NCBI RefSeq assembly: GCF_040564635.1
Contig: NZ_CP159837.1
Span: forward strand, 3,397,001 to 3,461,000
From: Planktothricoides raciborskii GIHE-MW2
GTDB lineage: Bacteria > Cyanobacteriota > Cyanobacteriia > Cyanobacteriales > Laspinemataceae
Direction of reading: 5' to 3'
Length of the DNA: 64,000 nucleotides
Within the stretch, counting starts at the first letter, position 1. The number at the start of each line of letters is the position of its first letter. Made by a program: the position numbers and the translations under genes. The notes beneath the pieces are model-generated. The model worked only from the letters and a program-made list of their open reading frames with translations, searched no databases and had not been told where the DNA came from. Below, in pieces: positions 1 to 64,000 of the stretch.

Positions 1-1
1 G

Positions 2-991
2 CAACGTTATATGCAGTTGCTGGAGTTGCGGACCCAAGCAGCGCAGACAAAAGACGGCATCATGCGTCAATATGTGGAGTTGATGGATTTGCGCGATCGC
101 CTTGCCGCCAAATTAGGGCATCAACCGCCTTTAGCGAGATGGGCTAGGGATGCCAAGCTTCAGGAAGCAGAACTGAAAAAGCTAATTGCCGTAGGCAAAG
201 CAGCTTGGGCAAAAATTGCCGATTTAACCGTAGAGGAACTGGATCGGATCCAAACCCAAGGCATTCGGGCGAAAGAGCACATGATCAAGGCCAACCTGCG
301 TTTAGTGGTGTCCGTAGCCAAAAAGTATCAAAATCGCGGCTTAGAACTGCTCGATTTAGTTCAGGAAGGCACCTTGGGCTTAGAACGCTCCGTAGACAAG
401 TTTGACCCGACCAAAGGATATCGATTTAGCACCTATGCTTACTGGTGGATTCGTCAAGGGATTACTAGAGCGATCGCCACCCAAAGCCGAACGATTAGAC
501 TACCCGTTCACATTACGGAAAAACTCAACAAAATTAAAAAAGCGCAAAGGAAACTTTCTCAAGAAAAAGGCCGAACTCCCAGTATTGATGACATTGCTCG
601 CGAATTAGGCAACAAGCCCTCAGAAGTGAGGGAAGTCTTGTTGCGTGTTCCTCGGTCGGTTTCTTTGGAAACGAAAGTGGGTAAAGAAAAAGACACCGAA
701 CTAGGAGATTTACTAGAAACCGATGAAATTTCTCCCGAAGACCTCCTCGTCCGAGAATCTTTACAGCGGGACTTAAAAGAACTCTTAGCGGATTTAAGCA
801 TTCGCGAGCGAGAGGTCATTGAAATGAGATTTGGGTTGTTAGATGGTCATCCCTATTCTCTCTCGGATGTAGGCAAGGCTTTAGAATTATCTCGCGAGCG
901 GGTGCGTCAAATTGAAGCCAAGGCATTACAAAAATTACGCCAACCGAAGCGGCGAAATCGCGTTCGGGACTATCTGGAGTCATTAACTTGA
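2..991 (+). CDS. sigC: RNA polymerase group 2 sigma factor, SigC type (5' truncated by window edge)
   Basis: Sigma-70 family subunit that directs RNA polymerase to alternative promoters. The frame is open to the left edge, and the codons before the first ATG at 11 (Q-R-Y) fit a longer N terminus, so this is a partial gene. Region 2 is intact ([14 protein letters not shown], then the [13 protein letters not shown] core-binding and -10 segment), followed by region 3 and a region 4.2 helix-turn-helix ([18 protein letters not shown]). The spacer around residues 20-90 and the ending RDYLESLT resemble cyanobacterial SigC more than SigA/B/D/E. The sigma family is certain; the SigC assignment comes from remembered similarity. 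A furA gene follows 254 bases later. Confidence 0.85.
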
Positions 992-1139
992 ATCCGGGCA
1001 ACAACCATTCAGGGGCTGGAGAAACCGGGTAAATCCATTGATGTTTGGCCAATCTTCTGGGAAAACAATCCGAAAACACCCGGTTTCTTGGACTTTTTGA
1101 CAATTCTTTAGGGATATTATCGGCGATTTCGCCTCGTCA

Positions 1140-1159
1140 GACGGGGAAATTTACCCGTC
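1140..1159 (+). terminator. GC-rich hairpin downstream of sigC
   Basis: Inverted repeat GACGGG / CCCGTC with an 8-base AT loop, about 150 bases after the sigC stop and just upstream of the furA promoter. There is no clear U tract after it, so it could be a weak terminator or a structural element. A second small palindrome (GGCGATTTCGCC) lies at 1122-1133. Confidence 0.35.
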
Positions 1160-1174
1160 AATAAGCGGAAATTG

Positions 1175-1203
1175 TTGCAACTTTACAAATAAACAGGTAT
1201 TAT
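1175..1203 (+). promoter_or_regulatory. Predicted sigma-70 promoter of furA
   Basis: TTGCAA (1175-1180), a 17-base spacer, then TATTAT (1198-1203). The spacing is ideal for the housekeeping sigma factor, and the site lies 42 bases upstream of the furA start. The -10 box abuts the Fur-like palindrome. Confidence 0.55.
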
Positions 1204-1229
1204 TCTCAATAAATATATTTTATTGAGAA
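1203..1229 (+). promoter_or_regulatory. Fur-box-like operator, perfect 11-bp inverted repeat
   Basis: TTCTCAATAAA at 1203-1213 is repeated as its exact reverse complement at 1219-1229, with a 5-base spacer. It directly follows the predicted -10 box of furA. Position, AT richness and symmetry fit an autoregulatory FurA site. Function is inferred from position and from known Fur autoregulation. Confidence 0.6.
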
Positions 1230-1244
1230 CTTGAGAGCGTTACT

Positions 1245-1700
1245 ATGTCTTTTTATACAGCAAGTTCCCTGAAAGCTGAACTCAACGAGCGCGGATGGAG
1301 AATGACTCCACAGCGAGAACAGATTTTACAGGTCTTTCAGAACTTGAACAAGGGTCATCATCTCAGTGCTGAGGATTTATACCGGCTACTCCAGAGTGAA
1401 AATCAGCATATTAGTTTATCGACGATTTACCGAACCCTCAAGTTAATGGCACGGATGGGAATTCTGCGGGAACTCGAACTGGCAGAAGGACATAAGCATT
1501 ATGAACTCAATCAACCTTATCCTTATCATCACCATCACCTGATTTGTGTCCGCTGTAATAAAACTATTGAGTTCAAAAGTGATTCTATTTTAAAAGTCGG
1601 CAGCAAAACGGCAAAAAAAGAAGGATATCACTTATTAGATTGTCAATTAACGATTCATGCGATTTGTCCCACTTGTCAGAGAGCTTTAATGCCTCTTTGA
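1245..1700 (+). CDS. furA: Ferric uptake regulator FurA
   Basis: Fur-family metal-dependent transcriptional repressor of 151 residues. An N-terminal winged helix (about 1-85, with the recognition segment SLSTIYRTLKLMAR) precedes a C-terminal dimerisation and metal-binding domain carrying HHHH (95-98), CVRC (C101/C104), C133 and CPTC (C141/C144). The length and the two CxxC motifs match the cyanobacterial FurA type. PerR and Zur paralogues are the alternatives, but the opening MSFYTASSLKAELNERGWR favours FurA. It probably represses its own promoter through the palindrome at 1203-1229 and may control the feo genes in this window. The Shine-Dalgarno sequence is weak. Confidence 0.9.
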   Translation: MSFYTASSLKAELNERGWRMTPQREQILQVFQNLNKGHHLSAEDLYRLLQSENQHISLSTIYRTLKLMARMGILRELELAEGHKHYELNQPYPYHHHHLICVRCNKTIEFKSDSILKVGSKTAKKEGYHLLDCQLTIHAICPTCQRALMPL

Positions 1701-1749
1701 TAATTGATAATGGATAATTGATAATTGATGGTTGATGAGTAGGAAATTA

Positions 1750-1798
1750 TCCATTGTCCATTGTCCATTGTCCATTGTCCATTGTCCATTGTCCATTA
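1750..1798. repeat. Heptamer tandem repeat TCCATTG
   Basis: Six exact TCCATTG units followed by one TCCATTA, in the gap between the convergent furA and peptidoglycan-binding genes. The flanks (1700-1735, 1793-1812) carry related degenerate copies of TAATTGATAAT. This is the heptanucleotide short tandem repeat class known from filamentous cyanobacteria. Confidence 0.9.
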
Positions 1799-1823
1799 TC
1801 AATTATCGATTGGTTTGCAGATT

Positions 1824-2969
1824 TTAAAGATAAGCAACCCGAGCGTCAATGATCCCGCTTTGTTGTAAAAATTTCACTCGTGTTTTGGCAATGTCGTAAT
1901 TGGGATAAGAACCTGCGTGAATATAGGTGCCTAATTGAGAAGGAGCCTCAAATGCGGTGGGGAAAATTTGCTGGACTTGAGCCAGAGTGATGTTACTTCT
2001 TTTGGGAATCACCACGACATATAGTTTCTCATTGAGAACTTTTTGGGTGTTGGCATCAGCTATCCCATCAGGGACAAATCCATAACCAATTTGAAATTGT
2101 TTGACGGCAGCTTCCGTTTCCGCCCCATAAATACTATCGACTACCACGTTGGGATAACCGGCGACAATGAGTCTTTTTTGCAGGTTTCTCACTTGAATGC
2201 CGCGATCGCCTCGCTTTAACGCCTGACTGCCAGCAACGGTATTGAATCCCTGACTGGGAACCGAAAAGGATGCGACTTGTGCTGCTTGCAATTGTTGCAA
2301 TCTTTGATAGGTGGCGGCATCCACTTGCCCAGAGACTGAGAGTCCATTGGCTGCTTGAAAATTCCGCACGGCGACTTCCGTTAACTCCCCATAAAAACCC
2401 GTCACCGGCCCGCTGAAGTATCCCCGATTCAGCAAAGTTTGTTGCACAAATGTTACTTGCTCCCCGCGATCGCCCCGTGCTAATCTCGTTTCTGTTTGCC
2501 TGGGAATCAATGTCTGGGCGCGGACTTGTCCCAGTCGTTGCTGCAATACCTGCTGGGTGGTCAAATCAGCTACCCCATTGGCAGGCAGTCCCAAGGCATC
2601 CTGACAACGACGCACTCCCGCTTCCGTGGTGCGATCGTAAACCCCAGTGATCAACCCATCAAAACAACCAAGTGATCGCAAATCTTGTTGTAAGTAGGAA
2701 ACAGACGAACCGCGATCGCCCCGACTCATGGCCCAGGAGTTGCTGGTGATACTCAGCACCAACAACATTACCCCCAGGGACGCAAAACGAATATAGGTCA
2801 AACTGGAAAGTCTGCACCCATTTAATCTCGCAAACAAGCCCTGAAACAAGCCCTGAAACAAGTCCTGAAACAAGCGATCGACAGATTCGCTGAAAGACGG
2901 ATCAACCAGATCATCTTCTGCCGTTGCCTTATATGCATTAGCCAAACAGAAATAAGCAAAGTTTTCCAT
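1824..2969 (-). CDS. Peptidoglycan-binding protein with three PG_binding_1 domains and a SPOR-like tail
   Basis: Likely cell-wall-associated protein. The ATG at 2969 (opening MENFAYFCLANAYKA) is preferred to the upstream in-frame TTG at 2993. A hydrophobic segment (about 57-76) could be a membrane anchor or late signal. It is followed by three peptidoglycan-binding repeats, each with an RGDRG...V..LQ..L opening (about 82-145, 160-225, 250-312), and a last 65 residues resembling a SPOR domain. Just before the membrane segment, a short DNA repeat encodes tandem LFQDLFQGLFQGLF. The gene is transcribed toward furA. No enzymatic domain is visible. Confidence 0.75.
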   Translation of the reverse strand: MENFAYFCLANAYKATAEDDLVDPSFSESVDRLFQDLFQGLFQGLFARLNGCRLSSLTYIRFASLGVMLLVLSITSNSWAMSRGDRGSSVSYLQQDLRSLGCFDGLITGVYDRTTEAGVRRCQDALGLPANGVADLTTQQVLQQRLGQVRAQTLIPRQTETRLARGDRGEQVTFVQQTLLNRGYFSGPVTGFYGELTEVAVRNFQAANGLSVSGQVDAATYQRLQQLQAAQVASFSVPSQGFNTVAGSQALKRGDRGIQVRNLQKRLIVAGYPNVVVDSIYGAETEAAVKQFQIGYGFVPDGIADANTQKVLNEKLYVVVIPKRSNITLAQVQQIFPTAFEAPSQLGTYIHAGSYPNYDIAKTRVKFLQQSGIIDARVAYL

Positions 2970-3210
2970 ATCTTTTAGACCTTTTAGCCCCAAAACTAAA
3001 ATTCACACTCCCCCAACCAGAGAGCGAAGAGAAAAACCCATAGTTGGGGGTGTTAGATTTTAGTTTAGTCTAAAAATCAGAATTCAGTAATGCCATCGGG
3101 CACGCTTCGCGAACGGCCAAAAAAACCCGGTTGGGGAATTAGCAATCATTGTTAGCAATCATTCGTGGCTTTTTGCTGCTGGTTAATTCCCCTGGTACGA
3201 TCCATCACCG

Positions 3211-3393
3211 CTAACGCATCAAAGAATCCAACAATAAAGCCGCCACCACGGAAAATCCCGTAATCCCCAAAGCAATCAGCGGATTTTGCCCACTGAATAC
3301 GGCAAAAGAAGTGACAACTCCAGCACCTAAACCAGCAGTCACCGCAGCGGTGAGTAAATCTCCTTGAGAATTTTTGTTGTACATATTTTTCAT
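3211..3393 (-). CDS. Small hydrophobic membrane protein
   Basis: A 60-residue product. After a polar N terminus (MKNMYNKNSQGD) come two predicted membrane helices (about 15-33 and 38-56) rich in Gly, Ala and Val. I do not recognise the family. A longer overlapping frame on the same strand has an unlikely Cys/Phe-rich composition, so the hydrophobic frame is preferred. Function unknown. Confidence 0.5.
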   Translation of the reverse strand: MKNMYNKNSQGDLLTAAVTAGLGAGVVTSFAVFSGQNPLIALGITGFSVVAALLLDSLMR

Positions 3394-3629
3394 CCAGGGT
3401 TGAGGAAAGTGATTTTAATTGGCACATCCTAGCACCGAATTTTTTTTTGCAAAACTACTAAACCCGATTTTGCAATTAACCTTTAAATTTTGAGAATTTT
3501 CTTAACATAATAGGCTAAGTTTTGTTACTAAATCCGCTCATAACTAGGCTGGGCAAAAGCCCATTGCCAATATTTCTTGCCAATTTTTCTTAATATTTTC
3601 CAATATTTCTTAATATTTCTTTACTCAAC

Positions 3630-5690
3630 TTAAATTTTAGGTGATGAAGAACCCAGAGAATCGAGTGTTTTTTGAGTGGAGATCGCCTGGGGATATTCCT
3701 GTAACCAAGATTTGATTAAGGATTTTAATTGTTCTCGTTCAGGGAGATTAATTCCGTTGGGATCGAAGCGATCGCGATAATAAAGCTCAACAATCCGCCG
3801 CAAATTTTCTAAGCAACTGGAATCGGGAAGCTCATTTTCTAAACGGGTAATCCATTTTTTTAACGACTCTGAGGGATGACGCATATAGCCTAAATCCGCC
3901 AAAGCTTGCTCAATTAAATCAAATTCTGTGACTTGGGCAAATAACTGGGGTTTAGATTGGCGCAATTTGGACTTTTTCGCCAACCGCAACGCCAATTTTT
4001 TGGGGGAAAATATCCGCATAAATATAACAATTAATAAGCCGAAAATCGGCAAGCCATACTTTAAGGTAGGATGCCCCATCACCCATTGGAACCAAAGAGA
4101 AAATTTAAATATAAAAAATGACCAAAAATCTCCAATAATTGCCCATTGGGACATCCGGGCATCCTCAAAACTTGTCCAATTGGCGGGAGTCGTATCAAAA
4201 GTTTGCCATTTTCCGTCTAAATACACTAAAGTCCAAGCATGAGCATGGCGACTTCTGACAATATATTGATTTTCTAATTGGCTAAATTCGTGAACGGAGT
4301 AGCCAACCGCATAACGGGTTGGTATTCCTAGCGATCGCAACAGTAAATTGGTGGCGGTGGCAAAATATTCGCAATGACCCGACCGATTTTTTAGCAAAAA
4401 GTTTGCTACAGGGGTCATGGAATTATTTTGACCAGTCAAAGCCAGGGAATAAGTGAAATTTCTTTGAAAAAATTTGTCTAATTCTGGTAATATTTCGGCG
4501 GGGGATTTCCCTTGCAGATTTAGTTGGGGCAAAATTTGCGCGATCGCGGCTTTTTCCGCCGGTGGGATATGTAAGTCATTGTCCGTTGGCGGGCTATCTT
4601 CAGATAAATTAGGAAAATTAGGATTAAATTGGACTTGGTAGGCGATCGGGCCATCCTTACCCGTCACCTTAATCGTCCCATATTGATTTTTTTCCAGTTT
4701 GCTGACGGGTAAACGATTAATTTGCCACGTTCCTTCTGGCAATTTTAATAATCCCTGACCCCCAGACAATGAGGAAAAGACGGTAATTGTTTTATCTGAA
4801 TCCGGTTGACCGCTTAATTGCCAGCTTGTCCCATTTTCCTCCGCCTTTACTGGGGTAAAATTCGCCTCAGATGCCAGCCAAGTAGAAGACTGATATTTAT
4901 CATAAGTTGATTCTCTGAGCAAAAATCGCTCCGGCTTATGAAAGTCAAGGGCAACTCTAAAATCAATGGCATTTGACCCTTTTAGTTCCCCAAGTGTGCC
5001 CAGATTGGTTGTTTTTTGGAAAGCATCACTTTCGCGTTCATAAGTATTATAATACCAATTAACTAGCCGGTCTTCTACGGTTAAATGAAGTTGATATAAG
5101 CCCAGATAGCCAACAAAACCGAGGATTCCTGCCAGCAAGAGTAAACTCAACCAAACCCCTGGGGCAAATCGCTGAGAACGCACCGACCAAAGGGCGATCG
5201 CTGAGAGGATAAATATACCCCCATAAAATGCGAAATTAGCAAAATTTTCCAGATTTACGGCACTGGCAGACAAAAGACAGAGGATTAAATAAAAATAGCT
5301 TAAATCTACGGTAAATTTACTAGGGTCGTCTGCCTCCATAGTTTGATCGAAGAACAGAAACAGTGTCCTCAGATCGACTTTTTCTGTCACCGAGTAAGCT
5401 TGAGCCGCTAATATGGGGAAAAATACCAGAGGAAGTAGCTGTAAAAAATTATAAATAAAATAAATTGAAGCTGAAGCATCTTTAGCCAACAGGTAAATAA
5501 TTAAAACCATCACCAAAATTATGCATAAATTAGCAATCCGTCGAAAATATTTTGCGGATAAATCCCAGCGCCAATTTACCCAGCGAGAGGCTTCTAATAC
5601 CGTGGAAATCGCGATCGCAAAAATCAACATTCCACTGTGCCAACCCCAGAAAAGTACCGCTGCACCGAGGAGAAAAATGGGTGTTTTCAT
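3630..5690 (-). CDS. Transglutaminase-like membrane protein (TgpA/DUF3488 type)
   Basis: About 686 residues. The N-terminal 200 residues hold several membrane helices (DUF3488-like). A periplasmic or extracytoplasmic transglutaminase core follows, with the complete catalytic triad Cys440 (GHCEYF), His484 (HAHAW) and Asp499 (FDTTP), then another membrane helix near 540 and a C-terminal DUF4129-like domain. The ATG at 5690 overlaps the TGA of the upstream gene (ATGA), which fixes the start despite longer open sequence. It is the last gene of the MoxR-DUF58-transglutaminase operon, a widespread set whose substrate is unknown. Confidence 0.85.
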   Translation of the reverse strand: MKTPIFLLGAAVLFWGWHSGMLIFAIAISTVLEASRWVNWRWDLSAKYFRRIANLCIILVMVLIIYLLAKDASASIYFIYNFLQLLPLVFFPILAAQAYSVTEKVDLRTLFLFFDQTMEADDPSKFTVDLSYFYLILCLLSASAVNLENFANFAFYGGIFILSAIALWSVRSQRFAPGVWLSLLLLAGILGFVGYLGLYQLHLTVEDRLVNWYYNTYERESDAFQKTTNLGTLGELKGSNAIDFRVALDFHKPERFLLRESTYDKYQSSTWLASEANFTPVKAEENGTSWQLSGQPDSDKTITVFSSLSGGQGLLKLPEGTWQINRLPVSKLEKNQYGTIKVTGKDGPIAYQVQFNPNFPNLSEDSPPTDNDLHIPPAEKAAIAQILPQLNLQGKSPAEILPELDKFFQRNFTYSLALTGQNNSMTPVANFLLKNRSGHCEYFATATNLLLRSLGIPTRYAVGYSVHEFSQLENQYIVRSRHAHAWTLVYLDGKWQTFDTTPANWTSFEDARMSQWAIIGDFWSFFIFKFSLWFQWVMGHPTLKYGLPIFGLLIVIFMRIFSPKKLALRLAKKSKLRQSKPQLFAQVTEFDLIEQALADLGYMRHPSESLKKWITRLENELPDSSCLENLRRIVELYYRDRFDPNGINLPEREQLKSLIKSWLQEYPQAISTQKTLDSLGSSSPKI

Positions 5691-7039
5691 AGTTGCATTA
5701 AATCCTCTTGAATTTTGCCCAAGCGTAAAACCTGGCATTGGGTTAAATTATCTCTAATAGAGTTAATCTCAGAATTCGGTAATTTGGTTGCGGTTTCTGA
5801 TATAATTAAAATTAAGGTATTTAAACCGATACTTTTGAGATAATTGACTAACTGTTGCCGTTCATCATCCCATGAAATAAAAATACAAATACAACCACTG
5901 AGGAGGGAAACTCTTTCCAGCAAAACTGGAGTCAAAGCACTAAAAGATTTATCCTGACAAGCCACAACTGAGGCGAGAATTTCCAGCATTTTATCTGTAT
6001 GGCTGAGGGAGCGACCAAAGGTAAAACAATAGGCTTCGTGACCGACAAACATTAAATCTAGTAAAGATTCTTGGGTTTGCACTTCACAAGCAAAAGAAGC
6101 AGCGATCGCGATCGCTTCTTCCAACACCTCGCTATATTTCATCGATTGAAACGTATCTAAAATCAAAGCATGGCGGACAAAAAACTCATCTTGTTCTTCT
6201 TTAACAATTGGTTTGCCCACTTTTGCCCAACTTTTCCAGTGAATTTTTCGCAGAGAATCACCGGGACGATATTCCCGCAAAGACCGAAATTCCTCCGCAT
6301 CTCCCACGGAAGAAGCTAAGGCAACTCCACCGGATTGATATCTCCTGAAACCCGGAAGTTGAATCGGTGGGATTTGATATAATTTTGGTAAAACTAACAA
6401 AGATTGGGGTAAAGAAATCGTCACAGAAGCATTGAAAAGATTAAACGGATCCGGGCGAAAAACCGTCAAACCGACTAACCGAATCACTCCTCTATATAAT
6501 GGTGTAATTTCGCCGATCGCTTCGGTTTTACTGTCAGGCAAAAGTGGCGGTAACTCGATGGGGTTTGCCGTTGCACATTGTTTCCTTTTCACTAACCACA
6601 GCCAGCGATAATATCCCAGGTAGCGATCCACAACATTATGGATATTTTCATTCGGTTCAGGAGTGGTTAAAAATTCTTGAAAATTCGGTCTGGGGTCAGC
6701 AAAATTTTCTAAAAGTTTCAAACCCTTTTGGGTTTGGTTCGTGCGGTTATGAATTACCAGACGATATTTGATTGTAACGCCAACTGTGGCAAATTTAGGC
6801 AGCATCCGCACTGCGTGAAAGCGAAAGCGAAACAGCCGACTAGAAACGATCGCTATGATAAAAAGCGATAACAAAAACGTAAAGATTTGCGCCGCCATAC
6901 TCTGATTGGTATCGACACTCAAAACCCCAGAGCAAATCAGGCAGATTAAAACAACTAAACCATTGGGAGTTAATCGTCTTTGGCGCGATCGCTCAAAGGC
7001 CGAAAACTGTCGAAAAATATCATAAAGAAACCGTTTCAT
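5687..7039 (-). CDS. DUF58 domain protein
   Basis: A 450-residue protein with two N-terminal membrane helices (about 25-70) and a C-terminal DUF58 (von Willebrand A-like) domain. The DUF58 hallmark is visible as EFRSLREYRPGDSLRKIHWK (about 248-267). It is the middle gene of the operon: 25 bases after moxR and with a 4-base stop/start overlap into the transglutaminase gene. DUF58 proteins are generally found with MoxR ATPases, which probably act on them as chaperones. The exact role is unknown. Confidence 0.85.
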   Translation of the reverse strand: MKRFLYDIFRQFSAFERSRQRRLTPNGLVVLICLICSGVLSVDTNQSMAAQIFTFLLSLFIIAIVSSRLFRFRFHAVRMLPKFATVGVTIKYRLVIHNRTNQTQKGLKLLENFADPRPNFQEFLTTPEPNENIHNVVDRYLGYYRWLWLVKRKQCATANPIELPPLLPDSKTEAIGEITPLYRGVIRLVGLTVFRPDPFNLFNASVTISLPQSLLVLPKLYQIPPIQLPGFRRYQSGGVALASSVGDAEEFRSLREYRPGDSLRKIHWKSWAKVGKPIVKEEQDEFFVRHALILDTFQSMKYSEVLEEAIAIAASFACEVQTQESLLDLMFVGHEAYCFTFGRSLSHTDKMLEILASVVACQDKSFSALTPVLLERVSLLSGCICIFISWDDERQQLVNYLKSIGLNTLILIISETATKLPNSEINSIRDNLTQCQVLRLGKIQEDLMQL

Positions 7040-7064
7040 CTTTTAGCTTCATATTTTAGATATT

Positions 7065-8027
7065 TTAACGGGGAACCGGGATAGAATTTAGAATCTCTTG
7101 GACAACCCCAACGGCAGTTATGCCAGAAAAACGGGCTTGGGGTTCCATCACTAACCGATGAGCGATCGCATCTATAGCTAGTTCTTGGATCTGTTCAGGG
7201 GTGACAAATTCATAGCCATCAAATAACGCCAAAGCTTGAGCAATTTTCATTAAGGCAATAGAAGCTCTGGGACTCGCTCCTAATTGCACCCCTTGGGCCG
7301 ATCGCGTCCCATTCACAATATCCACCACATAGCGTTTTAAAGTTTCACTAATTCTCACTGCTCTAACCTGCTGTTTCAACGCCATAATCTCCTGGATAGA
7401 AACACAAGGTTTCAGGGAGGCGATCGGCGGTTGTTGAATTTGATCCGAGAGCAGATTCACTTCATCTTCTGGGGAAATATATCCCAAAGAAAATTGCAAA
7501 GCAAACCGATCCATTTGGGCTTCGGGAAGTGGGTAAGTACCGCGAGATTCTACGGGATTTTGAGTAGCAATCACAAAAAACGGTTCTTTGAGTTTTCGCA
7601 AATTCCCATCAATACTAACTTGGGATTCTGCCATTGCTTCTAATAATGCCGATTGAGTTCGTGGAGAAGCGCGATTAATTTCATCGGCTAAGACAATATT
7701 GGCAAAAATTGGCCCTTCATGGAAATAAAAAGTCCGCTCATTGGGATCGAGCATGGAAACCCCCAAAATATCTGAGGGTAACAGGTCGGGGGTAAATTGA
7801 ATCCGTTTGAAGCTGACATCTACGGAAAAAGCTAGGGCTTTTGCCAAGGTAGTTTTTCCCGTTCCTGGGTAGTCTTCTAAAAGCACATGACCACCACTAG
7901 CAAATGCCGAAAGTAACTTTCTAATAGCAGCGGATTGTCCTTTGATGACTTGGCCAATGTTGGCAGTAATTTTTTGATAAATTGCTTGGCCATAAAACTG
8001 ATAATTATCTACTTGTGTTTCAGCCAT
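7065..8027 (-). CDS. MoxR-family AAA+ ATPase
   Basis: A 320-residue AAA+ chaperone-like ATPase with Walker A YPGTGKTT (53-60), Walker B LADEINRASP (about 113-122), sensor 1 in ATQNP and the MoxR lid domain at the C terminus. It is the first gene of a three-gene minus-strand operon with DUF58 and transglutaminase genes. MoxR proteins are thought to help assemble or activate vWA-type partners. The specific client here is presumably the DUF58 protein. Confidence 0.9.
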   Translation of the reverse strand: MAETQVDNYQFYGQAIYQKITANIGQVIKGQSAAIRKLLSAFASGGHVLLEDYPGTGKTTLAKALAFSVDVSFKRIQFTPDLLPSDILGVSMLDPNERTFYFHEGPIFANIVLADEINRASPRTQSALLEAMAESQVSIDGNLRKLKEPFFVIATQNPVESRGTYPLPEAQMDRFALQFSLGYISPEDEVNLLSDQIQQPPIASLKPCVSIQEIMALKQQVRAVRISETLKRYVVDIVNGTRSAQGVQLGASPRASIALMKIAQALALFDGYEFVTPEQIQELAIDAIAHRLVMEPQARFSGITAVGVVQEILNSIPVPR

Positions 8028-8456
8028 TTTATGTATTAAAATACCCTCTGTGATTATATTAAAAAATTTTGCGATTTTAATCCTAATACCAATTTCAAAA
8101 ATTATTTCTACAATTACGAGGTTAATTTGGGCGCAAGCATTGCGCCCCTACTGTTCTCTGCTTGAAAACGTTATAACAATATAACAAGAGAAAGTCATCA
8201 TCGCTATTTTCTGTAAAAATGCCCTGGTGATGCATGGCGATCAACAGATTCAATCAGTCTGGGTTTTTTGCCGATACCAGACTGTCTGAAACCGTAGAAA
8301 ATCATCGCTTTTTCCGATTAAAAAACCGATGAGGTAGACGAATTTTAATTAAATTTCAGAGTTAATTAAATTTTGGAGTATTTTTGGGTAATTTTTTGGG
8401 TATGCTGCTGGGAAGAAAATTTTAAAAATTGCGTAATAAATTTGGCTGCACAGTGA
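8028..8456. other. AT-rich intergenic region with a small hairpin
   Basis: No gene seen. It holds the promoter side of the moxR operon and a repeat-like hairpin GGGCGCAA / TTGCGCCC (8129-8147) followed by CCTAC, which looks like a relative of the GTAGGGG...CCCCTAC family. The rest is AT-rich. Confidence 0.5.
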
Positions 8457-8912
8457 TTAAATTTTCTCTGTATTACCGCCTTTGACCCAGCCTTCTTGAT
8501 TAGCACCTTCTACACGCACTCTTTCCCATTCTTTATCAGAAGTGGTTTCCAATACAATGACGTTTTTATTAAAATCAACCCCGCCAATTGACTTGGCATC
8601 AAAGCTAGGGCGATCGCGCAAAATTAACCCATCTTGCCAAATCACGCGAGCCCGGTAAGTTCCCGGTGCCAAAGTTGTGGAATTGGCGCTGGAATTGCTG
8701 CTAGAATTTGCTGGCGTATTTTGTTTAGCGGCAGGAGTCGGTGAACTAGGTTTTGGCTTAACGGGTTGCTCATTGTCAAAAACTGGTCTTGGGGGCAATT
8801 CGGTTAAGCGAGTCACAAAATAAAGGCCAGCAGCAACACTACCACCGGCAAGGATCGCCAGTGCCAATATAAAACCAATCAAAAATTTGATCAAACCAGA
8901 GAAAATGCTCAT
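8457..8912 (-). CDS. Membrane-anchored SH3-domain protein
   Basis: About 151 residues. The ATG at 8912 is chosen because the longer frame would run into ycf46, which stops at 8935. There is one N-terminal membrane helix (about 7-32), a Ser/Asn/Pro-rich linker (45-80) and a C-terminal bacterial SH3-like domain (about 85-148: GLILRDRPSFDAKSIGGV, then WERVRVEG and EGWVKGG). Such SH3 domains usually bind peptidoglycan or cell-surface ligands. It lies 22 bases downstream of ycf46 and is probably co-transcribed. Confidence 0.7.
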   Translation of the reverse strand: MSIFSGLIKFLIGFILALAILAGGSVAAGLYFVTRLTELPPRPVFDNEQPVKPKPSSPTPAAKQNTPANSSSNSSANSTTLAPGTYRARVIWQDGLILRDRPSFDAKSIGGVDFNKNVIVLETTSDKEWERVRVEGANQEGWVKGGNTEKI

Positions 8913-8934
8913 CGCTATGCTATTTAAAATTAGG

Positions 8935-10449
8935 CTATTTTCGTTGACTTTGGATGCGAGAAGATAAACCACTGGATCGAGAAGCCAGACGAGCTTTGCC
9001 AGAAGCTGCCCAAGCTTGCAAAAATTCGATTTGTTCAGCGGCAGTTCGCGCCAAGGGAATAATCTGACTCACCGCTTCTAAAATATCATCATTGGTAAAA
9101 TCACGGTTTTGACTAAATCCAATGTGCATGGCTTCAATCAGGGATTGCTCAATTTCTGCCCCTGAAAAATCAGGAGTTTCATAGGCAAGTCGATCCAAAT
9201 CATAATTTTTTAAATTATGAGGGCGCAAGCGGGATAAATGCACCTCGAAGATAGCACGGCGCTCGTCTTGATGGGGCAAACCCACAAAAAATATTTCATC
9301 AAAACGGCCTTTGCGTAAGATTTCCGGGGGCAATGCTTGAATATTATTGGCTGTAGCCACCACGAAAACCGGAGAAGTTTTTTCCGCCAACCAGGTAATA
9401 AATGTACCAAAGACTCGACTGGTGGTGCCTGCATCCCCTTTACTCTCAAACCCCGCAAAGGCTTTGTCAATCTCATCAATCCATAAGATGCAGGGGGCTA
9501 AGGCTTCAGCCAGTTGAATCATTTGTCGAGTTCTGGATTCTGATTCACCGACTAAACCGCCAAATAGCCGACCGACATCCAGACGTAGTAACGGTAAATG
9601 CCAATGGTGGGCGATCGCCTTTGCGGTCAAAGATTTGCCCGTTCCTTGAATCCCCACCAACAGCAAACCTCTGGGATGAGGCAGACCATATTGTCTTGCT
9701 TGTTCCGAGAAAGCGCTGCCTCGTCGCAGCAACCATTCTTTCAGATTATCCAAACCACCAATATCAGAAATTTGTTCCGTGGCTGGATAGAATTCTAAAA
9801 TTTGGGTTTGGCGAATAATTGTGCGTTTTTCTTGCAGAATTAATTCCAGATCATCTACTTCTAACTTGCCATGAGTGGCGATCGCCTTCGCCAATACCCG
9901 ACGCACTCGTTCAATGGAAAGTCCCTGACAACATCTGACGATTTCATCGAGGGTATTCCGGGACAAAGATTCTCCCGTCGCCCCCAAAAGTCTTTGCACT
10001 TCTGCGGCAATTTCTGCTTGATTCGGCAAGGGAAATTCCAAAACCGTCAAAACTTCGCTTAACTCTTCGGGAATCGCTACTTCTGAAGAAATCAGCACCA
10101 AATTTTTCGGCTGAGATTTCAGCAGTTTCGCTAAATTGCGTAATTTGCGAGAAATCGCCACATCCTCTAAAAAACGGTGAAAATCTCGCAAAATAAAAAT
10201 TGCTGGGGCGTTGCTTGGCAATTTTTCCACCAATTCTAAAGCTTGTAACGGATTGCGCTTGCCAAAACCCGTGTCATTGGGATTGCCCGTATAGCCATCC
10301 ACAAAATCCCAGATATATACCCCTCGATTGCCTTGGTTTTTGGCAATTTGAGTAATGGTTTTTTCGACTCTTTCTTCTTCGCGAGTGGGAATATAAATCA
10401 ACGGATATCTGGCTCGCAAAAGCAGTTCAAACTCATCACTAAATGTCAT
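8935..10449 (-). CDS. ycf46: Ycf46-like AAA+ ATPase
   Basis: A 504-residue AAA protein of the cyanobacterial/plastid Ycf46 family. It opens with the family-specific segment (LLLRARYPLIYIPTREEERV) and ends in a canonical AAA module: Walker A GIQGTGKS (about 265-272), Walker B ILWIDEID (about 322-330), and an arginine-finger region RKGRFDEIFFV. It resembles FtsH/Cdc48-type modules but lacks the protease part. The role is poorly known; the family has been linked to inorganic carbon conditions in cyanobacteria. An SH3 protein follows. Confidence 0.88.
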   Translation of the reverse strand: MTFSDEFELLLRARYPLIYIPTREEERVEKTITQIAKNQGNRGVYIWDFVDGYTGNPNDTGFGKRNPLQALELVEKLPSNAPAIFILRDFHRFLEDVAISRKLRNLAKLLKSQPKNLVLISSEVAIPEELSEVLTVLEFPLPNQAEIAAEVQRLLGATGESLSRNTLDEIVRCCQGLSIERVRRVLAKAIATHGKLEVDDLELILQEKRTIIRQTQILEFYPATEQISDIGGLDNLKEWLLRRGSAFSEQARQYGLPHPRGLLLVGIQGTGKSLTAKAIAHHWHLPLLRLDVGRLFGGLVGESESRTRQMIQLAEALAPCILWIDEIDKAFAGFESKGDAGTTSRVFGTFITWLAEKTSPVFVVATANNIQALPPEILRKGRFDEIFFVGLPHQDERRAIFEVHLSRLRPHNLKNYDLDRLAYETPDFSGAEIEQSLIEAMHIGFSQNRDFTNDDILEAVSQIIPLARTAAEQIEFLQAWAASGKARLASRSSGLSSRIQSQRK

Positions 10450-10620
10450 TGAATTTCACCCCTAATCAACACTTCAAACTTAATCAAACTTTAGAATTAT
10501 TGAGCATTGTAGCCGGATTTAATTCTCTGAATATTTGCCCCCAAATACCCAAATATTTGCCTATAAATTTCCGGCAAATTCTGGAGATATGGATCTATTG
10601 TCTGTTTTTAGGGAGACTGC

Positions 10621-11133
10621 TTAGTTGGGAAATAGTTTTTTTAATTCTGCCAGAGATGCCCAACGGTGATCGATTGCAGGCGGTGCAGTCGGCGGTAAAT
10701 AACTATCTGTTTGAATTCCTAAACAATTGGCATCACAAAGTTGGCGCGGTGGCAAGGCTAAACAAAGTTGTTCATAAACCCATTCTGTACATTCAAAATA
10801 TCCGTGAGGGGACAAAGTTTCTACCAAATCTTCCAGGGCTGTTTCCCGTTCCAGGGGGCCTGTGTCTGGTTGATCGGCGGCTTCATCGAGCCAGATTAAT
10901 TCAGACGTATCTACGGTTAATCGGTGATTATACTGTTGCAGACACCGATTGCAAGTCAGGGTGACAATGGTTTCCGCTTGAGCGAAAACTTCCAAATAGT
11001 TTCCTTGATGCTTCACGACGAGGGTGCCTTTGACGGGAGTCAAAGTTTCAAACTCTGAGAAAAACTCCTCAAACTGAATTTCCTCAGTTCGCTCAGGTGC
11101 GGTGGTCAGTTGAGGAATATAAATAGGCTCCAT
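10621..11133 (-). CDS. yceD: YceD/DUF177 family protein
   Basis: A 170-residue protein of the DUF177 family, whose members are linked to 23S rRNA accumulation and stand near ribosomal protein genes in many bacteria. The family's cysteine pattern is visible as CNRC (about 79-82) and LCDANCLG (about 132-139). It is the last gene of the rpmH-rnpA-PH-yidC-khpB block, 129 bases after khpB, which fits a role in RNA or ribosome metabolism. Confidence 0.82.
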   Translation of the reverse strand: MEPIYIPQLTTAPERTEEIQFEEFFSEFETLTPVKGTLVVKHQGNYLEVFAQAETIVTLTCNRCLQQYNHRLTVDTSELIWLDEAADQPDTGPLERETALEDLVETLSPHGYFECTEWVYEQLCLALPPRQLCDANCLGIQTDSYLPPTAPPAIDHRWASLAELKKLFPN

Positions 11134-11240
11134 AGGGCTGTTGAAGAATTTTTTCTGTGAGTTGAGATTTGAGAGATTAATTGACTCTCAACTCTCCACT
11201 CAACTATTTATCCAGGATTTTAGAGGCATCATTGAATGAT

Positions 11241-11266
11241 GGGGCGCTTGGAAGTAGCGCCCCTAC
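11241..11266. repeat. GGGGCGC hairpin at the end of khpB
   Basis: GGGGCGC (11241-11247) and GCGCCCC (11257-11263) form a hairpin that ends in CCTAC, like half of the 28-bp GTAGGGG...CCCCTAC palindromes elsewhere. It overlaps the khpB stop region and could act as a terminator. Confidence 0.45.
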
Positions 11267-11736
11267 CGTCGGTAAACGACCAAACGGCGATCGGGTTCTT
11301 GTCCGCGACTGTAGGTTTCCAAATCGTCGTATTCTTTCAATAAGTTATGAAGTTGGCGACGTTCGGCGGAGGAGAGTGATTTAATTTCAAACTCCTCCCC
11401 TGTTTCCCGAACATGAGCGACTGCATTGAGAGCAATAGCTTCGAGTTCCGCTTGGCGGTGAGATCGATAGTTATTCAATTCAATGGTATAAGCGGCTTGT
11501 TGATCCGGGGTTTGTCCCAGATTCAAAATTGTATTCGCTAGATATTGAATACTATCCAGGACAGAACCCTTGGCTCCGATCAGGATGTCAATTTGCTCTG
11601 GGGTCAGGTTGGTGTGATCAATGGTCAGCCAGTAGCAATCGGGTTTTTCTTCCGCGTGAACTTCCGTGGGACAAGCCGCAAGGGTTAACAGTTGCTTGAG
11701 CCACTGTTGACCTCGGTCAATGGGGCGATCGCTCAT
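11263..11736 (-). CDS. khpB: KH/R3H RNA-binding protein KhpB (Jag/EloR)
   Basis: A 157-residue single-stranded nucleic acid-binding protein. A KH domain with the GxxG-like loop IGAKGSVL (about 52-60) is followed by an R3H domain (about 95-157) with RSHRQAELEAIALNAV and RRLVVYRR. It starts 8 bases after yidC, the classical jag position. KhpB proteins bind many RNAs and affect cell-division and elongation proteins in Gram-positives. In cyanobacteria the role is less clear. Confidence 0.88.
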   Translation of the reverse strand: MSDRPIDRGQQWLKQLLTLAACPTEVHAEEKPDCYWLTIDHTNLTPEQIDILIGAKGSVLDSIQYLANTILNLGQTPDQQAAYTIELNNYRSHRQAELEAIALNAVAHVRETGEEFEIKSLSSAERRQLHNLLKEYDDLETYSRGQEPDRRLVVYRR

Positions 11737-11744
11737 AATTTACC

Positions 11745-12890
11745 TTAAGCTTTTTTCTTAGAACGACCGGGTTCAAAAGGCAGTGATTGTCGTCCATCTT
11801 TAACCGCAGCGGATTTGGCTTCTGCATCCACGATTTTCTGGAGATTTTCTGGCAGAGGTTCGCGAGACAGAATAAAAGTTTGTGCGGTTTGGAAGATATT
11901 GGCAATCACCATATACATCAAAACTCCCGCAGGCAGAGGGAAGAACAAAAACATCCCGGAAAAGATCACCGGAGTGAGTTTATTCACCGTTGCTTGCTGA
12001 GAGTTATCGCTTGAACTTTGTCCTTGACCGGATAGAATTTGGTTGACATACAAGCTAATGCCAAAAAATAGCACCATGCCCACAATGTCCCAATGAATTG
12101 TGCCATCTTCCGCCGTGGCCCCAACCCGACCGAGAGCCTCAATAAACAGGAACCCTTGCTTAGATGCTAATCCAGGAATCGTCCCTTGAATCGTCACATC
12201 TCCCGGTTGCAGGGCTTCAATGGTGCCATCTTCAGACACCTTGACTCGTTCTTGACCTTTGATCACTTGCCAGGTCGGGGCAATGTCGCTGTCTGGATAC
12301 TCCGCTAACAACTGTTGGAAAGGTTTACCCTCTACGGTTTGAAATTCAATTTTGGTTTTGTCACCCACTGCTAACTTATTGCCACTGGGCAGCAAAGCGG
12401 CGACTGGCGCATGGACGCTACCGGCTACATAAATATTTTGGGATGGGGTGGCAAAAGACTGAGGTTGAATTCGTTCAATTTGTTCTGAGGGAAAGATTTG
12501 CAGATTGACGGAGTAATTCACGTCAGAAAATGGCGATCCTCTCAGAGTGGCGAACAAGGCAAACAGCACGGGCATTTGCAGGAGGACTGGCAAACAACCA
12601 GAAAGAGGATTGCCATATTCCTGGTAAATTTTGCTCATTTCCTCCTGCTGTTTAGTCGGATTGTCTTTGTACCGCTCTTGAACTTCTTTGACTCGTTTCT
12701 GCATGAGTGGCTGGGCGACGCGCATTCGGCGCATACTGCGAATTGATCCCGCACTTAAGGGATAAAGCGCAAAGCGAATGACTAACGTCAAAGCGACGAT
12801 CGCCAGACCATAGCTGGGAACGATCCCAAAGAATAAATCTAGGATCGGTAGCATGACGTTGTTGGAAAGAAACCCTACTCCAAAGTCCAT
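11745..12890 (-). CDS. yidC: Membrane protein insertase YidC/Oxa1/Alb3
   Basis: A 381-residue insertase that places proteins into the plasma and thylakoid membranes. It begins with a hydrophobic helix, then the YidC core ([18 protein letters not shown], cytoplasmic hairpin [34 protein letters not shown]). A long soluble insertion (about 125-260) between membrane helices is usual in cyanobacteria. The last membrane helices are at about 270-350, with a basic C-terminal tail ending RSKKKA. It lies in the rpmH-rnpA-PH-yidC-khpB order. Confidence 0.93.
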
Positions 12891-13237
12891 TCTGTCTATA
12901 TCAACCTAATACAATTATTGTTTTCAGACTATCTGTTTTCAGACTATAACCGAGTTAAATATTCGCTATCTTCAGCCGCAATAGGGGGGCTTGAGATAAC
13001 TGGGTTTCTAGAAAAACCCTTGGGACTCGACTTAATCACTTAAGTTGGACTGTTCGTCGATGGAAAAAACTTGTTTTCTTCTGTGAATGATTGGCTGTAA
13101 TCACATCTCCTGAAAAAGTTTCTTCAAAGAAGATAATTGCGTGATTGTTGGGGTTCTAAATCTGAAGTCAATTTAGAGTCTTCCGAGTTTTGGTGTTAAC
13201 CTCCGCCGCTTGAAGCCCATTCAGGTGAATCAGCGAG
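12891..13237. other. Intergenic region between the PH-domain gene and yidC
   Basis: No gene seen. A direct repeat TGTTTTCAGACTAT occurs twice (12919-12946). Otherwise there is unremarkable AT-rich leader sequence for yidC. Confidence 0.4.
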
Positions 13238-13630
13238 TTATTTACCGATCGCACCACTGGCTGCACGGGCAGAGGCAGACAATTTATCATTCATATAATC
13301 GTAAACCTCTCGAAACTTAGGCAAGGCCCGCATTTCCAGACGAGAACCATCATTAAGTGTAATCACCATATCACCCCAGATGCCAAAGCCACGAGGTACG
13401 ATGACGATTTTGCTAATTTCTGAGTACACCACGTCAGAGCGATCTCGGCCCATCCAGCCACCAATCACCGTCACCCGACGATTGGTAATCCGATAACGCA
13501 ACCACAGCGCTCTGACAATAGCCCCAATGGTCAGCGGCAAGCCCACAATCGTCAACCCAAACAAAATGTTGACGATCAGATCCCCAATATGGGGGCGTCC
13601 TTCAAAGTACAATTCCTCTTTAATTCCCAT
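13238..13630 (-). CDS. PH (bPH2/DUF304) domain membrane protein
   Basis: A 130-residue protein. A short N-terminal strand (YFEGRPHIGD) precedes a membrane segment (about 20-45) and a bacterial pleckstrin-like domain: WLRYRITNRRVTVIGGW, then SDVVYSEISKIVIVPRG and GDMVITLNDGS. Its start overlaps the rnpA stop by 11 bases, so it is translationally coupled to rnpA. The same order (rnpA-PH-yidC) occurs in other cyanobacteria. Function unknown. Confidence 0.82.
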   Translation of the reverse strand: MGIKEELYFEGRPHIGDLIVNILFGLTIVGLPLTIGAIVRALWLRYRITNRRVTVIGGWMGRDRSDVVYSEISKIVIVPRGFGIWGDMVITLNDGSRLEMRALPKFREVYDYMNDKLSASARAASGAIGK

Positions 13631-14030
13631 TGAGTCCCTCCACTTGTGCCATTAACTGCTTTAATTTTTGCAGAAATTGTCGATAATTGCACTGTCTTGC
13701 CGGTGGCTGCACCACGACGACGATATCCCAACCCTCTGCTACTTGGGATAAGAGCGATCGCCAAGCTGCCCGAATTTGCCGCTTGATCCGATTGCGAACC
13801 ACCGCTGTTTTGCTGACTTTTTGGCTCACGGAAATGCCAATGCGGGTCGGTACTACGCAGATATAGGATCCGTTGGATAAATTCGGGCTAGAGGACGGGA
13901 CATCTTTGGTAAATCCATTGGTACGCTTTTTGGCGATCAATGTCAGGGTTCCGTCTGACCGACGAGTCCCAGATTTGTACACGGCAGTAAAATCGTGCCG
14001 ATGCTTCAGTCGATTGACTTTGGGCAACAC
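13620..14030 (-). CDS. rnpA: Ribonuclease P protein component RnpA
   Basis: Protein subunit that helps the RNase P ribozyme mature tRNA 5' ends. It has the typical opening LPKVNRLKHRHDFTAVYKSG and the signature NRIKRQIRAAWR. The GTG at 14030 places the start directly before LPKVNRLK, as in the family. A TTG at 14078 would add 16 residues. An insertion of about 15 residues (around KDVPSSSPNLSNGS) lies between the first strands. It sits between rpmH and the PH gene as expected. Confidence 0.9.
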   Translation of the reverse strand: MLPKVNRLKHRHDFTAVYKSGTRRSDGTLTLIAKKRTNGFTKDVPSSSPNLSNGSYICVVPTRIGISVSQKVSKTAVVRNRIKRQIRAAWRSLLSQVAEGWDIVVVVQPPARQCNYRQFLQKLKQLMAQVEGLNGN

Positions 14031-14114
14031 TTGGATGCTAGATAAGTTGCTTGGGTTGATTTCGCTTTGGATCGGCAACCCGATCGCGGGCCAATGGACA
14101 GTGAGAGGGACAGA

Positions 14115-14252
14115 CTAAACAGCCAGCCGAACCCGTCCCTTGCTTCGGCGAGCTTTGATCACTTTTTGACCATTTTTGGTACGCATCCGAGCTCTAAAGC
14201 CAGAAACTCTTTTTCTTTTACGGCTAGTACCGCCCAAGGTACGCTTTGTCAT
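14115..14252 (-). CDS. rpmH: 50S ribosomal protein L34
   Basis: A 45-residue very basic protein beginning [19 protein letters not shown] and ending GRVRLAV, the complete L34 sequence. Its ATG at 14252 is preceded by GGAG at a good distance. The gene stands immediately upstream of rnpA, the near-universal order. It structures the large ribosomal subunit near the exit tunnel. Confidence 0.97.
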
Positions 14253-14289
14253 CGCAGTTTCTCCGGGTTTACTTACTTAAGGATTAAAA

Positions 14290-14327
14290 ATTCACAATTT
14301 TCAATTGTATCATTGAAAATTGTGAAT
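14290..14327 (-). terminator. Long AT-rich inverted repeat before rpmH
   Basis: A perfect 16-bp inverted repeat (14290-14305 with 14312-14327, 6-base loop). Read on the minus strand the hairpin is followed by TTTTTAAT, as in an intrinsic terminator. It would end transcription of the DUF2808 gene before the rpmH operon. An operator role for rpmH is the alternative. Confidence 0.6.
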
Positions 14328-14367
14328 CTGCGTCATTTATTTTGATTTAGCACTCTTTGAATCTGGT

Positions 14368-14940
14368 TTAATCAATTGCCACGACCCATGTGCCGATGTA
14401 TTGGGGAAACTCTGCCCCCGTCAGGGTAGACACCCGACAGTTAAAGTTAAACATCCCGCCAAACACCGGATTCTTTACCCGGTCAAACACTAATTCGACA
14501 TTGCTTCTAGGGGCAACTGGCTCGGTAAACTGGATTTGAATTGACCGACTTTCCGGATCCCAACTGACCAAGCAGGGAGCAGCGGATCTGTTATCTGAGG
14601 GATTGACTTGAGTGGTGGCGGATTTTTCTTGACATTGCAAGGTTTTCTCTTCATTGCCTACAACCACTTGCACTCGGTTGGTGTTGAATTGCCCTCGGTA
14701 GTGATTGGGATAGTCAATGCTAATCTGGGTGACCGGGGCATTGAGTTTATTACCGGGAATTTTTAATTCGTAGCGATCGCGCACATCAGCCTTGCCCCGG
14801 GCTAGATAATAATCCAGTTCATATCCTCTCTGGGGGCCGCCAAATAAGGTAAATCCTCCGGTAGTCTGGGCTAAGGTCAGTTCTGGCATCCCCACCCACG
14901 CACAACCGACAATCGCGAATACAGATAATAGCCGTTTCAT
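14368..14940 (-). CDS. DUF2808 family secreted protein
   Basis: A 190-residue protein with a clear Sec signal peptide (MKRLLSVFAIVGCAWVG..., cleavage near LAQ at 23-25). The remainder is a beta-rich DUF2808 domain with conserved YELDYYL, ISIDYPNHYRG and NPVFGGMFNFNC. The family is almost restricted to cyanobacteria and has no known function. It ends before a strong hairpin. Confidence 0.8.
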   Translation of the reverse strand: MKRLLSVFAIVGCAWVGMPELTLAQTTGGFTLFGGPQRGYELDYYLARGKADVRDRYELKIPGNKLNAPVTQISIDYPNHYRGQFNTNRVQVVVGNEEKTLQCQEKSATTQVNPSDNRSAAPCLVSWDPESRSIQIQFTEPVAPRSNVELVFDRVKNPVFGGMFNFNCRVSTLTGAEFPQYIGTWVVAID

Positions 14941-15266
14941 AGATTCTCCTTCAAACCACTTATAAATAATAGAAATCGTACTTTCGTGTTGCTACGTCCG
15001 CTCCATCGCCATGACCTGATGTTCCGCGATCGGGATATGCGCGATCGGGATAGTTAAATCCACCACTGCACATAGCCACTGAGAAAATTTGCATCAAACC
15101 AGGTTTGCATCATCGGGGATTCTCAGGTTTTTGACTAGCTAGTCATGTTTTGGCGATCGATTTCCTGGATCTCAGTTAAATTTTAACAAACCTTAACACA
15201 AACCTGTGGAACTCTGATTAATTTTTGTCCCTTTAACGCTCCTCCTTGCTGCGGATGCTTATCAGA

Positions 15267-15326
15267 GACGACTAAGATGACAACTAAGATGACGACTAAG
15301 ATGACGACTAAGATGACGACTAAGAT
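15267..15326. repeat. 12-bp tandem repeat GACGACTAAGAT, five units
   Basis: Five head-to-tail 12-bp units. The second has one change (GACAACTAAGAT). Related GCTGCGGATGC and GCCGCTGCGG sequences lie on either side. It is non-coding. Confidence 0.9.
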
Positions 15327-15858
15327 GCCGCTGCGGTTTCTCTCACTCAGGCAGAGGCAAACCTCCTGGGGTTGTCTTTTGTTTCTTGAACATCCTAAAA
15401 GTCACCAATAGTAAAGATTTTCTAAGAAAATGGCCAGAAATATGCCCGGATCGTTTAGATTATTGAGTAGCTTATTGAGTAGCCACTTGCTCAGAGATTA
15501 TGTTAAGATATCTTGACTTTTTGGCGTTTGACAAAAAAACATTACAGCAAAATTATCACAATTATCACAATTTTACGTGAAATTACGGAAAATCAAATTA
15601 ATCAAACAGTTTTGCGAGGACCAATAGGGGCGATCAAATTATTAGGGATTGTCTAAAAGCTAGGCAGTAATACCACAAAATACCTAGAAAAACCTGCCAA
15701 AATATGGCTAAATCATCAAAAATTTTATTTGGTTGAATTGAAAATATTCTAGAATGTTGCTATAAAAAAAACGGGGGATTCGCCAATGACCCAAACAATC
15801 ATATATACGGTTGAGTAAGTTGAGCAAGATGAAGCAATAATTAAGATTTGCTGATTAG

Positions 15859-15887
15859 TTGGTCAAAAAGTTTATTGGTTTGACCAA
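15859..15887. promoter_or_regulatory. Inverted repeat TTGGTCAAA/TTTGACCAA upstream of pntAA
   Basis: Exact 9-bp arms separated by 11 bases, ending 95 bases before the pntAA start. It may be a binding site for a dimeric regulator of the pnt operon or a leader hairpin. No known regulator motif is recognised. Confidence 0.35.
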
Positions 15888-15982
15888 TAAATTCCCCAGC
15901 AAAAAAATGATTTGGGTAGGAAAATTAAGGTGACTAATGAGAATTTGTCAGCCTCGTAAATCTCAGATATCTGGAGAAATTG

Positions 15983-17128
15983 ATGAAAATAGCTGTGGCT
16001 AAAGAAATTGAAGTGGGCGAACGCCGGGTTGCTCTAGTTCCTGATGTGGTCGCTCGATTGGTCAAAAAAGGCATTGAGGTATTGGTGGCCAGTGGGGCAG
16101 GTGAGGGGTCATTCTTTAGCGATGATGCCTATACCGCTGTGGGGGCGAAAATTGTCTCTGACCCCAACCAACTTTGGGCTGAAGCTGATGCGATTTTGAA
16201 AGTGGCGCCGCCAAAAGAGTCAGAAGTTACTATGATGCGATCGGGTTCGGCGGTGGTCGGGTTCTTAAATCCTTTGGGTCAGCCAGAAATCGTGGAAAAA
16301 TTAGCGGCTAAAGGCGTGACCTCATTTAGTATGGAACTGATTCCCCGGACTAGCCGCGCTCAAAGTATGGATGCGCTGTCTTCTCAAGCCGGGGTGGCAG
16401 GATATAAAGCGACGTTAATTGCCGCCGCCGCTGCTCCGAAGTTTTTCCCTATGTTGACCACCGCTGCGGGGACTATTCGCCCAGCTAAGGTGTTTGTGAT
16501 GGGCGCAGGGGTGGCTGGGTTACAGGCGATCGCCACCGCCCGCCGTCTGGGTGCCGTGGTGGAAGCGTTTGATATTCGTCCGGCAGTGAAAGAAGAAGTG
16601 CAAAGCTTGGGCGCCAGATTTGTGGAAATTAAGCTGGAAGAAGATACGGTGGCGGAAGGTGGCTACGCTAAGGAAATTTCCGAGGAGTCCAAGAAACGGA
16701 CTCAAGCGTTGGTGGCTGATACCGTGGCCGCTGCGGATGTGGTGATTACCACCGCCCAGGTTCCAGGCCGAAAAGCGCCGGTTTTGGTGACGGCAGACAT
16801 GGTGGCCAAAATGAAACCAGGGGCGGTGATTGTTGATTTGGCGGCGGAACAAGGGGGCAACTGTGACCTGACCCAAGCGGGTAAAGATGTGGTTCATAAC
16901 GGTGTGACTATCATTGGGCCGATTAATTTACCCGCATCGATGCCCGTTCACGCCAGTCAAATGTATGCCAAGAATATATCCACGTTGATAGAACTGATGC
17001 TGGACAAGGGCGAATTTAAGCTGAATTTTGAAGACGATATTATTGATGCCACTTGTGTGACCCACGCTGGGGAGATTCGCAATCAACGAGTCCGCGATGC
17101 CCTGGAATCTCTGAAAGCTAAGGTTTAA
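15983..17128 (+). CDS. pntAA: NAD(P) transhydrogenase alpha subunit part 1 (soluble NAD(H)-binding)
   Basis: A 381-residue soluble domain I of proton-translocating transhydrogenase, which binds NAD(H) and passes hydride to PntB. The ATG at 15983 is preceded by GGAG (15973-15976); an in-frame TTG lies one codon upstream. It shows the AlaDH/PNT N-terminal domain (VAKEIEVGERRVALVPD) and a Rossmann core (MGAGVAGLQAIATARRLGA, then EAFDIR). As in other cyanobacteria the alpha subunit is split, with the membrane part encoded separately downstream. Confidence 0.93.
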   Translation: MKIAVAKEIEVGERRVALVPDVVARLVKKGIEVLVASGAGEGSFFSDDAYTAVGAKIVSDPNQLWAEADAILKVAPPKESEVTMMRSGSAVVGFLNPLGQPEIVEKLAAKGVTSFSMELIPRTSRAQSMDALSSQAGVAGYKATLIAAAAAPKFFPMLTTAAGTIRPAKVFVMGAGVAGLQAIATARRLGAVVEAFDIRPAVKEEVQSLGARFVEIKLEEDTVAEGGYAKEISEESKKRTQALVADTVAAADVVITTAQVPGRKAPVLVTADMVAKMKPGAVIVDLAAEQGGNCDLTQAGKDVVHNGVTIIGPINLPASMPVHASQMYAKNISTLIELMLDKGEFKLNFEDDIIDATCVTHAGEIRNQRVRDALESLKAKV

Positions 17129-17172
17129 AGGGTTATTAGTGATTGGTTAAAAGGTTATTTGGCCTGAACCAG

Positions 17173-17210
17173 CAACCAACAACCAACAACCAACAACCAA
17201 CAACCAACAA
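17173..17210. repeat. Heptamer tandem repeat CAACCAA inside the pnt operon
   Basis: Five exact CAACCAA units plus CAA, lying between pntAA and pntAB and ending just before the AAAGGAG Shine-Dalgarno (17213-17219) of pntAB. Confidence 0.9.
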
Positions 17211-17231
17211 TTAAAGGAGTTTTCTGAATTT

Positions 17232-17525
17232 ATGGCTGAAGCCTTGATATCCGCTTTATTTGTGTTTGTGCTGGCAACGTTTGCCGGATTTGAGGTGATT
17301 ACTAAGGTTCCCCCAACCCTACATACCCCGTTGATGTCTGGATCTAATGCCATCTCTGGAATTGCCGTATTAGGGGCGATCATTATCGCTGGTGACAAAG
17401 ATTGGAGTGTCACCGTGATTTTGGGATTGATTGGGGTCGTGTTTGCCACCATTAACGTGGTGGGTGGTTTCCTGGTGACTGACCGGATGTTGCAAATGTT
17501 TAAGAAAAAAGAGGTGAAGGCATGA
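17232..17525 (+). CDS. pntAB: NAD(P) transhydrogenase alpha subunit part 2 (membrane)
   Basis: A 97-residue membrane protein, the small domain II piece of the alpha subunit, with three to four membrane helices (LISALFVFVLATFAGFEVI, ISGIAVLGAIIIAG, VTVILGLIGVVFATINVVGGF). It forms part of the proton channel. An AAAGGAG box precedes it. Its last codons overlap pntB by 4 bases (ATGA), so the two are coupled. Confidence 0.92.
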   Translation: MAEALISALFVFVLATFAGFEVITKVPPTLHTPLMSGSNAISGIAVLGAIIIAGDKDWSVTVILGLIGVVFATINVVGGFLVTDRMLQMFKKKEVKA

Positions 17526-18937
17526 ACAGTATGACAGCATTTGTGCCAACTGGAATACAGATAACCTATTTGGTGGCTACGTCATTGTTTTTCTTCGGAT
17601 TAAAACAACTAGGTTCTCCGGCTACGGCTCGGAATGGTAATTTGTTGGCATCGGTGGGAATGTTGCTGGCGATCGTGGCAACACTATTAGATAGGCAGGT
17701 ACTCAACTATCAGATGATTCTGATTGCGATCGCTATTGGTTCGGCGATCGGGGCGATCATCGCGCAGAAAGTGGCCATGACGGAAATGCCCCAAATGGTC
17801 GGTCTGTTAAACGGCTTTGGGGGTGCTGCCTCCTCCCTGGTGGCGGTGGGAGAATTTTGGAAGTATTACAGCAGCTTTGATAATCCACCCCTGGATACCA
17901 CCATCACCGCTTTACTGGGTGTGTTAATCGGTGGCGTCACTTTCACGGGTTCTCTGATTGCCTTTGCCAAACTGCAAGGGATTATGAGTGGTTCTCCCAT
18001 TCTGTTCCCTGCCCAGCAAGTCGTTAACGGCTTACTATTAGGCGGATTTGTGGTTGGTAGTATCTACATCTGCATTCATCCCTTGAATACTCCCGTATTT
18101 CTCACCTTGACCGTCATTTCCTTAGTATTAGGGGTGATGTTCGTGATCCCTATTGGTGGCGGGGATATGCCCGTGGTGATTTCTCTGCTTAACTCCTTCT
18201 CTGGGTTAGCGGGATCTGCCGCTGGTTTCGTGGTGATGAACAATATGCTGATCATTGCCGGTGCCTTGGTGGGCGCTTCGGGGATTATCCTCACGGTGAT
18301 TATGTGTAAGGCCATGAACCGATCGCTGACCAATGTGTTATTTGCTGGATTTGGTACTGGGGAAGGTGGCGGTGCGGCTGCCAGTACAAGTGCTACAGCG
18401 GATATGACGGTTCACAGTATCGACCCAGAAGAAAGCGCCATGATGTTGGGTTATGCCCGGTCTGTGGTGATTGTGCCTGGATATGGCATGGCGGTAGCTC
18501 AAGCACAGCATACGGTCCGGGAGTTGGCTGACCAGTTGGAACGCCTGGGGGTAGAGGTAAAATATGCCATTCACCCGGTGGCCGGTCGGATGCCCGGACA
18601 CATGAACGTGCTGCTGGCAGAGGCGAATGTGCCTTATGAGCAGTTGTACGATATGGAAGATATTAATTCCGAGTTCGATCGCACTGATGTGGCGTTGGTA
18701 ATTGGCGCTAATGATGTGGTCAACCCAGCGGCACGGGAAAATCCCAGTAGCCCGATTTATGGGATGCCGATTTTAGATGTGGATAAGGCTGCCCATACGA
18801 TCGTGATTAAGCGCAGTATGAATACGGGCTTTGCCGGGATTGAGAATGAGTTGTTTTACAAGGATAAGACGATGATGCTGTTTGGCAGCGCCAAGGATAT
18901 GGTGGCCAAAATTGTTAGTGAGGTGAAGCAGCTTTAA
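17522..18937 (+). CDS. pntB: NAD(P) transhydrogenase beta subunit
   Basis: A 471-residue protein with nine or so N-terminal membrane helices and a C-terminal NADP(H)-binding domain III (VVIVPGYGMAVAQAQHTVRE, then HPVAGRMPGHMNVLLAEA and GANDVVNPAARENPSSP). It works with PntAA/AB to make NADPH at the expense of the proton gradient. Overlap with pntAB shows an operon. The operon is closed by the hairpin at 18975-19027. Confidence 0.94.
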   Translation: MNSMTAFVPTGIQITYLVATSLFFFGLKQLGSPATARNGNLLASVGMLLAIVATLLDRQVLNYQMILIAIAIGSAIGAIIAQKVAMTEMPQMVGLLNGFGGAASSLVAVGEFWKYYSSFDNPPLDTTITALLGVLIGGVTFTGSLIAFAKLQGIMSGSPILFPAQQVVNGLLLGGFVVGSIYICIHPLNTPVFLTLTVISLVLGVMFVIPIGGGDMPVVISLLNSFSGLAGSAAGFVVMNNMLIIAGALVGASGIILTVIMCKAMNRSLTNVLFAGFGTGEGGGAAASTSATADMTVHSIDPEESAMMLGYARSVVIVPGYGMAVAQAQHTVRELADQLERLGVEVKYAIHPVAGRMPGHMNVLLAEANVPYEQLYDMEDINSEFDRTDVALVIGANDVVNPAARENPSSPIYGMPILDVDKAAHTIVIKRSMNTGFAGIENELFYKDKTMMLFGSAKDMVAKIVSEVKQL

Positions 18938-18974
18938 TTATATAGCATCAACTTTAATTGATTCTGGTTTCTAG

Positions 18975-19027
18975 GCTCTGCCTCCTGTAGCTAATCGCTC
19001 ACAGCTAACAGCAACAGGAGGCAGAGC
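18975..19027 (+). terminator. Hairpin terminator after pntB
   Basis: GCTCTGCCTCCTGT (18975-18988) pairs with ACAGGAGGCAGAGC (19014-19027), followed by TTTCTATT. It starts 38 bases after the pntB stop and has a 25-base loop. Confidence 0.6.
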
Positions 19028-19127
19028 TTTCTATTGGCATTAGCTTAATTAAAGATATGAGTAGAATCAAAATTTTTTAAATGTTTCAAATTACAGCAAT
19101 TTTCTATTGAATCTACCACAAACACCT

Positions 19128-19286
19128 GTAGGGGCAAAGCATTCCGGCAGATAATTTATTACTTAGAATATTGTACGGGCCCGCGCATTTCGGCAGTGTA
19201 GGGGCGAATGGCCATTCGCCCCTACTGCTTATAACACTAAATGGACTGCCGAAATGCGCGGACCCCTACGGAATGCTTCGCCCTAC
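19128..19286. repeat. Three nested inverted repeats
   Basis: Outer arms at 19128-19146 and 19269-19286 (GTAGGGGCAAAGC...). Middle arms at 19173-19197 and 19245-19269 are 25 bp with two mismatches. The innermost is a perfect 28-bp palindrome at 19198-19225 (GTAGGGGCGAATGG and its complement). All begin with the same GTAGGGG/GTACGGG end, as if one copy had inserted into another. Confidence 0.85.
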
Positions 19287-19355
19287 CGTGGTTCAGTAAT
19301 CTGAAAACCGCTGTAAATTAGAAGTGCGATCGCGGATGGGATAGTGGATGTGATC

Positions 19356-19421
19356 GCGGATTGGCAGCGGATGGGATGCGGATTGGCAGCGGATGGGATG
19401 CGGATTGGCAGCGGATGGGAT
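19356..19421. repeat. 22-bp tandem repeat, three exact units
   Basis: Units at 19356-19377, 19378-19399 and 19400-19421. Each contains GCGGATTGGCAG and GCGGATGGGAT. A degenerate partial unit precedes them (19333-19342). The array runs directly into a HIP1 site and a decayed toxin-antitoxin fragment. Confidence 0.9.
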
Positions 19422-19701
19422 GCGATCGCTTTTATGGCTGTATTCAGGATAAAACATTCGTCCGACATCTATAGTCAGAACCAGCAGAAAGAGAAACTTT
19501 TTGATGGTTTACCTACTAGATAATACAGCAATTTTCTATTGGGTAAACTACAAAATCCAGCATATTTTAGAATGTATCGATCACATCCAAGACTATACAC
19601 AAAATGGCAAGGATAGTTTGATCAATGAATCTTTGGTGATGGAGTTTTGCGTCGCTGGCAAACAATGGCTGAATCCACACAGCGACTCTCAGATGATTTA
19701 A
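19422..19701 (+). pseudogene. Decayed antitoxin/VapC fragment, duplicate of the locus at 26 kb
   Basis: Bases 19422-19525 match 26054-26157 closely: the last third of a small antitoxin gene and the first codons of its VapC-like PIN toxin. One extra T near 19498-19502 destroys the overlap of the two genes. The toxin start (MVYLLDN) is then fused to unrelated sequence and ends after 66 codons without PIN catalytic residues. It is a remnant. Confidence 0.6.
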
Positions 19702-19829
19702 TTTGACTTATTGAGGATGATTTCGGGCGATCGCGCATTTTCTACCCCTCTACCCCTGGCAATGGCGAATCAATTGATGTCATAATTGTTGATATCTCTA
19801 AAATTAATCTAAAATTAAATTGGGCTTTT

Positions 19830-20053
19830 GTGAGCATTACTGTATTATTCCCGGAAGAATTATTAGTAGCGACGCGAGAAGACCCGGATACGTTTTCTCG
19901 GAAAGTCACAATCTATAGGGTCACTTGTACGCAGAAGGGAAAATCTCATCAGGGTTTGGTGCCCAAATTTTAGGCTGTAACCGCCTAGAATTTTATCGAC
20001 TTATGAGTGAACATGGCTTTGCGGCGATCGACTATAGCGAAGAAGAATTATAA
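19830..20053 (+). pseudogene. Frameshifted UPF0175-like antitoxin gene
   Basis: A GTG start opens SITVLFPEELLVATREDPD. Around 19910-19925 the frame shifts. The second frame continues with [19 protein letters not shown] and [19 protein letters not shown] up to the stop at 20051-20053. Joined, this is a complete UPF0175-type protein of about 74 residues, the family that often serves as antitoxin for PIN toxins. Only toxin-start-like debris follows it. Confidence 0.6.
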
Positions 20054-20250
20054 ATTGAGGCTAAAACCAGTCGAAAAATTGCCACAAAGGTGAAATAATC
20101 GTGAAAAAATAATCGTGAAAGTTGTTGTCAATATCTTAGGCTACTGCTATAATTGAAGTGGCGTTAAATGGTAGTCAGCAGCCCAATCAAGTAAAATTGA
20201 GGATCAAATCATCAAATGCCTATAACTTTGATCGCCAGGAGGTTTATCTT

Positions 20251-20331
20251 ATGAAAAATTTAGTTCATAAAATTATGGCAAGTGGGTTTTATTGCTACCA
20301 ACCGCATCTGATTGGAGGATACCGGCTTTGA
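20251..20331 (+). CDS. Short ORF with strong ribosome-binding site
   Basis: Twenty-six codons (MKNLVHKIMASGFYCYQPHL...) preceded by AGGAGG at an ideal distance (20237-20242). I do not recognise the product. It may be a leader peptide or a truncated gene in this decayed toxin-antitoxin area. Confidence 0.25.
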   Translation: MKNLVHKIMASGFYCYQPHLIGGYRL

Positions 20332-20466
20332 AATAGTCTTTTCGCTCTCATCAAAATCGATTGAAAGATGCAATGAAAAGATAATTACAGCGGATTGTAT
20401 ATTAATCTGCTGTATAAATCAACTTGGTACAATTAAAAATATTCTTGATCTAAATCTTAACCAACG

Positions 20467-20688
20467 ATGGAAACAATTACTATTCCAGTTGACCCAGCAA
20501 TTGCCAAAGCTTACCGAGAAGCTGACCCGGAAAAACAGCAAAAAATTGCCATGTTTCTCAATGTCATGCTCAAAAAAACACTCAATAAAAGACCATTGAT
20601 AGAAATTATGGAAGATGTCAGTCAACAAGCGATCGCTAATGGAATAACTCCAGAAATTTTAGAATCTATTCTCAATGATGAAGACTAA
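20467..20688 (+). CDS. Antitoxin partner of a PIN-domain toxin
   Basis: A 73-residue protein (METITIPVDPAIAKAYREAD...) with an N-terminal strand and helical remainder. It resembles the small antitoxins found upstream of COG1569/PIN_3 toxins in cyanobacteria. Its last codons (LNDED) overlap the start of the toxin gene by 11 bases. The family name is inferred from partner and size. The gene itself is intact although the toxin is broken. Confidence 0.6.
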   Translation: METITIPVDPAIAKAYREADPEKQQKIAMFLNVMLKKTLNKRPLIEIMEDVSQQAIANGITPEILESILNDED

Positions 20689-21102
20689 ACGAATTGTTAT
20701 TGATACTAATGTAATAGTAAGTGCTTTAATTTTTCAAAATCTACTACTATGCAAGTTTTTAGGGTAGCAAAAGAAAAGGGAGTGCTTCTAATTTATGATG
20801 ATATTTTTTCGGAACTCATTGATGTATTGAGCCGTCAAAAATTTGACCGTTATCTATCCAGAGAAATTCGTGAAGATTTTCTAGCGAGCTTATTTACGGA
20901 AGCAGAAATCATAAAAATTGATGAAAAAATTGAGGTTTGTCGAGATTCAAAAGACAATAAATTTTTAGAAGTTGCAGTTAATGGAAATGCCACTCATATT
21001 ATCACGGGAGATGGAGACTTATTAGAATTGCACCCGTTTCGAGGTATTTCTATTTTAACCCCACGCCAATTTTTAGAGGTTATTGGAGAATTACAGCCAT
21101 GA
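20678..21102 (+). pseudogene. PIN-domain toxin (COG1569 type), frameshifted in a T run
   Basis: The 5' part encodes KRIVIDTNVIVSALIF with the first catalytic Asp. At a run of five T (20730-20734) the frame is lost and a stop follows after 30 codons. The next frame continues as TTMQVFRVAKEKGVLLIYDD... to 21102, with the later acidic residues (CRDSKDNKFLEVA, ITGDGDLL). A partial second copy at 21659-21758 keeps six T and stays in frame, so loss of one T explains the break. Confidence 0.75.
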
Positions 21103-21397
21103 GATTAACCCCACAAATTTCCGATTTGTCAAACTGATTATTTTCTTCAATAATTCTTGATTTTCAATCTCAAATTGATCAATAGGTTCGGTTAGCGATA
21201 GGGTAGCCCAACGATGCTTTACACATCGCACTAGCAACTGTCTATAGCTTAGATTATCTGTTAACGTGGAACTGCAAACACATGGCAAATGCTCAAATTC
21301 AGCGGAAACTAGCTAACATCAGTTCCGATCTGGGTTATGTACTGCCTGTAATTTGCACTCCCTATGAGCTAATCGGGTATAATTCAGAGGTTTAGTT
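21103..21397. other. Intergenic region without a recognisable gene
   Basis: A minus-strand frame of 65 codons exists but has no family resemblance and no ribosome-binding site. Nothing else is seen apart from the leader of the next small gene. Confidence 0.3.
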
Positions 21398-21592
21398 ATG
21401 TACAAAAATGAAATTCTTGATGAAATTTACAGACACAGGGAAGAATACGCTCGCTCGTTTCATTATGATTTAAGAGCTATTTTCAATGACTTGAAACAAA
21501 AGGAGCTAGTTCATCAAGATAGACTTGTAAGAATTCCTATCAAACGCAGGTCTAACAATAAGCTGCACCCGACCGCAGGATTATCCGATTAA
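21398..21592 (+). CDS. Small helical protein, cassette-like gene
   Basis: A 64-residue product beginning MYKNEILDEIYRHREEYARSF, a common small cyanobacterial family often found among toxin-antitoxin genes (usual form: ILDEI..IREE.A..F.YD..AI..DL). After about residue 52 the sequence runs through SNNKLHPTA. These codons are the translation of the start of the attC-like site at 21550, so the natural C terminus is probably altered by the recombination site. Function unknown. Confidence 0.5.
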   Translation: MYKNEILDEIYRHREEYARSFHYDLRAIFNDLKQKELVHQDRLVRIPIKRRSNNKLHPTAGLSD

Positions 21593-21633
21593 ACCGCAAA
21601 ATTTCTAGCAGCGGGTAAGCTTGACCGTTAGCT
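21550..21633 (+). other. Integron attC-like recombination site
   Basis: The left end GTCTAAC (21550-21556) fits RYYYAAC and is followed by AATAAGCTGCACCCG. The right end is GTTAGCT (21627-21633), preceded by CGGGTAAGCTTGACC. The reverse complement of the right part (AGCTAACGGTCAAGCTTACCC) aligns with the left part with one extra base in the left arm, the unpaired-base feature of attC sites. Total length is 84 bp. The right box deviates from GTTRRRY at one base. No integrase gene is in the window. Confidence 0.55.
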
Positions 21634-21658
21634 GGCTTCGGTAACGGGTGTTGACGGT

Positions 21659-21758
21659 AGAAATTTTAGACTCTATTCTCAATGATGAAGACTAAACGAA
21701 TTGTCATTGATACTAATGTCATAGTAAGTGCTTTAATTTTTTCTAAATCCACTACTAT
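21659..21758 (+). pseudogene. Duplicated fragment of the PIN toxin-antitoxin locus
   Basis: About 100 bases match 20652-20751 with few changes: the last 11 codons of the antitoxin and the first 27 of the toxin. The toxin part is in frame (VIVSALIFSKSTT) and then diverges. It begins 26 bases after the attC-like site. Confidence 0.75.
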
Positions 21759-21778
21759 ACATCAATACCCTCGATACC

Positions 21779-21815
21779 AACCAAGTCAATGGGGTTATAC
21801 CTGATTGACTTGGTT
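21779..21815. repeat. 12-bp inverted repeat
   Basis: AACCAAGTCAAT (21779-21790) and ATTGACTTGGTT (21804-21815) with a 13-base loop, between the toxin fragment and the convergent STAND gene. It could end transcription from both sides, but it lacks a U tract. Confidence 0.5.
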
Positions 21816-21915
21816 GAGGCGAAAGAAATCAGAATATCCAAGATTGCCTCTGAGATCAAATGTGGGATTTCATAACTCGATCGCGATTTACCAGACCTGA
21901 ATTAGACTTGCTAGG

Positions 21916-23286
21916 TTAAGAAAAATGGAAATTTTTTATATATTCTTCAAATACTGGCAACAAAGTGAATAATATTTCATCTGAATCGACTTGACTTAAT
22001 AGATATCGTCTACTCAAAGACTGTAACCCATTGACAAGTTCCAAAGAAGACAAGTTTAAAGATTTTCTTAAATCATCTCTGGAAATCGGGGCTTTTGCCC
22101 GACTCATCTCTAAACTGATTTCTTGTTCCACCGGAGATAGCCTCATCCACAAGGTATCCCAAAGCAGTTTCATATCTTCGGGAAAAATTAAACTATCCTC
22201 AGCCATCAACTCATCGACGCGACCTGAGAAAACTTCTTTAATCAAACTAGAGATAGATTGCAAATATAAAGGATTTCCTTGATAAAGGTTGCTTAACTCA
22301 AGTAAATTTTCTTGACGAGGTAATCCCTGATATTGGAGAAAGTTTCCACCGTCAGCATCTAACCCTCCTAGTTCTAAAGATTTCTTCGGATATAACTCAG
22401 CATCCAAAGATATCATCTCTGGCGATTTTTCTTGACTCATCAGGATTAAACAACTTTGATGTGCAATCTCAGCCATCATTTTGAAAAACGTTTTATAGTC
22501 TGTATATTCAGGTTTATACTGTCCCGCGAATTGTCCAGGGATAAACAGATTTTGTACATCATCAAAAACCAGCAAACATCGGCGATCGGATAACAGTTCA
22601 AATACTTGATTAATCTGTTCATCAAGCCCTAGACTCTTTTCCGTTTCTTGGTTGAAAGTTGCCAAAATATCATGCAGCAGATGAGTTAGGGCTTTCGGAA
22701 ATTTCAGACTTTTCCAAATGACTGCATCAAACTGTGGCGAATGTAGGTCAATAAATCGCTTCACCAGCGTTGTTTTGCCAATACCACTTAATCCCAACAC
22801 TGCCATAAGACGAGTGGGTTGATTCAAAATATACTCAGAAAGTTTTTCCAGTTCTTCCCTGCGTCCTTCAAAGTGAGTAATCTTTGGGGCTAGTGCTAAA
22901 TCTATAGAATATTTTACACCAGCTTGAGTGCTTGAAGAAGAATTTTTCTGCTGTTTATCTGATGTTTCTGGACATAAAGTAAAGTGGCTATAAATTCCTA
23001 ATCCAACTAACTGAGACGAATTAATTGGGATATGCAACCTTTCAATTGTTGCCCGAAAATTAGATTTATTTATCTCTTCTGATAACCGTTCTGACAAAAT
23101 TTGCCACAGCTTATAGCCCACATCCCTAACCCGACTCTCACTGCGATGACATTCTTGGGCAATTTTTTCATAACTTTCCCCTTGCCAAACCCCTTTTACC
23201 ACAGCCTTTTGAATGTCATCTAAGTGTTTTCCCGTTTCGGCAAAGACGAGGCGATCGGCAAATTGTAACACTTCTGTAATAATCAT
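21916..23286 (-). CDS. STAND NTPase (NB-ARC) with N-terminal HTH-like domain
   Basis: A 456-residue protein. Residues 1-85 form the helical vWA-MoxR-associated type N-terminal domain common in cyanobacterial STAND proteins (HLDDIQKAVVKGVWQGESYEKIA). An NB-ARC ATPase follows with Walker A GLSGIGKTT (165-173), Walker B CLLVFDDVQ (about 237-245) and a winged-helix arm (about 370-450). Relatives usually continue into WD40 or TPR sensor repeats. This one stops after the arm, so it may be truncated or act with a separate sensor. It is divergent from the small-ORF/HExxH cassette. Confidence 0.8.
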   Translation of the reverse strand: MIITEVLQFADRLVFAETGKHLDDIQKAVVKGVWQGESYEKIAQECHRSESRVRDVGYKLWQILSERLSEEINKSNFRATIERLHIPINSSQLVGLGIYSHFTLCPETSDKQQKNSSSSTQAGVKYSIDLALAPKITHFEGRREELEKLSEYILNQPTRLMAVLGLSGIGKTTLVKRFIDLHSPQFDAVIWKSLKFPKALTHLLHDILATFNQETEKSLGLDEQINQVFELLSDRRCLLVFDDVQNLFIPGQFAGQYKPEYTDYKTFFKMMAEIAHQSCLILMSQEKSPEMISLDAELYPKKSLELGGLDADGGNFLQYQGLPRQENLLELSNLYQGNPLYLQSISSLIKEVFSGRVDELMAEDSLIFPEDMKLLWDTLWMRLSPVEQEISLEMSRAKAPISRDDLRKSLNLSSLELVNGLQSLSRRYLLSQVDSDEILFTLLPVFEEYIKNFHFS

Positions 23287-23410
23287 ACAGCTAAGATGGG
23301 GTAAGGGTTTCCGCCATTATAACTCACTCCGACACGGCATCGCACGATATTTCACGATTTTGCTTGAAATATTTCTTAACCAAAATCAGGATAAAATAGG
23401 ACATTTTAGT

Positions 23411-23662
23411 ATGGCTAGAACTGATTTTATTTTCAATATTGGAAAGGAACTAAATTACCTAAATAGGATTTCCGCAATTATGCTCATGCAAAATAACGTT
23501 CAGGATTTAATTGCAAATCTGGCCAACACCGTATCGACTGATGAAATTAAACAGACAAAAGTAGTTGCGACTAAAGTTCGCAGTATGTACACCGAAAACG
23601 GGGAAAATACTGTCGTTAACCTGGTTATGATTGCCCATGACTTAGAAGCGGAAATGTTTTAA
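23411..23662 (+). CDS. Small protein of unknown function, possible peptide substrate
   Basis: An 83-residue cysteine-free protein (MARTDFIFNIGKELNYLNRI...). The ATG at 23411 is used; the frame is open further upstream but there it overlaps the divergent gene. Composition is mixed, with a helical N-terminal half. It is the first gene of a plus-strand group leading to the HExxH enzyme and methyltransferase genes, with a 40-bp palindrome in the gap. That position is why it is a candidate precursor peptide. No known leader motif is visible. Confidence 0.5.
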   Translation: MARTDFIFNIGKELNYLNRISAIMLMQNNVQDLIANLANTVSTDEIKQTKVVATKVRSMYTENGENTVVNLVMIAHDLEAEMF

Positions 23663-23700
23663 TTAATTTGATTGAAATTTAGCAAAAAATTAGCTCGTCT

Positions 23701-23740
23701 CTAAATGTAGGGGCGATTCGCCAATCGCCCCTACATTTAG
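23701..23740. repeat. 40-bp hairpin, member of the GTAGGGG palindrome family
   Basis: Perfect 18-bp arms (23701-23718 and 23723-23740) around a CGCC loop. The core 23707-23734 is the 28-bp GTAGGGGCG...CGCCCCTAC unit, and the matching outer arms CTAAAT/ATTTAG lengthen the stem. Confidence 0.9.
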
Positions 23741-23858
23741 CATCTTACAGTAAAAAATGTATCAATAGTCTTTCTGTTTTGAAGGCAAACAAAAATTTGA
23801 TGCATGAATTTATTACTCAAAGGTAAACATTAGATCAATAGAAACACGGAGAGTCAGA

Positions 23859-24731
23859 ATGTTTTATCTGGATGGATATAAAAATTGTATAAAAACAGTT
23901 TTTCTTTTGGCCTGTAGTAACCAAGAACAGAAGATTAACAGCCTTGAGGAATTAAAAAATCAATATATTTGTTTTTTAAATCAACATTTTTCAGAAACTC
24001 CGATTCCCACTGAAGCTAACTTAGACCAATTTTGTTTTGATATAGAGCGAATCAAAAAAATCGCGGTAAAATATCAAGAAGATGGAATATTAACCGATTT
24101 AAAAACAAAAATTGATTTGAATACCCCTATTGCATCAATGGAGGAGGCATTAAGTTATGTGAAAAAGGGTCAGATCCTTTTAAATCAAGTCAATCCTTCT
24201 CTAGGCACAATATTTGATCTAGTGATTCATACTTTATTTTATGTGCGATCGCCTAATGCAGGAGGTGGTTCAGTATCAGACGCACCTGGAGTTATCTGGT
24301 GTGCAATCAAACGCAACTGGACAGATATGGATATTGCCGAGTTTTTAGTGCATGAACTGACTCATAATCTTGTGTTTTTAGATGAATTATGTTATCAACA
24401 CTATACTAATATGATCCAGTTGAGTGACAAAAAGCACTATGCCAAATCAAGCATTTTAAATAAACAACGTCCTCTGGATAAAGCATTTCATAGTCTGGTA
24501 GTTTCCCATGAGGTACTGCATTATCGCCAAGAAGCCGGAGAACCAAGCACTCCTCTTGTTCATCCGCCTTCTGAGCAAATGCTTTCGGCATCTTTAGCGA
24601 CTATTAATAGTATCAAGGCTGTGATTGATAACAGCAACTTGGTGCAACCAAGATTTTACGAAATTTTAGCCAATATCGAAGTATCTTTACGTCAATTAGA
24701 GAAATCACTAAAGACAGTTGTTGCTGTTTAG
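23859..24731 (+). CDS. HExxH-motif protein, likely peptide beta-hydroxylase (TIGR04267-like)
   Basis: A 290-residue protein with a metal-binding HELTH motif (His165, Glu166, His169) inside AEFLVHELTHNLVFLDEL, preceded by SDAPGVIWCAIKRNW and followed by RPLDKAFHSL, where His211 may be the third ligand. This arrangement resembles the HEXXH peptide-modification family (TIGR04267), members of which have been reported as alpha-ketoglutarate-dependent hydroxylases acting on RiPP precursors. A zinc peptidase is the alternative. GGAG lies before the ATG. The methyltransferase gene starts 3 bases after its stop, so the two are coupled. Confidence 0.65.
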   Translation: MFYLDGYKNCIKTVFLLACSNQEQKINSLEELKNQYICFLNQHFSETPIPTEANLDQFCFDIERIKKIAVKYQEDGILTDLKTKIDLNTPIASMEEALSYVKKGQILLNQVNPSLGTIFDLVIHTLFYVRSPNAGGGSVSDAPGVIWCAIKRNWTDMDIAEFLVHELTHNLVFLDELCYQHYTNMIQLSDKKHYAKSSILNKQRPLDKAFHSLVVSHEVLHYRQEAGEPSTPLVHPPSEQMLSASLATINSIKAVIDNSNLVQPRFYEILANIEVSLRQLEKSLKTVVAV

Positions 24732-24734
24732 GGT

Positions 24735-25613
24735 ATGAGCGAAAAAATACATTCTTATCAGTATCTTCAGGACTATCGCTTTGAATGGTGGAATCCAGAT
24801 TTTCTGGAACTTTTGGCTAAAAGGTTCAATCTATCCCAAATTAATAGTATTGCGGATATAGGTATAGGGTTGGCGCATTGGTCACGCCTCTTAATTCCAT
24901 TTCTCTCTCAACCCTTACGTTTTGTGGGGGTTGATATTGAATATTTTTGGATTGAAAAAGCGAAAAAAACTTTTAAGAACATCCAAAAAGAAGTGGAGTT
25001 TTCTGAATTACATTTTATTCAAGATGATGCCCATAACCTCAGCTTACCCAGTAATAGTTTTGATTTAGTAACTTGTCAAACATTACTGATGCACTGCTAC
25101 GATCCGAAAAAAGTCTTAGCAGAAATGAAACGGATTGCTAAACCAGGTGGACTAATCTTAGCAGTGGAACCCATAAATTTACTTAATCGCTTAGAATTTA
25201 GTTCCTTGATCAACAGCTTATCGGTTGAACATCAAACTTCTCTTTTTCAGTTTTGGTCATACTTTCATCAAGGAATCAGAGCAAAAGGCAAAGGAGATCA
25301 TAATATAGGTGCTTATTTACCGGCTCTATTTCAGCAGGTTGGCTTAGAAAAAATAGCCGTTTATCAAAATGATCGAGTTTATGATTCAAAAAGTGATGAC
25401 TCGATTAGTGTTGAAGATATCCTCATGGAATATAGGAAGCCAGAAACCGCTGAAATGATTATGGCTGGGGGAGGTAATGACCAGATTATTGCTGAAGGAC
25501 TCGAATCTGCCAAATTTCTCGCTGAATTGATCGTCTCTGAAATCCAGAATCATAATTATTATGCTACCGGGTTTCTCAATACATTTATATTCAGCGGCTT
25601 TAAGTCAGAGTAA
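24735..25613 (+). CDS. Class I SAM-dependent methyltransferase
   Basis: A 292-residue protein with a Rossmann methyltransferase core: motif I IADIGIGLAHWS (39-50), acidic residue in VGVDIEY (Asp67), DDAHNLSLPSNSFDLVTCQ (about 99-117) and MKRIAKPGGLILAVEP. Methyltransf_11-like. A C-terminal extension (about 175-292) may bind the substrate. Its tight coupling with the HExxH gene suggests both act on the same molecule. The substrate is unknown. Confidence 0.8.
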   Translation: MSEKIHSYQYLQDYRFEWWNPDFLELLAKRFNLSQINSIADIGIGLAHWSRLLIPFLSQPLRFVGVDIEYFWIEKAKKTFKNIQKEVEFSELHFIQDDAHNLSLPSNSFDLVTCQTLLMHCYDPKKVLAEMKRIAKPGGLILAVEPINLLNRLEFSSLINSLSVEHQTSLFQFWSYFHQGIRAKGKGDHNIGAYLPALFQQVGLEKIAVYQNDRVYDSKSDDSISVEDILMEYRKPETAEMIMAGGGNDQIIAEGLESAKFLAELIVSEIQNHNYYATGFLNTFIFSGFKSE

Positions 25614-25884
25614 ATTTTTTAGGGATGCCATTGAATCATAAAAACGCAATTCCTAAATTAACATAAACCTAGGGACACGGCAATGCCGTGTCCTGATTTT
25701 AGTTGGCATAAGCGATCGCCCCTCTTATCCTGGTGCCAATATAATTCTCATTGGTTATTCTTGAGAGGAGATCGCTTATCCTATCATCCTATCCCTCATC
25801 CTGCATTCTTTGTCTCTTGGTGGAGAGTAGAGTCAAAATGCAAAATGCTTTATAATAAAATTACCAGTATAGAAAAAATTTAAG
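25614..25884. repeat. Dispersed element with inverted ends, copy 1
   Basis: From about 25690 to 25785 the sequence runs CGTGTCCTGATTTT..., AGCGATCGCCCCTCT..., an AT-rich middle, then TTGAGAGGAGATCGCT. The same order recurs at about 26265-26370, on the other side of the decayed antitoxin/VapC locus. GATCGCCCCTCT and AGAGGAGATCGC are imperfect inverted ends. No gene is supported in this stretch. Confidence 0.55.
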
Positions 25885-26136
25885 ATGCAAAGTATTAGAG
25901 TGCGATTCGCGCAAGCTATCCGCTTTGCGGAATCGCGGATTGGCAAAAATGGAATTGTACAGATTCAGTTACCGGAAGTCACAGAAGGCACTGAAGTAGA
26001 TATTATTGTGGTTTATGAATCCACATCAACGGCAAAAGACACCAAAAAAATGAGCGATCGCTTTTATGGCTGTATTCAGGATGAAACATTCCTCCGACAT
26101 CCACAACCAGAACCAGCAGAAAGAGAAACATTTTGA
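25885..26136 (+). CDS. Small antitoxin-like protein (VapB position)
   Basis: An 83-residue protein: MQSIRVRFAQAIRFAESRIG, then KNGIVQIQLPEVTEGTEVDIIVVY, resembling the DNA-binding strand segment of VapB/AbrB-like antitoxins, and a C-terminal SDRFYGCIQDETF segment. The stop overlaps the ATG of a VapC-like gene (TGATG). A degraded copy of its 3' end lies at 19422. The first 20 residues look extended by a duplicated AESRIG/AQAIRF-like sequence. Confidence 0.6.
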   Translation: MQSIRVRFAQAIRFAESRIGKNGIVQIQLPEVTEGTEVDIIVVYESTSTAKDTKKMSDRFYGCIQDETFLRHPQPEPAERETF

Positions 26137-26256
26137 TGCTGTACTTACTAGACACCAATACCTGTTTATCTCAAAGGCAAAAATATCCATTTAAAGCAAA
26201 AAAAAACACCGATCAAATCTGAGGATCGCATCAAAGACTATACTGAATTCAAGTAG
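26136..26256 (+). pseudogene. Truncated, frameshifted VapC-like PIN toxin
   Basis: It starts MLYLLDTNTC, the standard VapC opening with its first catalytic Asp, then the frame is lost near 26165. The +1 frame continues YLKGKNIHLKQK, as VapC proteins do, for 29 codons and stops at 26254-26256. The remaining two thirds of the PIN domain are missing. Confidence 0.7.
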
Positions 26257-26264
26257 GGACTTAG

Positions 26265-26375
26265 ACCAGCCGTGTCCTGATTTTTGCAGCCGCGATCGCC
26301 CCTCTTTTTCTCTGGTCAGCATAATTATTCTGATTGATGATGATTAATTATTATTGAGAGGTGATCGCTATTTTG
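26265..26375. repeat. Dispersed element with inverted ends, copy 2
   Basis: It shares CGTGTCCTGATTTT, GCGATCGCCCCTCTT, an AT-rich ATAATTATTCT core and TTGAGAGGTGATCGCT with the copy at about 25690-25785. The two copies flank the decayed toxin-antitoxin pair in direct orientation. Confidence 0.55.
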
Positions 26376-26446
26376 TTAGTTTACCATGCGATCGCCCACC
26401 AATTGTTTTGCTAGAATAAGTTTTGCTCAAGTCAAAAAACACATCT

Positions 26447-27307
26447 ATGCACCCTCAACTCATCAAAACAGCGGCCATTCAAACATCCTATTCCGAAGAA
26501 CACAACCGCAACGTCAAAAAAATCAGTGAATTAGTCCGAGAAGCGGCAGCTAAAGGCGCTCAAGTCATCTTACCTTCAGAATTATTTGAAGGACATTATT
26601 TTTGTAAAGAAGAACACGAGAAATTTTTTGACTGGGCGCATCCCGTCGAAGGACATCCCACCATTCATCATTTCCAGAAAATTGCCGCCGAATTAGGGGT
26701 CGTCGTGCCGGTTTCTTTTTTTGAAAAAGCAGGCCAGTCTTATTACAATAGTGTGGCGATCGTGAATGCGGATGGGTCTTTATTAGGGATTTACCGCAAA
26801 AGTCATATTCCCGATGGCCCAGGATATGAAGAAAAATTTTATTTCCGACCGGGAAATACCGGATTTCGGGCTTGGTCAACCCGATTTGGCACCATTGGGG
26901 TAGGAATTTGTTGGGATCAATGGTTTCCCGAATGTGCCAGAGCAATGGTGCTCATGGGAGCAGATATCTTACTTTATCCCACGGCGATCGGCAGCGAACC
27001 CCAACAGGCGGATTTAAATACTAAAGACCCTTGGCAACGGGTGATGATTGGTCATGCGGTGGCGAATATTGTCCCGGTGGTGGCAGCAAACCGGATCGGC
27101 ACCGAAGACGGACAAACTTTTTACGGTCATTCTTTTATTGCCAATCACTTCGGGGATAAAGTGGCAGAATTAGGTGCCGACGAAGAGGGGATTATTTATG
27201 CCACCTTCGATCGCGCCGAAATTACCCGGACAAGGGCGGCTTTTGGCTTTTTCCGCGATCGCCGTCCCGAACTTTACGGTCTTCTCAGTAGTGTTGATGG
27301 CATCTAA
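26447..27307 (+). CDS. aguB: N-carbamoylputrescine amidase
   Basis: A 286-residue nitrilase-superfamily hydrolase that converts N-carbamoylputrescine to putrescine, CO2 and ammonia in the arginine-agmatine route to polyamines. The catalytic triad is visible: Glu45 (ILPSELFEG), Lys118 (IYRKSHIPDG) and Cys155 (GVGICWDQWFPE). SELFEGHYFC and ARAMVLMGADILLYPTAIG are typical of AguB. The ATG at 26447 is preferred over an upstream TTG. The gene stands alone, with no agmatine deiminase in the window. Confidence 0.9.
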   Translation: MHPQLIKTAAIQTSYSEEHNRNVKKISELVREAAAKGAQVILPSELFEGHYFCKEEHEKFFDWAHPVEGHPTIHHFQKIAAELGVVVPVSFFEKAGQSYYNSVAIVNADGSLLGIYRKSHIPDGPGYEEKFYFRPGNTGFRAWSTRFGTIGVGICWDQWFPECARAMVLMGADILLYPTAIGSEPQQADLNTKDPWQRVMIGHAVANIVPVVAANRIGTEDGQTFYGHSFIANHFGDKVAELGADEEGIIYATFDRAEITRTRAAFGFFRDRRPELYGLLSSVDGI

Positions 27308-28078
27308 TATCAAGTCGGTTCGATCGCTTACAAAAACAATCCTCTCTCATTAAGATGGATTCCCGCAGGAGTTTACCCCCGCGAAAGCCGCCATCGGCTG
27401 GAATGACAGGGCTTTGTAGATAATCAACGAATACACGGACTTGATATAATTCGCCGGAATGGGAACCTTAAACCCCAGCCACGCATCTAGACGATATCTG
27501 GATGATATTTATACGATATCTATACGATATCTATGGAGTATTTTTGTTTCAATTATTGGCATATTTTTGCCTAATTGATGGTCTAGGTGATGGTTGGGTA
27601 AGTTTAAAATTAGTCAAGTTTTGTAAACATTTATAAACTTGAGCCAGCGCTCGAAAAATTCCGGGAAATTCGACCATTGACCGGGGAGGGAAAAAAACAT
27701 CGATCGCTGCTGTAAGCCCCTGTCAAAAGTCATCATTTCCTGGATGTTTGACCCGCCAATCGGGGCAGCGATCGGAGAAATCGGAATTATTCACATTTTT
27801 CTGCCAATTCTGGGTGAATTTGTCCCCAAAAACTCCGATTTTTTCCGGCAAACCGCTGCGGTAGAGAATATAATGGATCTGTATGTGCCAACCTAATCTC
27901 ACATCTTCATGGATTAAACAGACAAGACTTGATAAATCTTCACTCAGATACCTAAAAATTGGCAATTGTGTAAATTTTACCCGATGGGGAAACAGCTAAA
28001 TTATGGCTGGCTGAGATGGCTGGCTGAGATAGATTTAAATAAACTGAAGTCAATGAAGGATATTTACGAGGTGTTCAA
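27308..28078. other. 770-base intergenic region with repeats
   Basis: No supported gene. It contains a GGATTCCCGC...GGAATGACAGGG element (about 27357-27415) related to the one at 55006-55030, tandem copies of TACGATATCTA between 27489 and 27535, and two adjacent copies of GGCTGGCTGAGAT (28003-28030) close to the next gene. An 80-codon minus-strand frame (27723-27965) has only a TTG start and no recognisable family. Confidence 0.45.
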
Positions 28079-28864
28079 ATGAGTCAACGAAAAAATGGTT
28101 TAAAAAAATTGGCTGGCTTATTCCTCTATCCAGCCTTAATCAATTGTTTTGGCTTGTTGCCGTATCAAGCAGCAAAATCGGAGCCAGTCGATTTTCAAAT
28201 TAGTCAATGGGGCGGCGGGGGTGGTGGGGGCTGGCCTCAACCAGCATATCGTGGGGCTCCAGCCAGAACCATTGGCGGAGGTACTCGCGGGGATGGTTGC
28301 ATTTCTGAGGATTTGCCCAAACCCAGTGCATTAATTCCTACCAATAATGTCTGGACGACTCTTTCCGATCGCCCCAAATTTTTCTGGTATGTTCCTTCCA
28401 CTAAAGCCAAAACCGCAGAATTTGTAGTTTTGGATCAAAATGGTGAAGAAGTTTATAGTAAAATGCTCGATCTGAGTCAGGTGAAAACTGGGACAATTAT
28501 CGAAGAAAATCTCCCCCCAGATGTTTCTTTAGAAACAGGTGAAGTCTATACCTGGCAGTTGTCAATCGTTTGCAATCCCCAACGCCGAAGTGGAGATGTT
28601 TATCTGGAAGGTTGGGTGGAATCCTTAGACCTGGAAGCAGACCAACTGAATCAACTACAAACGAATCTGAAACAAGCCGGTGAAGATAGTTGGAAACAAG
28701 CAGAAGTCTATCTAAATGCCGGGATTTACAATGAACTGGTGAGTTTATTGGCTCAGAATCGTTGTGATTATCAAAATGAATGGCAAGAGTTGTTAAATTG
28801 GATGGGTTTGGAAGCACAAGTAGGGACTGATACGATCGCCCAATGTGCCGTGCAAAACAACTAA
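28079..28864 (+). CDS. DUF928 family secreted protein
   Basis: A 261-residue protein with an N-terminal signal-like hydrophobic segment (about 9-30), a Gly-rich linker (WGGGGGGGW) and a DUF928 domain: RTIGGGTRG, WTTLSDRPKFFWYVP, then EVYTWQLSIVCN and YLNAGIYNELVSLLA. GAGG precedes the ATG. In cyanobacteria DUF928 genes commonly precede CHASE2-containing signalling genes, as here (25 bases before the cyclase). It may be an extracytoplasmic partner of the sensor; that is inference. Confidence 0.8.
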   Translation: MSQRKNGLKKLAGLFLYPALINCFGLLPYQAAKSEPVDFQISQWGGGGGGGWPQPAYRGAPARTIGGGTRGDGCISEDLPKPSALIPTNNVWTTLSDRPKFFWYVPSTKAKTAEFVVLDQNGEEVYSKMLDLSQVKTGTIIEENLPPDVSLETGEVYTWQLSIVCNPQRRSGDVYLEGWVESLDLEADQLNQLQTNLKQAGEDSWKQAEVYLNAGIYNELVSLLAQNRCDYQNEWQELLNWMGLEAQVGTDTIAQCAVQNN

Positions 28865-28889
28865 AAAACAACTAGAGGGGTGTCTCAAG

Positions 28890-31145
28890 ATGTGGTCAAC
28901 CTGGAAAAAGTTGATATGGCAATGGCGTGGGGTATGGCTAACAGCCCCTAGTATGGCAGTCCTAGTCATCCTGGTGCGCTGGGGTGGATTGTTGCAAGCC
29001 TGGGAATGGGCAGTTTTCGATCAGTCCCTTCGGCTGCGTCCTGAAGCAACCCAGGATCGCCGAATTGCGATTGTCGGGATTGACGATCAGGATCTGCAAA
29101 AAATTGGTCAGGCGATCATTCCTGATGGGGTTTATGCGGATTTGCTCCGCAAACTCAAGGCTATGGAACCGAGAGCCATTGGTTTGGATATTTATCGGGA
29201 TTTACCCATAGAACCCGGTCATCAAGAGTTGGTCGAAGTGTTTAAATCCACCCCAAATCTCGTGGCTATTCAGAAAGTGGTGGGGAATAGTCCCAGGGAA
29301 CTGGTCGCTGGCCCCCCCGCTTTGGCGGGCAACTTTTTTCAAGTTGGCGCAAATGATTTAATTGTTGATGCGGATAACAAGGTGCGCCGTAGTTTTCTTT
29401 ATGTGCAACCGGATCCGGAGCAAACCTACTTCAGTTTTGGGATGTTGTTGGCGGGTGCTTATTTAAATGCTGACGGCATTAGCCCAGAACAAGATCCAGA
29501 CACAGGAATTTGGCGGTTTGGTCAGACTGAGTTTCCGCCTTTAGAAGCCAATGATGGCGGCTATGTGCGGGCAGATGTGGCGGGCTATCAGGTGATGCTG
29601 AACTATCGCGCTGGGAGTCAGCATTTCGAGACGGTGCCGATGCGAGATATTTTGGACAATAAGGTGCCGCCAGATTGGGGGCGCGATCGCATCATTTTAA
29701 TTGGGGCGGTCAGTGACAGTTCTAACGACTTATTTTTTACCCCCTATAGTAGTGGTCTGCTGACCCTGCCAGAACGGATGGCGGGAGTAGAAATTCATGC
29801 CAATGCGATCAGCCAAATTTTAAGCAGCGTCCTCAACGATCGCCCCTTAATTAGAAGTTGGCCAGAATATTATGAATGGCTGTGGATTTTATTTTGGAGT
29901 ACCATTGGCGCGTCCTTCACTTGGGCATGGCGATCCACGGGTAGCGAGAAAACCTTTTCCTGGCAAAAAACCGTCGCCCTAGTCAGTGCGGGAGTGGCCT
30001 TATTTGGCAGCACTTATGTGGCCATGTTACAAGGTTTGTGGCTGCCCGTAGTCCCTGCGGGTTTAGCCTTAGCCGGTTCCGCGATCGCCGTCACCGCTTA
30101 TATTGCTCGTAGTGCCGCTGAAATTAGAAAAACCTTTGGCCGTTATCTCACCTCGGAAGTGGTGTCTAACTTATTAGAAAACCCCGAAGGTTTAAAAATG
30201 GGGGGAGAACGGCGCAAAATTACCATTTTTACTTCCGATTTAAGAGGTTTTACCGCTTTATCGGAAAGACTCTCTCCCGAAGAAGTGGTGAAAATTCTTA
30301 ACTTCTATCTCAGCAAAATGGCGGATGTGATTACATCCTACCAAGGGACAATTGATGAGTTTATGGGAGATGGGATTTTGGTGCTGTTTGGGGCACCGAC
30401 CGCTAGACCGGATGACCCGGAACGAGCGATCGCCTGTGCGATCGCCATGCAGTTGGCAATGGATACCGTCAACCAAAAAATGAGAGAGTGGGGCTTGTCG
30501 GAACTAGAAATGGGCATCGGCATCAACACTGGGGAAGTGGTGGTCGGCAATATTGGCTCCGAGAAACGCACCAAATACGGGATCGTTGGCAGTCAAGTCA
30601 ACTTAACTTATCGGATTGAATCCTACACCACTGGGGGACAGATTCTCATCTCCGAAACCACCTTAAAAGATGCCGGTGAACAGTTAGTTCAAATCAACGG
30701 CACAAAACAGGTGACACCCAAAGGGGTAAAAGAACCCATCACCATCTATGATGTGGGTGGCATTCAGGGAAAATATCATTTATCTCTGCAAAAAAAAGAA
30801 GAAGTTTTCTTCCCCCTCAAGGAACCATTGCCTTTGCAATACACGGTTTTAGATGGCAAAAATATTGGCGATACCAAGTTTTCCGCCAATTTGATTCATC
30901 TATCCCCCAAAGCCGCTTTATTGCAAATCCCCGATCCATCGCCAGATCATGTCCAACCCATCCCCTTAACAAATCTCAAATTAAATTTACTTTCCCCAGA
31001 AACCGAGGCAGAATTCAGTGAAGATATTTATGGGAAAGTTTTGGAAAAACCAGCGGATTTGGGCTGTTTTTATATTCAGTTTACCTCCAAACCTCCAGGG
31101 GTTGAAGCCAAATTGAGCGCCCTGTATAAATCCCTCACTGTTTAA
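28890..31145 (+). CDS. CHASE2 transmembrane class III nucleotide cyclase, guanylyl-type residues
   Basis: About 751 residues. The ATG at 28890 has AGAGGGG upstream and is preferred to the overlapping one at 28845. An extracytoplasmic CHASE2 sensor (about 35-325) and three membrane helices (about 330-410) precede a class III cyclase domain (about 430-610). Metal-binding Asp450 (TSDLRG) and Asp494 (MGDG) are present. The base-selecting positions are Glu490 (TIDEFMGDG) and Ser568 (IVGSQVN) instead of the adenylyl Lys/Asp pair, which points to GTP, as in Synechocystis Cya2. The last 110 residues look PilZ-like. Confidence 0.85.
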   Translation: MWSTWKKLIWQWRGVWLTAPSMAVLVILVRWGGLLQAWEWAVFDQSLRLRPEATQDRRIAIVGIDDQDLQKIGQAIIPDGVYADLLRKLKAMEPRAIGLDIYRDLPIEPGHQELVEVFKSTPNLVAIQKVVGNSPRELVAGPPALAGNFFQVGANDLIVDADNKVRRSFLYVQPDPEQTYFSFGMLLAGAYLNADGISPEQDPDTGIWRFGQTEFPPLEANDGGYVRADVAGYQVMLNYRAGSQHFETVPMRDILDNKVPPDWGRDRIILIGAVSDSSNDLFFTPYSSGLLTLPERMAGVEIHANAISQILSSVLNDRPLIRSWPEYYEWLWILFWSTIGASFTWAWRSTGSEKTFSWQKTVALVSAGVALFGSTYVAMLQGLWLPVVPAGLALAGSAIAVTAYIARSAAEIRKTFGRYLTSEVVSNLLENPEGLKMGGERRKITIFTSDLRGFTALSERLSPEEVVKILNFYLSKMADVITSYQGTIDEFMGDGILVLFGAPTARPDDPERAIACAIAMQLAMDTVNQKMREWGLSELEMGIGINTGEVVVGNIGSEKRTKYGIVGSQVNLTYRIESYTTGGQILISETTLKDAGEQLVQINGTKQVTPKGVKEPITIYDVGGIQGKYHLSLQKKEEVFFPLKEPLPLQYTVLDGKNIGDTKFSANLIHLSPKAALLQIPDPSPDHVQPIPLTNLKLNLLSPETEAEFSEDIYGKVLEKPADLGCFYIQFTSKPPGVEAKLSALYKSLTV

Positions 31146-31317
31146 ATCGGATGCGGCGATCGCCGAATTTTATAATTTTTTTCCTACATCTAGATGGCGG
31201 GGAGTGATTAACTCAAGAAATGTTCATATGGGACTGCTGAATTGTTAGTCCCAGCTTCGTCTCGTTTTTTCTGTATATCAAAAAATCTAACCAATTCAGA
31301 AATCAGAGAGTGACAAC

Positions 31318-32100
31318 ATGATTAAAATACTTTTCTTAGGGACTGGATCGGCTTTTACTGTGGGAGCCGATAATTATCAATCAAATATGCTACTGATCGA
31401 CGAACAAGGTAATAAACTTTTGATTGATTGTGGGTCAGATATTCGCTTTTCCCTGTATGCCGAAGGGTTTTCTTATTTAGATATTACTGATATTTATATC
31501 AGCCATTTACATTCGGATCATGCCGGGGGTTTGGAATATATGGCTTTTACTACCAAGTTTGATCCCCGCTGCCAGAAACCCAATTTGTACATCAGTAAAG
31601 ATATTGCAGGTCCCCTCTGGCAAAATACTTTATCCGGTGGGTTAACATCAGTGCAAGGGGATATTAATGATTTAGATAGTCTGTTTGCCGTGCATAAAGT
31701 AAGCAAGAATGGCCATTTTACTTGGCAAGGAATTCAATTTGACTTGGTGCAAGTAATCCATATTGATAATGGCTATTATCTGATGCCTAGCTATGGCTTA
31801 TTTTTTGCAGTGAATGGGCTGAAGATATTTTTAACCACCGATACCCAATTACAGGTGGAAAAAATGCAGGAGTATTACGATCGCGCCGATCTGATTTTCC
31901 ACGATTGCGAAACCTCCAAATTCCCCACTCCCGTTCATGCCCATTATAATGATTTGGTGAAGTTACCCGCCGAAATCAAACAGAAAATGTGGTTGTATGG
32001 ATATCAACCAGGCCCATTACCCGATGCCACAGAAGGGGGATTTTTGGGCTTTGTCAAACGGGGACAAAGTTTTGAATTATCCGAGGCTTTGATTCGGTGA
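31318..32100 (+). CDS. MBL-fold metallo-hydrolase
   Basis: A 260-residue metallo-beta-lactamase-fold hydrolase with HLHSDHAGG (His63, His65, Asp67, His68), a later metal Asp in LTTDTQ and a final His in VHAHYND. The opening MIKILFLGTGSAFTVG is like RNase Z and class II cyclic-nucleotide phosphodiesterases. It lies 172 bases after the cyclase on the same strand. A role in removing a cyclic nucleotide is possible but not shown. Confidence 0.75.
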   Translation: MIKILFLGTGSAFTVGADNYQSNMLLIDEQGNKLLIDCGSDIRFSLYAEGFSYLDITDIYISHLHSDHAGGLEYMAFTTKFDPRCQKPNLYISKDIAGPLWQNTLSGGLTSVQGDINDLDSLFAVHKVSKNGHFTWQGIQFDLVQVIHIDNGYYLMPSYGLFFAVNGLKIFLTTDTQLQVEKMQEYYDRADLIFHDCETSKFPTPVHAHYNDLVKLPAEIKQKMWLYGYQPGPLPDATEGGFLGFVKRGQSFELSEALIR

Positions 32101-32556
32101 TTATAAGCGATCGGTTTGGGTGATTTGATGAATTGATCCCTGGGGATCCCTGGCGATCGCCAGGGATCCCCCCATTTCCTCCGAGTATCTTGCTGCCGGG
32201 GGAATTTTTTTCTCTCTGACAAATGCTGGGGCGGCATCTCTCAGTGGAATTACTGAACGACCCAGTAAAATTACTCAGATTAACCCAGCAAAAAAGCTGG
32301 CAAAATCACTGATGTAATTATATTGCTTTCAGGGGTAAGCTGATAGATAGATGAATAGCAGCGTCTGGGAAACAATTTACAGAAACCATAGAAACCGGGT
32401 TTCTGGCTAGATCGTGGCACTTACTGGCTACGGCAAATCGGCCAATGGGATGTTAAATTCAAAGGAAATTCTCCCAATCCACTCAGGTTAGGGCAATATG
32501 GATCGGCAGATCCGTCTGGCGATCGTGGAAACAAAATTTATCTCTATGTTTACTGA
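32101..32556. other. Intergenic region with a 30-bp palindrome
   Basis: No gene seen. Besides the palindrome at 32142-32171 it contains a GAAACCGGGTTTCTGG sequence near 32391-32406, half of the AAACCCGGTTTCTT repeat family. Confidence 0.4.
32142..32171. repeat. Perfect 30-bp palindrome centred on HIP1
   Basis: GGGGATCCCTGGCGA followed by its exact reverse complement. The centre is GGCGATCGCC. It begins 42 bases after the MBL gene stop. It may be a transcription terminator or a repeat. Confidence 0.85.
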
Positions 32557-34683
32557 ATGTTTACTGACTTTGGCACAGATATATCTAGTCCAGCCTACGG
32601 GGAATCCCCTGACCAGAATTTTAGCTTGATGATGGCTCAAATCCTGTTGAATCAACCTAATGATTTGAACCGGGCGTCGTCAATTGTTGAACTAATCAGA
32701 AATACCTTTAATGTAGACTGCTGCTTGATGGCAGTAGAGAGGAGCTTTGAGGAACCGATCCCATCAAAGATTGACTGGTATGTCAGCACGTCATCACAAA
32801 TTCAAGAACGGTTTGGCTCAGAAGTAGCATCTTTGCCGTGTGAGGATGATTTGCAACTTGATTTGCAGCCTTTGTGGGATGCAATAGTGGCAGAACCCGA
32901 TGGAGTTTTGATTTCTCAAGCTCAGGCAGTGTTTTCTGAGTTGGGGGTATCCAACTGGTTATCGCAGCTTGAAGGGTCATTGATCGCGATCGCGGCTCCC
33001 CCCAATCGACCTGTGGTTGGAGGCTTGGTGCTGATCGCTATGCAACCATTATTATGGACGGAAACAAAGATGCAACAGCTTAACGAAGTGTCAAGCCAAG
33101 TGGCGATCGCCATTGCCAATTTGGATCAACAGAGGACAATTAGTTCTTACAAAGAAAAAGTGACATCCATTCGTCAGCAACAAAACTTAATCCATCAGAT
33201 GACAATGGCGATTCATCACTGGAGTGACTTAGATCAAATTCTACTTATGGCGATTGATAAACTGGTGGACTCGTTAGCAGTTGAAAAAGGGTTGATTTTA
33301 CTCCTTAAATATCAAGATCCTCTATATAAAAGCCGTAACATAAGTCAGGGTGCTAAACAGAAAGGACGCAGCAAACGAGTCCCTAGAGCGAAAGTGGTAG
33401 TGGTTTGTCAAAGTGGTTTGGCTGTTGTTAAAGAAACAGATGAAGCGGAAAAGGATCGATCTTTTGTCCCTGATTCTATAGTCAATGAGTCTTTAGTCAA
33501 TGAGTCTTTTTGGCTGTCTGATTGTCCCTGGTGCCAACAAGCTTTTCTCAACGCCCCAGAGCCGATCAATCTACCCAATCTCACCGAGGAGTCTGCTGAC
33601 CGGGAAAATTACCCGAAAACGATGTTCAAAATTTTTGATCTAGAGCGGATGCGATCGGGTATTAATGTGCCGATTATCGCCCTGAGTAGTGGGGGTAGCG
33701 GTAATACGATTTTAGGGTTTTTAGTGTTGCAAAATTCCAGCGATCGCCCGTGGTCTGCGGAAGAGTTAAAAATTTTAGAATTAGTCGGCACTCAACTAGG
33801 CAATGCGATTTTACAAAATCAAACTTTGCACCAAGTTCAAGCCTTAGTAGAAGACCGCAATGCTCAACTGAAGCGAGCGATGGAAGTGCAAGCCAAACTT
33901 TACGAACTGACCCGCCAACAACTTGACCAACTGCGACGCTTAAATGAGGTGAAAGATGAATTTCTTGATACTCTCAACCATGAGTTAAAAACTCCCCTGG
34001 CGACCATGCGGATGGCGATCGAAAATTTACGCCGTCCCGGGATTTCCCCCGAACGCCAAGCCATGTATTTGGACATGATGCAATCCCAATTAAATCGGGA
34101 AACCAAATTGGTCAATGACTTACTCAAGTTGCGGGAATTAGAGTTTCGCAACTCTACTATCCAACTAGAAATGCTCGATTTGCAACCATTTTTGCGCGGT
34201 TTAGCAGATAATTTCCGGCAAACCTGGTCTGATAAAGAATTAACCCTCTCTTTACGCTTAGAAAAAAAACCCCTGAAAATTCAAACCGATCCCAAAAATC
34301 TGGAACACGCGATCGTGGAACTGCTTACCAACGCCGGGAAATACTCAGATCCCGCAACCAATGTTGATTTGCAGGTCATGCAGCACATAGAAACAGGCTC
34401 GGTTGTGATTAAAGTCACCAATATTGGCGCCGGGATCTTTCCAGCGGATCTACCTAATATTTTCGACAAGTTTCGGCGCGGTCAAGGGATGACCCAAAAA
34501 GCGGTAGCCGGCACCGGATTAGGTTTAGCCTTGGTCAAGTCATTGATTTCTCACTTAAATGGCACCATCACCGTCACCAGTGAGTCCTTACAGCCCCCGG
34601 AAAATGCCGATGATGATTCGGTGCCTTGGGAAACCTGCTTTACCGTCACTTTGCCCCAGCAACTTAAACGACCAGAACTCTAA
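32557..34683 (+). CDS. GAF-domain sensor histidine kinase
   Basis: A 708-residue soluble sensor kinase. Two GAF-like domains (about 20-190 and 215-430) are joined by a helical linker. A HisKA dimerisation domain follows, with phospho-acceptor His475 (NHELKTPLATMR), and a HATPase domain with N box ELLTNAGKYS, G1-like GAGIFPADLPNIFDKF and G2 GTGLGLALVKSL. A 17-base element gives tandem DSIVNESLVNES (about residue 307). No membrane helix, so the signal is probably cytoplasmic (light, redox or small molecule). No response regulator is adjacent. Confidence 0.88.
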   Translation: MFTDFGTDISSPAYGESPDQNFSLMMAQILLNQPNDLNRASSIVELIRNTFNVDCCLMAVERSFEEPIPSKIDWYVSTSSQIQERFGSEVASLPCEDDLQLDLQPLWDAIVAEPDGVLISQAQAVFSELGVSNWLSQLEGSLIAIAAPPNRPVVGGLVLIAMQPLLWTETKMQQLNEVSSQVAIAIANLDQQRTISSYKEKVTSIRQQQNLIHQMTMAIHHWSDLDQILLMAIDKLVDSLAVEKGLILLLKYQDPLYKSRNISQGAKQKGRSKRVPRAKVVVVCQSGLAVVKETDEAEKDRSFVPDSIVNESLVNESFWLSDCPWCQQAFLNAPEPINLPNLTEESADRENYPKTMFKIFDLERMRSGINVPIIALSSGGSGNTILGFLVLQNSSDRPWSAEELKILELVGTQLGNAILQNQTLHQVQALVEDRNAQLKRAMEVQAKLYELTRQQLDQLRRLNEVKDEFLDTLNHELKTPLATMRMAIENLRRPGISPERQAMYLDMMQSQLNRETKLVNDLLKLRELEFRNSTIQLEMLDLQPFLRGLADNFRQTWSDKELTLSLRLEKKPLKIQTDPKNLEHAIVELLTNAGKYSDPATNVDLQVMQHIETGSVVIKVTNIGAGIFPADLPNIFDKFRRGQGMTQKAVAGTGLGLALVKSLISHLNGTITVTSESLQPPENADDDSVPWETCFTVTLPQQLKRPEL

Positions 34684-34690
34684 GGGAACT

Positions 34691-34762
34691 TTCAGGCAAT
34701 GGTTCGGGCAATGGTTCGGGCAATGCTTCAGGCAATGGTTCGGGCAATGGTTCGGGCAATGG
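34691..34762. repeat. 12-bp tandem repeat TTCGGGCAATGG, six units
   Basis: Six consecutive 12-bp units (two start TTCAGG, one ends GC), starting 8 bases after the histidine kinase stop. It is non-coding. Confidence 0.9.
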
Positions 34763-34875
34763 TTGGCTTGGACATTCAGCATCACCAAACCCCATCAATT
34801 TTAGCGAGTTAGAAGTTAGCTGACTCGCTTTTGGTTGCCTGACTATGGCAAACTACTGAATGTCCCCGTGGTGCT

Positions 34876-36576
34876 GTGATTTCCCAAGCCCAAAGAATGC
34901 TCACAAATTCTACTCCAAAAACCTTCCGCTGGCAAAAAACTCAATATTCTCCCTTAGATCGGCAACGAGAAGTCTTTAGCGCTGCCGGATATTTTCTCTT
35001 TTGTTTGTGGTTGGATAAAAAACTGGGCAGAAATTCCCCGCAAATTAGACAAAAGCGTGCTCAGTGGTTAGTTCAAAAGCTTTTAGATTTAGGTCCGACA
35101 TTTATTAAAATTGGCCAAGCTTTGTCCACTCGCGCCGATATCCTGCCCTTGGAATATGTGCGAGCCTTGAGTTCCCTGCAAGATAAAGTCCCGGAATTCA
35201 GTGGCAATGAGGCGATCGCCCTGATCGAATCAGAATTCGGCAGTTCCATTTATTCCCTATATCGGGATTTTAAGGACCGTCCGATCGCCGCTGCCAGTTT
35301 AGGACAGGTTCACCTCGCCCAACTCCACACCGGACAAGATGTGGTGGTCAAAGTCCAACGTCCGGGATTACAAGAACTCTTTCAATTAGATTTTCAAGCC
35401 TTGGGCAAACTCTTGCGGTTTTGTCGTCGCTGGTTGCCTTGGACAAGAATCTATAACTTAGAAGCAATTTATGATGAATTTTTTAATATTCTGTATCTAG
35501 AAATTGACTATGTACAAGAAGCAAAAAATGCCGAAAAATTTGCTATTAATTTTAAAGACTATCCCGAAATTATTGTGCCTAAAATTTACTGGGAAAGAAC
35601 CAATACGAAAATTTTAACTATTGAATATCTCCCAGGGATTAAAATTGATGACCGGGAAACGATTGAAAAATTTGGCTTAAATCCCCAAAAAATTAATCAG
35701 ATTGGCATTTGTTGCTACCTGAAACAAATCTTGATTGATGGCTTCTTTCAAGCGGATCCTCATCCGGGCAACATGGCCTTAACCCCCCAAGGACAAATCA
35801 TTTTTTACGACTTCGGCATGATGTCGGAAGTCAACGCTCTGAATAAAGAAGAGATGATTAAAACATTTTTTGCCGTTCTCAGAAAAGATACGGATGAGGT
35901 GATTACCACCCTGATTAATATGGGACTAATTGAGCGGGTTTCGGATATGAGGCCAGTCCGTCGCATGATTACTTTTTTATTAGATAAGTTTACAGAAAAA
36001 CCGATTGATTTTCAGGCATTTGGCGAGATTAAAGGGGAGCTTTATGCGATGTTTGAACAGCAGCCATTTCGCCTGCCTGCCCAGATGACTTTTATTTTAA
36101 AAGCCTTAACCACCCTGGATGGGCTGGCACGGTCTTTAGATCCACAATATAATTTAGTGGCAGCGGCTCAACCGTTTGTCAAGAGTATTACGGCATCCCA
36201 GGGACGGAGTAATCTGATTCAAGAACTGACGAAGCAAACTCGTAATTTTATTCAGTATAAATTACAACAACCCAATGCCACTGAACGGGTGATCCGCCGC
36301 TTAGAAGAGCGGATCGCCCAGGGAGAACTGGAGCTACAAGTCCGCTCTATGGAGAGCGATCGCGTCCTCAGACGAATTAGTCTGGGAATAAAAACCCTGA
36401 TTTATGCTTGTTTAACCGGATTTAGCTTCTTAGGGGGTGCTGTATTAGTGGTAGGTAATTTTAAATCTTGGGCAATTTTTGCCTTTACACTTTGTGCTCT
36501 ATGTTTCTTGTTGCTGTTACGCTCTTTAAGCGCTTTAGCTTTGCGGGAAAAACTCGATCAAATGATAGAAAAATAG
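34876..36576 (+). CDS. ABC1/UbiB-family atypical kinase
   Basis: A 566-residue ADCK/UbiB protein kinase-like ATPase. Family motifs are clear: KxGQ-type FIKIGQALSTRADILP (about 73-88), Ala-rich AAASLGQVHLA (about 137-147), VVVKVQRPG, ADPHPGNMALTPQG and the metal-binding DFGMMSE. Two C-terminal membrane helices (about 507-560) anchor it. Such proteins support quinone or isoprenoid lipid metabolism and stress responses in cyanobacteria and plastids. The GTG at 34876 is used; an ATG lies 7 codons downstream. Confidence 0.9.
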   Translation: MISQAQRMLTNSTPKTFRWQKTQYSPLDRQREVFSAAGYFLFCLWLDKKLGRNSPQIRQKRAQWLVQKLLDLGPTFIKIGQALSTRADILPLEYVRALSSLQDKVPEFSGNEAIALIESEFGSSIYSLYRDFKDRPIAAASLGQVHLAQLHTGQDVVVKVQRPGLQELFQLDFQALGKLLRFCRRWLPWTRIYNLEAIYDEFFNILYLEIDYVQEAKNAEKFAINFKDYPEIIVPKIYWERTNTKILTIEYLPGIKIDDRETIEKFGLNPQKINQIGICCYLKQILIDGFFQADPHPGNMALTPQGQIIFYDFGMMSEVNALNKEEMIKTFFAVLRKDTDEVITTLINMGLIERVSDMRPVRRMITFLLDKFTEKPIDFQAFGEIKGELYAMFEQQPFRLPAQMTFILKALTTLDGLARSLDPQYNLVAAAQPFVKSITASQGRSNLIQELTKQTRNFIQYKLQQPNATERVIRRLEERIAQGELELQVRSMESDRVLRRISLGIKTLIYACLTGFSFLGGAVLVVGNFKSWAIFAFTLCALCFLLLLRSLSALALREKLDQMIEK

Positions 36577-36904
36577 CCAGATTTCCCAGGGGGCGATTTT
36601 TTCGGTGTTTCCGGGGAAAAATCATCGGTCTGAGTGGATGGGCAGCTTTCAGCGATCGCACGCACCTTGCTCAGGCGAGGGAATCGCCCAGGCTCAAAGC
36701 AGACCCACCAATTGTTGTTCACCGAAAAATGTTAAACTTTGTAATATATATCCGGTCGGATTTAGGGTGCTTCTCATAAATTTCTCACTGTTTGATAGCT
36801 GTTTGATCACTGTTTGATCGCTGTTTCATCATTGCTTTGCTCTCGGCCTCGCCACTACCGCAACCATCTTATCGATATAACCCTTAAATCACCAGAACCC
36901 ACTC
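36577..36904. other. Intergenic region with an 11-bp tandem repeat
   Basis: No gene supported. Four units of CTGTTTGATCA (with changes) occupy 36788-36831, about 75 bases upstream of the giant kinase gene. Confidence 0.6.
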
Positions 36905-39900
36905 ATGCTAAATCTACCCGGTTATCAGATTCTTGAGCAAATTTACGACAGTCACAAGTCTCGCGTGTACAAAGGCTGCCGCGATGAAGACAGTCAGCCT
37001 GTGATCCTGAAATTACTCAAACAAGATTATCCCACCCCAAAGGATATCAGTAGATATCAACAAGAATTTGAGATTCTATATAATTTAAATATCGACAGTG
37101 TTGTCCAAGCCTACGCCCTCAAATCCTATCAAAATACTTTAGTGATTGTTTTGGAGGACTTTGGCGGGATTTCCTTGAGTGATTACTTGCAAACACAACA
37201 TTTTACCCTAGAACAATTTTTCCCATTAGCAATCAAAATTACTGAAACTATCGGGGAAATTCATGGGGCTCATGTAATTCATAAGGATCTTAATCCTTCC
37301 AATATTGTCTGGAATCAAGCTACCAATGAAATCAAAATTATTGACTTTGGCATTTCTAGCAGAATTGCTGAACCGACCAATGGCAGTAAACCAACCGCAA
37401 CAACTTTAGAGGGGACGATCATCTATATGTCTCCAGAGCAAACCGGACGGATGAATCGAAGTGTGGACTATCGCACCGATTTTTATTCTCTGGGGATGAC
37501 TTTTTATGAAATGCTGACTGGGCAATTGCCTTTTCAAATCACCGACCTCACGGATCATATCGAGTTGGTACATTGTCATATTGCTAAACAGCCAGTGCCT
37601 GCCCACAAAATTAATCCAGATATCCCGAAATCGGTGTCAGATATTATCCTCAAATTATTGGCGAAAACCCCTGAAGAAAGATATCAAAGTGCGTGGGGTC
37701 TGCGAGAAGATTTAGCCCGCTGTTTAAGAGAAATAGAAAATTCTGGGGCGATCGCCGAGTTTACTTTGGGAACCCAAGATATTTCAGAACAGTTTCATCT
37801 ACCCCAAAAACTCTATGGCCGAGAATTAGAAATTAAAACCCTGCTTAATGCATTTGACCGAGTGGTTCAGGGAGAAAAATCCCTGGTGATCCTTTCTGGA
37901 GAAACCGGAATTGGCAAGTCATCATTGGTGCAAGAAATTTATCAATCAATTACCCAAAAGCAAGGTTATTTACTGACCGGCAAATTCGCTGCCAATCAGC
38001 CGGAACGGTCAGACAGTGCCAGACCCCCCGGAAGATCCCTCCAGGGAATTCCCCAAGCTTTTGCTGGGTTAATTCGGCAACTCCTGACCGAAAGTCAAGC
38101 CCAACTGAACCACTGGCAAACTAAACTCAGGGAAGTTTTGGCCGATCAAGTCCAAATCATCATGGAGATCATTCCCGAATTAAAACTGATGCTGAATCAG
38201 CCAGAGAATCCTCTCACCATTGACCCCAATTACCTTACCGATTCCCCGGAAATTGAAGGTGATCTCACGGGCAATCTGTATCGGGAGCAGATGGATCGAG
38301 TCTGGTTAAATTTTATTCGGGTATTTTGCCATCAAGCGCATCCCCTGGTGATTTTTCTGGACGAGATCCACTGGGCTGAGTCAGGAATTTTGAAACTGCT
38401 GGAGATGATTATGCTCGATCCCGAAATCGAGCATCTTTTGCTGATCTTGGCTTATCGAGAGTATGAAACCGTAGAAACCCGTGAAATGCCCCTGGATGGT
38501 TTCCATCAATATTTAGAAACCCTTCAGCAAGCACAGATTAGAATTGATTACCTCAGACTTAATCCCTTAACTTATGAGCAAATTATCAATTTGATGGCCG
38601 AAACCTTGCAGCAACACGATGATTCGGTCAAGTCTTTGGCCGGAATTGTCTTCTGGAAAACAGCGGGAATCCCTTGTTTAGTCCGGCAATTTCTCAAAAC
38701 CTTGTATGAAGAAAAATTACTGAAATTTGAATATCACAAATCCCCAGGGAAAACTGTACAAAAGCCGCGCTGGACATGGGACATTGAACAAGTAAAATCC
38801 ATAGAACTTGCCAATGCAATATCGGAATTGCCCGTTTATCAGTTGAGGAAATTACCAGAAGCCACTCAACAAGTGTTACATTTAGCCGCTTGTTTGGGTA
38901 ATTCGTTTGATTTACAGACTTTATCGCGGCTTTATGAAAAACCTATTCGAGAAACTTTTGAGGTTCTTTGGCCGGGAATTCAAGAAGGGTTTATTTTGCC
39001 TCAGTCAGAACTGGAAACCATCGAGATAGAAGCCCATGATACTTTTTTGTTGTTTGAGGAATTTAAATTTTGTTCTCATCGAGTCCAACAAGCTGCTTCG
39101 GAAATGATTGAAAAGGAGGAAATTCAGAAAAAAATTAATTTAAAAATTGGCAATTTTCTCAAATCTCAAAATTTAATTAACTCTAAAAAGCAGTTGTTTC
39201 AAATTGTAGAAAATTTAAATAATGCCAAAGATTTGATTGTCGATCGAAGCGATCAAATTGAGTTAGCCGAGTTAAATTTAAAAGCAGCTAAATCCAGCAA
39301 AGCCCAGAACGATTATGATCTCGCCAGAGAATACTTAACCAATGCCCGGTTTTTCTTGAACCCGGACAACTGCTGGGAAAATCATTATGAGTTGGCGATC
39401 GATCTCTATAAAATGTTCGCCGAAGTGGAATTAGCCACCGACCGATTTGATCAAGCTGAAGATCATCTCTATTTGCTGATTGAAAAATTAAAGTATCCCA
39501 TAGAAAAATCAGAAATAGCTTACCAGATCATCCAACATTACTGGCAAGTGTCTAAACATAAACAAGCGATTCTTTTAGGCAGAAAAGCTTTGAAATGGTT
39601 GGGAATAGAAATCCCCAATTCAGAAGAAGATATTTGCCAGCAAATTACTGAGGAAGTTCACCGGATAAATAAGTATTTATCCAGTCGGTCGATTGAAAAT
39701 TTGATTAGTCAAGATCCGCCAATTAATTTAGCCAAACAAATGCTAATTAAATTATTGACTACCTTGTCTTTAGCCGCGAAACCCATCAGTCAAAACTTAT
39801 TTGACTTGCTGATCGTCCTATCGGTGCATTTGAGTGTGCAATATGGTCATCTCCCAGAATCTGCTTATGCTTATGCGGCTTATAGCGTGATTTTAGCGGC

Positions 39901-42466
39901 GGTATTTGACGATGATCGCTCCAGCCATGAGTTTGGGGAACTGGCGTTTAGCTTGAGCAAAAAGCTGCACGATCCCATATGCCAATGCTTAACCTACAAT
40001 TTGTATGCGAATGCCATCAGTATTTGGTTTAAGCCCATCAGTTTTGCCAATTCTATTAATACTCAGGGATATGAAATTGCCCGCGAAGCGAGAGATTTAG
40101 GATTAGCACGAGATTTCTTGATGAATCAATGTGTGAACTATTTCTATCAAGGAAAATTTTTGGCTCACTTGATGGCCGATTTAAATCACTGTCTTGAATT
40201 GAATTATAGTGGTTCTAGCCGGTGGACTACCGAGTCCATTTTAGCCAGTGAGATGGCGATCGCAAACTTAACCGGACAAACCAGCGATCAATTCACCTTT
40301 GCCACCAGGAAATATAGTGAAGATGAATATTTAAACTCGGAAAATTACCACCAAGATTTAGCCGGAGTGTCTTTGTATAAACTGTATAAAATGCAGATTT
40401 TATACTTGTATGAAGATTACAAAAACGCATTAAAATTAGCTGAAAATTTAGAAAAACTTATTAATTATTTACGAGGTACTATTGCTAAATTTGAGTATAT
40501 TTTCTATTACTCACTGATTTTATCCAGTTTATATAAAAAAGTTTCTGACGACCAAAAAGTAAACTTTTTAATGCGGTTAGTCAATTACCAGAAGATCCTA
40601 AAAAAATGGGAGCAAAACTGTCCAGATAATTTTCGCGCCAAATTTTTATTAGTCAAAGCCGAAATAGCTCGAATCAACGGAAATATAGTTGAGGCGATGA
40701 ATTCCTACGATTATGCGATTCAATTAGTTCAAGGCCATGAATATATCCAAATCAGAGCTTTGGCAGATGAACTCGCCGCTAAGTTTTGGCTAGAACAAAA
40801 AAAAGAAGCTTTTGCCACCCTGTATCTAGAAAAAGCTCGCGCTTGTTACCAAATTTGGGGTGCCAAACGGAAGGTAGAGGACTTAGAGTCAAAATATGCC
40901 GCATTCTTGCCGATGAACCCGGCAGAGAAAGCCAAGGTGATCGATCAAATCAAACCCTCTAGTACCTTGTCTAGTCCTTTAGTGAGTACCCTATCCCGTA
41001 CCACCACTTATATGTCATCGAATAGCGAGGTGGCAATTCTGGATTTGGCAACGGTGATGAAAGCATCCCAAGCGATTTCCCAGGAAATTGTTTTGGACAA
41101 ATTGCTAGAAAAATTAATGAAAATTCTGATGGAAAATGCCGGGGCGCAGAAAGGCTTTCTCATTTTGGAAAGTCAAGGTAAACTGCTGATTGAAGCGGCA
41201 GGAACTATGGTGACAGATACCCTAAAAGAATCCAGCATTCCTGACCTCACGATTCAGGTGTTGCAGTCAATTTATATCGAAGAAAGTGACCCAGAAGCCG
41301 CGAAGATACCAATGGCAATTGTTAACTATGTAGCCCGGACTAAAGAAAATGTGGTTTTGCGTGATGCCACTCAATTGGGCAAAGAATTTTCTGCCTTAGA
41401 AGAGTCTTCATCCATTACGGATCTGTACCGACAATTTATCAATGATCCTTATCTACAAAAATATCAGACCAAGTCAATTCTCTGTGCGCCTTTGATGAGT
41501 AAAGGAGAACTTTATGGCATTATCTATATGGAAAATAATTTGACGCCAGGGGCTTTTACTCCCGATCGCCTGGAAATGTTAAATTTGCTTTCCAGTCAAG
41601 CGGCGATTTCTATTGAAAATTCTCGCTACTATACGGAGATGGCGGCATTAAATAAAGCTTATGAACGCTTTGTTCCCCGTCAGTTTCTCCATTTCTTAAA
41701 AAAGAAAAGTATCGTAGATGTTCAGTTAGGGGATAATGTCCAACAGGAGATGTCGGTGTTATTTTCTGATATTCGGGCTTTTACCACCCTTTCGGAAAGT
41801 TTAACCCCCGCAGAAAATTTTAAGTTTATTAATTCTTATTTAAGTAGTATGGAACCCGCGATCGTGGAGAATAACGGGTTTATTGATAAATATATTGGCG
41901 ATGCGATTATGGCCTTGTTCCCTGGTGGAGCCGATGATTCCGTGGAAGCAGCAATTTCTATGCTCAGACGCCTTTGGGAATATAATCAAGGACGAGAAAG
42001 GGCTGGTTATGTACCGATTGAAATTGGCATCGGTATCAATACCGGGGATTTGATGTTGGGCACCGTGGGGGGCAATTCCCGCATGGATAGTACGGTGATT
42101 AGTGATGCGGTTAATTTAGCTTCTCGTTTAGAAGGTTTAACAAAAATCTATGGGGTGTCGTTGTTAATTTCCCATCAGACTTTTTTACGTTTGTCTAATG
42201 CCACGAATTATAATATTCGGATTATTGAGCGGTTAAAAGTTAAAGGCAAGTCCCATGAAGTAGCTGTGTTTGAGGTGTTTGATGGTGATGAACCCGAATT
42301 GCGCGAACAAAAGTTGATGACATCCAGTTTATTTGAAGAGGCATTGATGCTGTATTATCGTAAGGCTTATCAGGAAGCGGAAAAGTTATTTCAAGATTGT
42401 TTACGCCAATGTCCGAAGGATCGGGCGATTCGGGTTTATCTGGAACGTTGTCAATCTAATTTGTAG
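36905..42466 (+). CDS. Giant Ser/Thr kinase - AAA ATPase - GAF - adenylyl cyclase
   Basis: An 1853-residue signalling protein. The kinase domain (about 5-275) has catalytic HKDLNPSN and IDFGISS. A STAND/AAA-like ATPase has Walker A GETGIGKSS (about 330-338) and IFLDEIHWAE. A long TPR-like helical region spans about 750-1340, a GAF domain 1380-1580 and a class III cyclase 1600-1790. Metal Asp1622 and Asp1666 and the adenylyl-selecting Lys1662 (IDKYIGD) and Asp1734 (VISDAVN) are present, so cAMP is predicted. Such kinase-ATPase-GAF proteins in cyanobacteria more often end in a histidine kinase. The last 60 residues are TPR-like. Confidence 0.88.
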   Translation: MLNLPGYQILEQIYDSHKSRVYKGCRDEDSQPVILKLLKQDYPTPKDISRYQQEFEILYNLNIDSVVQAYALKSYQNTLVIVLEDFGGISLSDYLQTQHFTLEQFFPLAIKITETIGEIHGAHVIHKDLNPSNIVWNQATNEIKIIDFGISSRIAEPTNGSKPTATTLEGTIIYMSPEQTGRMNRSVDYRTDFYSLGMTFYEMLTGQLPFQITDLTDHIELVHCHIAKQPVPAHKINPDIPKSVSDIILKLLAKTPEERYQSAWGLREDLARCLREIENSGAIAEFTLGTQDISEQFHLPQKLYGRELEIKTLLNAFDRVVQGEKSLVILSGETGIGKSSLVQEIYQSITQKQGYLLTGKFAANQPERSDSARPPGRSLQGIPQAFAGLIRQLLTESQAQLNHWQTKLREVLADQVQIIMEIIPELKLMLNQPENPLTIDPNYLTDSPEIEGDLTGNLYREQMDRVWLNFIRVFCHQAHPLVIFLDEIHWAESGILKLLEMIMLDPEIEHLLLILAYREYETVETREMPLDGFHQYLETLQQAQIRIDYLRLNPLTYEQIINLMAETLQQHDDSVKSLAGIVFWKTAGIPCLVRQFLKTLYEEKLLKFEYHKSPGKTVQKPRWTWDIEQVKSIELANAISELPVYQLRKLPEATQQVLHLAACLGNSFDLQTLSRLYEKPIRETFEVLWPGIQEGFILPQSELETIEIEAHDTFLLFEEFKFCSHRVQQAASEMIEKEEIQKKINLKIGNFLKSQNLINSKKQLFQIVENLNNAKDLIVDRSDQIELAELNLKAAKSSKAQNDYDLAREYLTNARFFLNPDNCWENHYELAIDLYKMFAEVELATDRFDQAEDHLYLLIEKLKYPIEKSEIAYQIIQHYWQVSKHKQAILLGRKALKWLGIEIPNSEEDICQQITEEVHRINKYLSSRSIENLISQDPPINLAKQMLIKLLTTLSLAAKPISQNLFDLLIVLSVHLSVQYGHLPESAYAYAAYSVILAAVFDDDRSSHEFGELAFSLSKKLHDPICQCLTYNLYANAISIWFKPISFANSINTQGYEIAREARDLGLARDFLMNQCVNYFYQGKFLAHLMADLNHCLELNYSGSSRWTTESILASEMAIANLTGQTSDQFTFATRKYSEDEYLNSENYHQDLAGVSLYKLYKMQILYLYEDYKNALKLAENLEKLINYLRGTIAKFEYIFYYSLILSSLYKKVSDDQKVNFLMRLVNYQKILKKWEQNCPDNFRAKFLLVKAEIARINGNIVEAMNSYDYAIQLVQGHEYIQIRALADELAAKFWLEQKKEAFATLYLEKARACYQIWGAKRKVEDLESKYAAFLPMNPAEKAKVIDQIKPSSTLSSPLVSTLSRTTTYMSSNSEVAILDLATVMKASQAISQEIVLDKLLEKLMKILMENAGAQKGFLILESQGKLLIEAAGTMVTDTLKESSIPDLTIQVLQSIYIEESDPEAAKIPMAIVNYVARTKENVVLRDATQLGKEFSALEESSSITDLYRQFINDPYLQKYQTKSILCAPLMSKGELYGIIYMENNLTPGAFTPDRLEMLNLLSSQAAISIENSRYYTEMAALNKAYERFVPRQFLHFLKKKSIVDVQLGDNVQQEMSVLFSDIRAFTTLSESLTPAENFKFINSYLSSMEPAIVENNGFIDKYIGDAIMALFPGGADDSVEAAISMLRRLWEYNQGRERAGYVPIEIGIGINTGDLMLGTVGGNSRMDSTVISDAVNLASRLEGLTKIYGVSLLISHQTFLRLSNATNYNIRIIERLKVKGKSHEVAVFEVFDGDEPELREQKLMTSSLFEEALMLYYRKAYQEAEKLFQDCLRQCPKDRAIRVYLERCQSNL

Positions 42467-42520
42467 CGGGTTTTGGCGTTATAGCTTTTTCAAGATTTGC
42501 AAGGTAAGGAGTTTAAGGGC

Positions 42521-43636
42521 TTGAACGGATTGCATCAAACGATTGTAGTGAAAATTGGCACCTCTAGTCTGACTACGGATAGCGGTCACCTGGCGATCGC
42601 TACCATTGCCAGTTTGGTCGATACTTTAAGCGCTTTACGTCGGCAGGGACACCGGGTGATTTTAGTCTCTTCTGGGGCCGTGGGCATTGGTTGTGCCCGC
42701 TTGGGTCTGCGGGAAAGACCGAAAACCATTGTCGGCAAACAAGCGATCGCTGCGGTGGGACAAGGGCGACTGATGCGAGTTTATGATGATTTGTTCACAT
42801 TGCAACAACAGGCGATCGCGCAAATTCTCCTCACCCGTAACGACCTGGTACAACGGCGCCGCTATCTCAACGCTTCCAATACCCTCAAAGAACTGCTGCG
42901 TCTCGAAGTCATTCCCGTGGTCAACGAAAATGACACCGTAGCCGTTGAAGAACTCAAATTTGGCGACAATGACACCCTTTCCGCAATGGTCGCCAGTTTA
43001 GTTGAAGCCGATTGGCTATTTTTATTGACCGATGTAGATCAACTCTACTCCGCAGACCCGCGCAGCAACCCCAACGCCCAACCGATCTCCCTGGTGCAAA
43101 GTCTCGACGAACTCAAAGAATTACAAGTGGAAACTGGGGGGGCTGGGAGTAACTGGGGCACGGGCGGTATGGCCACGAAAATTCAAGCCGCCCGCATTGC
43201 CACCAGTGCTGGAGTCCGCACCGTGATTATGTCCTCTGCGGTTCCCGGCAATATCTCCAAAGTCTTAGCCGGAGAAAGCATTGGCACTCAATTTGCCCCC
43301 CAACTGCATACCAATAATGCTCGCAAACGCTGGATTGCTTATGGATTAATTCCCAATGGCAAATTGTATTTAGATTCCGGGGCAATTAAAGCAATTTGCG
43401 ATCGCGGTAAATCTTTGTTAGCCGCTGGAATTACTCAAATTGAAGGAGATTTTCAAGCATCCGATGCTGTGGTACTATGTGAAGCAGAAGGAAAAGAAGT
43501 CGCCAGAGGACTGGTTAACTATAGTAGTGTTGAACTCCAAAAAATTCGGGGCTGTAAATCAGAAGCAATTCCGGAGATTTTAGGGTATGTGGGTGCAGAA
43601 ACCATCATTCACCGCGATAACTTAGTCTTGATTTAA
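42521..43636 (+). CDS. proB: Glutamate 5-kinase
   Basis: First enzyme of proline synthesis, phosphorylating glutamate with ATP. An amino-acid kinase domain ([54 protein letters not shown]) is followed by a PUA domain (about 270-365). The start is TTG at 42521 behind AAGGAG (42506-42511); a TTG at 42497 lies upstream of that box. The gene follows the giant kinase by 55 bases and may be read through from it. No proA is seen here. Confidence 0.92.
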
Positions 43637-43711
43637 CTTTCCCTCCAATCGACCAATCACGGGTAATTCTTCCTCGTGGCAATCAGGATCCGCATGGGTC
43701 GGCGGTGATTA

Positions 43712-43759
43712 GCTAAAATGGCGCTATTTTTTTGGCGAGAAATAGCCGCTATTTTAGGG
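43712..43759. repeat. Inverted repeat between proB and the response-regulator gene
   Basis: CTAAAATGGCGCTATTT pairs imperfectly with AAATAGCCGCTATTTTAG across about 12 bases. It could be the proB terminator, but no U tract follows. Confidence 0.45.
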
Positions 43760-43806
43760 TAAATATCCCTAAATATTTCATTAGATTGCCGAGGAAATAA
43801 CCGCTT

Positions 43807-45000
43807 ATGATCCGCCAAAATCCGCCGAACCAACCGCCGTCCAGCCAAGCATCAGATGCGGCGAAATCCAAAGGAAAAGTTTTGATTGTTGACGATATCC
43901 CCAGCTGCTTACGCCTCTTGTCCCAAATGTTGCAAGATCGTGGCTATGAAGTGATCAATGCCCTAAGTGGGAAAATTGCTTTAAATCAAGTAAAATTAGC
44001 CATGCCCGATGTAATTTTGCTGGATATTATTATGCCAGAAATATCCGGATATGAAGTCTGTCAGCGACTCAAATCTAATCCCAAGACAGCCGATATTCCC
44101 ATTATTTTCTTGACGGCGTCTACGGATTTACCAGAAAAAATTCAGGCATTTAAAGTCGGAGGCGATGATTATGTCACTAAGCCTTTTTACATTCAAGAGG
44201 TGCTTTTACGGATTGAACATCAACTCACCCTGAAGCAGCAGCAAAAACAACTAAATTATCTGAATCAACAATTGCGCCAATCTAATGAAGAATTAGCCGA
44301 ATTTTCATTATTTTTATATCACGAATTGCAATCGCCTTTACAAACCATAATTGGTTTTATGGGATTAGTTTCAGCCCAATCTGAATGCTTTGATAATACA
44401 ACTAAAAAATATCTCAACTATATTGCCCAAGCCAGCGAGCAGATGCATGATTTTATTTCATATTTGCTGACTTATTCCAGAATTGAAAATATTAAACCAG
44501 AATTAGAAATGGTTGACTGTCAAGCGGCGATCGCCCAAGTTTTACATAATTTACAGGGGGCGATCACCGAAACTGGTGCAGTAATTTGTATTGGTTCTAA
44601 CCCAGGGTCAAGTCAAAGTCAGTCCACTATTTTGCCCAAGGTTATGGGCAATGCTGTGCAACTGGAACAAGTATTTCAAAACTTAATTGAAAATGCCATT
44701 AAATTTGCCCGCCCCAACATTCCGCCGCAAATCCAAATAACCTGCCAACCGGATTCCAATGGTGAATTAATATTTTCTATCCATGACAATGGTATTGGCA
44801 TCGATCCAGCCAATTTTGACCGAATTTTTCAAGTATTTCAACGAATAGAAACGGTGAAAAATTATCCCGGTACAGGTCTGGGTCTTTCTATTTGTAAAAA
44901 AATTATCGAGCGGCATGGCGGGAAAATTTGGGTAGAATCAGAATTAGGCTGTGGCAGTACCTTTTATTTTACCCTCCCGGCTTCATCAAACTCCAGTTAA
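43807..45000 (+). CDS. Receiver-first hybrid histidine kinase
   Basis: A 397-residue protein with an N-terminal REC domain (about 23-140; acidic pair in LIVDD, phospho-acceptor Asp73 in VILLDIIMPE, Thr in FLTAST, Lys125 in VTKPF), a coiled linker (140-165), a HisKA-like domain with His172 (LYHELQSPLQ) and a HATPase (HDNGIGIDPANFDRIFQ, GTGLGLSICKKI). The order is common in cyanobacterial and phytochrome-linked pathways, where the protein is phosphorylated by another kinase. No membrane helix is seen. Confidence 0.88.
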   Translation: MIRQNPPNQPPSSQASDAAKSKGKVLIVDDIPSCLRLLSQMLQDRGYEVINALSGKIALNQVKLAMPDVILLDIIMPEISGYEVCQRLKSNPKTADIPIIFLTASTDLPEKIQAFKVGGDDYVTKPFYIQEVLLRIEHQLTLKQQQKQLNYLNQQLRQSNEELAEFSLFLYHELQSPLQTIIGFMGLVSAQSECFDNTTKKYLNYIAQASEQMHDFISYLLTYSRIENIKPELEMVDCQAAIAQVLHNLQGAITETGAVICIGSNPGSSQSQSTILPKVMGNAVQLEQVFQNLIENAIKFARPNIPPQIQITCQPDSNGELIFSIHDNGIGIDPANFDRIFQVFQRIETVKNYPGTGLGLSICKKIIERHGGKIWVESELGCGSTFYFTLPASSNSS

Positions 45001-45031
45001 ATATTTAAAATTTTAGTTTACTCCGCGATCC

Positions 45032-45154
45032 GGCGGGGATTAAAATCCCCGCCTCATAGCGCAAGTCGGTTAAAACCGACTAATCATGCTTGTATTTATG
45101 GTAATTTCAGTCGGTTTTAACCGACTGTAGGGGTCAACGGCCGTTGACCCCTAC
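45032..45154. repeat. Cluster of four palindromes
   Basis: GGCGGGGATT..AATCCCCGCC at 45032-45053; AGTCGGTT..AACCGACT at 45064-45081 and again, inverted, at 45109-45126; and a perfect 28-bp GTAGGGGTCAACGG palindrome at 45127-45154. They fill the gap before the pseudouridine synthase gene. Confidence 0.9.
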
Positions 45155-45250
45155 AGGCGGGAAGACGATTCCCAGGCGGGGTTAATGTGGTTTATTCATC
45201 TAAAAACCGCTGTAAGAATAGCTGATACTGAAAGGAGACAGTTAAAAACC

Positions 45251-46198
45251 TTGACCAATTCTGAGTTAGAAATTTATCTAGAAGTGCCCCATGATGCTAC
45301 CAGCGATCGCCTGGATATTTGGGTATCGGAACAACTACCGGATATCTCCCGGAACCGCGTACAAAAAATTATTCAAGACGGTGGTGTGCGGGTGAATGGA
45401 GAGGTCTGTCAGTTAAAAAAAAGCCAACTTAAACCGGGCGATCGCCTAGCCATTACCATTCCCCCAGCGCAACCCTTAGAATTAGCGTCCGAGGAAATTC
45501 CCCTGGACATTCTTTATGAAGACGATCACTTATTAATTATTAATAAACCAGCAGGCATGGTGGTGCATCCAGCCCCCGGTCATCACGGAGGCACCCTAGT
45601 CAATGCCTTACTTGCCCATTGTCCCGATTCTTTAGCCGGAATTGGGGGAGTCCAACGTCCGGGGATTGTGCATCGTTTGGACAAAGAAACTACTGGCGCG
45701 ATCGCGATCGCCAAAACCGACCAGGCCCATATTCACCTGCAAGGACAAATTCAAGCCAAAACTGCCCGTCGGGAATACTTGGGCGTCGTCTACGGCACCC
45801 CCCGCGAAGCAAGTGGCACCATTAATTTACCCATTGGTCGTCATCCCATCGATCGCAAAAAACAGGCGATCGTCCCCGTCGAAAAAGGTGGTCGAGTCGC
45901 CATCACCCACTGGCAAATCCAAGAACGTCTGGGCAACTACACCCTCATCCATTTTCAACTGGAAACCGGACGCACCCATCAAATCCGGGTGCATAGCGCC
46001 CATATTGGGCATCCCATTGTTGGCGATACCATCTATGGCAAAGGGCGATCGGTTGGCGTCAACCTCCCCGGTCAAGCTTTACACGCATGGCGACTCACCT
46101 TGCAACATCCCATTACCGGAGAAGCGATCGAAGTCTGTGCCCCCTTGCCAAAACCCTTCCAAACCCTGCTGCAAGTCCTCCGCAACAGACAACCATAA
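45251..46198 (+). CDS. RluD-type 23S rRNA pseudouridine synthase
   Basis: About 315 residues. An S4 RNA-binding domain (about 20-75: DRLDIWVSEQLPDISRNRVQ) is followed by an RluA/C/D-family catalytic domain with the active Asp in RPGIVHRLDKETTG and RTHQIRVHSAHIGHPIVGD. It probably modifies uridines of 23S rRNA. The start is uncertain: TTG at 45251 lies after an AAAGGAGA box, while an in-frame ATG at 45185 borders the repeat cluster and would add 22 atypical residues. RluA and RluC types cannot be excluded. Confidence 0.85.
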   Translation: MTNSELEIYLEVPHDATSDRLDIWVSEQLPDISRNRVQKIIQDGGVRVNGEVCQLKKSQLKPGDRLAITIPPAQPLELASEEIPLDILYEDDHLLIINKPAGMVVHPAPGHHGGTLVNALLAHCPDSLAGIGGVQRPGIVHRLDKETTGAIAIAKTDQAHIHLQGQIQAKTARREYLGVVYGTPREASGTINLPIGRHPIDRKKQAIVPVEKGGRVAITHWQIQERLGNYTLIHFQLETGRTHQIRVHSAHIGHPIVGDTIYGKGRSVGVNLPGQALHAWRLTLQHPITGEAIEVCAPLPKPFQTLLQVLRNRQP

Positions 46199-46228
46199 AA
46201 ATCAGAAACCTGGGATCAAAAAATATCC

Positions 46229-46300
46229 GTAAGGGCGAAGCATTTTGGTCAAAATTTGGGCATTTTTCCCAGCATTGTGGCCAAAATGCTTCGCCCCTAC
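46229..46300. repeat. Long hairpin with 20-bp arms
   Basis: Arms 46229-46248 and 46281-46300 (GTAAGGGCGAAGC... / ...GCTTCGCCCCTAC) differ at one base and enclose 32 bases. It lies between two convergent genes. Direct copies of ATCAGRAACCWGGGATCAAA flank it (from about 46201 and 46342). Confidence 0.85.
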
Positions 46301-46432
46301 AGGGGTAAATTATTCAGCAGAAAAACCCGACAAACATAAAAATCAGGAACCAGGGATCAAAAATTGAGAGATTCCTCCCAATTCCTCAGCCCTCGTTCCT
46401 GATTGATCGGTAATAATTAGCGTAAAAATCGC

Positions 46433-47188
46433 TTACTTACGAGGCACCAACGCCAAGTAATTCATATTGCTGGTGGACACTCTTGGGGTAGTGACTTCCC
46501 GTGGAGCCACTTCGCGAGCCATACCGAGATACAAGGAGGGATTTCCAGCTTTCGGCTGCTGTTCTTGGGGGATAAACCGACGCACCACGTTTTGCCAAAC
46601 GATTTGGGGGAAACCCAGTTGTCCGCGATGGTATTCGCCATAGCGAGGAGTATCGAGGTTAAAGGGAGTTTCACCAGTAGCACGTTGTGGCAAAATCCGC
46701 CGCCGTTGGTAAGGCACCGTATCAAAGCCAAAGTTACTCAGGTATTCATCGCTACCCAGCAAAGCATCCACAAATCCTTGAATGCCTTTTTGGGCTACCA
46801 CGATCGACCACGCGATTTTCTCGCGCTCATTGTAAACATCGCGACCCAAAACCCGCTGCACACAGATTTGGACAAAGCGATAGTTGCTATTGGTTTCATA
46901 GTTCAGCCGACGGAAAGAATCCGACAACAGCAGGCCACGAATGAAATCGCGCACTGTAATCTGACAATTTCTTAGCTGAGATTCCAGGAATTTTTGACGA
47001 GTAGTCGATAAAATTTGGTGTTCGCTGAAAATTTGGCGATAAGCTGCCCAAATCAACTCATCCATTTCAGTAGAACTGGGAGTATTTTCAGTGGTATAGA
47101 TCATGGGTTGCTCTTCACTGGCAACCTCATATCCCACAACCCGCTGATTTTGGGATGTGTAGGAATACTCTAGCAAAGGAAGTGACAC
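46433..47188 (-). CDS. cpcG: Phycobilisome rod-core linker polypeptide CpcG
   Basis: A 251-residue linker that joins phycocyanin rods to the allophycocyanin core. The GTG at 47188 has GGAGAG upstream and gives the family opening [21 protein letters not shown]. The pfam00427 linker domain (about 45-180) contains [17 protein letters not shown] and [18 protein letters not shown]. The C-terminal tail (about 190-251) has no strongly hydrophobic helix, as in the CpcG1 type that binds the core rather than the CpcG2/CpcL membrane type. It stands apart from other phycobilisome genes here. Confidence 0.92.
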
Positions 47189-47614
47189 GTCAGACTCTCC
47201 GTTATATCAAGTATGTTATCCGTATATTATCCGTTGTTGGCGATCGCCTACAGTCTTCGTCGAGAAATTCAAGAAATGACTAAGCTTAAGTTGCCAACCC
47301 AGTAATCTTACTTTCTCAGTAATCTGCTTGATAACTCTCACAAATGTCTTCTTGATTTTTGCCGAAGATGAGGGTCTACCTGGATAAATAAACAACCGTC
47401 ATCAATAAGATTAGGGGATTTCAGTCCTCAGCGCGTCATTTTTCTTAGCAAATGCAACAATCTGTAATATTTCTTTCAGTTTTCTGCCCCTCCTGGGTGT
47501 GGGGCCGCCATCGGTGTGGGGAGCGGCGGTTCGGCCCTTCGGCTGCGCTCAGGACAGGCTTCGCTCACCGACCGGGGGAGCGGGGGAAAGTGAAAAGTTA
47601 TGTATTGAAAAGTT

Positions 47615-47642
47615 GTAGGGGCGAATGGCCATTCGCCCCTAC
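47615..47642. repeat. 28-bp palindrome GTAGGGGCGAATGG type
   Basis: Identical to the palindrome at 19198-19225 and one base different from 56048-56075. Pairing extends two bases on each side (47613-47644). Confidence 0.9.
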
Positions 47643-47660
47643 AAGTTAAAAGAAATATCA

Positions 47661-47723
47661 ATATTCACTATTCAATATTCACTATTCACTATTTACTATT
47701 TACTATTCACTATTCACTCTTCA
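47661..47723. repeat. Heptamer tandem repeat CTATTCA, nine units
   Basis: Nine consecutive heptads (CTATTCA, ATATTCA, CTATTTA, CTCTTCA variants). The reverse-complement heptad TGAATAG recurs at about 55995-56022. Confidence 0.9.
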
Positions 47724-48087
47724 CTACACCCTACACCCCGAAGGGGCGGATGAAAATATATCACGAGTCACGAATACAAAATAAGCAATTGTTTGAAGTA
47801 GTATAAATAATTTTCTATAGATTAAAGGGCAGCCTCCCAGAAAAACTAATATTCGCAATTGCTCTATATATTCTTTTAATATGGTATATAACTTTATAAA
47901 GATTAAGTCGTCACAGGGGTATAATCCAAGTGGGGAAGTTCTTGTTTAAAAATAATCAACCCAAGACCATTGACAGAACTTGCAGCCGACCGTTTCCCTG
48001 ACCCCTGGCAAAATGTAAACATTTATAACAAGCCTAGCCCTGCTAGTGAGAATCTGTTATATCTAAGAAATAGATCTGACTATTGCA

Positions 48088-48100
48088 AATAATTTTTATT
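48088..48100. promoter_or_regulatory. Possible Fur-like site upstream of feoA
   Basis: AATAA TTT TTATT, an AT-rich inverted repeat 385 bases upstream of feoA. Short and far from the start, so only a weak candidate for iron control of feoAB. Confidence 0.2.
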
Positions 48101-48484
48101 AAGTCCGGCAAGATATTTAATTAAATAAAAGCGCGTCAAGCGAAGCTATCGTGTCAGCGAATCGCCCATCTATCCCCTTCAAACAATGAAATCAACCCAA
48201 AACCCTAAAATTAATCCACACCAATGGCGACGCAGCAATATGAATCTGGGGAATGAATTGGACTGCAAGTACAGCAGCCTTTCCTGAGTCTGTCCTGAAT
48301 AAACATCATCGCCCTCGGTGCGACAAACTGCTGATGAGTGGGTGAGATGAGTAAGTGACTAAAAATTTAGCAATTTAAATGTATGCATCATCTAGCCGCG
48401 AAGCTGGAAAACCTAGAATTGAATAAGTTTTGACTGCGATCGTTCTGAATACCTAACGACTAAAAGAGAAGAGGGAATCTTTGT

Positions 48485-49318
48485 ATGAGTTTATTGACAA
48501 TTATTATGAATAACCGACTCTGGAAGTGGCTCAGTCTAAATCCGGTGAGTCAGCCGTCGCCAAAGAACCAGCCAGAAAAGACTTGGGGGTTTACGTTTTA
48601 TGGGGAAACCCCGCATGGGTTAAAAGATTCCCTGAAGAATTTGAATTGCGAGAACTCCAGCGAGTCGTTTTCCCTGGATCGGTTACAGCAAGAGTCAAAC
48701 CAAGATATAGAAAAGGGTTTGGCCTTTTTTCCTCTGGCGATGTTGCATCCGCAACGCTACGCGATGTTGCATCCGCAACGCTGCGCGATCGCACATCCAG
48801 GCGATCGCCTATTGATTGTGCAAATCAACGGATCCCCGGAAACCGAACACAACCTGATGGATATGGGATTATGTCTGGGCAAGGAAATTCAGTTGGTCAG
48901 CGTGACGGATACGGGTTCGGTGATTGTGGCATTAGGCGGTCGCTCCCTTGGTCTTGGGGCAACTCAAGCGCAGCAAATTATGGTGACAAAGGTAATTTTA
49001 ATGAATTCCCAACCCACGAAAATCGAACGCACTCAAGTCAAACCCTCTGACTTGCAAAACCAAAAACCATCGTCAATCAAAAATATCTGCTTGGGAGACT
49101 TGACCCAAGGTGCCAAAGGACGGGTTTTAGGCTACCAAGAAGTTACTCGTGGCTATAAAGGCAAATTGTTAGCAATGGGTCTGACTCCGGGGACAGAATT
49201 TGCGATTACCCGCTATGCACCCCTGGGCGACCCTGTAGAAATTCGCGTCCGTGGTTTTAGCCTGAGTTTGCGTCAATCGGAAGCGGCAGCCCTACTGGTC
49301 GAGGAGGTCTGCGAGTGA
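48485..49318 (+). CDS. feoA: FeoA-type protein with two FeoA domains
   Basis: A 277-residue protein, far longer than ordinary FeoA (about 75-85). Two SH3-like FeoA domains are seen: about 103-170 (HPGDRLLIVQINGSPETEHNL, MGLCLGKEIQLVS, VALGGRSLGLG) and about 203-277 (GAKGRVLGYQ, LLAMGLTPGTEFAI, DPVEIRVRGFSLSLR). The first 80 residues are unlike FeoA. Just before the first domain, a 24-bp DNA repeat adds tandem MLHPQRYA/MLHPQRCA. The stop overlaps the feoB start (GTGA), so it is the first gene of a ferrous iron uptake operon. Confidence 0.85.
   Translation: MSLLTIIMNNRLWKWLSLNPVSQPSPKNQPEKTWGFTFYGETPHGLKDSLKNLNCENSSESFSLDRLQQESNQDIEKGLAFFPLAMLHPQRYAMLHPQRCAIAHPGDRLLIVQINGSPETEHNLMDMGLCLGKEIQLVSVTDTGSVIVALGGRSLGLGATQAQQIMVTKVILMNSQPTKIERTQVKPSDLQNQKPSSIKNICLGDLTQGAKGRVLGYQEVTRGYKGKLLAMGLTPGTEFAITRYAPLGDPVEIRVRGFSLSLRQSEAAALLVEEVCE
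48737..48784 (+). repeat. 24-bp tandem repeat inside feoA coding sequence
   Basis: Two adjacent 24-bp units with one difference, each holding GTTGCATCCGCAAC (a GTTGC/GCAAC inverted repeat) and followed by a HIP1 site. The length keeps the frame. Confidence 0.9.
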
Positions 49319-51720
49319 ATCAGCGATCGACTGCCTCAACCACAAACGATCGAACTCGGTCAACGATACAGGGGACGCAGACTGCGATTATTGGCATCGT
49401 GGGCAACCCCAACTGCGGCAAAACTTGCTTATTTAATGCCTTAACCGGGGCAAACCAACGGGTCGGCAACTGGCCCGGTGTCACCGTTGAGCGCAAAGAA
49501 GGGGAATATGTCTACAACGGCACCAAAATCACTCTGGTTGATCTGCCCGGAGTCTATTCTCTGGATGCGGAAGATGGAGAAACTGGGCTCGATGAGTTGG
49601 TAGCGCGAGATTATCTGCTATCCGCAGAGGCGAATTTAATTGTCAATATTATTGATGCTTCTAACTTAGAGCGCAATCTCTACCTGACCACGCAGATTAT
49701 GGAAATGGGCGTGCCGATTATCCTGGCTTTGAATATGATGGATTTGGCCCGCGACCAGGGATTGCGAATTGATGTGGATGCGTTGGCCGATCGCCTAGGC
49801 TGTCCGGTAATTCCCATCAGCGCTATCCGCAAGGAAGGACTGCCCCAGTTGCTCGAAGCCATGTCTCAAGGGTTGCAACAGCCGCCCCGCCCCAAGTCTT
49901 ATGTGGCTTATCCCCCAGTGATGGAAGAGGCGATCGCTGCTGTGGTGGCTTTACTTCAGGAAAAAAACCCGGATGCGGCGATCGATCGCCGCTGGAAAGC
50001 GGTTCAACTCCTGGAATATGAAGATCGCGTCGCCCCGGAAATCCAAAGCCCAGAATTAGATCGCATCGTAGTCAAGCACCGCCGAAAAATTCATCAGGTC
50101 TTAAGTGAAGACATCGATATTATTGTGGCGGATAGTCGCTATGGCAGTATTCATAAATTGCTGCAAGGGGCTGCGGAAAGAGAGGGAGAAGTCAGCGTCA
50201 AGCTATCGGACAAAATCGATCGCATCCTCCTCAACCGTTGGCTGGGAATTCCCATCTTTGCCTTCATCATGTATCTGATGTTTCTCATCAGCATCAATCT
50301 CAGCAGCGTATTTATTGACTTTTTCGATATCTTAGCCCAAACCATATTTGTGGATGGTTTCGGACATCTCCTGAGAACCGTTGGCACTCCCGAATGGTTA
50401 GTGGTCTTGCTGGCAGACGGCGCCGGAGGTGGGGTGCAAACCGTGGCCACCTTTATCCCTGTCATCGGCTTAATGTTCTTATGTCTTTCGTTTTTGGAAG
50501 ACTCTGGCTATATGGCGCGGGCTGCTTTTATGATGGATCGACTGATGCGGATGATTGGTCTGCCCGGAAAGTCCTTTGTCGCCATGATTGTCGGCTTTGG
50601 TTGCAATGTCCCCGCGCTGATGTCTACCCGGACATTGGAACATCCGCGCGATCGGCTAATGAGCATTGTAATGACCCCGTTTATGTCCTGTACTGCCCGG
50701 TTGCCAGTTTATGCCATCTTTGCCGCCGCCTTTTTTCCCATTGGCGGACAGAATGTAGTCTTTGGTCTTTATTTAATTGGCATTTTGGCCGCCGTATTCA
50801 CGGGTCTGGTGTTGAAAAATACCTTATTGCCCGGAAAACCCACCCCCTTTGTCATGGAGTTGCCCACCTATCATCTGCCCAGCGTCAAAAGTATGTTATT
50901 GCGGACGTGGGATCGCCTCCAAGGGTTTATCATTCGCGCCGGTCAAGTGATTTTATTAATGGTGATGGTCTTGGGGTTGTTAAATTCTGTGGGCACTGAC
51001 GGATCTTTTGGCAATCAAAGTAATTCCAAATCTGTCTTAGTAGCGACTTCTCAAGCTATTACCCCAATATTAAGGCCGATGGGCATTCAGCAAGATAACT
51101 GGCCCGCGACCGTGGGAATTTTTACCGGCATATTTGCCAAAGAAGCCACCGTGGGGACTCTGGACTCGATGTATAGTCAGTTAGCCCAAACCTCACAAAC
51201 CTCACAAACCTCAGAAAGCGGGTTGCTTGAAGAAACCCGGTTTCTATCTAGAATTGGCGAAGCCTTTGCCACCATTCCCGCAAATTTGGCCACAATTCCG
51301 GAGGCATTACTCGACCCTCTGGGACTTTCGGCGGTGGATGACGCCAGTGGTGAGAATACCGCCAATGCTGCATCAGGGTTAGGACGCGGGGCTTTTGGCC
51401 AAATGGCGATGCGCTTTCAGACATCCGCTGCGGCTTTTGCTTATATGCTGTTTATCCTGTTGTACTGTCCTTGTGTGGCAGCAGTGGCCACAGTTTATCG
51501 GGAAACTAACCTCGGTTGGACGATGTTCGTGATTGGATGGACGACGGGACTTGCCTACTGGTCGGCTACGCTATTTTATCAAGTGGCAACTTTTGCCCAA
51601 CATCCGATATCTTCTCTCGCTTGGATTTTGGGATTATTAACCGCAATGGGTGGTACTTTTCTGGTGATGAAAAATGTGCGATCGCGTTCCTCCGCAACAT
51701 CGCGATCGCAGAATAATTAA
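49315..51720 (+). CDS. feoB: Ferrous iron transport protein FeoB
   Basis: An 801-residue polytopic membrane protein that imports Fe2+. The N-terminal G domain has G1 GNPNCGKT, G2 in NWPGVTVERKEG, G3 DLPGVYSL and G4 NMMD. A helical GDI-like domain and the membrane part follow, with two Gate motifs (LSFLEDSGYMARAAFMMD, GFGCNVPALMSTRTL) and a FeoB C-terminal half. The GTG start overlaps feoA. Residues about 624-640 (QTSQTSQTSESGLLEETRF) are a repeat-derived insertion in a loop. An inverted repeat after the stop is a likely terminator. Confidence 0.95.
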   Translation: MNQRSTASTTNDRTRSTIQGTQTAIIGIVGNPNCGKTCLFNALTGANQRVGNWPGVTVERKEGEYVYNGTKITLVDLPGVYSLDAEDGETGLDELVARDYLLSAEANLIVNIIDASNLERNLYLTTQIMEMGVPIILALNMMDLARDQGLRIDVDALADRLGCPVIPISAIRKEGLPQLLEAMSQGLQQPPRPKSYVAYPPVMEEAIAAVVALLQEKNPDAAIDRRWKAVQLLEYEDRVAPEIQSPELDRIVVKHRRKIHQVLSEDIDIIVADSRYGSIHKLLQGAAEREGEVSVKLSDKIDRILLNRWLGIPIFAFIMYLMFLISINLSSVFIDFFDILAQTIFVDGFGHLLRTVGTPEWLVVLLADGAGGGVQTVATFIPVIGLMFLCLSFLEDSGYMARAAFMMDRLMRMIGLPGKSFVAMIVGFGCNVPALMSTRTLEHPRDRLMSIVMTPFMSCTARLPVYAIFAAAFFPIGGQNVVFGLYLIGILAAVFTGLVLKNTLLPGKPTPFVMELPTYHLPSVKSMLLRTWDRLQGFIIRAGQVILLMVMVLGLLNSVGTDGSFGNQSNSKSVLVATSQAITPILRPMGIQQDNWPATVGIFTGIFAKEATVGTLDSMYSQLAQTSQTSQTSESGLLEETRFLSRIGEAFATIPANLATIPEALLDPLGLSAVDDASGENTANAASGLGRGAFGQMAMRFQTSAAAFAYMLFILLYCPCVAAVATVYRETNLGWTMFVIGWTTGLAYWSATLFYQVATFAQHPISSLAWILGLLTAMGGTFLVMKNVRSRSSATSRSQNN
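51219..51239 (+). repeat. AAACCCGGTTTCTT-family inverted repeat inside feoB
   Basis: CGGGTTGCTT / AAGAAACCCG, one mismatch, one-base loop. It is preceded by three copies of a 9-bp unit (CAAACCTCA, about 51187-51213) that encode QTS repeats. It matches the intergenic repeats at 51748, 55533 and 59584. Confidence 0.85.
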
Positions 51721-51747
51721 CCGTTTTGGTCTTCTGGGGTGGGGGTA

Positions 51748-51778
51748 GAAACCCGGTTTCTTGAAGAAACCGGGTTTC
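51748..51778. terminator. Inverted repeat after feoB
   Basis: Perfect 15-bp arms GAAACCCGGTTTCTT / AAGAAACCGGGTTTC with a one-base loop, 28 bases after the feoB stop. It is a member of a dispersed family and a plausible terminator. Confidence 0.6.
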
Positions 51779-51915
51779 TTGCGTCATCTCTATAAACCTG
51801 GTTTTTTGGGTCTTCTTTATGCTCGATTAAATTAAGCGTTACGGCGGCTTGATTCATAAAATATGGGTGAAAATCAGGTTTTTGCCGCCTAACACACCCT
51901 ACGCATTCTCCAACA

Positions 51916-52050
51916 AAAGAATCCCTACCCAACAACCAACAAAAGAATCCCTACCCAAAGAATCCCTACCCAAAGAATCCCTACCCAAAGAATCCCTACC
52001 CAAAGAATCCCTACCCAACAACAAACAACAAACAACAAACAACAAACAAC
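51916..52050. repeat. 15-bp tandem repeat AAAGAATCCCTACCC plus AACAAAC heptamers
   Basis: Five perfect 15-bp units at 51942-52016 and a separate copy at 51916-51930, separated by AACAACCAAC. They run straight into AACAAAC heptamers (52017-52050). The block ends 8 bases before the DUF3124 gene stop. Confidence 0.92.
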
Positions 52051-52057
52051 ATTAATT

Positions 52058-52615
52058 CTAAGGACTAGGTTTTTGATAACTTTTGATAACTTTTCCTGGA
52101 CTAACAAAAGAAATTCCTTGACTGAAATCAGTGCCAATCATCACCGCCTCAACAATCGGTTCGGTTACAACATTCTTGGCCATCCATTCCACAATAAAAC
52201 TAGCCCCTAAACCAGCAGTAATATTTGTTCTATCAATCACAAATGCCACCGAAGCGAGGGGGTCTAGTTGTGCTGGTTGGGCTAAATATTGCGAAATTAA
52301 TTCACCTTTGGTATTATAGTAACGAACTGAAGTAATAATAATGGGATGAGTTAGATCGGTGTTACGAATACTCAGGGTGGTGGTTAAGTTGATGCTTCTT
52401 TGATCGTTTTCATAATAAATGTATGAATAAGTAGGAACATAAATCGTTTGACTCATCACCGCCTGACTCAAGTCAACCTCTGCCAGCGATCGCAGTGAGG
52501 ATAAACCATCTATACTCTGAGGTGTTGTCGGTTGTGATTTAGGCAAACTTAGTGATGTACAAGACATCAAAAATAAGGCAAGTATGGCCGAATACAGATA
52601 AACCGAAAATTTCAT
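52058..52615 (-). CDS. DUF3124 family lipoprotein
   Basis: A 185-residue protein with a lipoprotein signal (hydrophobic 5-16, lipobox LMSC with Cys19). The remainder is a DUF3124 beta-sandwich-like domain (TIYVPTYSYIYYENDQRSI, TTTLSIRNTDLTHPI, SVRYYNTKGELI). Its role is unknown. The family is found in cyanobacteria and some proteobacteria as an exported protein. It is divergent from the TrkA-type gene 45 bases away. Confidence 0.8.
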   Translation of the reverse strand: MKFSVYLYSAILALFLMSCTSLSLPKSQPTTPQSIDGLSSLRSLAEVDLSQAVMSQTIYVPTYSYIYYENDQRSINLTTTLSIRNTDLTHPIIITSVRYYNTKGELISQYLAQPAQLDPLASVAFVIDRTNITAGLGASFIVEWMAKNVVTEPIVEAVMIGTDFSQGISFVSPGKVIKSYQKPSP

Positions 52616-52660
52616 AATTTACCCATTCCTAAAAGTAATTACAAGACAGTCTAAAGAATT

Positions 52661-53350
52661 ATGTACATATTGATTTGTGGTGCTGGCTTAGTTGGGATCA
52701 GTTTAGCTCAAAAACTGGTAGAATTAGGTCATACAGTGGGGATCATTGATATCGATCCCAATGCTTGCCGCTATGCCCGAGAACAAATTGGGGTGATGGC
52801 CTTTGAAGGCAGTGCGGTTAGTACCGATGTTTTATTAGAAGCAGGAATTCGCAAAGCCAATGCTTTAGCTGCTGTCCTCAGAAGTGATGCCTTGAATTTA
52901 GCCCTAGTAACCCTGGCTAAACATTATGGCGTCTCACAAATTCTCAGTCGATTGCGGCATCCTGATTTTGCTCAACCGCTTCGGTTGTCTGGGGCTAGTC
53001 ATATCATTAGTACCGTAGATTTATCGGTTTCCACAATGGTGAATGCCATTGAATATCCCCAAGTCGAGTCAATGATGCACTTTGAACAAGGACAAATTGA
53101 AGTTTTAAAACTCTCGATCGCGGATAATTCCTATGTTGCCGGTCGGACTTTGGCCCAAATTGCTCAAGACGGAAAGTTTCCCAAAGGTTCTCTGATTATA
53201 GGCTATCAACCACACCCCAATGAAGATTTAATGATTCCCAATGGCAGCACCATGCTAGAGTCTGGTTCAACGGTCTTAATTGCCACAAAACCAGGACTTT
53301 TACGTCCAATTATTGACTTTATGCAAGGTTCAGAATCGCCAAAAAAATAA
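52661..53350 (+). CDS. TrkA/KtrA-type potassium channel regulatory protein
   Basis: A 229-residue RCK protein. The N-terminal Rossmann domain has the GAGLVG nucleotide loop (7-12), the acidic IIDIDP and DALNLALVTLAK. A C-terminal RCK_C/TrkA-C domain spans about 140-220. It binds NAD(H) or adenine nucleotides and gates an ion channel. No channel gene is beside it. The convergent neighbour, a Na+/H+ antiporter ending 4 bases away, suggests shared ion homeostasis. Confidence 0.85.
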   Translation: MYILICGAGLVGISLAQKLVELGHTVGIIDIDPNACRYAREQIGVMAFEGSAVSTDVLLEAGIRKANALAAVLRSDALNLALVTLAKHYGVSQILSRLRHPDFAQPLRLSGASHIISTVDLSVSTMVNAIEYPQVESMMHFEQGQIEVLKLSIADNSYVAGRTLAQIAQDGKFPKGSLIIGYQPHPNEDLMIPNGSTMLESGSTVLIATKPGLLRPIIDFMQGSESPKK

Positions 53351-53354
53351 AGCC

Positions 53355-54914
53355 TTAATCATCGTCTAATTCGATTAAGTTTTGATCGATTTTATTTAAG
53401 CGTTCTTGGACAATTTCTTCTGAGAGAATTCGTTTACGTCTGGCTTCATCCAGTGCGCCTTTTTCTGCCAGCAGCAACCGGCGACGAATCGCATCTATTT
53501 TGTGATCCTTTTTCACCGATATCTCATCCCGATCCAGATCGGATCGGTTGTTATAAAAGTCTCGCAGTAACTTTTCTGCTTTAGCAATCTGTACTTGATA
53601 ATTGGAACGCATTTCTTCATAAATCGATTTCGGCAAAACTCCAGATTTCAGTAAACTATCGAGTTCATCTTGAGCAGCTTTGGCGGTCATTAGTTGTGCT
53701 TGCCATTCTTCAATATTTTGTAAGGGGAGTGAACCCTGGGATAATTTTAATTTTTTGACGAACCAAGGCAAGCTCAATCCTTGTCCCAATATCGATAGTA
53801 GCACGGTGCCAAAGATCAAGGCAATTAGTTGTTCTCTGCCGACGAAGCTGGCAGGTAAAGTTAGGGGGATGGCCATTGACAACGTACCTTTAATATTGCC
53901 TAAAAATAAAACATGTTGCCAGCGTAGAGGGATGGGGCGATCGAATAGACGAACGATCGCTAAGAGAGGATAAACCGATAGCAATCGAGCGACTTGATAG
54001 GCAAAAATTGCCAGAAAAATCGCCGGAAGTGTTTGAAAAAAAGTAATTAAGTCAACTTCTAAACCGATGAGCAGAAATAGAAAGCTATTAATAATAAAAG
54101 TTACAGTTTCCCAAAAACTACACAAGGTTAAACGAGTTGACGGAGAAACTCTTTGAGAAAGTCCGATGGTTCCCACAATTAACCCGGCTACCAGCACCGC
54201 AACAACTCCCGAAACTCCTAAGAATTGACTAATTTGAAAAGCTCCCAAGGCGACGGCGATCGTGAGTAAGCTGCTACTAAGTGGATCGTCAGATTTCACA
54301 AATAAAATGGTACTTAAATAACCAATTCCTAAGCCAACTAACGTCCCGCCGACAATGACCACAAATAGTTGTTGCAGACCCCCTAATACGGTGAATTGAC
54401 CTGTTTGATGTACTTGCAAAATCAGGCTAAATAAGACCAGGGCAACCCCATCATTCATTAAACTTTCTCCTTGTACAATGGTGGAAAGTCGAGAGGGTAC
54501 GGAGATTTCTTTAAATACGGCGATGATCGAAACTGTATCGGTGATGGCTAAGATGACCCCGGCTAATAGTGCAGAAGTCCAATTAAATCCTAAGCCTAAT
54601 TTCAAGATTAAGGCAGTGATAAGAGATGATAGAATAACACCAGGACCCGCCAGCATGGCGATCGGTTTAATGGTACTGCGTAGGCGACTAATATCTGTAT
54701 TGATTGCCGCTTCAAAGACCAGAATAGGCAGAAAAACGTTGAAAATTAAGGAATCATTAAAGCCGATGGGTCTAGGCAGTATTTCGGTGATGGCTAAACC
54801 AGCTACAACTAAACCTGTGACATAAGGAACTCGAATCCAACGAGATAGAAGTGCGACACTGGTTGCGACCAATAAAAGAATGACTAAGATTATGACTAAG
54901 GAGGAAAAGTCCAT
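53355..54914 (-). CDS. Na+/H+ antiporter, CPA1 (NhaP/NhaS) family
   Basis: A 519-residue membrane protein with about 12 helices (1-400) and a charged C-terminal cytoplasmic tail of about 110 residues with coiled-coil character. The conserved ion-binding segment LAITDTVSIIAVFKE (about 140-155; TD and following residues) and the later GVVAVLVAGLIVG are typical of CPA1 antiporters. It exports Na+ (or K+) in exchange for protons. Convergent with the TrkA-type gene. Confidence 0.9.
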   Translation of the reverse strand: MDFSSLVIILVILLLVATSVALLSRWIRVPYVTGLVVAGLAITEILPRPIGFNDSLIFNVFLPILVFEAAINTDISRLRSTIKPIAMLAGPGVILSSLITALILKLGLGFNWTSALLAGVILAITDTVSIIAVFKEISVPSRLSTIVQGESLMNDGVALVLFSLILQVHQTGQFTVLGGLQQLFVVIVGGTLVGLGIGYLSTILFVKSDDPLSSSLLTIAVALGAFQISQFLGVSGVVAVLVAGLIVGTIGLSQRVSPSTRLTLCSFWETVTFIINSFLFLLIGLEVDLITFFQTLPAIFLAIFAYQVARLLSVYPLLAIVRLFDRPIPLRWQHVLFLGNIKGTLSMAIPLTLPASFVGREQLIALIFGTVLLSILGQGLSLPWFVKKLKLSQGSLPLQNIEEWQAQLMTAKAAQDELDSLLKSGVLPKSIYEEMRSNYQVQIAKAEKLLRDFYNNRSDLDRDEISVKKDHKIDAIRRRLLLAEKGALDEARRKRILSEEIVQERLNKIDQNLIELDDD

Positions 54915-55275
54915 GCTGATTAGTATCCTACACCGTTAATATATTGGATAATGATTTTAGAAGAATATAGCGGTTATTATCGTTCGGGAAGTACAGAGGT
55001 TTTCTGGATTCCCGCGCGGGAATGACAGGGTTTTTTGTACTTCATAACTCTGACAATTGCTGTATTTCTGCAAATCTGGGATTGACAGTGGATATTCTAC
55101 AATTTTCGTAGGGTTGAACAGCCGTTAATCCCTACTACTCCCGGACTAGCTATCCGATTCAAAAAGGAAGAAATAAGGAAGAAATTTTGATCAAAAAGTT
55201 CCTGATATCGTGTTTATAGAATTATTGTTGATCATGCCTCAATAGTTTACGAACAAATTTACAAGGTTTAAACTG
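54915..55275. other. Intergenic region with nested palindromes
   Basis: GAAGTACA (54988-54995) and TGTACTTC (55036-55043) enclose a 16-bp palindrome ATTCCCGCGCGGGAAT (55008-55023) followed by GACAGGG, a common cyanobacterial element also seen near 27357. A degenerate 28-bp GTAGGG...CCCTAC palindrome is at 55108-55135. The promoter of the feoC-like gene must lie in the last 100 bases. No gene is seen. Confidence 0.6.
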
Positions 55276-55500
55276 ATGATTTTAACTGATATTCAAACCT
55301 ATCTTGCCGAACATCACCAAGTTGCCCTGATTGACTTGGAGAATCATTTTCACTTAGATGCAAATGCCCTGAGAGGAATGTTACAAAAGTTAATCCATAA
55401 GGGACGAGTGAAAAAGCTGGAAATGAATCAAAAATGCGGCCACTGTAACGACTGTGCGCCGGATTGTCTCGAATTTTATCAGTGGTTGGGAAAAGAGTAA
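55276..55500 (+). CDS. FeoC-like [FeS]-dependent winged-helix protein
   Basis: A 74-residue protein: a small winged helix (ILTDIQTYLAEHHQVALIDLE..., 1-50) followed by four cysteines C54, C57, C60 and C64 (CGHCNDCAPDC), the spacing of FeoC-type iron-sulfur regulators. It probably senses iron or oxygen and modulates FeoB amount or transcription. Unlike enterobacterial feoC it is not in the feoAB operon but 3.6 kb downstream. Ends at a strong hairpin. Confidence 0.8.
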   Translation: MILTDIQTYLAEHHQVALIDLENHFHLDANALRGMLQKLIHKGRVKKLEMNQKCGHCNDCAPDCLEFYQWLGKE

Positions 55501-55532
55501 GGCTAAATAAAAAACCCGGAAAAAACCCGGAA

Positions 55533-55564
55533 AAAACCCGGTTTCTTTGAAGAAACCGGGTTTT
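55533..55564. terminator. Bidirectional hairpin terminator after the feoC-like gene
   Basis: 15-bp perfect arms AAAACCCGGTTTCTT / AAGAAACCGGGTTTT with a TG loop, preceded by two extra copies of AAAAAACCCGG. It lies between convergent genes, with A and T runs on both sides, so it may work in both directions. Confidence 0.7.
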
Positions 55565-55580
55565 GTGATGACGGGAAAGA

Positions 55581-55916
55581 TCAGTTTCTATTGGTAGAAT
55601 TTGCCGCGATCATAGTAGCCGCTTGTTCTTGTTCCGCTTGTACCTCGGCTTTGGCTTCGGCGACTAAATCGCCAATCACTTCCCCGGTTTCCGCGATCGC
55701 GCTTACGGATTTTTGATAAAGTGACACACCTGTTTTAATGGTGGCTTTGGCAATAGGTTTGAGCAATGGCACCACCGTAGGTGCCAACACCACCACCCCA
55801 AGACCCAGCAGAATAGCTCGCGTTGGGTTGGCTTTGTAGAAATTGGTCATAGAATTGACCAGGGGTATTTGATTCAGTTGATTCAGTTGATCTTGATATT
55901 GATTGGGGTTTTCCAT
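55581..55916 (-). CDS. DUF5132-like small membrane protein
   Basis: A 111-residue protein with a polar N terminus rich in Gln/Asn, one long hydrophobic segment (AILLGLGVVVLAPTVVPLL, about 34-53) followed by an amphipathic helix (KPIAKATIKTGVSLYQK), and an acidic Ala/Glu-rich coiled tail. AGGAG lies before the ATG. It belongs with the P-type ATPase and HMA-like genes upstream on the same strand. A second such protein is at 59693. Role unknown, perhaps a membrane partner of the ATPase. Confidence 0.7.
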   Translation of the reverse strand: MENPNQYQDQLNQLNQIPLVNSMTNFYKANPTRAILLGLGVVVLAPTVVPLLKPIAKATIKTGVSLYQKSVSAIAETGEVIGDLVAEAKAEVQAEQEQAATMIAANSTNRN

Positions 55917-55930
55917 TGTTTTTCTCCTGA

Positions 55931-56075
55931 GAGTTGTTGGTTGTTGGTTGTTGGTTGGGGAGTGGGGAGTGGGGTGTGGGGGAAAGTGAAAAGTGAATAG
56001 TGAATAGTGAATAGTGAATAGTGATATTTATGCATAACTTTTCACTTGTACGGGCGAATGGCCATTCGCCCCTAC
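55931..56075. repeat. Composite repeat block with heptamers and a 28-bp palindrome
   Basis: TTGTTGG heptamers (55934-55957), GGGGAGTGGGG, GGGGGAAAGTGAAAAGT, four TGAATAG heptads (about 55995-56022), then the palindrome GTACGGGCG...CGCCCCTAC (56048-56075). The same modules occur at 47580-47723. Confidence 0.85.
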
Positions 56076-56145
56076 GAATGCATCACTTTCTTCCCCTACA
56101 CCCTCTCTTCCCCCGCTCCTCCGCTCCTCTGCCCCTCTCTGCCAT

Positions 56146-58509
56146 TTAGCCGGTTAACTGATGCTGAATCAACGGACGGAGGCTATTCAGACCAGCAGCG
56201 ATCGCCGAACCATTGTGAATCATCGTGGCGACGAGGGGATTGAGTCCCACAGTAGTGGCTAAACCCAATGCCAGTAAGTTTGGCCCGACGACTAAAACGG
56301 TATTTTCGGAAATCACCCGTTGGGTATCTTGGGCGATCGCGATCGCCTCTAACAATGCCTCCAAATCATTATTCATCAGCACCACATCAGCGGTTTCCCT
56401 GGCGACATGGGAACCATCCTCGAAGGACACCGAGACATCCGCATAAGCTAAGGCGACGGAATCATTCAACCCATCTCCCACAAAAGCCACGGTTTTGCCT
56501 GCCCGGTGTAAATCTCGCACAATTCGCGCTTTTTCTTCGGGAAAAGCTTCCGCATGGACGTGACCGGGACTAATGCCCAACTGCTCACCCACTGCCTGAG
56601 CCCGCATCTGAGAATCGCCGGTCAGCAAATGCACTTCTATGCCCAAGTCCCGCAAGCGACGAACCAGGGGGGCACTTTCTGGACGCAGGGGATCGGTATA
56701 AGAAATCTGGCCTATCAGTTGTCCATCACAGGCAACATAAATTGTTGATTGTTGATTGTTGTTGGTTGGTGGTTGGTGGTTGGTGGTTGTTGGTTGGTGG
56801 TTGGTGGTTGTTGGTTGGTTCTCGCACCCCTGCACCTCTGCACCTCTGCACCTCTGCTCCCCTGCACCTCTGCTCCCCTGCACCTCTGCACCTCTGCTCG
56901 TTGGCGGCTCCTCTGCTCCTCTGCTCCCCTGCACCCCCGCACAAGAGATCCCCGTTAAGGCTGGCAAATTAATCCCCGCTTCGGCTAAAAGTTTCTGGTT
57001 GCCTACCAAGACCGTTTGACCGTCGATTTCGGTACGCACGCCGCTACCGACTTCATAATGCCAGTCTTGGCGTTGGGGGATGGTCAGACCGCGATCGCAG
57101 GCTGCCCGGACAATGGCCTCAGCCACAGGGTGAGTAATGCGTTGTTCTGCTGCTGCTGCCAACTGTAACACTCGGTCTGAGGAAAAGCCGTCAGCAACGG
57201 AAATCACGTTTGACAGTTGGATATCTCCCTGGGTCAGGGTTCCGGTCTTATCAAACACCATCGTATCTACTTCCGCCAACTGTTCCAAGGTGCGACCACT
57301 GCGGACTAAAATCCCATGTCGGGTGGTATGGTTCAATGCCCCTAAGAAAGCGGTGGGAATGGACACGCGAATTCCGGTGACAAAATCCAGGGTAAAAATT
57401 GCCGCCACTCGTGCCGGATCGCGGGTAGTCATCAAGACCACTGTGCCCAAGACCAAAACGGGCAGAATCAGGCGATCGGCGATTTTCTCTGCATAGTTCG
57501 CCATGCGGGTGTCATGGACTGGGGCTTGACTTAATAGGGCAAGAGATGCTGCCGCCCTGGTTTGATTGCCGACTTTTTCGGCGATCAGCCTTAATTTACC
57601 CGATCGCACCAAAGTAGAAGCATAGACATAAGTCCCCACTCCCGCCACAATTGGCATGGATTCCCCGGTTAATTTTTGTTGGTCAACGGTTGCTTCACCG
57701 GCTTGGACGGTGCCATCTACGGGAATTTGTTCCCCTGGGTAAACCTGGACGATTTCTCCGACTTGTACCTGGTCGCTCTTAATTTTGACAATTCTATCCT
57801 CCCGTACCACCCAAGCAAAATGACCAATAGTATCCAACAGGTCAGCAGTTTGCATCGCCGTAGAACGGGCGGTTTGTTCCCGCAGGACATCGCCGATTCC
57901 GTGAAGGGTCATCATCAATGCGGGAGTGATTAATTTCCCTTGAATGGTACTTAAGGAAATTGCCATTAAGTCTAAGCAGTCGATATTCAATCGATGCTCA
58001 ACAAAAACGCTATTGCTGGCTCGTTGGACGACGGGCAAGACACAAGCCCCCAACACTCCAGCGGCGGCAACTTTCAGCAATGGGTAGGGCCAGCGTTGAC
58101 TGGCAACCGCCAACAAAGTCGCCAGAATCGGTAAGCGCAGGCTTGACCAGCCCTCATCTTCGTCTTCGGTGTCTGATTCGGCGTTACATTCTGGTTCAGA
58201 ATTGGTTCCGGGCAGCTTTGCGGAGCAATCTCTCGGTATTAATGGGTTGTCAAAGAAGCGCAAAAAATAATCTGGGGCAGCGATCGCGGCAATACTTTCC
58301 GGGCGATATTGGATGGCGATCGAGGCACAAGCCTGATTAATCCGCACGCTGATAATCCGGGGATCGGCTTTGAGGCGATCGGTCAGTTCTTTCGTCGGCT
58401 GGGAATTCCATAAAGCAGGCATTCGCAAACGAATGCGTCCCGGAATCGCATGAATCACTTGTACCCCACCAACCAAAGAACTTACATGGAGTACAGAACA
58501 ATCGGTCAT
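56146..58509 (-). CDS. Metal P-type ATPase without the CPC motif
   Basis: A 787-residue P1B-like ATPase. An N-terminal HMA-like domain lacks CxxC (QVIHAIPGRIRLRMP, about 15-75). Actuator GESMPI, phosphorylation Asp420 in DKTGTLT, nucleotide-domain HP (THPVAEA) and hinge GDGLNDS are all present. Where transporters of this class have CPC in the sixth membrane helix, this has FVTGIRVSIPTAF. About 68 residues (522-589) in the catalytic domain are low-complexity repeats (RGAEVQGSRGAG, TTTNHQP). The transported metal is unknown. Neighbours are an HMA-like protein and two DUF5132-like proteins. Confidence 0.85.
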   Translation of the reverse strand: MTDCSVLHVSSLVGGVQVIHAIPGRIRLRMPALWNSQPTKELTDRLKADPRIISVRINQACASIAIQYRPESIAAIAAPDYFLRFFDNPLIPRDCSAKLPGTNSEPECNAESDTEDEDEGWSSLRLPILATLLAVASQRWPYPLLKVAAAGVLGACVLPVVQRASNSVFVEHRLNIDCLDLMAISLSTIQGKLITPALMMTLHGIGDVLREQTARSTAMQTADLLDTIGHFAWVVREDRIVKIKSDQVQVGEIVQVYPGEQIPVDGTVQAGEATVDQQKLTGESMPIVAGVGTYVYASTLVRSGKLRLIAEKVGNQTRAAASLALLSQAPVHDTRMANYAEKIADRLILPVLVLGTVVLMTTRDPARVAAIFTLDFVTGIRVSIPTAFLGALNHTTRHGILVRSGRTLEQLAEVDTMVFDKTGTLTQGDIQLSNVISVADGFSSDRVLQLAAAAEQRITHPVAEAIVRAACDRGLTIPQRQDWHYEVGSGVRTEIDGQTVLVGNQKLLAEAGINLPALTGISCAGVQGSRGAEEPPTSRGAEVQGSRGAGEQRCRGAEVQGCENQPTTTNHQPTTTNHQPPTNNNQQSTIYVACDGQLIGQISYTDPLRPESAPLVRRLRDLGIEVHLLTGDSQMRAQAVGEQLGISPGHVHAEAFPEEKARIVRDLHRAGKTVAFVGDGLNDSVALAYADVSVSFEDGSHVARETADVVLMNNDLEALLEAIAIAQDTQRVISENTVLVVGPNLLALGLATTVGLNPLVATMIHNGSAIAAGLNSLRPLIQHQLTG
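56742..56945 (-). repeat. Low-complexity repeat insertion inside the P-type ATPase gene
   Basis: About 200 bases of GGTTGGTGGTTG heptamer-like repeats followed by CACCTCTGCACCTCTG/CTCCCCTG repeats. All frames stay open and the ATPase frame continues on both sides. The same sequence types occur outside genes at 55934-55957 and 56100-56140. Confidence 0.9.
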
Positions 58510-58572
58510 GGCCAGTTTTTCCTACAGATCGCCCCAGTTAACTGAGGCGGCTTGCTAATTTTACAGGGGGAT

Positions 58573-59148
58573 TTAGGCGGGAACTTCGGTTTCAGCGGTC
58601 TTAATTAAATTCATTAAACGCAAACCCAACTCCCAATCAGCCAGTTGCCCCGCTTGGTAATTAATCACCAAACAAGAGGCAGCGTAGTTAATCCGCGCAC
58701 TAATCACATACTCATCATCATTGAGCACTTGTAATAAACGTTTGGCGAATTCAGCATCTTTTTTAGTCCCCTTCATCGAGTCTTGGGGAATTTTTAGCCG
58801 CACCCGACCGGGAATCGAATGAATCACCTCATAGCCGCCCCAAGTGGTAGGAGTGCTGGGTTCTCTGCTGAATTGTTGTGTTGCGGCGATCAAATCTGCT
58901 TCGGGATTTTTCAGCTTAAACAAAATCTGGCGGCTAATACTTGCCACGAGTAAGTTCACCAGCAGCGCTTGTGCCCCTCGCAGTTGAAAACGACTCGTAA
59001 TCATCAATCCCAGCACAACTGGGAGAATCATTTCTATTTCCCCATGTTCTGCCAAAAACTCACTAATTTTGAGATCGGTTGTGGCTTCAGAAGTCTGGTT
59101 AGTACCGACCCCAGGGGTGGCACCATTTGTGTAAATAGCATTGGTCAT
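58573..59148 (-). CDS. HMA-like domain membrane protein
   Basis: About 191 residues from the ATG at 59148 (an upstream GTG would add 16). A polar N terminus is followed by a hydrophobic region (about 40-85: EMILPVVLGLMI..., ALLVNLLVASISRQILF) and a C-terminal HMA-like domain (about 103-175) beginning YEVIHSIPGRVRLKIP, nearly the same as in the adjacent ATPase (VIHAIPGRIRLRMP), again without CxxC. It lies 63 bases before the ATPase on the same strand. It may deliver or sense the same substrate. Confidence 0.75.
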   Translation of the reverse strand: MTNAIYTNGATPGVGTNQTSEATTDLKISEFLAEHGEIEMILPVVLGLMITSRFQLRGAQALLVNLLVASISRQILFKLKNPEADLIAATQQFSREPSTPTTWGGYEVIHSIPGRVRLKIPQDSMKGTKKDAEFAKRLLQVLNDDEYVISARINYAASCLVINYQAGQLADWELGLRLMNLIKTAETEVPA

Positions 59149-59692
59149 TTCTCGTTTCTGTGCTGGTTGTCTCCATGAAGGTAATTTTGATTTCACTATG
59201 GGTCTTATTAGGAAATTAATCAGCTAAATGCTTAATTTTTCTACCCAGAGCGCGAAATTTAAATTACAAAACTAGACAACTGAGGACAGCCTCCGTCTAA
59301 ATTATGCAACGAACTGGATGATTCTCTCCGGGACGCTAGACGAATTAACTCTGGGACGCTAGGTAGGCTATCGGACTCTGCCATTGTCATTAGTCGGCAA
59401 ATGGCTTTCTAGAATAAAGACCGATGATTTGCAGAGAGAAGATTTTACCCTTTGATTTTGTCATTATACTCCTATTAATAAAAATCAGCAAGCATTTTTT
59501 AAATGACAATTTCTCTCAATCTCAACAAAATGGATTTATTGACTAATTGCTCAGAAGAGAAAACCCCAATTTGCCATAAAAACAAACCGGGTTTCTTGAA
59601 GAAATCCGGTTTCTCAGGTTTTTTATTCTGACTCTATCTCTCAGAAAGAATTTGCACCCAATAGATTTGTATGATTGGGTTAATGCCGACCT
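59149..59692. other. Intergenic region, 540 bases
   Basis: No gene seen. Two GGGACGCTAG copies lie near 59330-59360. The inverted repeat at 59584-59612 is the only clear structure. Confidence 0.5.
59584..59612 (-). terminator. AAACCGGGTTTCTT-family hairpin
   Basis: 14-bp arms with one mismatch and a one-base loop. On the minus strand GTTTTTATGG follows; on the plus strand CTCAGGTTTTTTATT. It sits downstream of the 59693-59995 gene. Confidence 0.65.
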
Positions 59693-59995
59693 CTATGGGG
59701 ATATCTCTGAGGAAATATGCGGCACTCCGGTTTGAGTTTCAGACCAAGAAGGAGGAAACTTGGCCTCGATTTTTGAATAGGGAAAATCTGATGACTGTGA
59801 AGCAGCTAAAAATGGTTTAATTAAGTTTTTCAGCACAGGTCGGCCAAATTTAATCATGGCTGGCAAAGCCACAGTGCCAAAGGCGATCGCACCTAGTCCG
59901 AACAAGGCAGCAGAATTATTATTTCCCGGTGGATCTTCCACAATTTCTCTGAGATGAAAACTCAAAACCGACTTATCCAAATGAACCAATGACAT
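59693..59995 (-). CDS. Second DUF5132-like small membrane protein
   Basis: A 100-residue protein. The ATG at 59995 has a strong GGAGGT 8 bases upstream, so the longer open frame is not used. The central hydrophobic segment ALFGLGAIAFGTVALPAMI (about 29-47) is followed by KFGRPVLKNLIKPFL, the same layout as the protein at 55581. The C-terminal tail is polar and Pro/Ser-rich. It heads the group HMA-like protein, P-type ATPase, DUF5132 protein. Role unknown. Confidence 0.65.
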   Translation of the reverse strand: MSLVHLDKSVLSFHLREIVEDPPGNNNSAALFGLGAIAFGTVALPAMIKFGRPVLKNLIKPFLAASQSSDFPYSKIEAKFPPSWSETQTGVPHISSEISP

Positions 59996-60413
59996 TTGTA
60001 ATGACCTCCATATTTGGCGTGCTTGGCGTTTAGATCGGTTCAGATTTACTGAGTATTTTACAGCGGTTTTGAAATTCATAAACCACAGACAACTTATGTA
60101 AAATATTTATGTAGAGGCGAATCGCGAATCGCCTCTACAGGGGGCTGTGGTTTACTCGCAGCAGATTTGCGCTGTAAACTGAATCTGAACCAATAAATCG
60201 GTAAACTTTTTTTATGGTTAAGTAAAAGGTAAAAACTCCTTGATGAGTTATTTTTTAGCGGATGGGCAATACACGATCACTTGGTATTGCCTAAAAAAAC
60301 AAATTCTATCAAATTTTTGCAGCAGCCAGACGAGAGCCATTTCCGTCAAAAAATAATGATGATTCATCAATTTTTTTCGGCTATGATGGAGTCGATCTGC
60401 TAATCGGTTTGTC
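59996..60413. other. Intergenic region with a 28-bp palindrome
   Basis: A palindrome-like GTAGAGGCGA...TCGCCTCTAC at 60111-60138, and GGCAATAC/GTATTGCC around 60267-60293 flanked by TTTTTTAG and TAAAAAA, a possible two-way terminator. No gene is seen. Confidence 0.5.
60111..60138. repeat. 28-bp palindrome, GTAGAGGCGA variant
   Basis: 10-bp arms with an 8-base centre ATCGCGAA. It has the same total length as the other members of the GTAGGGG family. Confidence 0.8.
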
Positions 60414-61082
60414 TCATTCAACAATAAATTCAGTCTGAGTCAGCAGGCGAACGCCCAAAGACATTTTCACCTGCCAAGTCCCTGGTTTTGCCTTCTCGCC
60501 CAATTGGTAAGAACAAGCACTTATCCAAACATTATGATTAATCAGTTTTGTTTGATAGAGGTTTTGATGTACGACTTGACCTGTGGGGTCAATCCAATCA
60601 CAACTGAGTGATAATTTCTTATCTTTGGGGGGGTTTTGCAAGGTCACGCGGTAGTAGAGGTGGGGACGTTCTTGACGATTAAAAACAACAAAGTAGTTGC
60701 CATAATCATTGGACAAGATGATCCGAGTCTTAGACGGTGGGGGATGAGCAATTCGATTGGCGATCGCCTCTTTCCGGTCATTAACCCAAATGATACTGGA
60801 TATCATCGCCCCCACTAATCCTACCTGTGCAATTGCGGCCATTCCGCGCAGCAGATCCGCAAAGGGAATCGCCAAACTGGGTTTTTGGCCTTTTCTCGCG
60901 ACGGGTAAGGCTTCTCGGCGTTCGATCAAGACCCGGACGCGATCGACTAACCGATAAGGAAGGGGCAATTCTGGCCAGATATCCTTGACTTCTTCCCAGT
61001 CTAGTTCTCGGCCATCGTGAGACAGTGGTTCCACTGCGACGATCGATCGGGCTACTGGGGATGCTGTAAGTTTTTGATTCAT
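60414..61082 (-). CDS. Hypothetical membrane-anchored protein
   Basis: A 222-residue protein: a cytoplasmic N terminus (about 1-75) with WEEVKDIWPELPLPYRLVDRVRVLIERREALPV, one membrane helix (about 80-100: AAIAQVGLVGAMISSIIWV) and a C-terminal beta-rich domain (about 118-222) with LSCDWIDPTGQVVHQN and GTWQVKMSLGVRLL. It resembles uncharacterised cyanobacterial proteins. I cannot name a family with confidence. Confidence 0.6.
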   Translation of the reverse strand: MNQKLTASPVARSIVAVEPLSHDGRELDWEEVKDIWPELPLPYRLVDRVRVLIERREALPVARKGQKPSLAIPFADLLRGMAAIAQVGLVGAMISSIIWVNDRKEAIANRIAHPPPSKTRIILSNDYGNYFVVFNRQERPHLYYRVTLQNPPKDKKLSLSCDWIDPTGQVVHQNLYQTKLINHNVWISACSYQLGEKAKPGTWQVKMSLGVRLLTQTEFIVE

Positions 61083-61494
61083 GGCCCAATGTTGAATCCC
61101 GTTCTTTTTATTGTAGCGGTTTTGACAGATTTTTTAACTTTTTTATCGATCAAACGAGAGGAGCCACAGGTGCGATCGGGTCGGAGCGGTTCAGAGGGTC
61201 AGGGAGGGATCGATTACGAAATCAGAAATTTTTCAAAAATTATTTCAAAAAAAGCTATAATAAAAAACTATATTAAACTCAAGTTTTAATTTCAATAAAC
61301 TTAAAAAAATACTAGAATAATATCTAAAGTTATTTTTTAGGCAAAAAAATTATGATTTTTATGTAAAATATGACGCAGTTATGGCGATAACCTTAGCAAT
61401 AGCAATGGAATAATAGATCGTCAAAAATAACAATAGTCTTATTTTTACTTTTTTTGGTATTAATTTAAATAATTAATCTTAAAACATAAGAAAT
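61083..61494. other. Very AT-rich intergenic region
   Basis: Almost only A and T from about 61215 to 61494, contrasting with the neighbouring genes. It holds the promoter of the following two-gene module. No gene or clear repeat is seen. Confidence 0.55.
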
Positions 61495-62664
61495 ATGCAG
61501 CAATTTTCTATAACCAATCTAGGCCAAATCAAAAAAGCCGATATCACCTTTGGGTATCTCACCCTGTTGGTCGGGCCACAAGCTACGGGCAAAAGTATTT
61601 TATTACAATCCATAAAACTAGCGATCGATAGTGGATATATTGTTAATAACATCAAAGCAAATGGATATGAATGGGAATCAGATACCGGAAATAACCATGA
61701 AAATATTGGCAATTTTATTGACTTTTATTTTGGCGAAGGAATGCGTAGTATTTGGGGCAGAGAGACTAATTGTTGTTTAGATCGACAATCTATTAATATT
61801 GCGGATTTATTAAAAAGTAAAATTGAGCCAAAAGAAAAGCTGTTTTATATGCCAGCACAGCGGGTACTCACCCTGGACAATGGATGGCCTAGATCGTTTC
61901 TTAGCTTTGAAATTGGCGATCCTTATGTGGTGAGAAATTTTAGCGAGCATCTCCGGCTATTGATGCAAAAAGATTGGGGAAATCAAGGCAGTCCTATTTT
62001 TCCCCAAAAAGGTCTATTAAAACAATATCTGAGTGAAGCCTTAGATCGGAGTATTTTTCACGGTGCTCAGGTAAAAATTACTACGATTAGAATGCGTAAA
62101 CGCATTCTACTTAATCTGCAAGGTAATACTCTATCTTTCATGGCATGGTCGGCTGGACAACGAGAATTTATGCCGTTACTTTTGGGCTTTTACTGGCTGA
62201 TGCCGAAATCACCGCCGTGGAAAAAATCCAACATCGATTGGGTGGTGATAGAAGAACCAGAAATGGAGTTGCATCCCGAAGCAATTTTATCGGTAATTAT
62301 GATGTGCTTGGAACTGCTACATCGAGGATATCGGGTGATCGTTTCGACTCACTCTCCGATTTTATTGGAAGCAGTTTGGGCAATTCGCTGCTTCCAGGAA
62401 GAAAATTATCAGAGTGAATATTTTTATAAACTGTTTGATGTAAACGAGTCTTTAGAGTTGACGATATTATTTGATGATATCGTTAAAAACAAGCAGTTTT
62501 TTACTTACTATTTTCAACAGGAAAAAACCGGGGTTTTTGTGAGAGATATTTCATCGTTAGATCCTTTCGCCAATGACTCGGCGATCGCGAATTGGGGTGG
62601 CTTGACCAGCTTTAGTAGTCAAGTCTCTGATGTGGTGTCACAAGCAATTCAGGAGAAAGCATGA
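61495..62664 (+). CDS. ABC-type AAA ATPase (AAA_21/OLD-like)
   Basis: A 389-residue SMC/ABC-type ATPase: Walker A GPQATGKS (27-34), signature-like SAGQREFMPLL (about 218-228), Walker B VVIEEPEMELHPEA and H-loop VSTHSPILLE. No nuclease domain follows inside the protein, unlike OLD enzymes. It overlaps the next gene by 4 bases (ATGA). Such ATPases with a small partner are typical of antiphage modules (PARIS- and Gabija-like logic). Which one this is, if any, is unknown. An AT-rich leader suggests acquired DNA. Confidence 0.8.
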   Translation: MQQFSITNLGQIKKADITFGYLTLLVGPQATGKSILLQSIKLAIDSGYIVNNIKANGYEWESDTGNNHENIGNFIDFYFGEGMRSIWGRETNCCLDRQSINIADLLKSKIEPKEKLFYMPAQRVLTLDNGWPRSFLSFEIGDPYVVRNFSEHLRLLMQKDWGNQGSPIFPQKGLLKQYLSEALDRSIFHGAQVKITTIRMRKRILLNLQGNTLSFMAWSAGQREFMPLLLGFYWLMPKSPPWKKSNIDWVVIEEPEMELHPEAILSVIMMCLELLHRGYRVIVSTHSPILLEAVWAIRCFQEENYQSEYFYKLFDVNESLELTILFDDIVKNKQFFTYYFQQEKTGVFVRDISSLDPFANDSAIANWGGLTSFSSQVSDVVSQAIQEKA

Positions 62665-63095
62665 GTTTTACAGAAGCTATCAAGAATAATCCTCTGTTAG
62701 CAAATTACTTAAAAAGTGGATTAAAAGCTCTAGGTTCTAATAGCAGTAAAGTCAAACCTGAAGATACTAAAAAATGTGAAGGCCGCGTCGATATTGATAT
62801 GGCACTTCAATCAAAATATCCCAACGAACCCCGCTGGGACTATGCAATTGGATATGACGGTAAAACCCATTTTATCGAAGTACATCCTGCGGATACCAGT
62901 GAAGTTCAGTCAGTTCTGAATAAGCTTCATTGGTTAAAAAATTTTTTGAGTCAAGATGCTCCTCAATTAAATCAAGAACCAAAGAGTTTTCACTGGGTTG
63001 CCTCTAGTGGCAACCACATATTACCAAACAGTTCTCAAGCAAGGAAGTTAGCTAAATCAGGGATTAAGGTGATTGGACAACTTACTCTATCTTAA
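62661..63095 (+). CDS. Small partner protein of the ATPase, possible restriction-like fold
   Basis: A 144-residue protein translationally coupled to the ATPase. Its centre reads GRVDIDMALQSKYP, RWDYAIGYDGKTHFIEVHPAD. An Asp (60) followed after 12 residues by Glu73-Val-His75 on a hydrophobic strand recalls the D...ExK arrangement of PD-(D/E)xK nucleases, with His for Lys. The end (KSGIKVIGQLTL) is strand-like. I do not recognise the family; the nuclease idea is inference. Confidence 0.6.
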   Translation: MSFTEAIKNNPLLANYLKSGLKALGSNSSKVKPEDTKKCEGRVDIDMALQSKYPNEPRWDYAIGYDGKTHFIEVHPADTSEVQSVLNKLHWLKNFLSQDAPQLNQEPKSFHWVASSGNHILPNSSQARKLAKSGIKVIGQLTLS

Positions 63096-63300
63096 TTTTT
63101 TGTTACTTATTACGCATTTGTCATAAAAGCGACGACAACTCACGAATCACCCATAACCGTCAACCAAACTAAATCATTGAAACATCCTAGGCATCAAATA
63201 TCGGGTCTGGTTGCAAAATTACTGTAAGATGATAAGTTTGTAGTCATCGGCAAATGACCCGGAAATCATCTAATTATTTGGAGTATTGGGAGAAAGTTTT

Positions 63301-64000
63301 ATGCGAATTCTAATTATGGGTGGCACCCGATTTATTGGGGTTTATTTAACAAAAATCTTGGTAGAAAAAGGCCATGAAGTTGTGTTATTTAATCGCGGCA
63401 AAAAACCCGCCCCGGTGGAAGGGGTGCAGCAAATTCACGGAGATCGCACCGACCCAGAACAGATCAAAACCAAATTAGCCCATGAAAGTTTTGATGCGAT
63501 TTTTGATAACAATGGCCGCGAACTCAGCGATACCCAACCCTTAGCAGAAATTTTCCAAGGCAAGGTGAAACATTTTGTCTATGTCAGTTCGGCGGGAGTT
63601 TATCTTAAATCCGATCAAATGCCCCATGTGGAAGGGGATGCGGTCGATCCAAAAAGTCGTCACAAGGGCAAATTTGAAACGGAAAGTTATCTGGAAAAAC
63701 AAGGACTTCCGTTTACTTCCATTCGCCCAGTTTATATTTACGGCCCGCAAAACTATAACCCTCTAGAAGCCTGGTTTTTTGACCGCATTATGCGCGATCG
63801 CCCCATCCCTATTCCCGGCAACGGAATGCACATCACCCAACTCGGTCACTGCCAAGACCTTGCCAATGCAATGGCAGCAGTTCTGGGTAACTCCCAAGCG
63901 ATCGGTCAAATTTATAACATCTCTGGCGATCGCTGTGTCACCTTTGACGGACTAGCCCGTGCTTGTGCGGCGGCGGCAGGAAAATCTCCTGACTCGATTC
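63301..64000 (+). CDS. NAD-dependent epimerase/CSP41-like protein (3' truncated by window edge)
   Basis: Extended short-chain dehydrogenase. The nucleotide loop GGTRFIGVYL lies at the N terminus; YVSSAGVY (about 98-105), SIRPVYIYGPQNYNP and GNGMHITQLGHCQDLA follow. The catalytic Tyr-x3-Lys is not in its usual form, as in the CSP41 (chloroplast stem-loop binding) branch, which binds RNA in plastids and has cyanobacterial homologues. The frame is open to position 64000, so the C terminus is missing. Epimerase activity is uncertain. Confidence 0.8.
   Translation, partial: MRILIMGGTRFIGVYLTKILVEKGHEVVLFNRGKKPAPVEGVQQIHGDRTDPEQIKTKLAHESFDAIFDNNGRELSDTQPLAEIFQGKVKHFVYVSSAGVYLKSDQMPHVEGDAVDPKSRHKGKFETESYLEKQGLPFTSIRPVYIYGPQNYNPLEAWFFDRIMRDRPIPIPGNGMHITQLGHCQDLANAMAAVLGNSQAIGQIYNISGDRCVTFDGLARACAAAAGKSPDSI

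Follow-up and report, generated by a model that had tools for sequence, protein, structure and literature searches.

Two overlapping genes near the right-hand end of the window (the whole 64,000-nucleotide stretch of DNA that was analysed, from a source genome of 7.2 Mb in a single contig) probably make up a mobile antiphage cassette of the candidate type PDC-M56, in which an ATPase would gate a nuclease. Gene A (PDC-M56A; 61495–62664, plus strand, ATG start) encodes an ABC/Rad50-like ATPase of 389 residues, and gene B (PDC-M56B; 62661–63095, plus strand, ATG start) encodes a protein of 144 residues whose predicted structure makes it a probable PD-(D/E)XK-fold nuclease. The stop codon of gene A and the start codon of gene B share the sequence ATGA (62661–62664, plus strand), just as a sequence-only reading of this DNA had described the two open reading frames, and this overlap may couple their translation. 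An identical 4-base overlap, judged from the ends of the open reading frames, recurs at five loci from other sequences (L004, L005, L014, L016 and L017), and at other loci the overlap is longer, the genes abut or a short gap separates them. The pair stands behind a leader (61220–61494, plus strand) with a G+C content of 18.5% versus 43.5% for the whole window; this value is lower than that of every one of 2549 sliding windows (275 bp, step 25), and so the leader is as unusually AT-rich as had been proposed. The leader is a probable promoter region, and promoter-like sites between 61000 and 63400 number 7 versus a mean of 7.4 in shuffled sequence, which is no excess. A reading of the leader as an RNA gene was rejected because the interval 61000–63400 has no Rfam match at the gathering threshold.

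Both proteins match their PADLOC family models near full length, and the genes are adjacent on the same strand. Gene A matches PDLC04710 (PDC-M56A) with an E value of 1.3e-171 over residues 1–388 of 389 and model positions 1–381 of 382, and gene B matches PDLC04711 (PDC-M56B) with an E value of 8.7e-60 over residues 2–143 of 144 and model positions 7–150 of 151. Since both match a catalogued system over their full length, the pair falls under an existing name, contrary to the earlier suggestion that it may be a new type; it corresponds to the candidate PDC-M56 of PADLOC-DB v2.0.0, which has the same two-gene arrangement and from which it does not differ by these models. The exact term 'PDC-M56' was not found in the literature searched, which had preprints outside its scope, and the spellings 'PDCM56' and 'PDC M56' were not found among the matches listed. 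In the accessible parts of PMC12988326 and PMC10855318, PDCs are described as systems proposed by guilt-by-embedding, and the accessible part of the latter presents them as putative and without experimental validation. What is added here for PDC-M56 is a predicted fold, a set of invariant residues, an empty site and the embedding among defence genes, although these may in part be contained in the primary preprint.

The assignment of gene A to a defence-type ATPase stands. In addition to PDC-M56A it matches Pfam AAA_15 and AAA_21, both above cut-off, and it contains the two motifs picked out from the sequence, SAGQREFMPLL and THSPILLE. Among 18 aligned A proteins the Walker A residues G27, G32, K33 and S34, the signature S219–Q222 (SAGQ), the Walker B residues E253–E256 (EEPE) and the H-loop residue H286 are invariant, as are I352, S353, L355, W367, G368, G369 and F373 in the C-terminal part that lies past the Pfam ATPase match. 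An AlphaFold model of moderate confidence (pLDDT 76.7) has as its closest solved folds in Foldseek Rad50, retron Eco8, PtuA of Septu and retrons, and RecN, with a best E value of 5.7e-8. Sequence matches in the PDB (n=16) comprise OLD, PtuA/retron, other AAA family, ArtP-type transporter and GajA chains. Gene A also matches the PADLOC family NsnB with an E value of 8.5e-19; the meaning of this family name was not found in the literature, among the matches listed.

The protein encoded by gene B is less easily placed by sequence. PDC-M56B is its sole PADLOC match at a limit of E 10, no Pfam or NCBIfam family scores above cut-off, and its only sequence match in the PDB is at chance level (E 0.28). 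Pfam and PADLOC searches to the same limit of E 10 return no PtuB, HNH, AriB, Toprim or helicase model; Toprim, HNH or helicase identity was rejected because no such model matches, in agreement with the earlier statement that the partner is neither Toprim nor helicase. A predicted model built from ten input sequences has a pLDDT of 92.6 and includes, among other elements, strands 39–44, 61–65 and 68–74, helix 79–98, strand 108–113, helix 125–132 and strand 135–138, and the alpha-beta-beta-beta-alpha-beta order of the PD-(D/E)XK core is present in it. The top seven Foldseek matches are Card1 (twice), Cdn1 (twice), Avs3, the small subunit of R.BspD6I and CRISPR ancillary nuclease 2, all of which we take to be restriction-endonuclease-like, some being so titled. 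Lower ranks contain the nucleases BstEII, Hjc, Mus81 and cap-snatching endonucleases together with unrelated entries (a mitoribosomal protein, APOBEC and NADH dehydrogenase). No match reaches 1e-3, the best E value being 2.2e-3, the query TM-score is at most 0.41 among the best 50 matches, and a search of a viral fold library gives a best E value of 1.2e-2. A restriction-endonuclease-like (PD-(D/E)XK) fold is thus likely but not proven for gene B. The structure search is led by such enzymes rather than by folds unrelated to nucleases, and the proposal of a nuclease-like partner is consistent with the predicted fold.

Conservation within the family points to a candidate active site. Among 19 aligned B sequences, which include the window copy and extend down to 36% identity to it, G41, D46, W59, D60, Y61, E73, H75, K88, L92, L96 and W112 are invariant; D44 is invariant in the first ten sequences and no longer so in the 19. 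The motif D60...E73-x-H75 recognized from the single sequence is therefore conserved, and D46 and K88 join the set. Judged from sequence, D46, D60 and E73 are putative acidic metal ligands. H75 occupies the position of the ExK lysine, with histidine in place of the usual lysine, and K88 lies 15 residues past E73 in helix 79–98, which follows the motif. As described in the accessible part of PMC2940753, cap-snatching endonucleases occur in two versions, one taking its lysine from a strand (DxK) and the other from a helix (ExT.....K), and the pattern H....E...PD....ExT.....K given there serves as the reference for a helix-borne catalytic lysine. In residue order gene B resembles the ExT.....K version as that part of the source presents it, and it may be functionally similar to these enzymes. 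These observations bear on the possibility that the product of gene B has no catalytic activity and, as a structural partner or a binder of nucleic acid, only recognizes a target for A, as the histidine at the expected lysine position and the weak fold match might suggest. Invariance of H75, K88 and the three acidic residues over this range of divergence, and the precedent in the cited text for catalysis by a lysine from a helix, make such a partner very improbable.

Several observations indicate that the two genes belong together. All 10 loci found in genome_contigs have gene A immediately 5′ of gene B, and at one of them (L003, Planktothricoides sp. SR001) both A and B are identical to the window's pair, which places the host among the cyanobacteria, in or close to that genus. 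This order, together with the near full-length matches of both proteins to curated HMMs, argues that the pair is more than a chance association. Pairwise identities of A and B are correlated (r 0.90, Mantel p 1e-4; 18 pairs, 153 comparisons), which is expected for genes inherited together and is no proof of contact. The cyanobacterial group is recovered alike in the trees of A and B, which place L012, L063, L008, L009 and L034 differently, with support that is partly weak. L019, which is the same place as L007, and L003, which duplicates the window, were excluded from the alignments. Matches in four genomes (G085, G746, G486 and G612) were not counted as intact pairs; only that of G612 is in the 19-row B alignment, and none is among the 18 A/B pairs.

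Comparison with a congener (G001) reveals an empty site. The variable block of the window (61177–63212, 2036 bp), which contains the leader, gene A and gene B, is replaced in G001 by 151 bp, and the flanking genes are adjacent there. In a blastn alignment of window positions 60000–64000 with contig C62 of G001 (L082), DNA identity is 94% over 1003 columns on the left flank and 97% over 788 on the right, and the left edge of the block is fuzzy, with weak similarity (66%) continuing to ~61253. Both flanking genes lie outside the system: the left one (60414–61082, minus strand, 222 aa) has a 93% identical orthologue at the empty site, and the right one (63286–63999, plus strand, extending past the window end), presumably epimerase-like, has a 97% identical orthologue beside the empty site in G001 and is matched in all 13 genomes that were searched, its own included. 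Gene B is also absent elsewhere in the G001 genome. The cassette was thus gained or lost between close relatives, in either direction. Six weak inverted pairs were found in a search for transposon ends, none of them at the ends of the block, and no target-site duplication was seen by eye at its junctions. As a separate observation, the window contains two in-frame tandem-repeat arrays at 56744–56942, with units of 7 bp (GTTGGTG) and of 8/16/24 bp (GCACCTCT-type), which encode a low-complexity stretch of ~65 residues within an open reading frame (56146–58509, minus strand, 787 aa) that we take to be heavy-metal P-type ATPase-like.

The wider distribution is sparse. Gene B is present in 1 of 59 genomes of the close set, namely the window's own, and at E 1e-3 in 6 of 386 genomes of the cyanobacterial phylum (own included), one of these being a fragment; gene A is found at E 1e-30 in 5 of the 386 (own included), and these five are also the ones with a full B. 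A B match occurs in 7 of 395 genomes of the phylum to which a Parabacteroides MAG belongs, four of them with intact pairs, the chosen centre included, and PDC-M56B is found in 0 of 14 control genomes. Partial copies take several forms: G085, the fragment in the cyanobacterial phylum, has 36 C-terminal positions of B (E 1.9e-4), and of the other three matches in the second phylum G612 has a B fragment and no open reading frame with the SAGQxEF motif of A, and G746 has a weak 64-position match and no A or B open reading frame that was found. In G486 (L036:785–1161) A is intact and B lies in two frames, for which decay and assembly error are indistinguishable. The pair is found at least in Cyanobacteria, Bacteroidales, Ignavibacteriales and Saprospiraceae and on an Opitutaceae plasmid. 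This patchy presence, with the empty site in the congener, is the opposite of the core-genome distribution that the sequence-only reading had said would count against a defence module. It also bears on a role in DNA repair or recombination, in which a Rad50/RecN-like ATPase and a resolvase-like nuclease would serve a host function. The presence of Rad50 and RecN among the closest folds of A and of Hjc and Mus81 in the Foldseek list of B is what such a pair would predict, but a core-gene or repair function was rejected as the main reading because of the sparse presence and the empty site, and we regard it as highly unlikely.

Mobile elements provide a further context. Among 72,556 plasmid records gene B occurs in one, directly after the A-like open reading frame OPIT5_00420; the plasmid is typed mobilizable, and both open reading frames match PDC-M56 models. 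The plasmid copy of B (L063:8001–8468; CP007054.1 91125–91589) is an open frame that matches PDC-M56B with an E value of 7.2e-31 and has no annotated feature in PLSDB. No match was found in 50,697 phage records, and the 12 stretches of IMG/VR that fit a pattern encode no relative; a phage-borne origin was rejected on these grounds. A compact pair with a plasmid copy and an empty site could instead be a toxin-antitoxin-like or element-stabilizing module, with B as a toxic nuclease, A as its ATP-dependent restrainer and phage defence secondary or absent, and the resemblance of A to AbiLi (PADLOC) and to AAA_21, the 'putative AbiEii toxin' of Pfam, is compatible with this idea. However, B occurs in only one of the plasmid records, four genomes (G000, G290, G380 and G540) carry the pair on contigs >4 Mb, usual antitoxins are far smaller than A, and three relatives or more (L032, L039 and L045) have restriction-type genes beside the pair. 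A module of this kind is accordingly unlikely, and an antiphage function is favored.

The genomic neighborhoods give a mixed picture. Around the window pair no defence island is visible when ten neighbor proteins are compared with PADLOC: nine have no match at 1e-5. The tenth (236 aa, L026:17694–18404), ~7.6 kb past B and beyond the window, matches PycTIR/TIR-effector models (3.5e-12) over residues 44–154 only, in the first part of the models, and more likely represents a cyclic-nucleotide-binding domain than a defence effector. The survey for defence islands thus came out in part as anticipated, with defence genes near the pair in some relatives and none visible around the window copy. In L045 (4246–10448) the A-B pair is embedded between AAA_5 and DUF2357-PDDEXK_7 genes on the same strand, whose products are presumably McrB-like and McrC-like, and this embedding fits the guilt-by-embedding idea behind PDCs. 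Neighbors in L032 are a type III methyltransferase, HEC-07, PtuA, PtuB and a UvrD helicase; L043 has PDC-M01A and PDC-M01B, L039 an HNH type II-like enzyme and L044 an ATPase like PD-T4-4_A, and in L033 a UvrD gene directly follows B, as in L032. A defence-type neighbor is therefore found in 6 of 17 loci (L032, L033, L039, L043, L044 and L045), a descriptive count for proteins picked by eye, and L008 has a weaker TIR-effector match (2.2e-12). Of 20 neighbor proteins chosen by eye and scanned singly, eight had no defence-type match at 1e-10; no match at this limit was obtained for the L045 DUF2357 protein, the L044 232-aa, L042 1011-aa, L033 305-aa and L032 1009-aa proteins or those from L041 and L027, and the L040 neighbor gave a GlgB-type match only. 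The 127 neighbor proteins of the 17 loci match 110 PADLOC families versus 26 for 81 control proteins (12 regions); as these counts are of families and are swollen by many models per protein, no enrichment of defence neighbors is claimed. According to the accessible part of PMC13356809, PDC systems are typically poorly associated with other defence loci.

The UvrD genes of two relatives warrant description in their own right. At L032:7583–9643 and L033:2764–4824, a gene encoding 686 aa, part of which is a UvrD helicase, begins ~10 bp past B. Its N-terminus looks RelE/ParE-like by eye, and in the L032 copy this region has no Pfam match. The resulting order of ATPase, nuclease and UvrD is reminiscent of Gabija.

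The mechanism we propose takes Septu and retron effectors as its analogy: A would sense or restrain in an ATP-dependent manner, and B would be the effector. As a Rad50/PtuA-like ATPase, A would form a dimer around ATP and keep B bound or in position. A trigger supplied by phage infection, such as foreign DNA, a protein of the phage or a depletion of nucleotides, would change the state of A. B, presumably a small metal-dependent nuclease with D46, D60 and E73 as ligands, H75 where the ExK lysine usually stands and the helix-borne K88, would then be released or activated to cut nucleic acid, and the phage or the infected cell would be stopped. A bolder version of this proposal, which we advance only as a speculation with the odds against it, is that PDC-M56 is a distinct class in which a Rad50/PtuA-like switch that lacks Toprim and HNH parts is linked to a minimal PD-(D/E)XK enzyme with a D...D...ExH...K site and a helix lysine. 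In such a class B might cut RNA rather than DNA, since a catalytic lysine moved to the helix is a layout described for the RNA-cutting viral cap-snatching endonucleases.

Comparison with established systems places the pair within a familiar group while setting it apart from each member. It resembles Septu and retron effectors in combining a Rad50-like ATPase with a separate small protein, here a predicted nuclease, and PtuA is among the closest folds of A and among its PDB sequence matches. The partner of PtuA in Septu, PtuB, is of the HNH kind, and gene B differs in having neither a PtuB nor an HNH model match; in L032, HNH_I-A was matched together with PtuB. With PARIS it shares the AAA_15 core of A, which matches the AriA model at 9.8e-19 with a best stretch that is partial, whereas AriB is Toprim-type and gene B has no AriB model match. 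The ATPase core is also like that of Gabija, and the UvrD helicases directly after B in L032 and L033 have GajB-model matches; however, GajA has a Toprim half and Pfam finds only ATPase families in A, and the gene after B in the window has no PADLOC match, so that there is no helicase there. Card1, Cdn1 and other restriction-endonuclease-like enzymes are the top structural matches of B, but Card1-type enzymes carry a CARF part, whereas B is a protein of 144 residues that lacks one and in which ExH, together with a helix lysine, takes the place of ExK. The analysis as a whole turns PDC-M56 from a bare model name into a testable candidate, for which it supplies five residues, a fold prediction, the comparison with an empty site and a proposal for an ATPase gate. 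If the proposal is right, PDC-M56 would add another effector fold to the group of ATPase-plus-nuclease defence systems that includes Septu, PARIS and Gabija.
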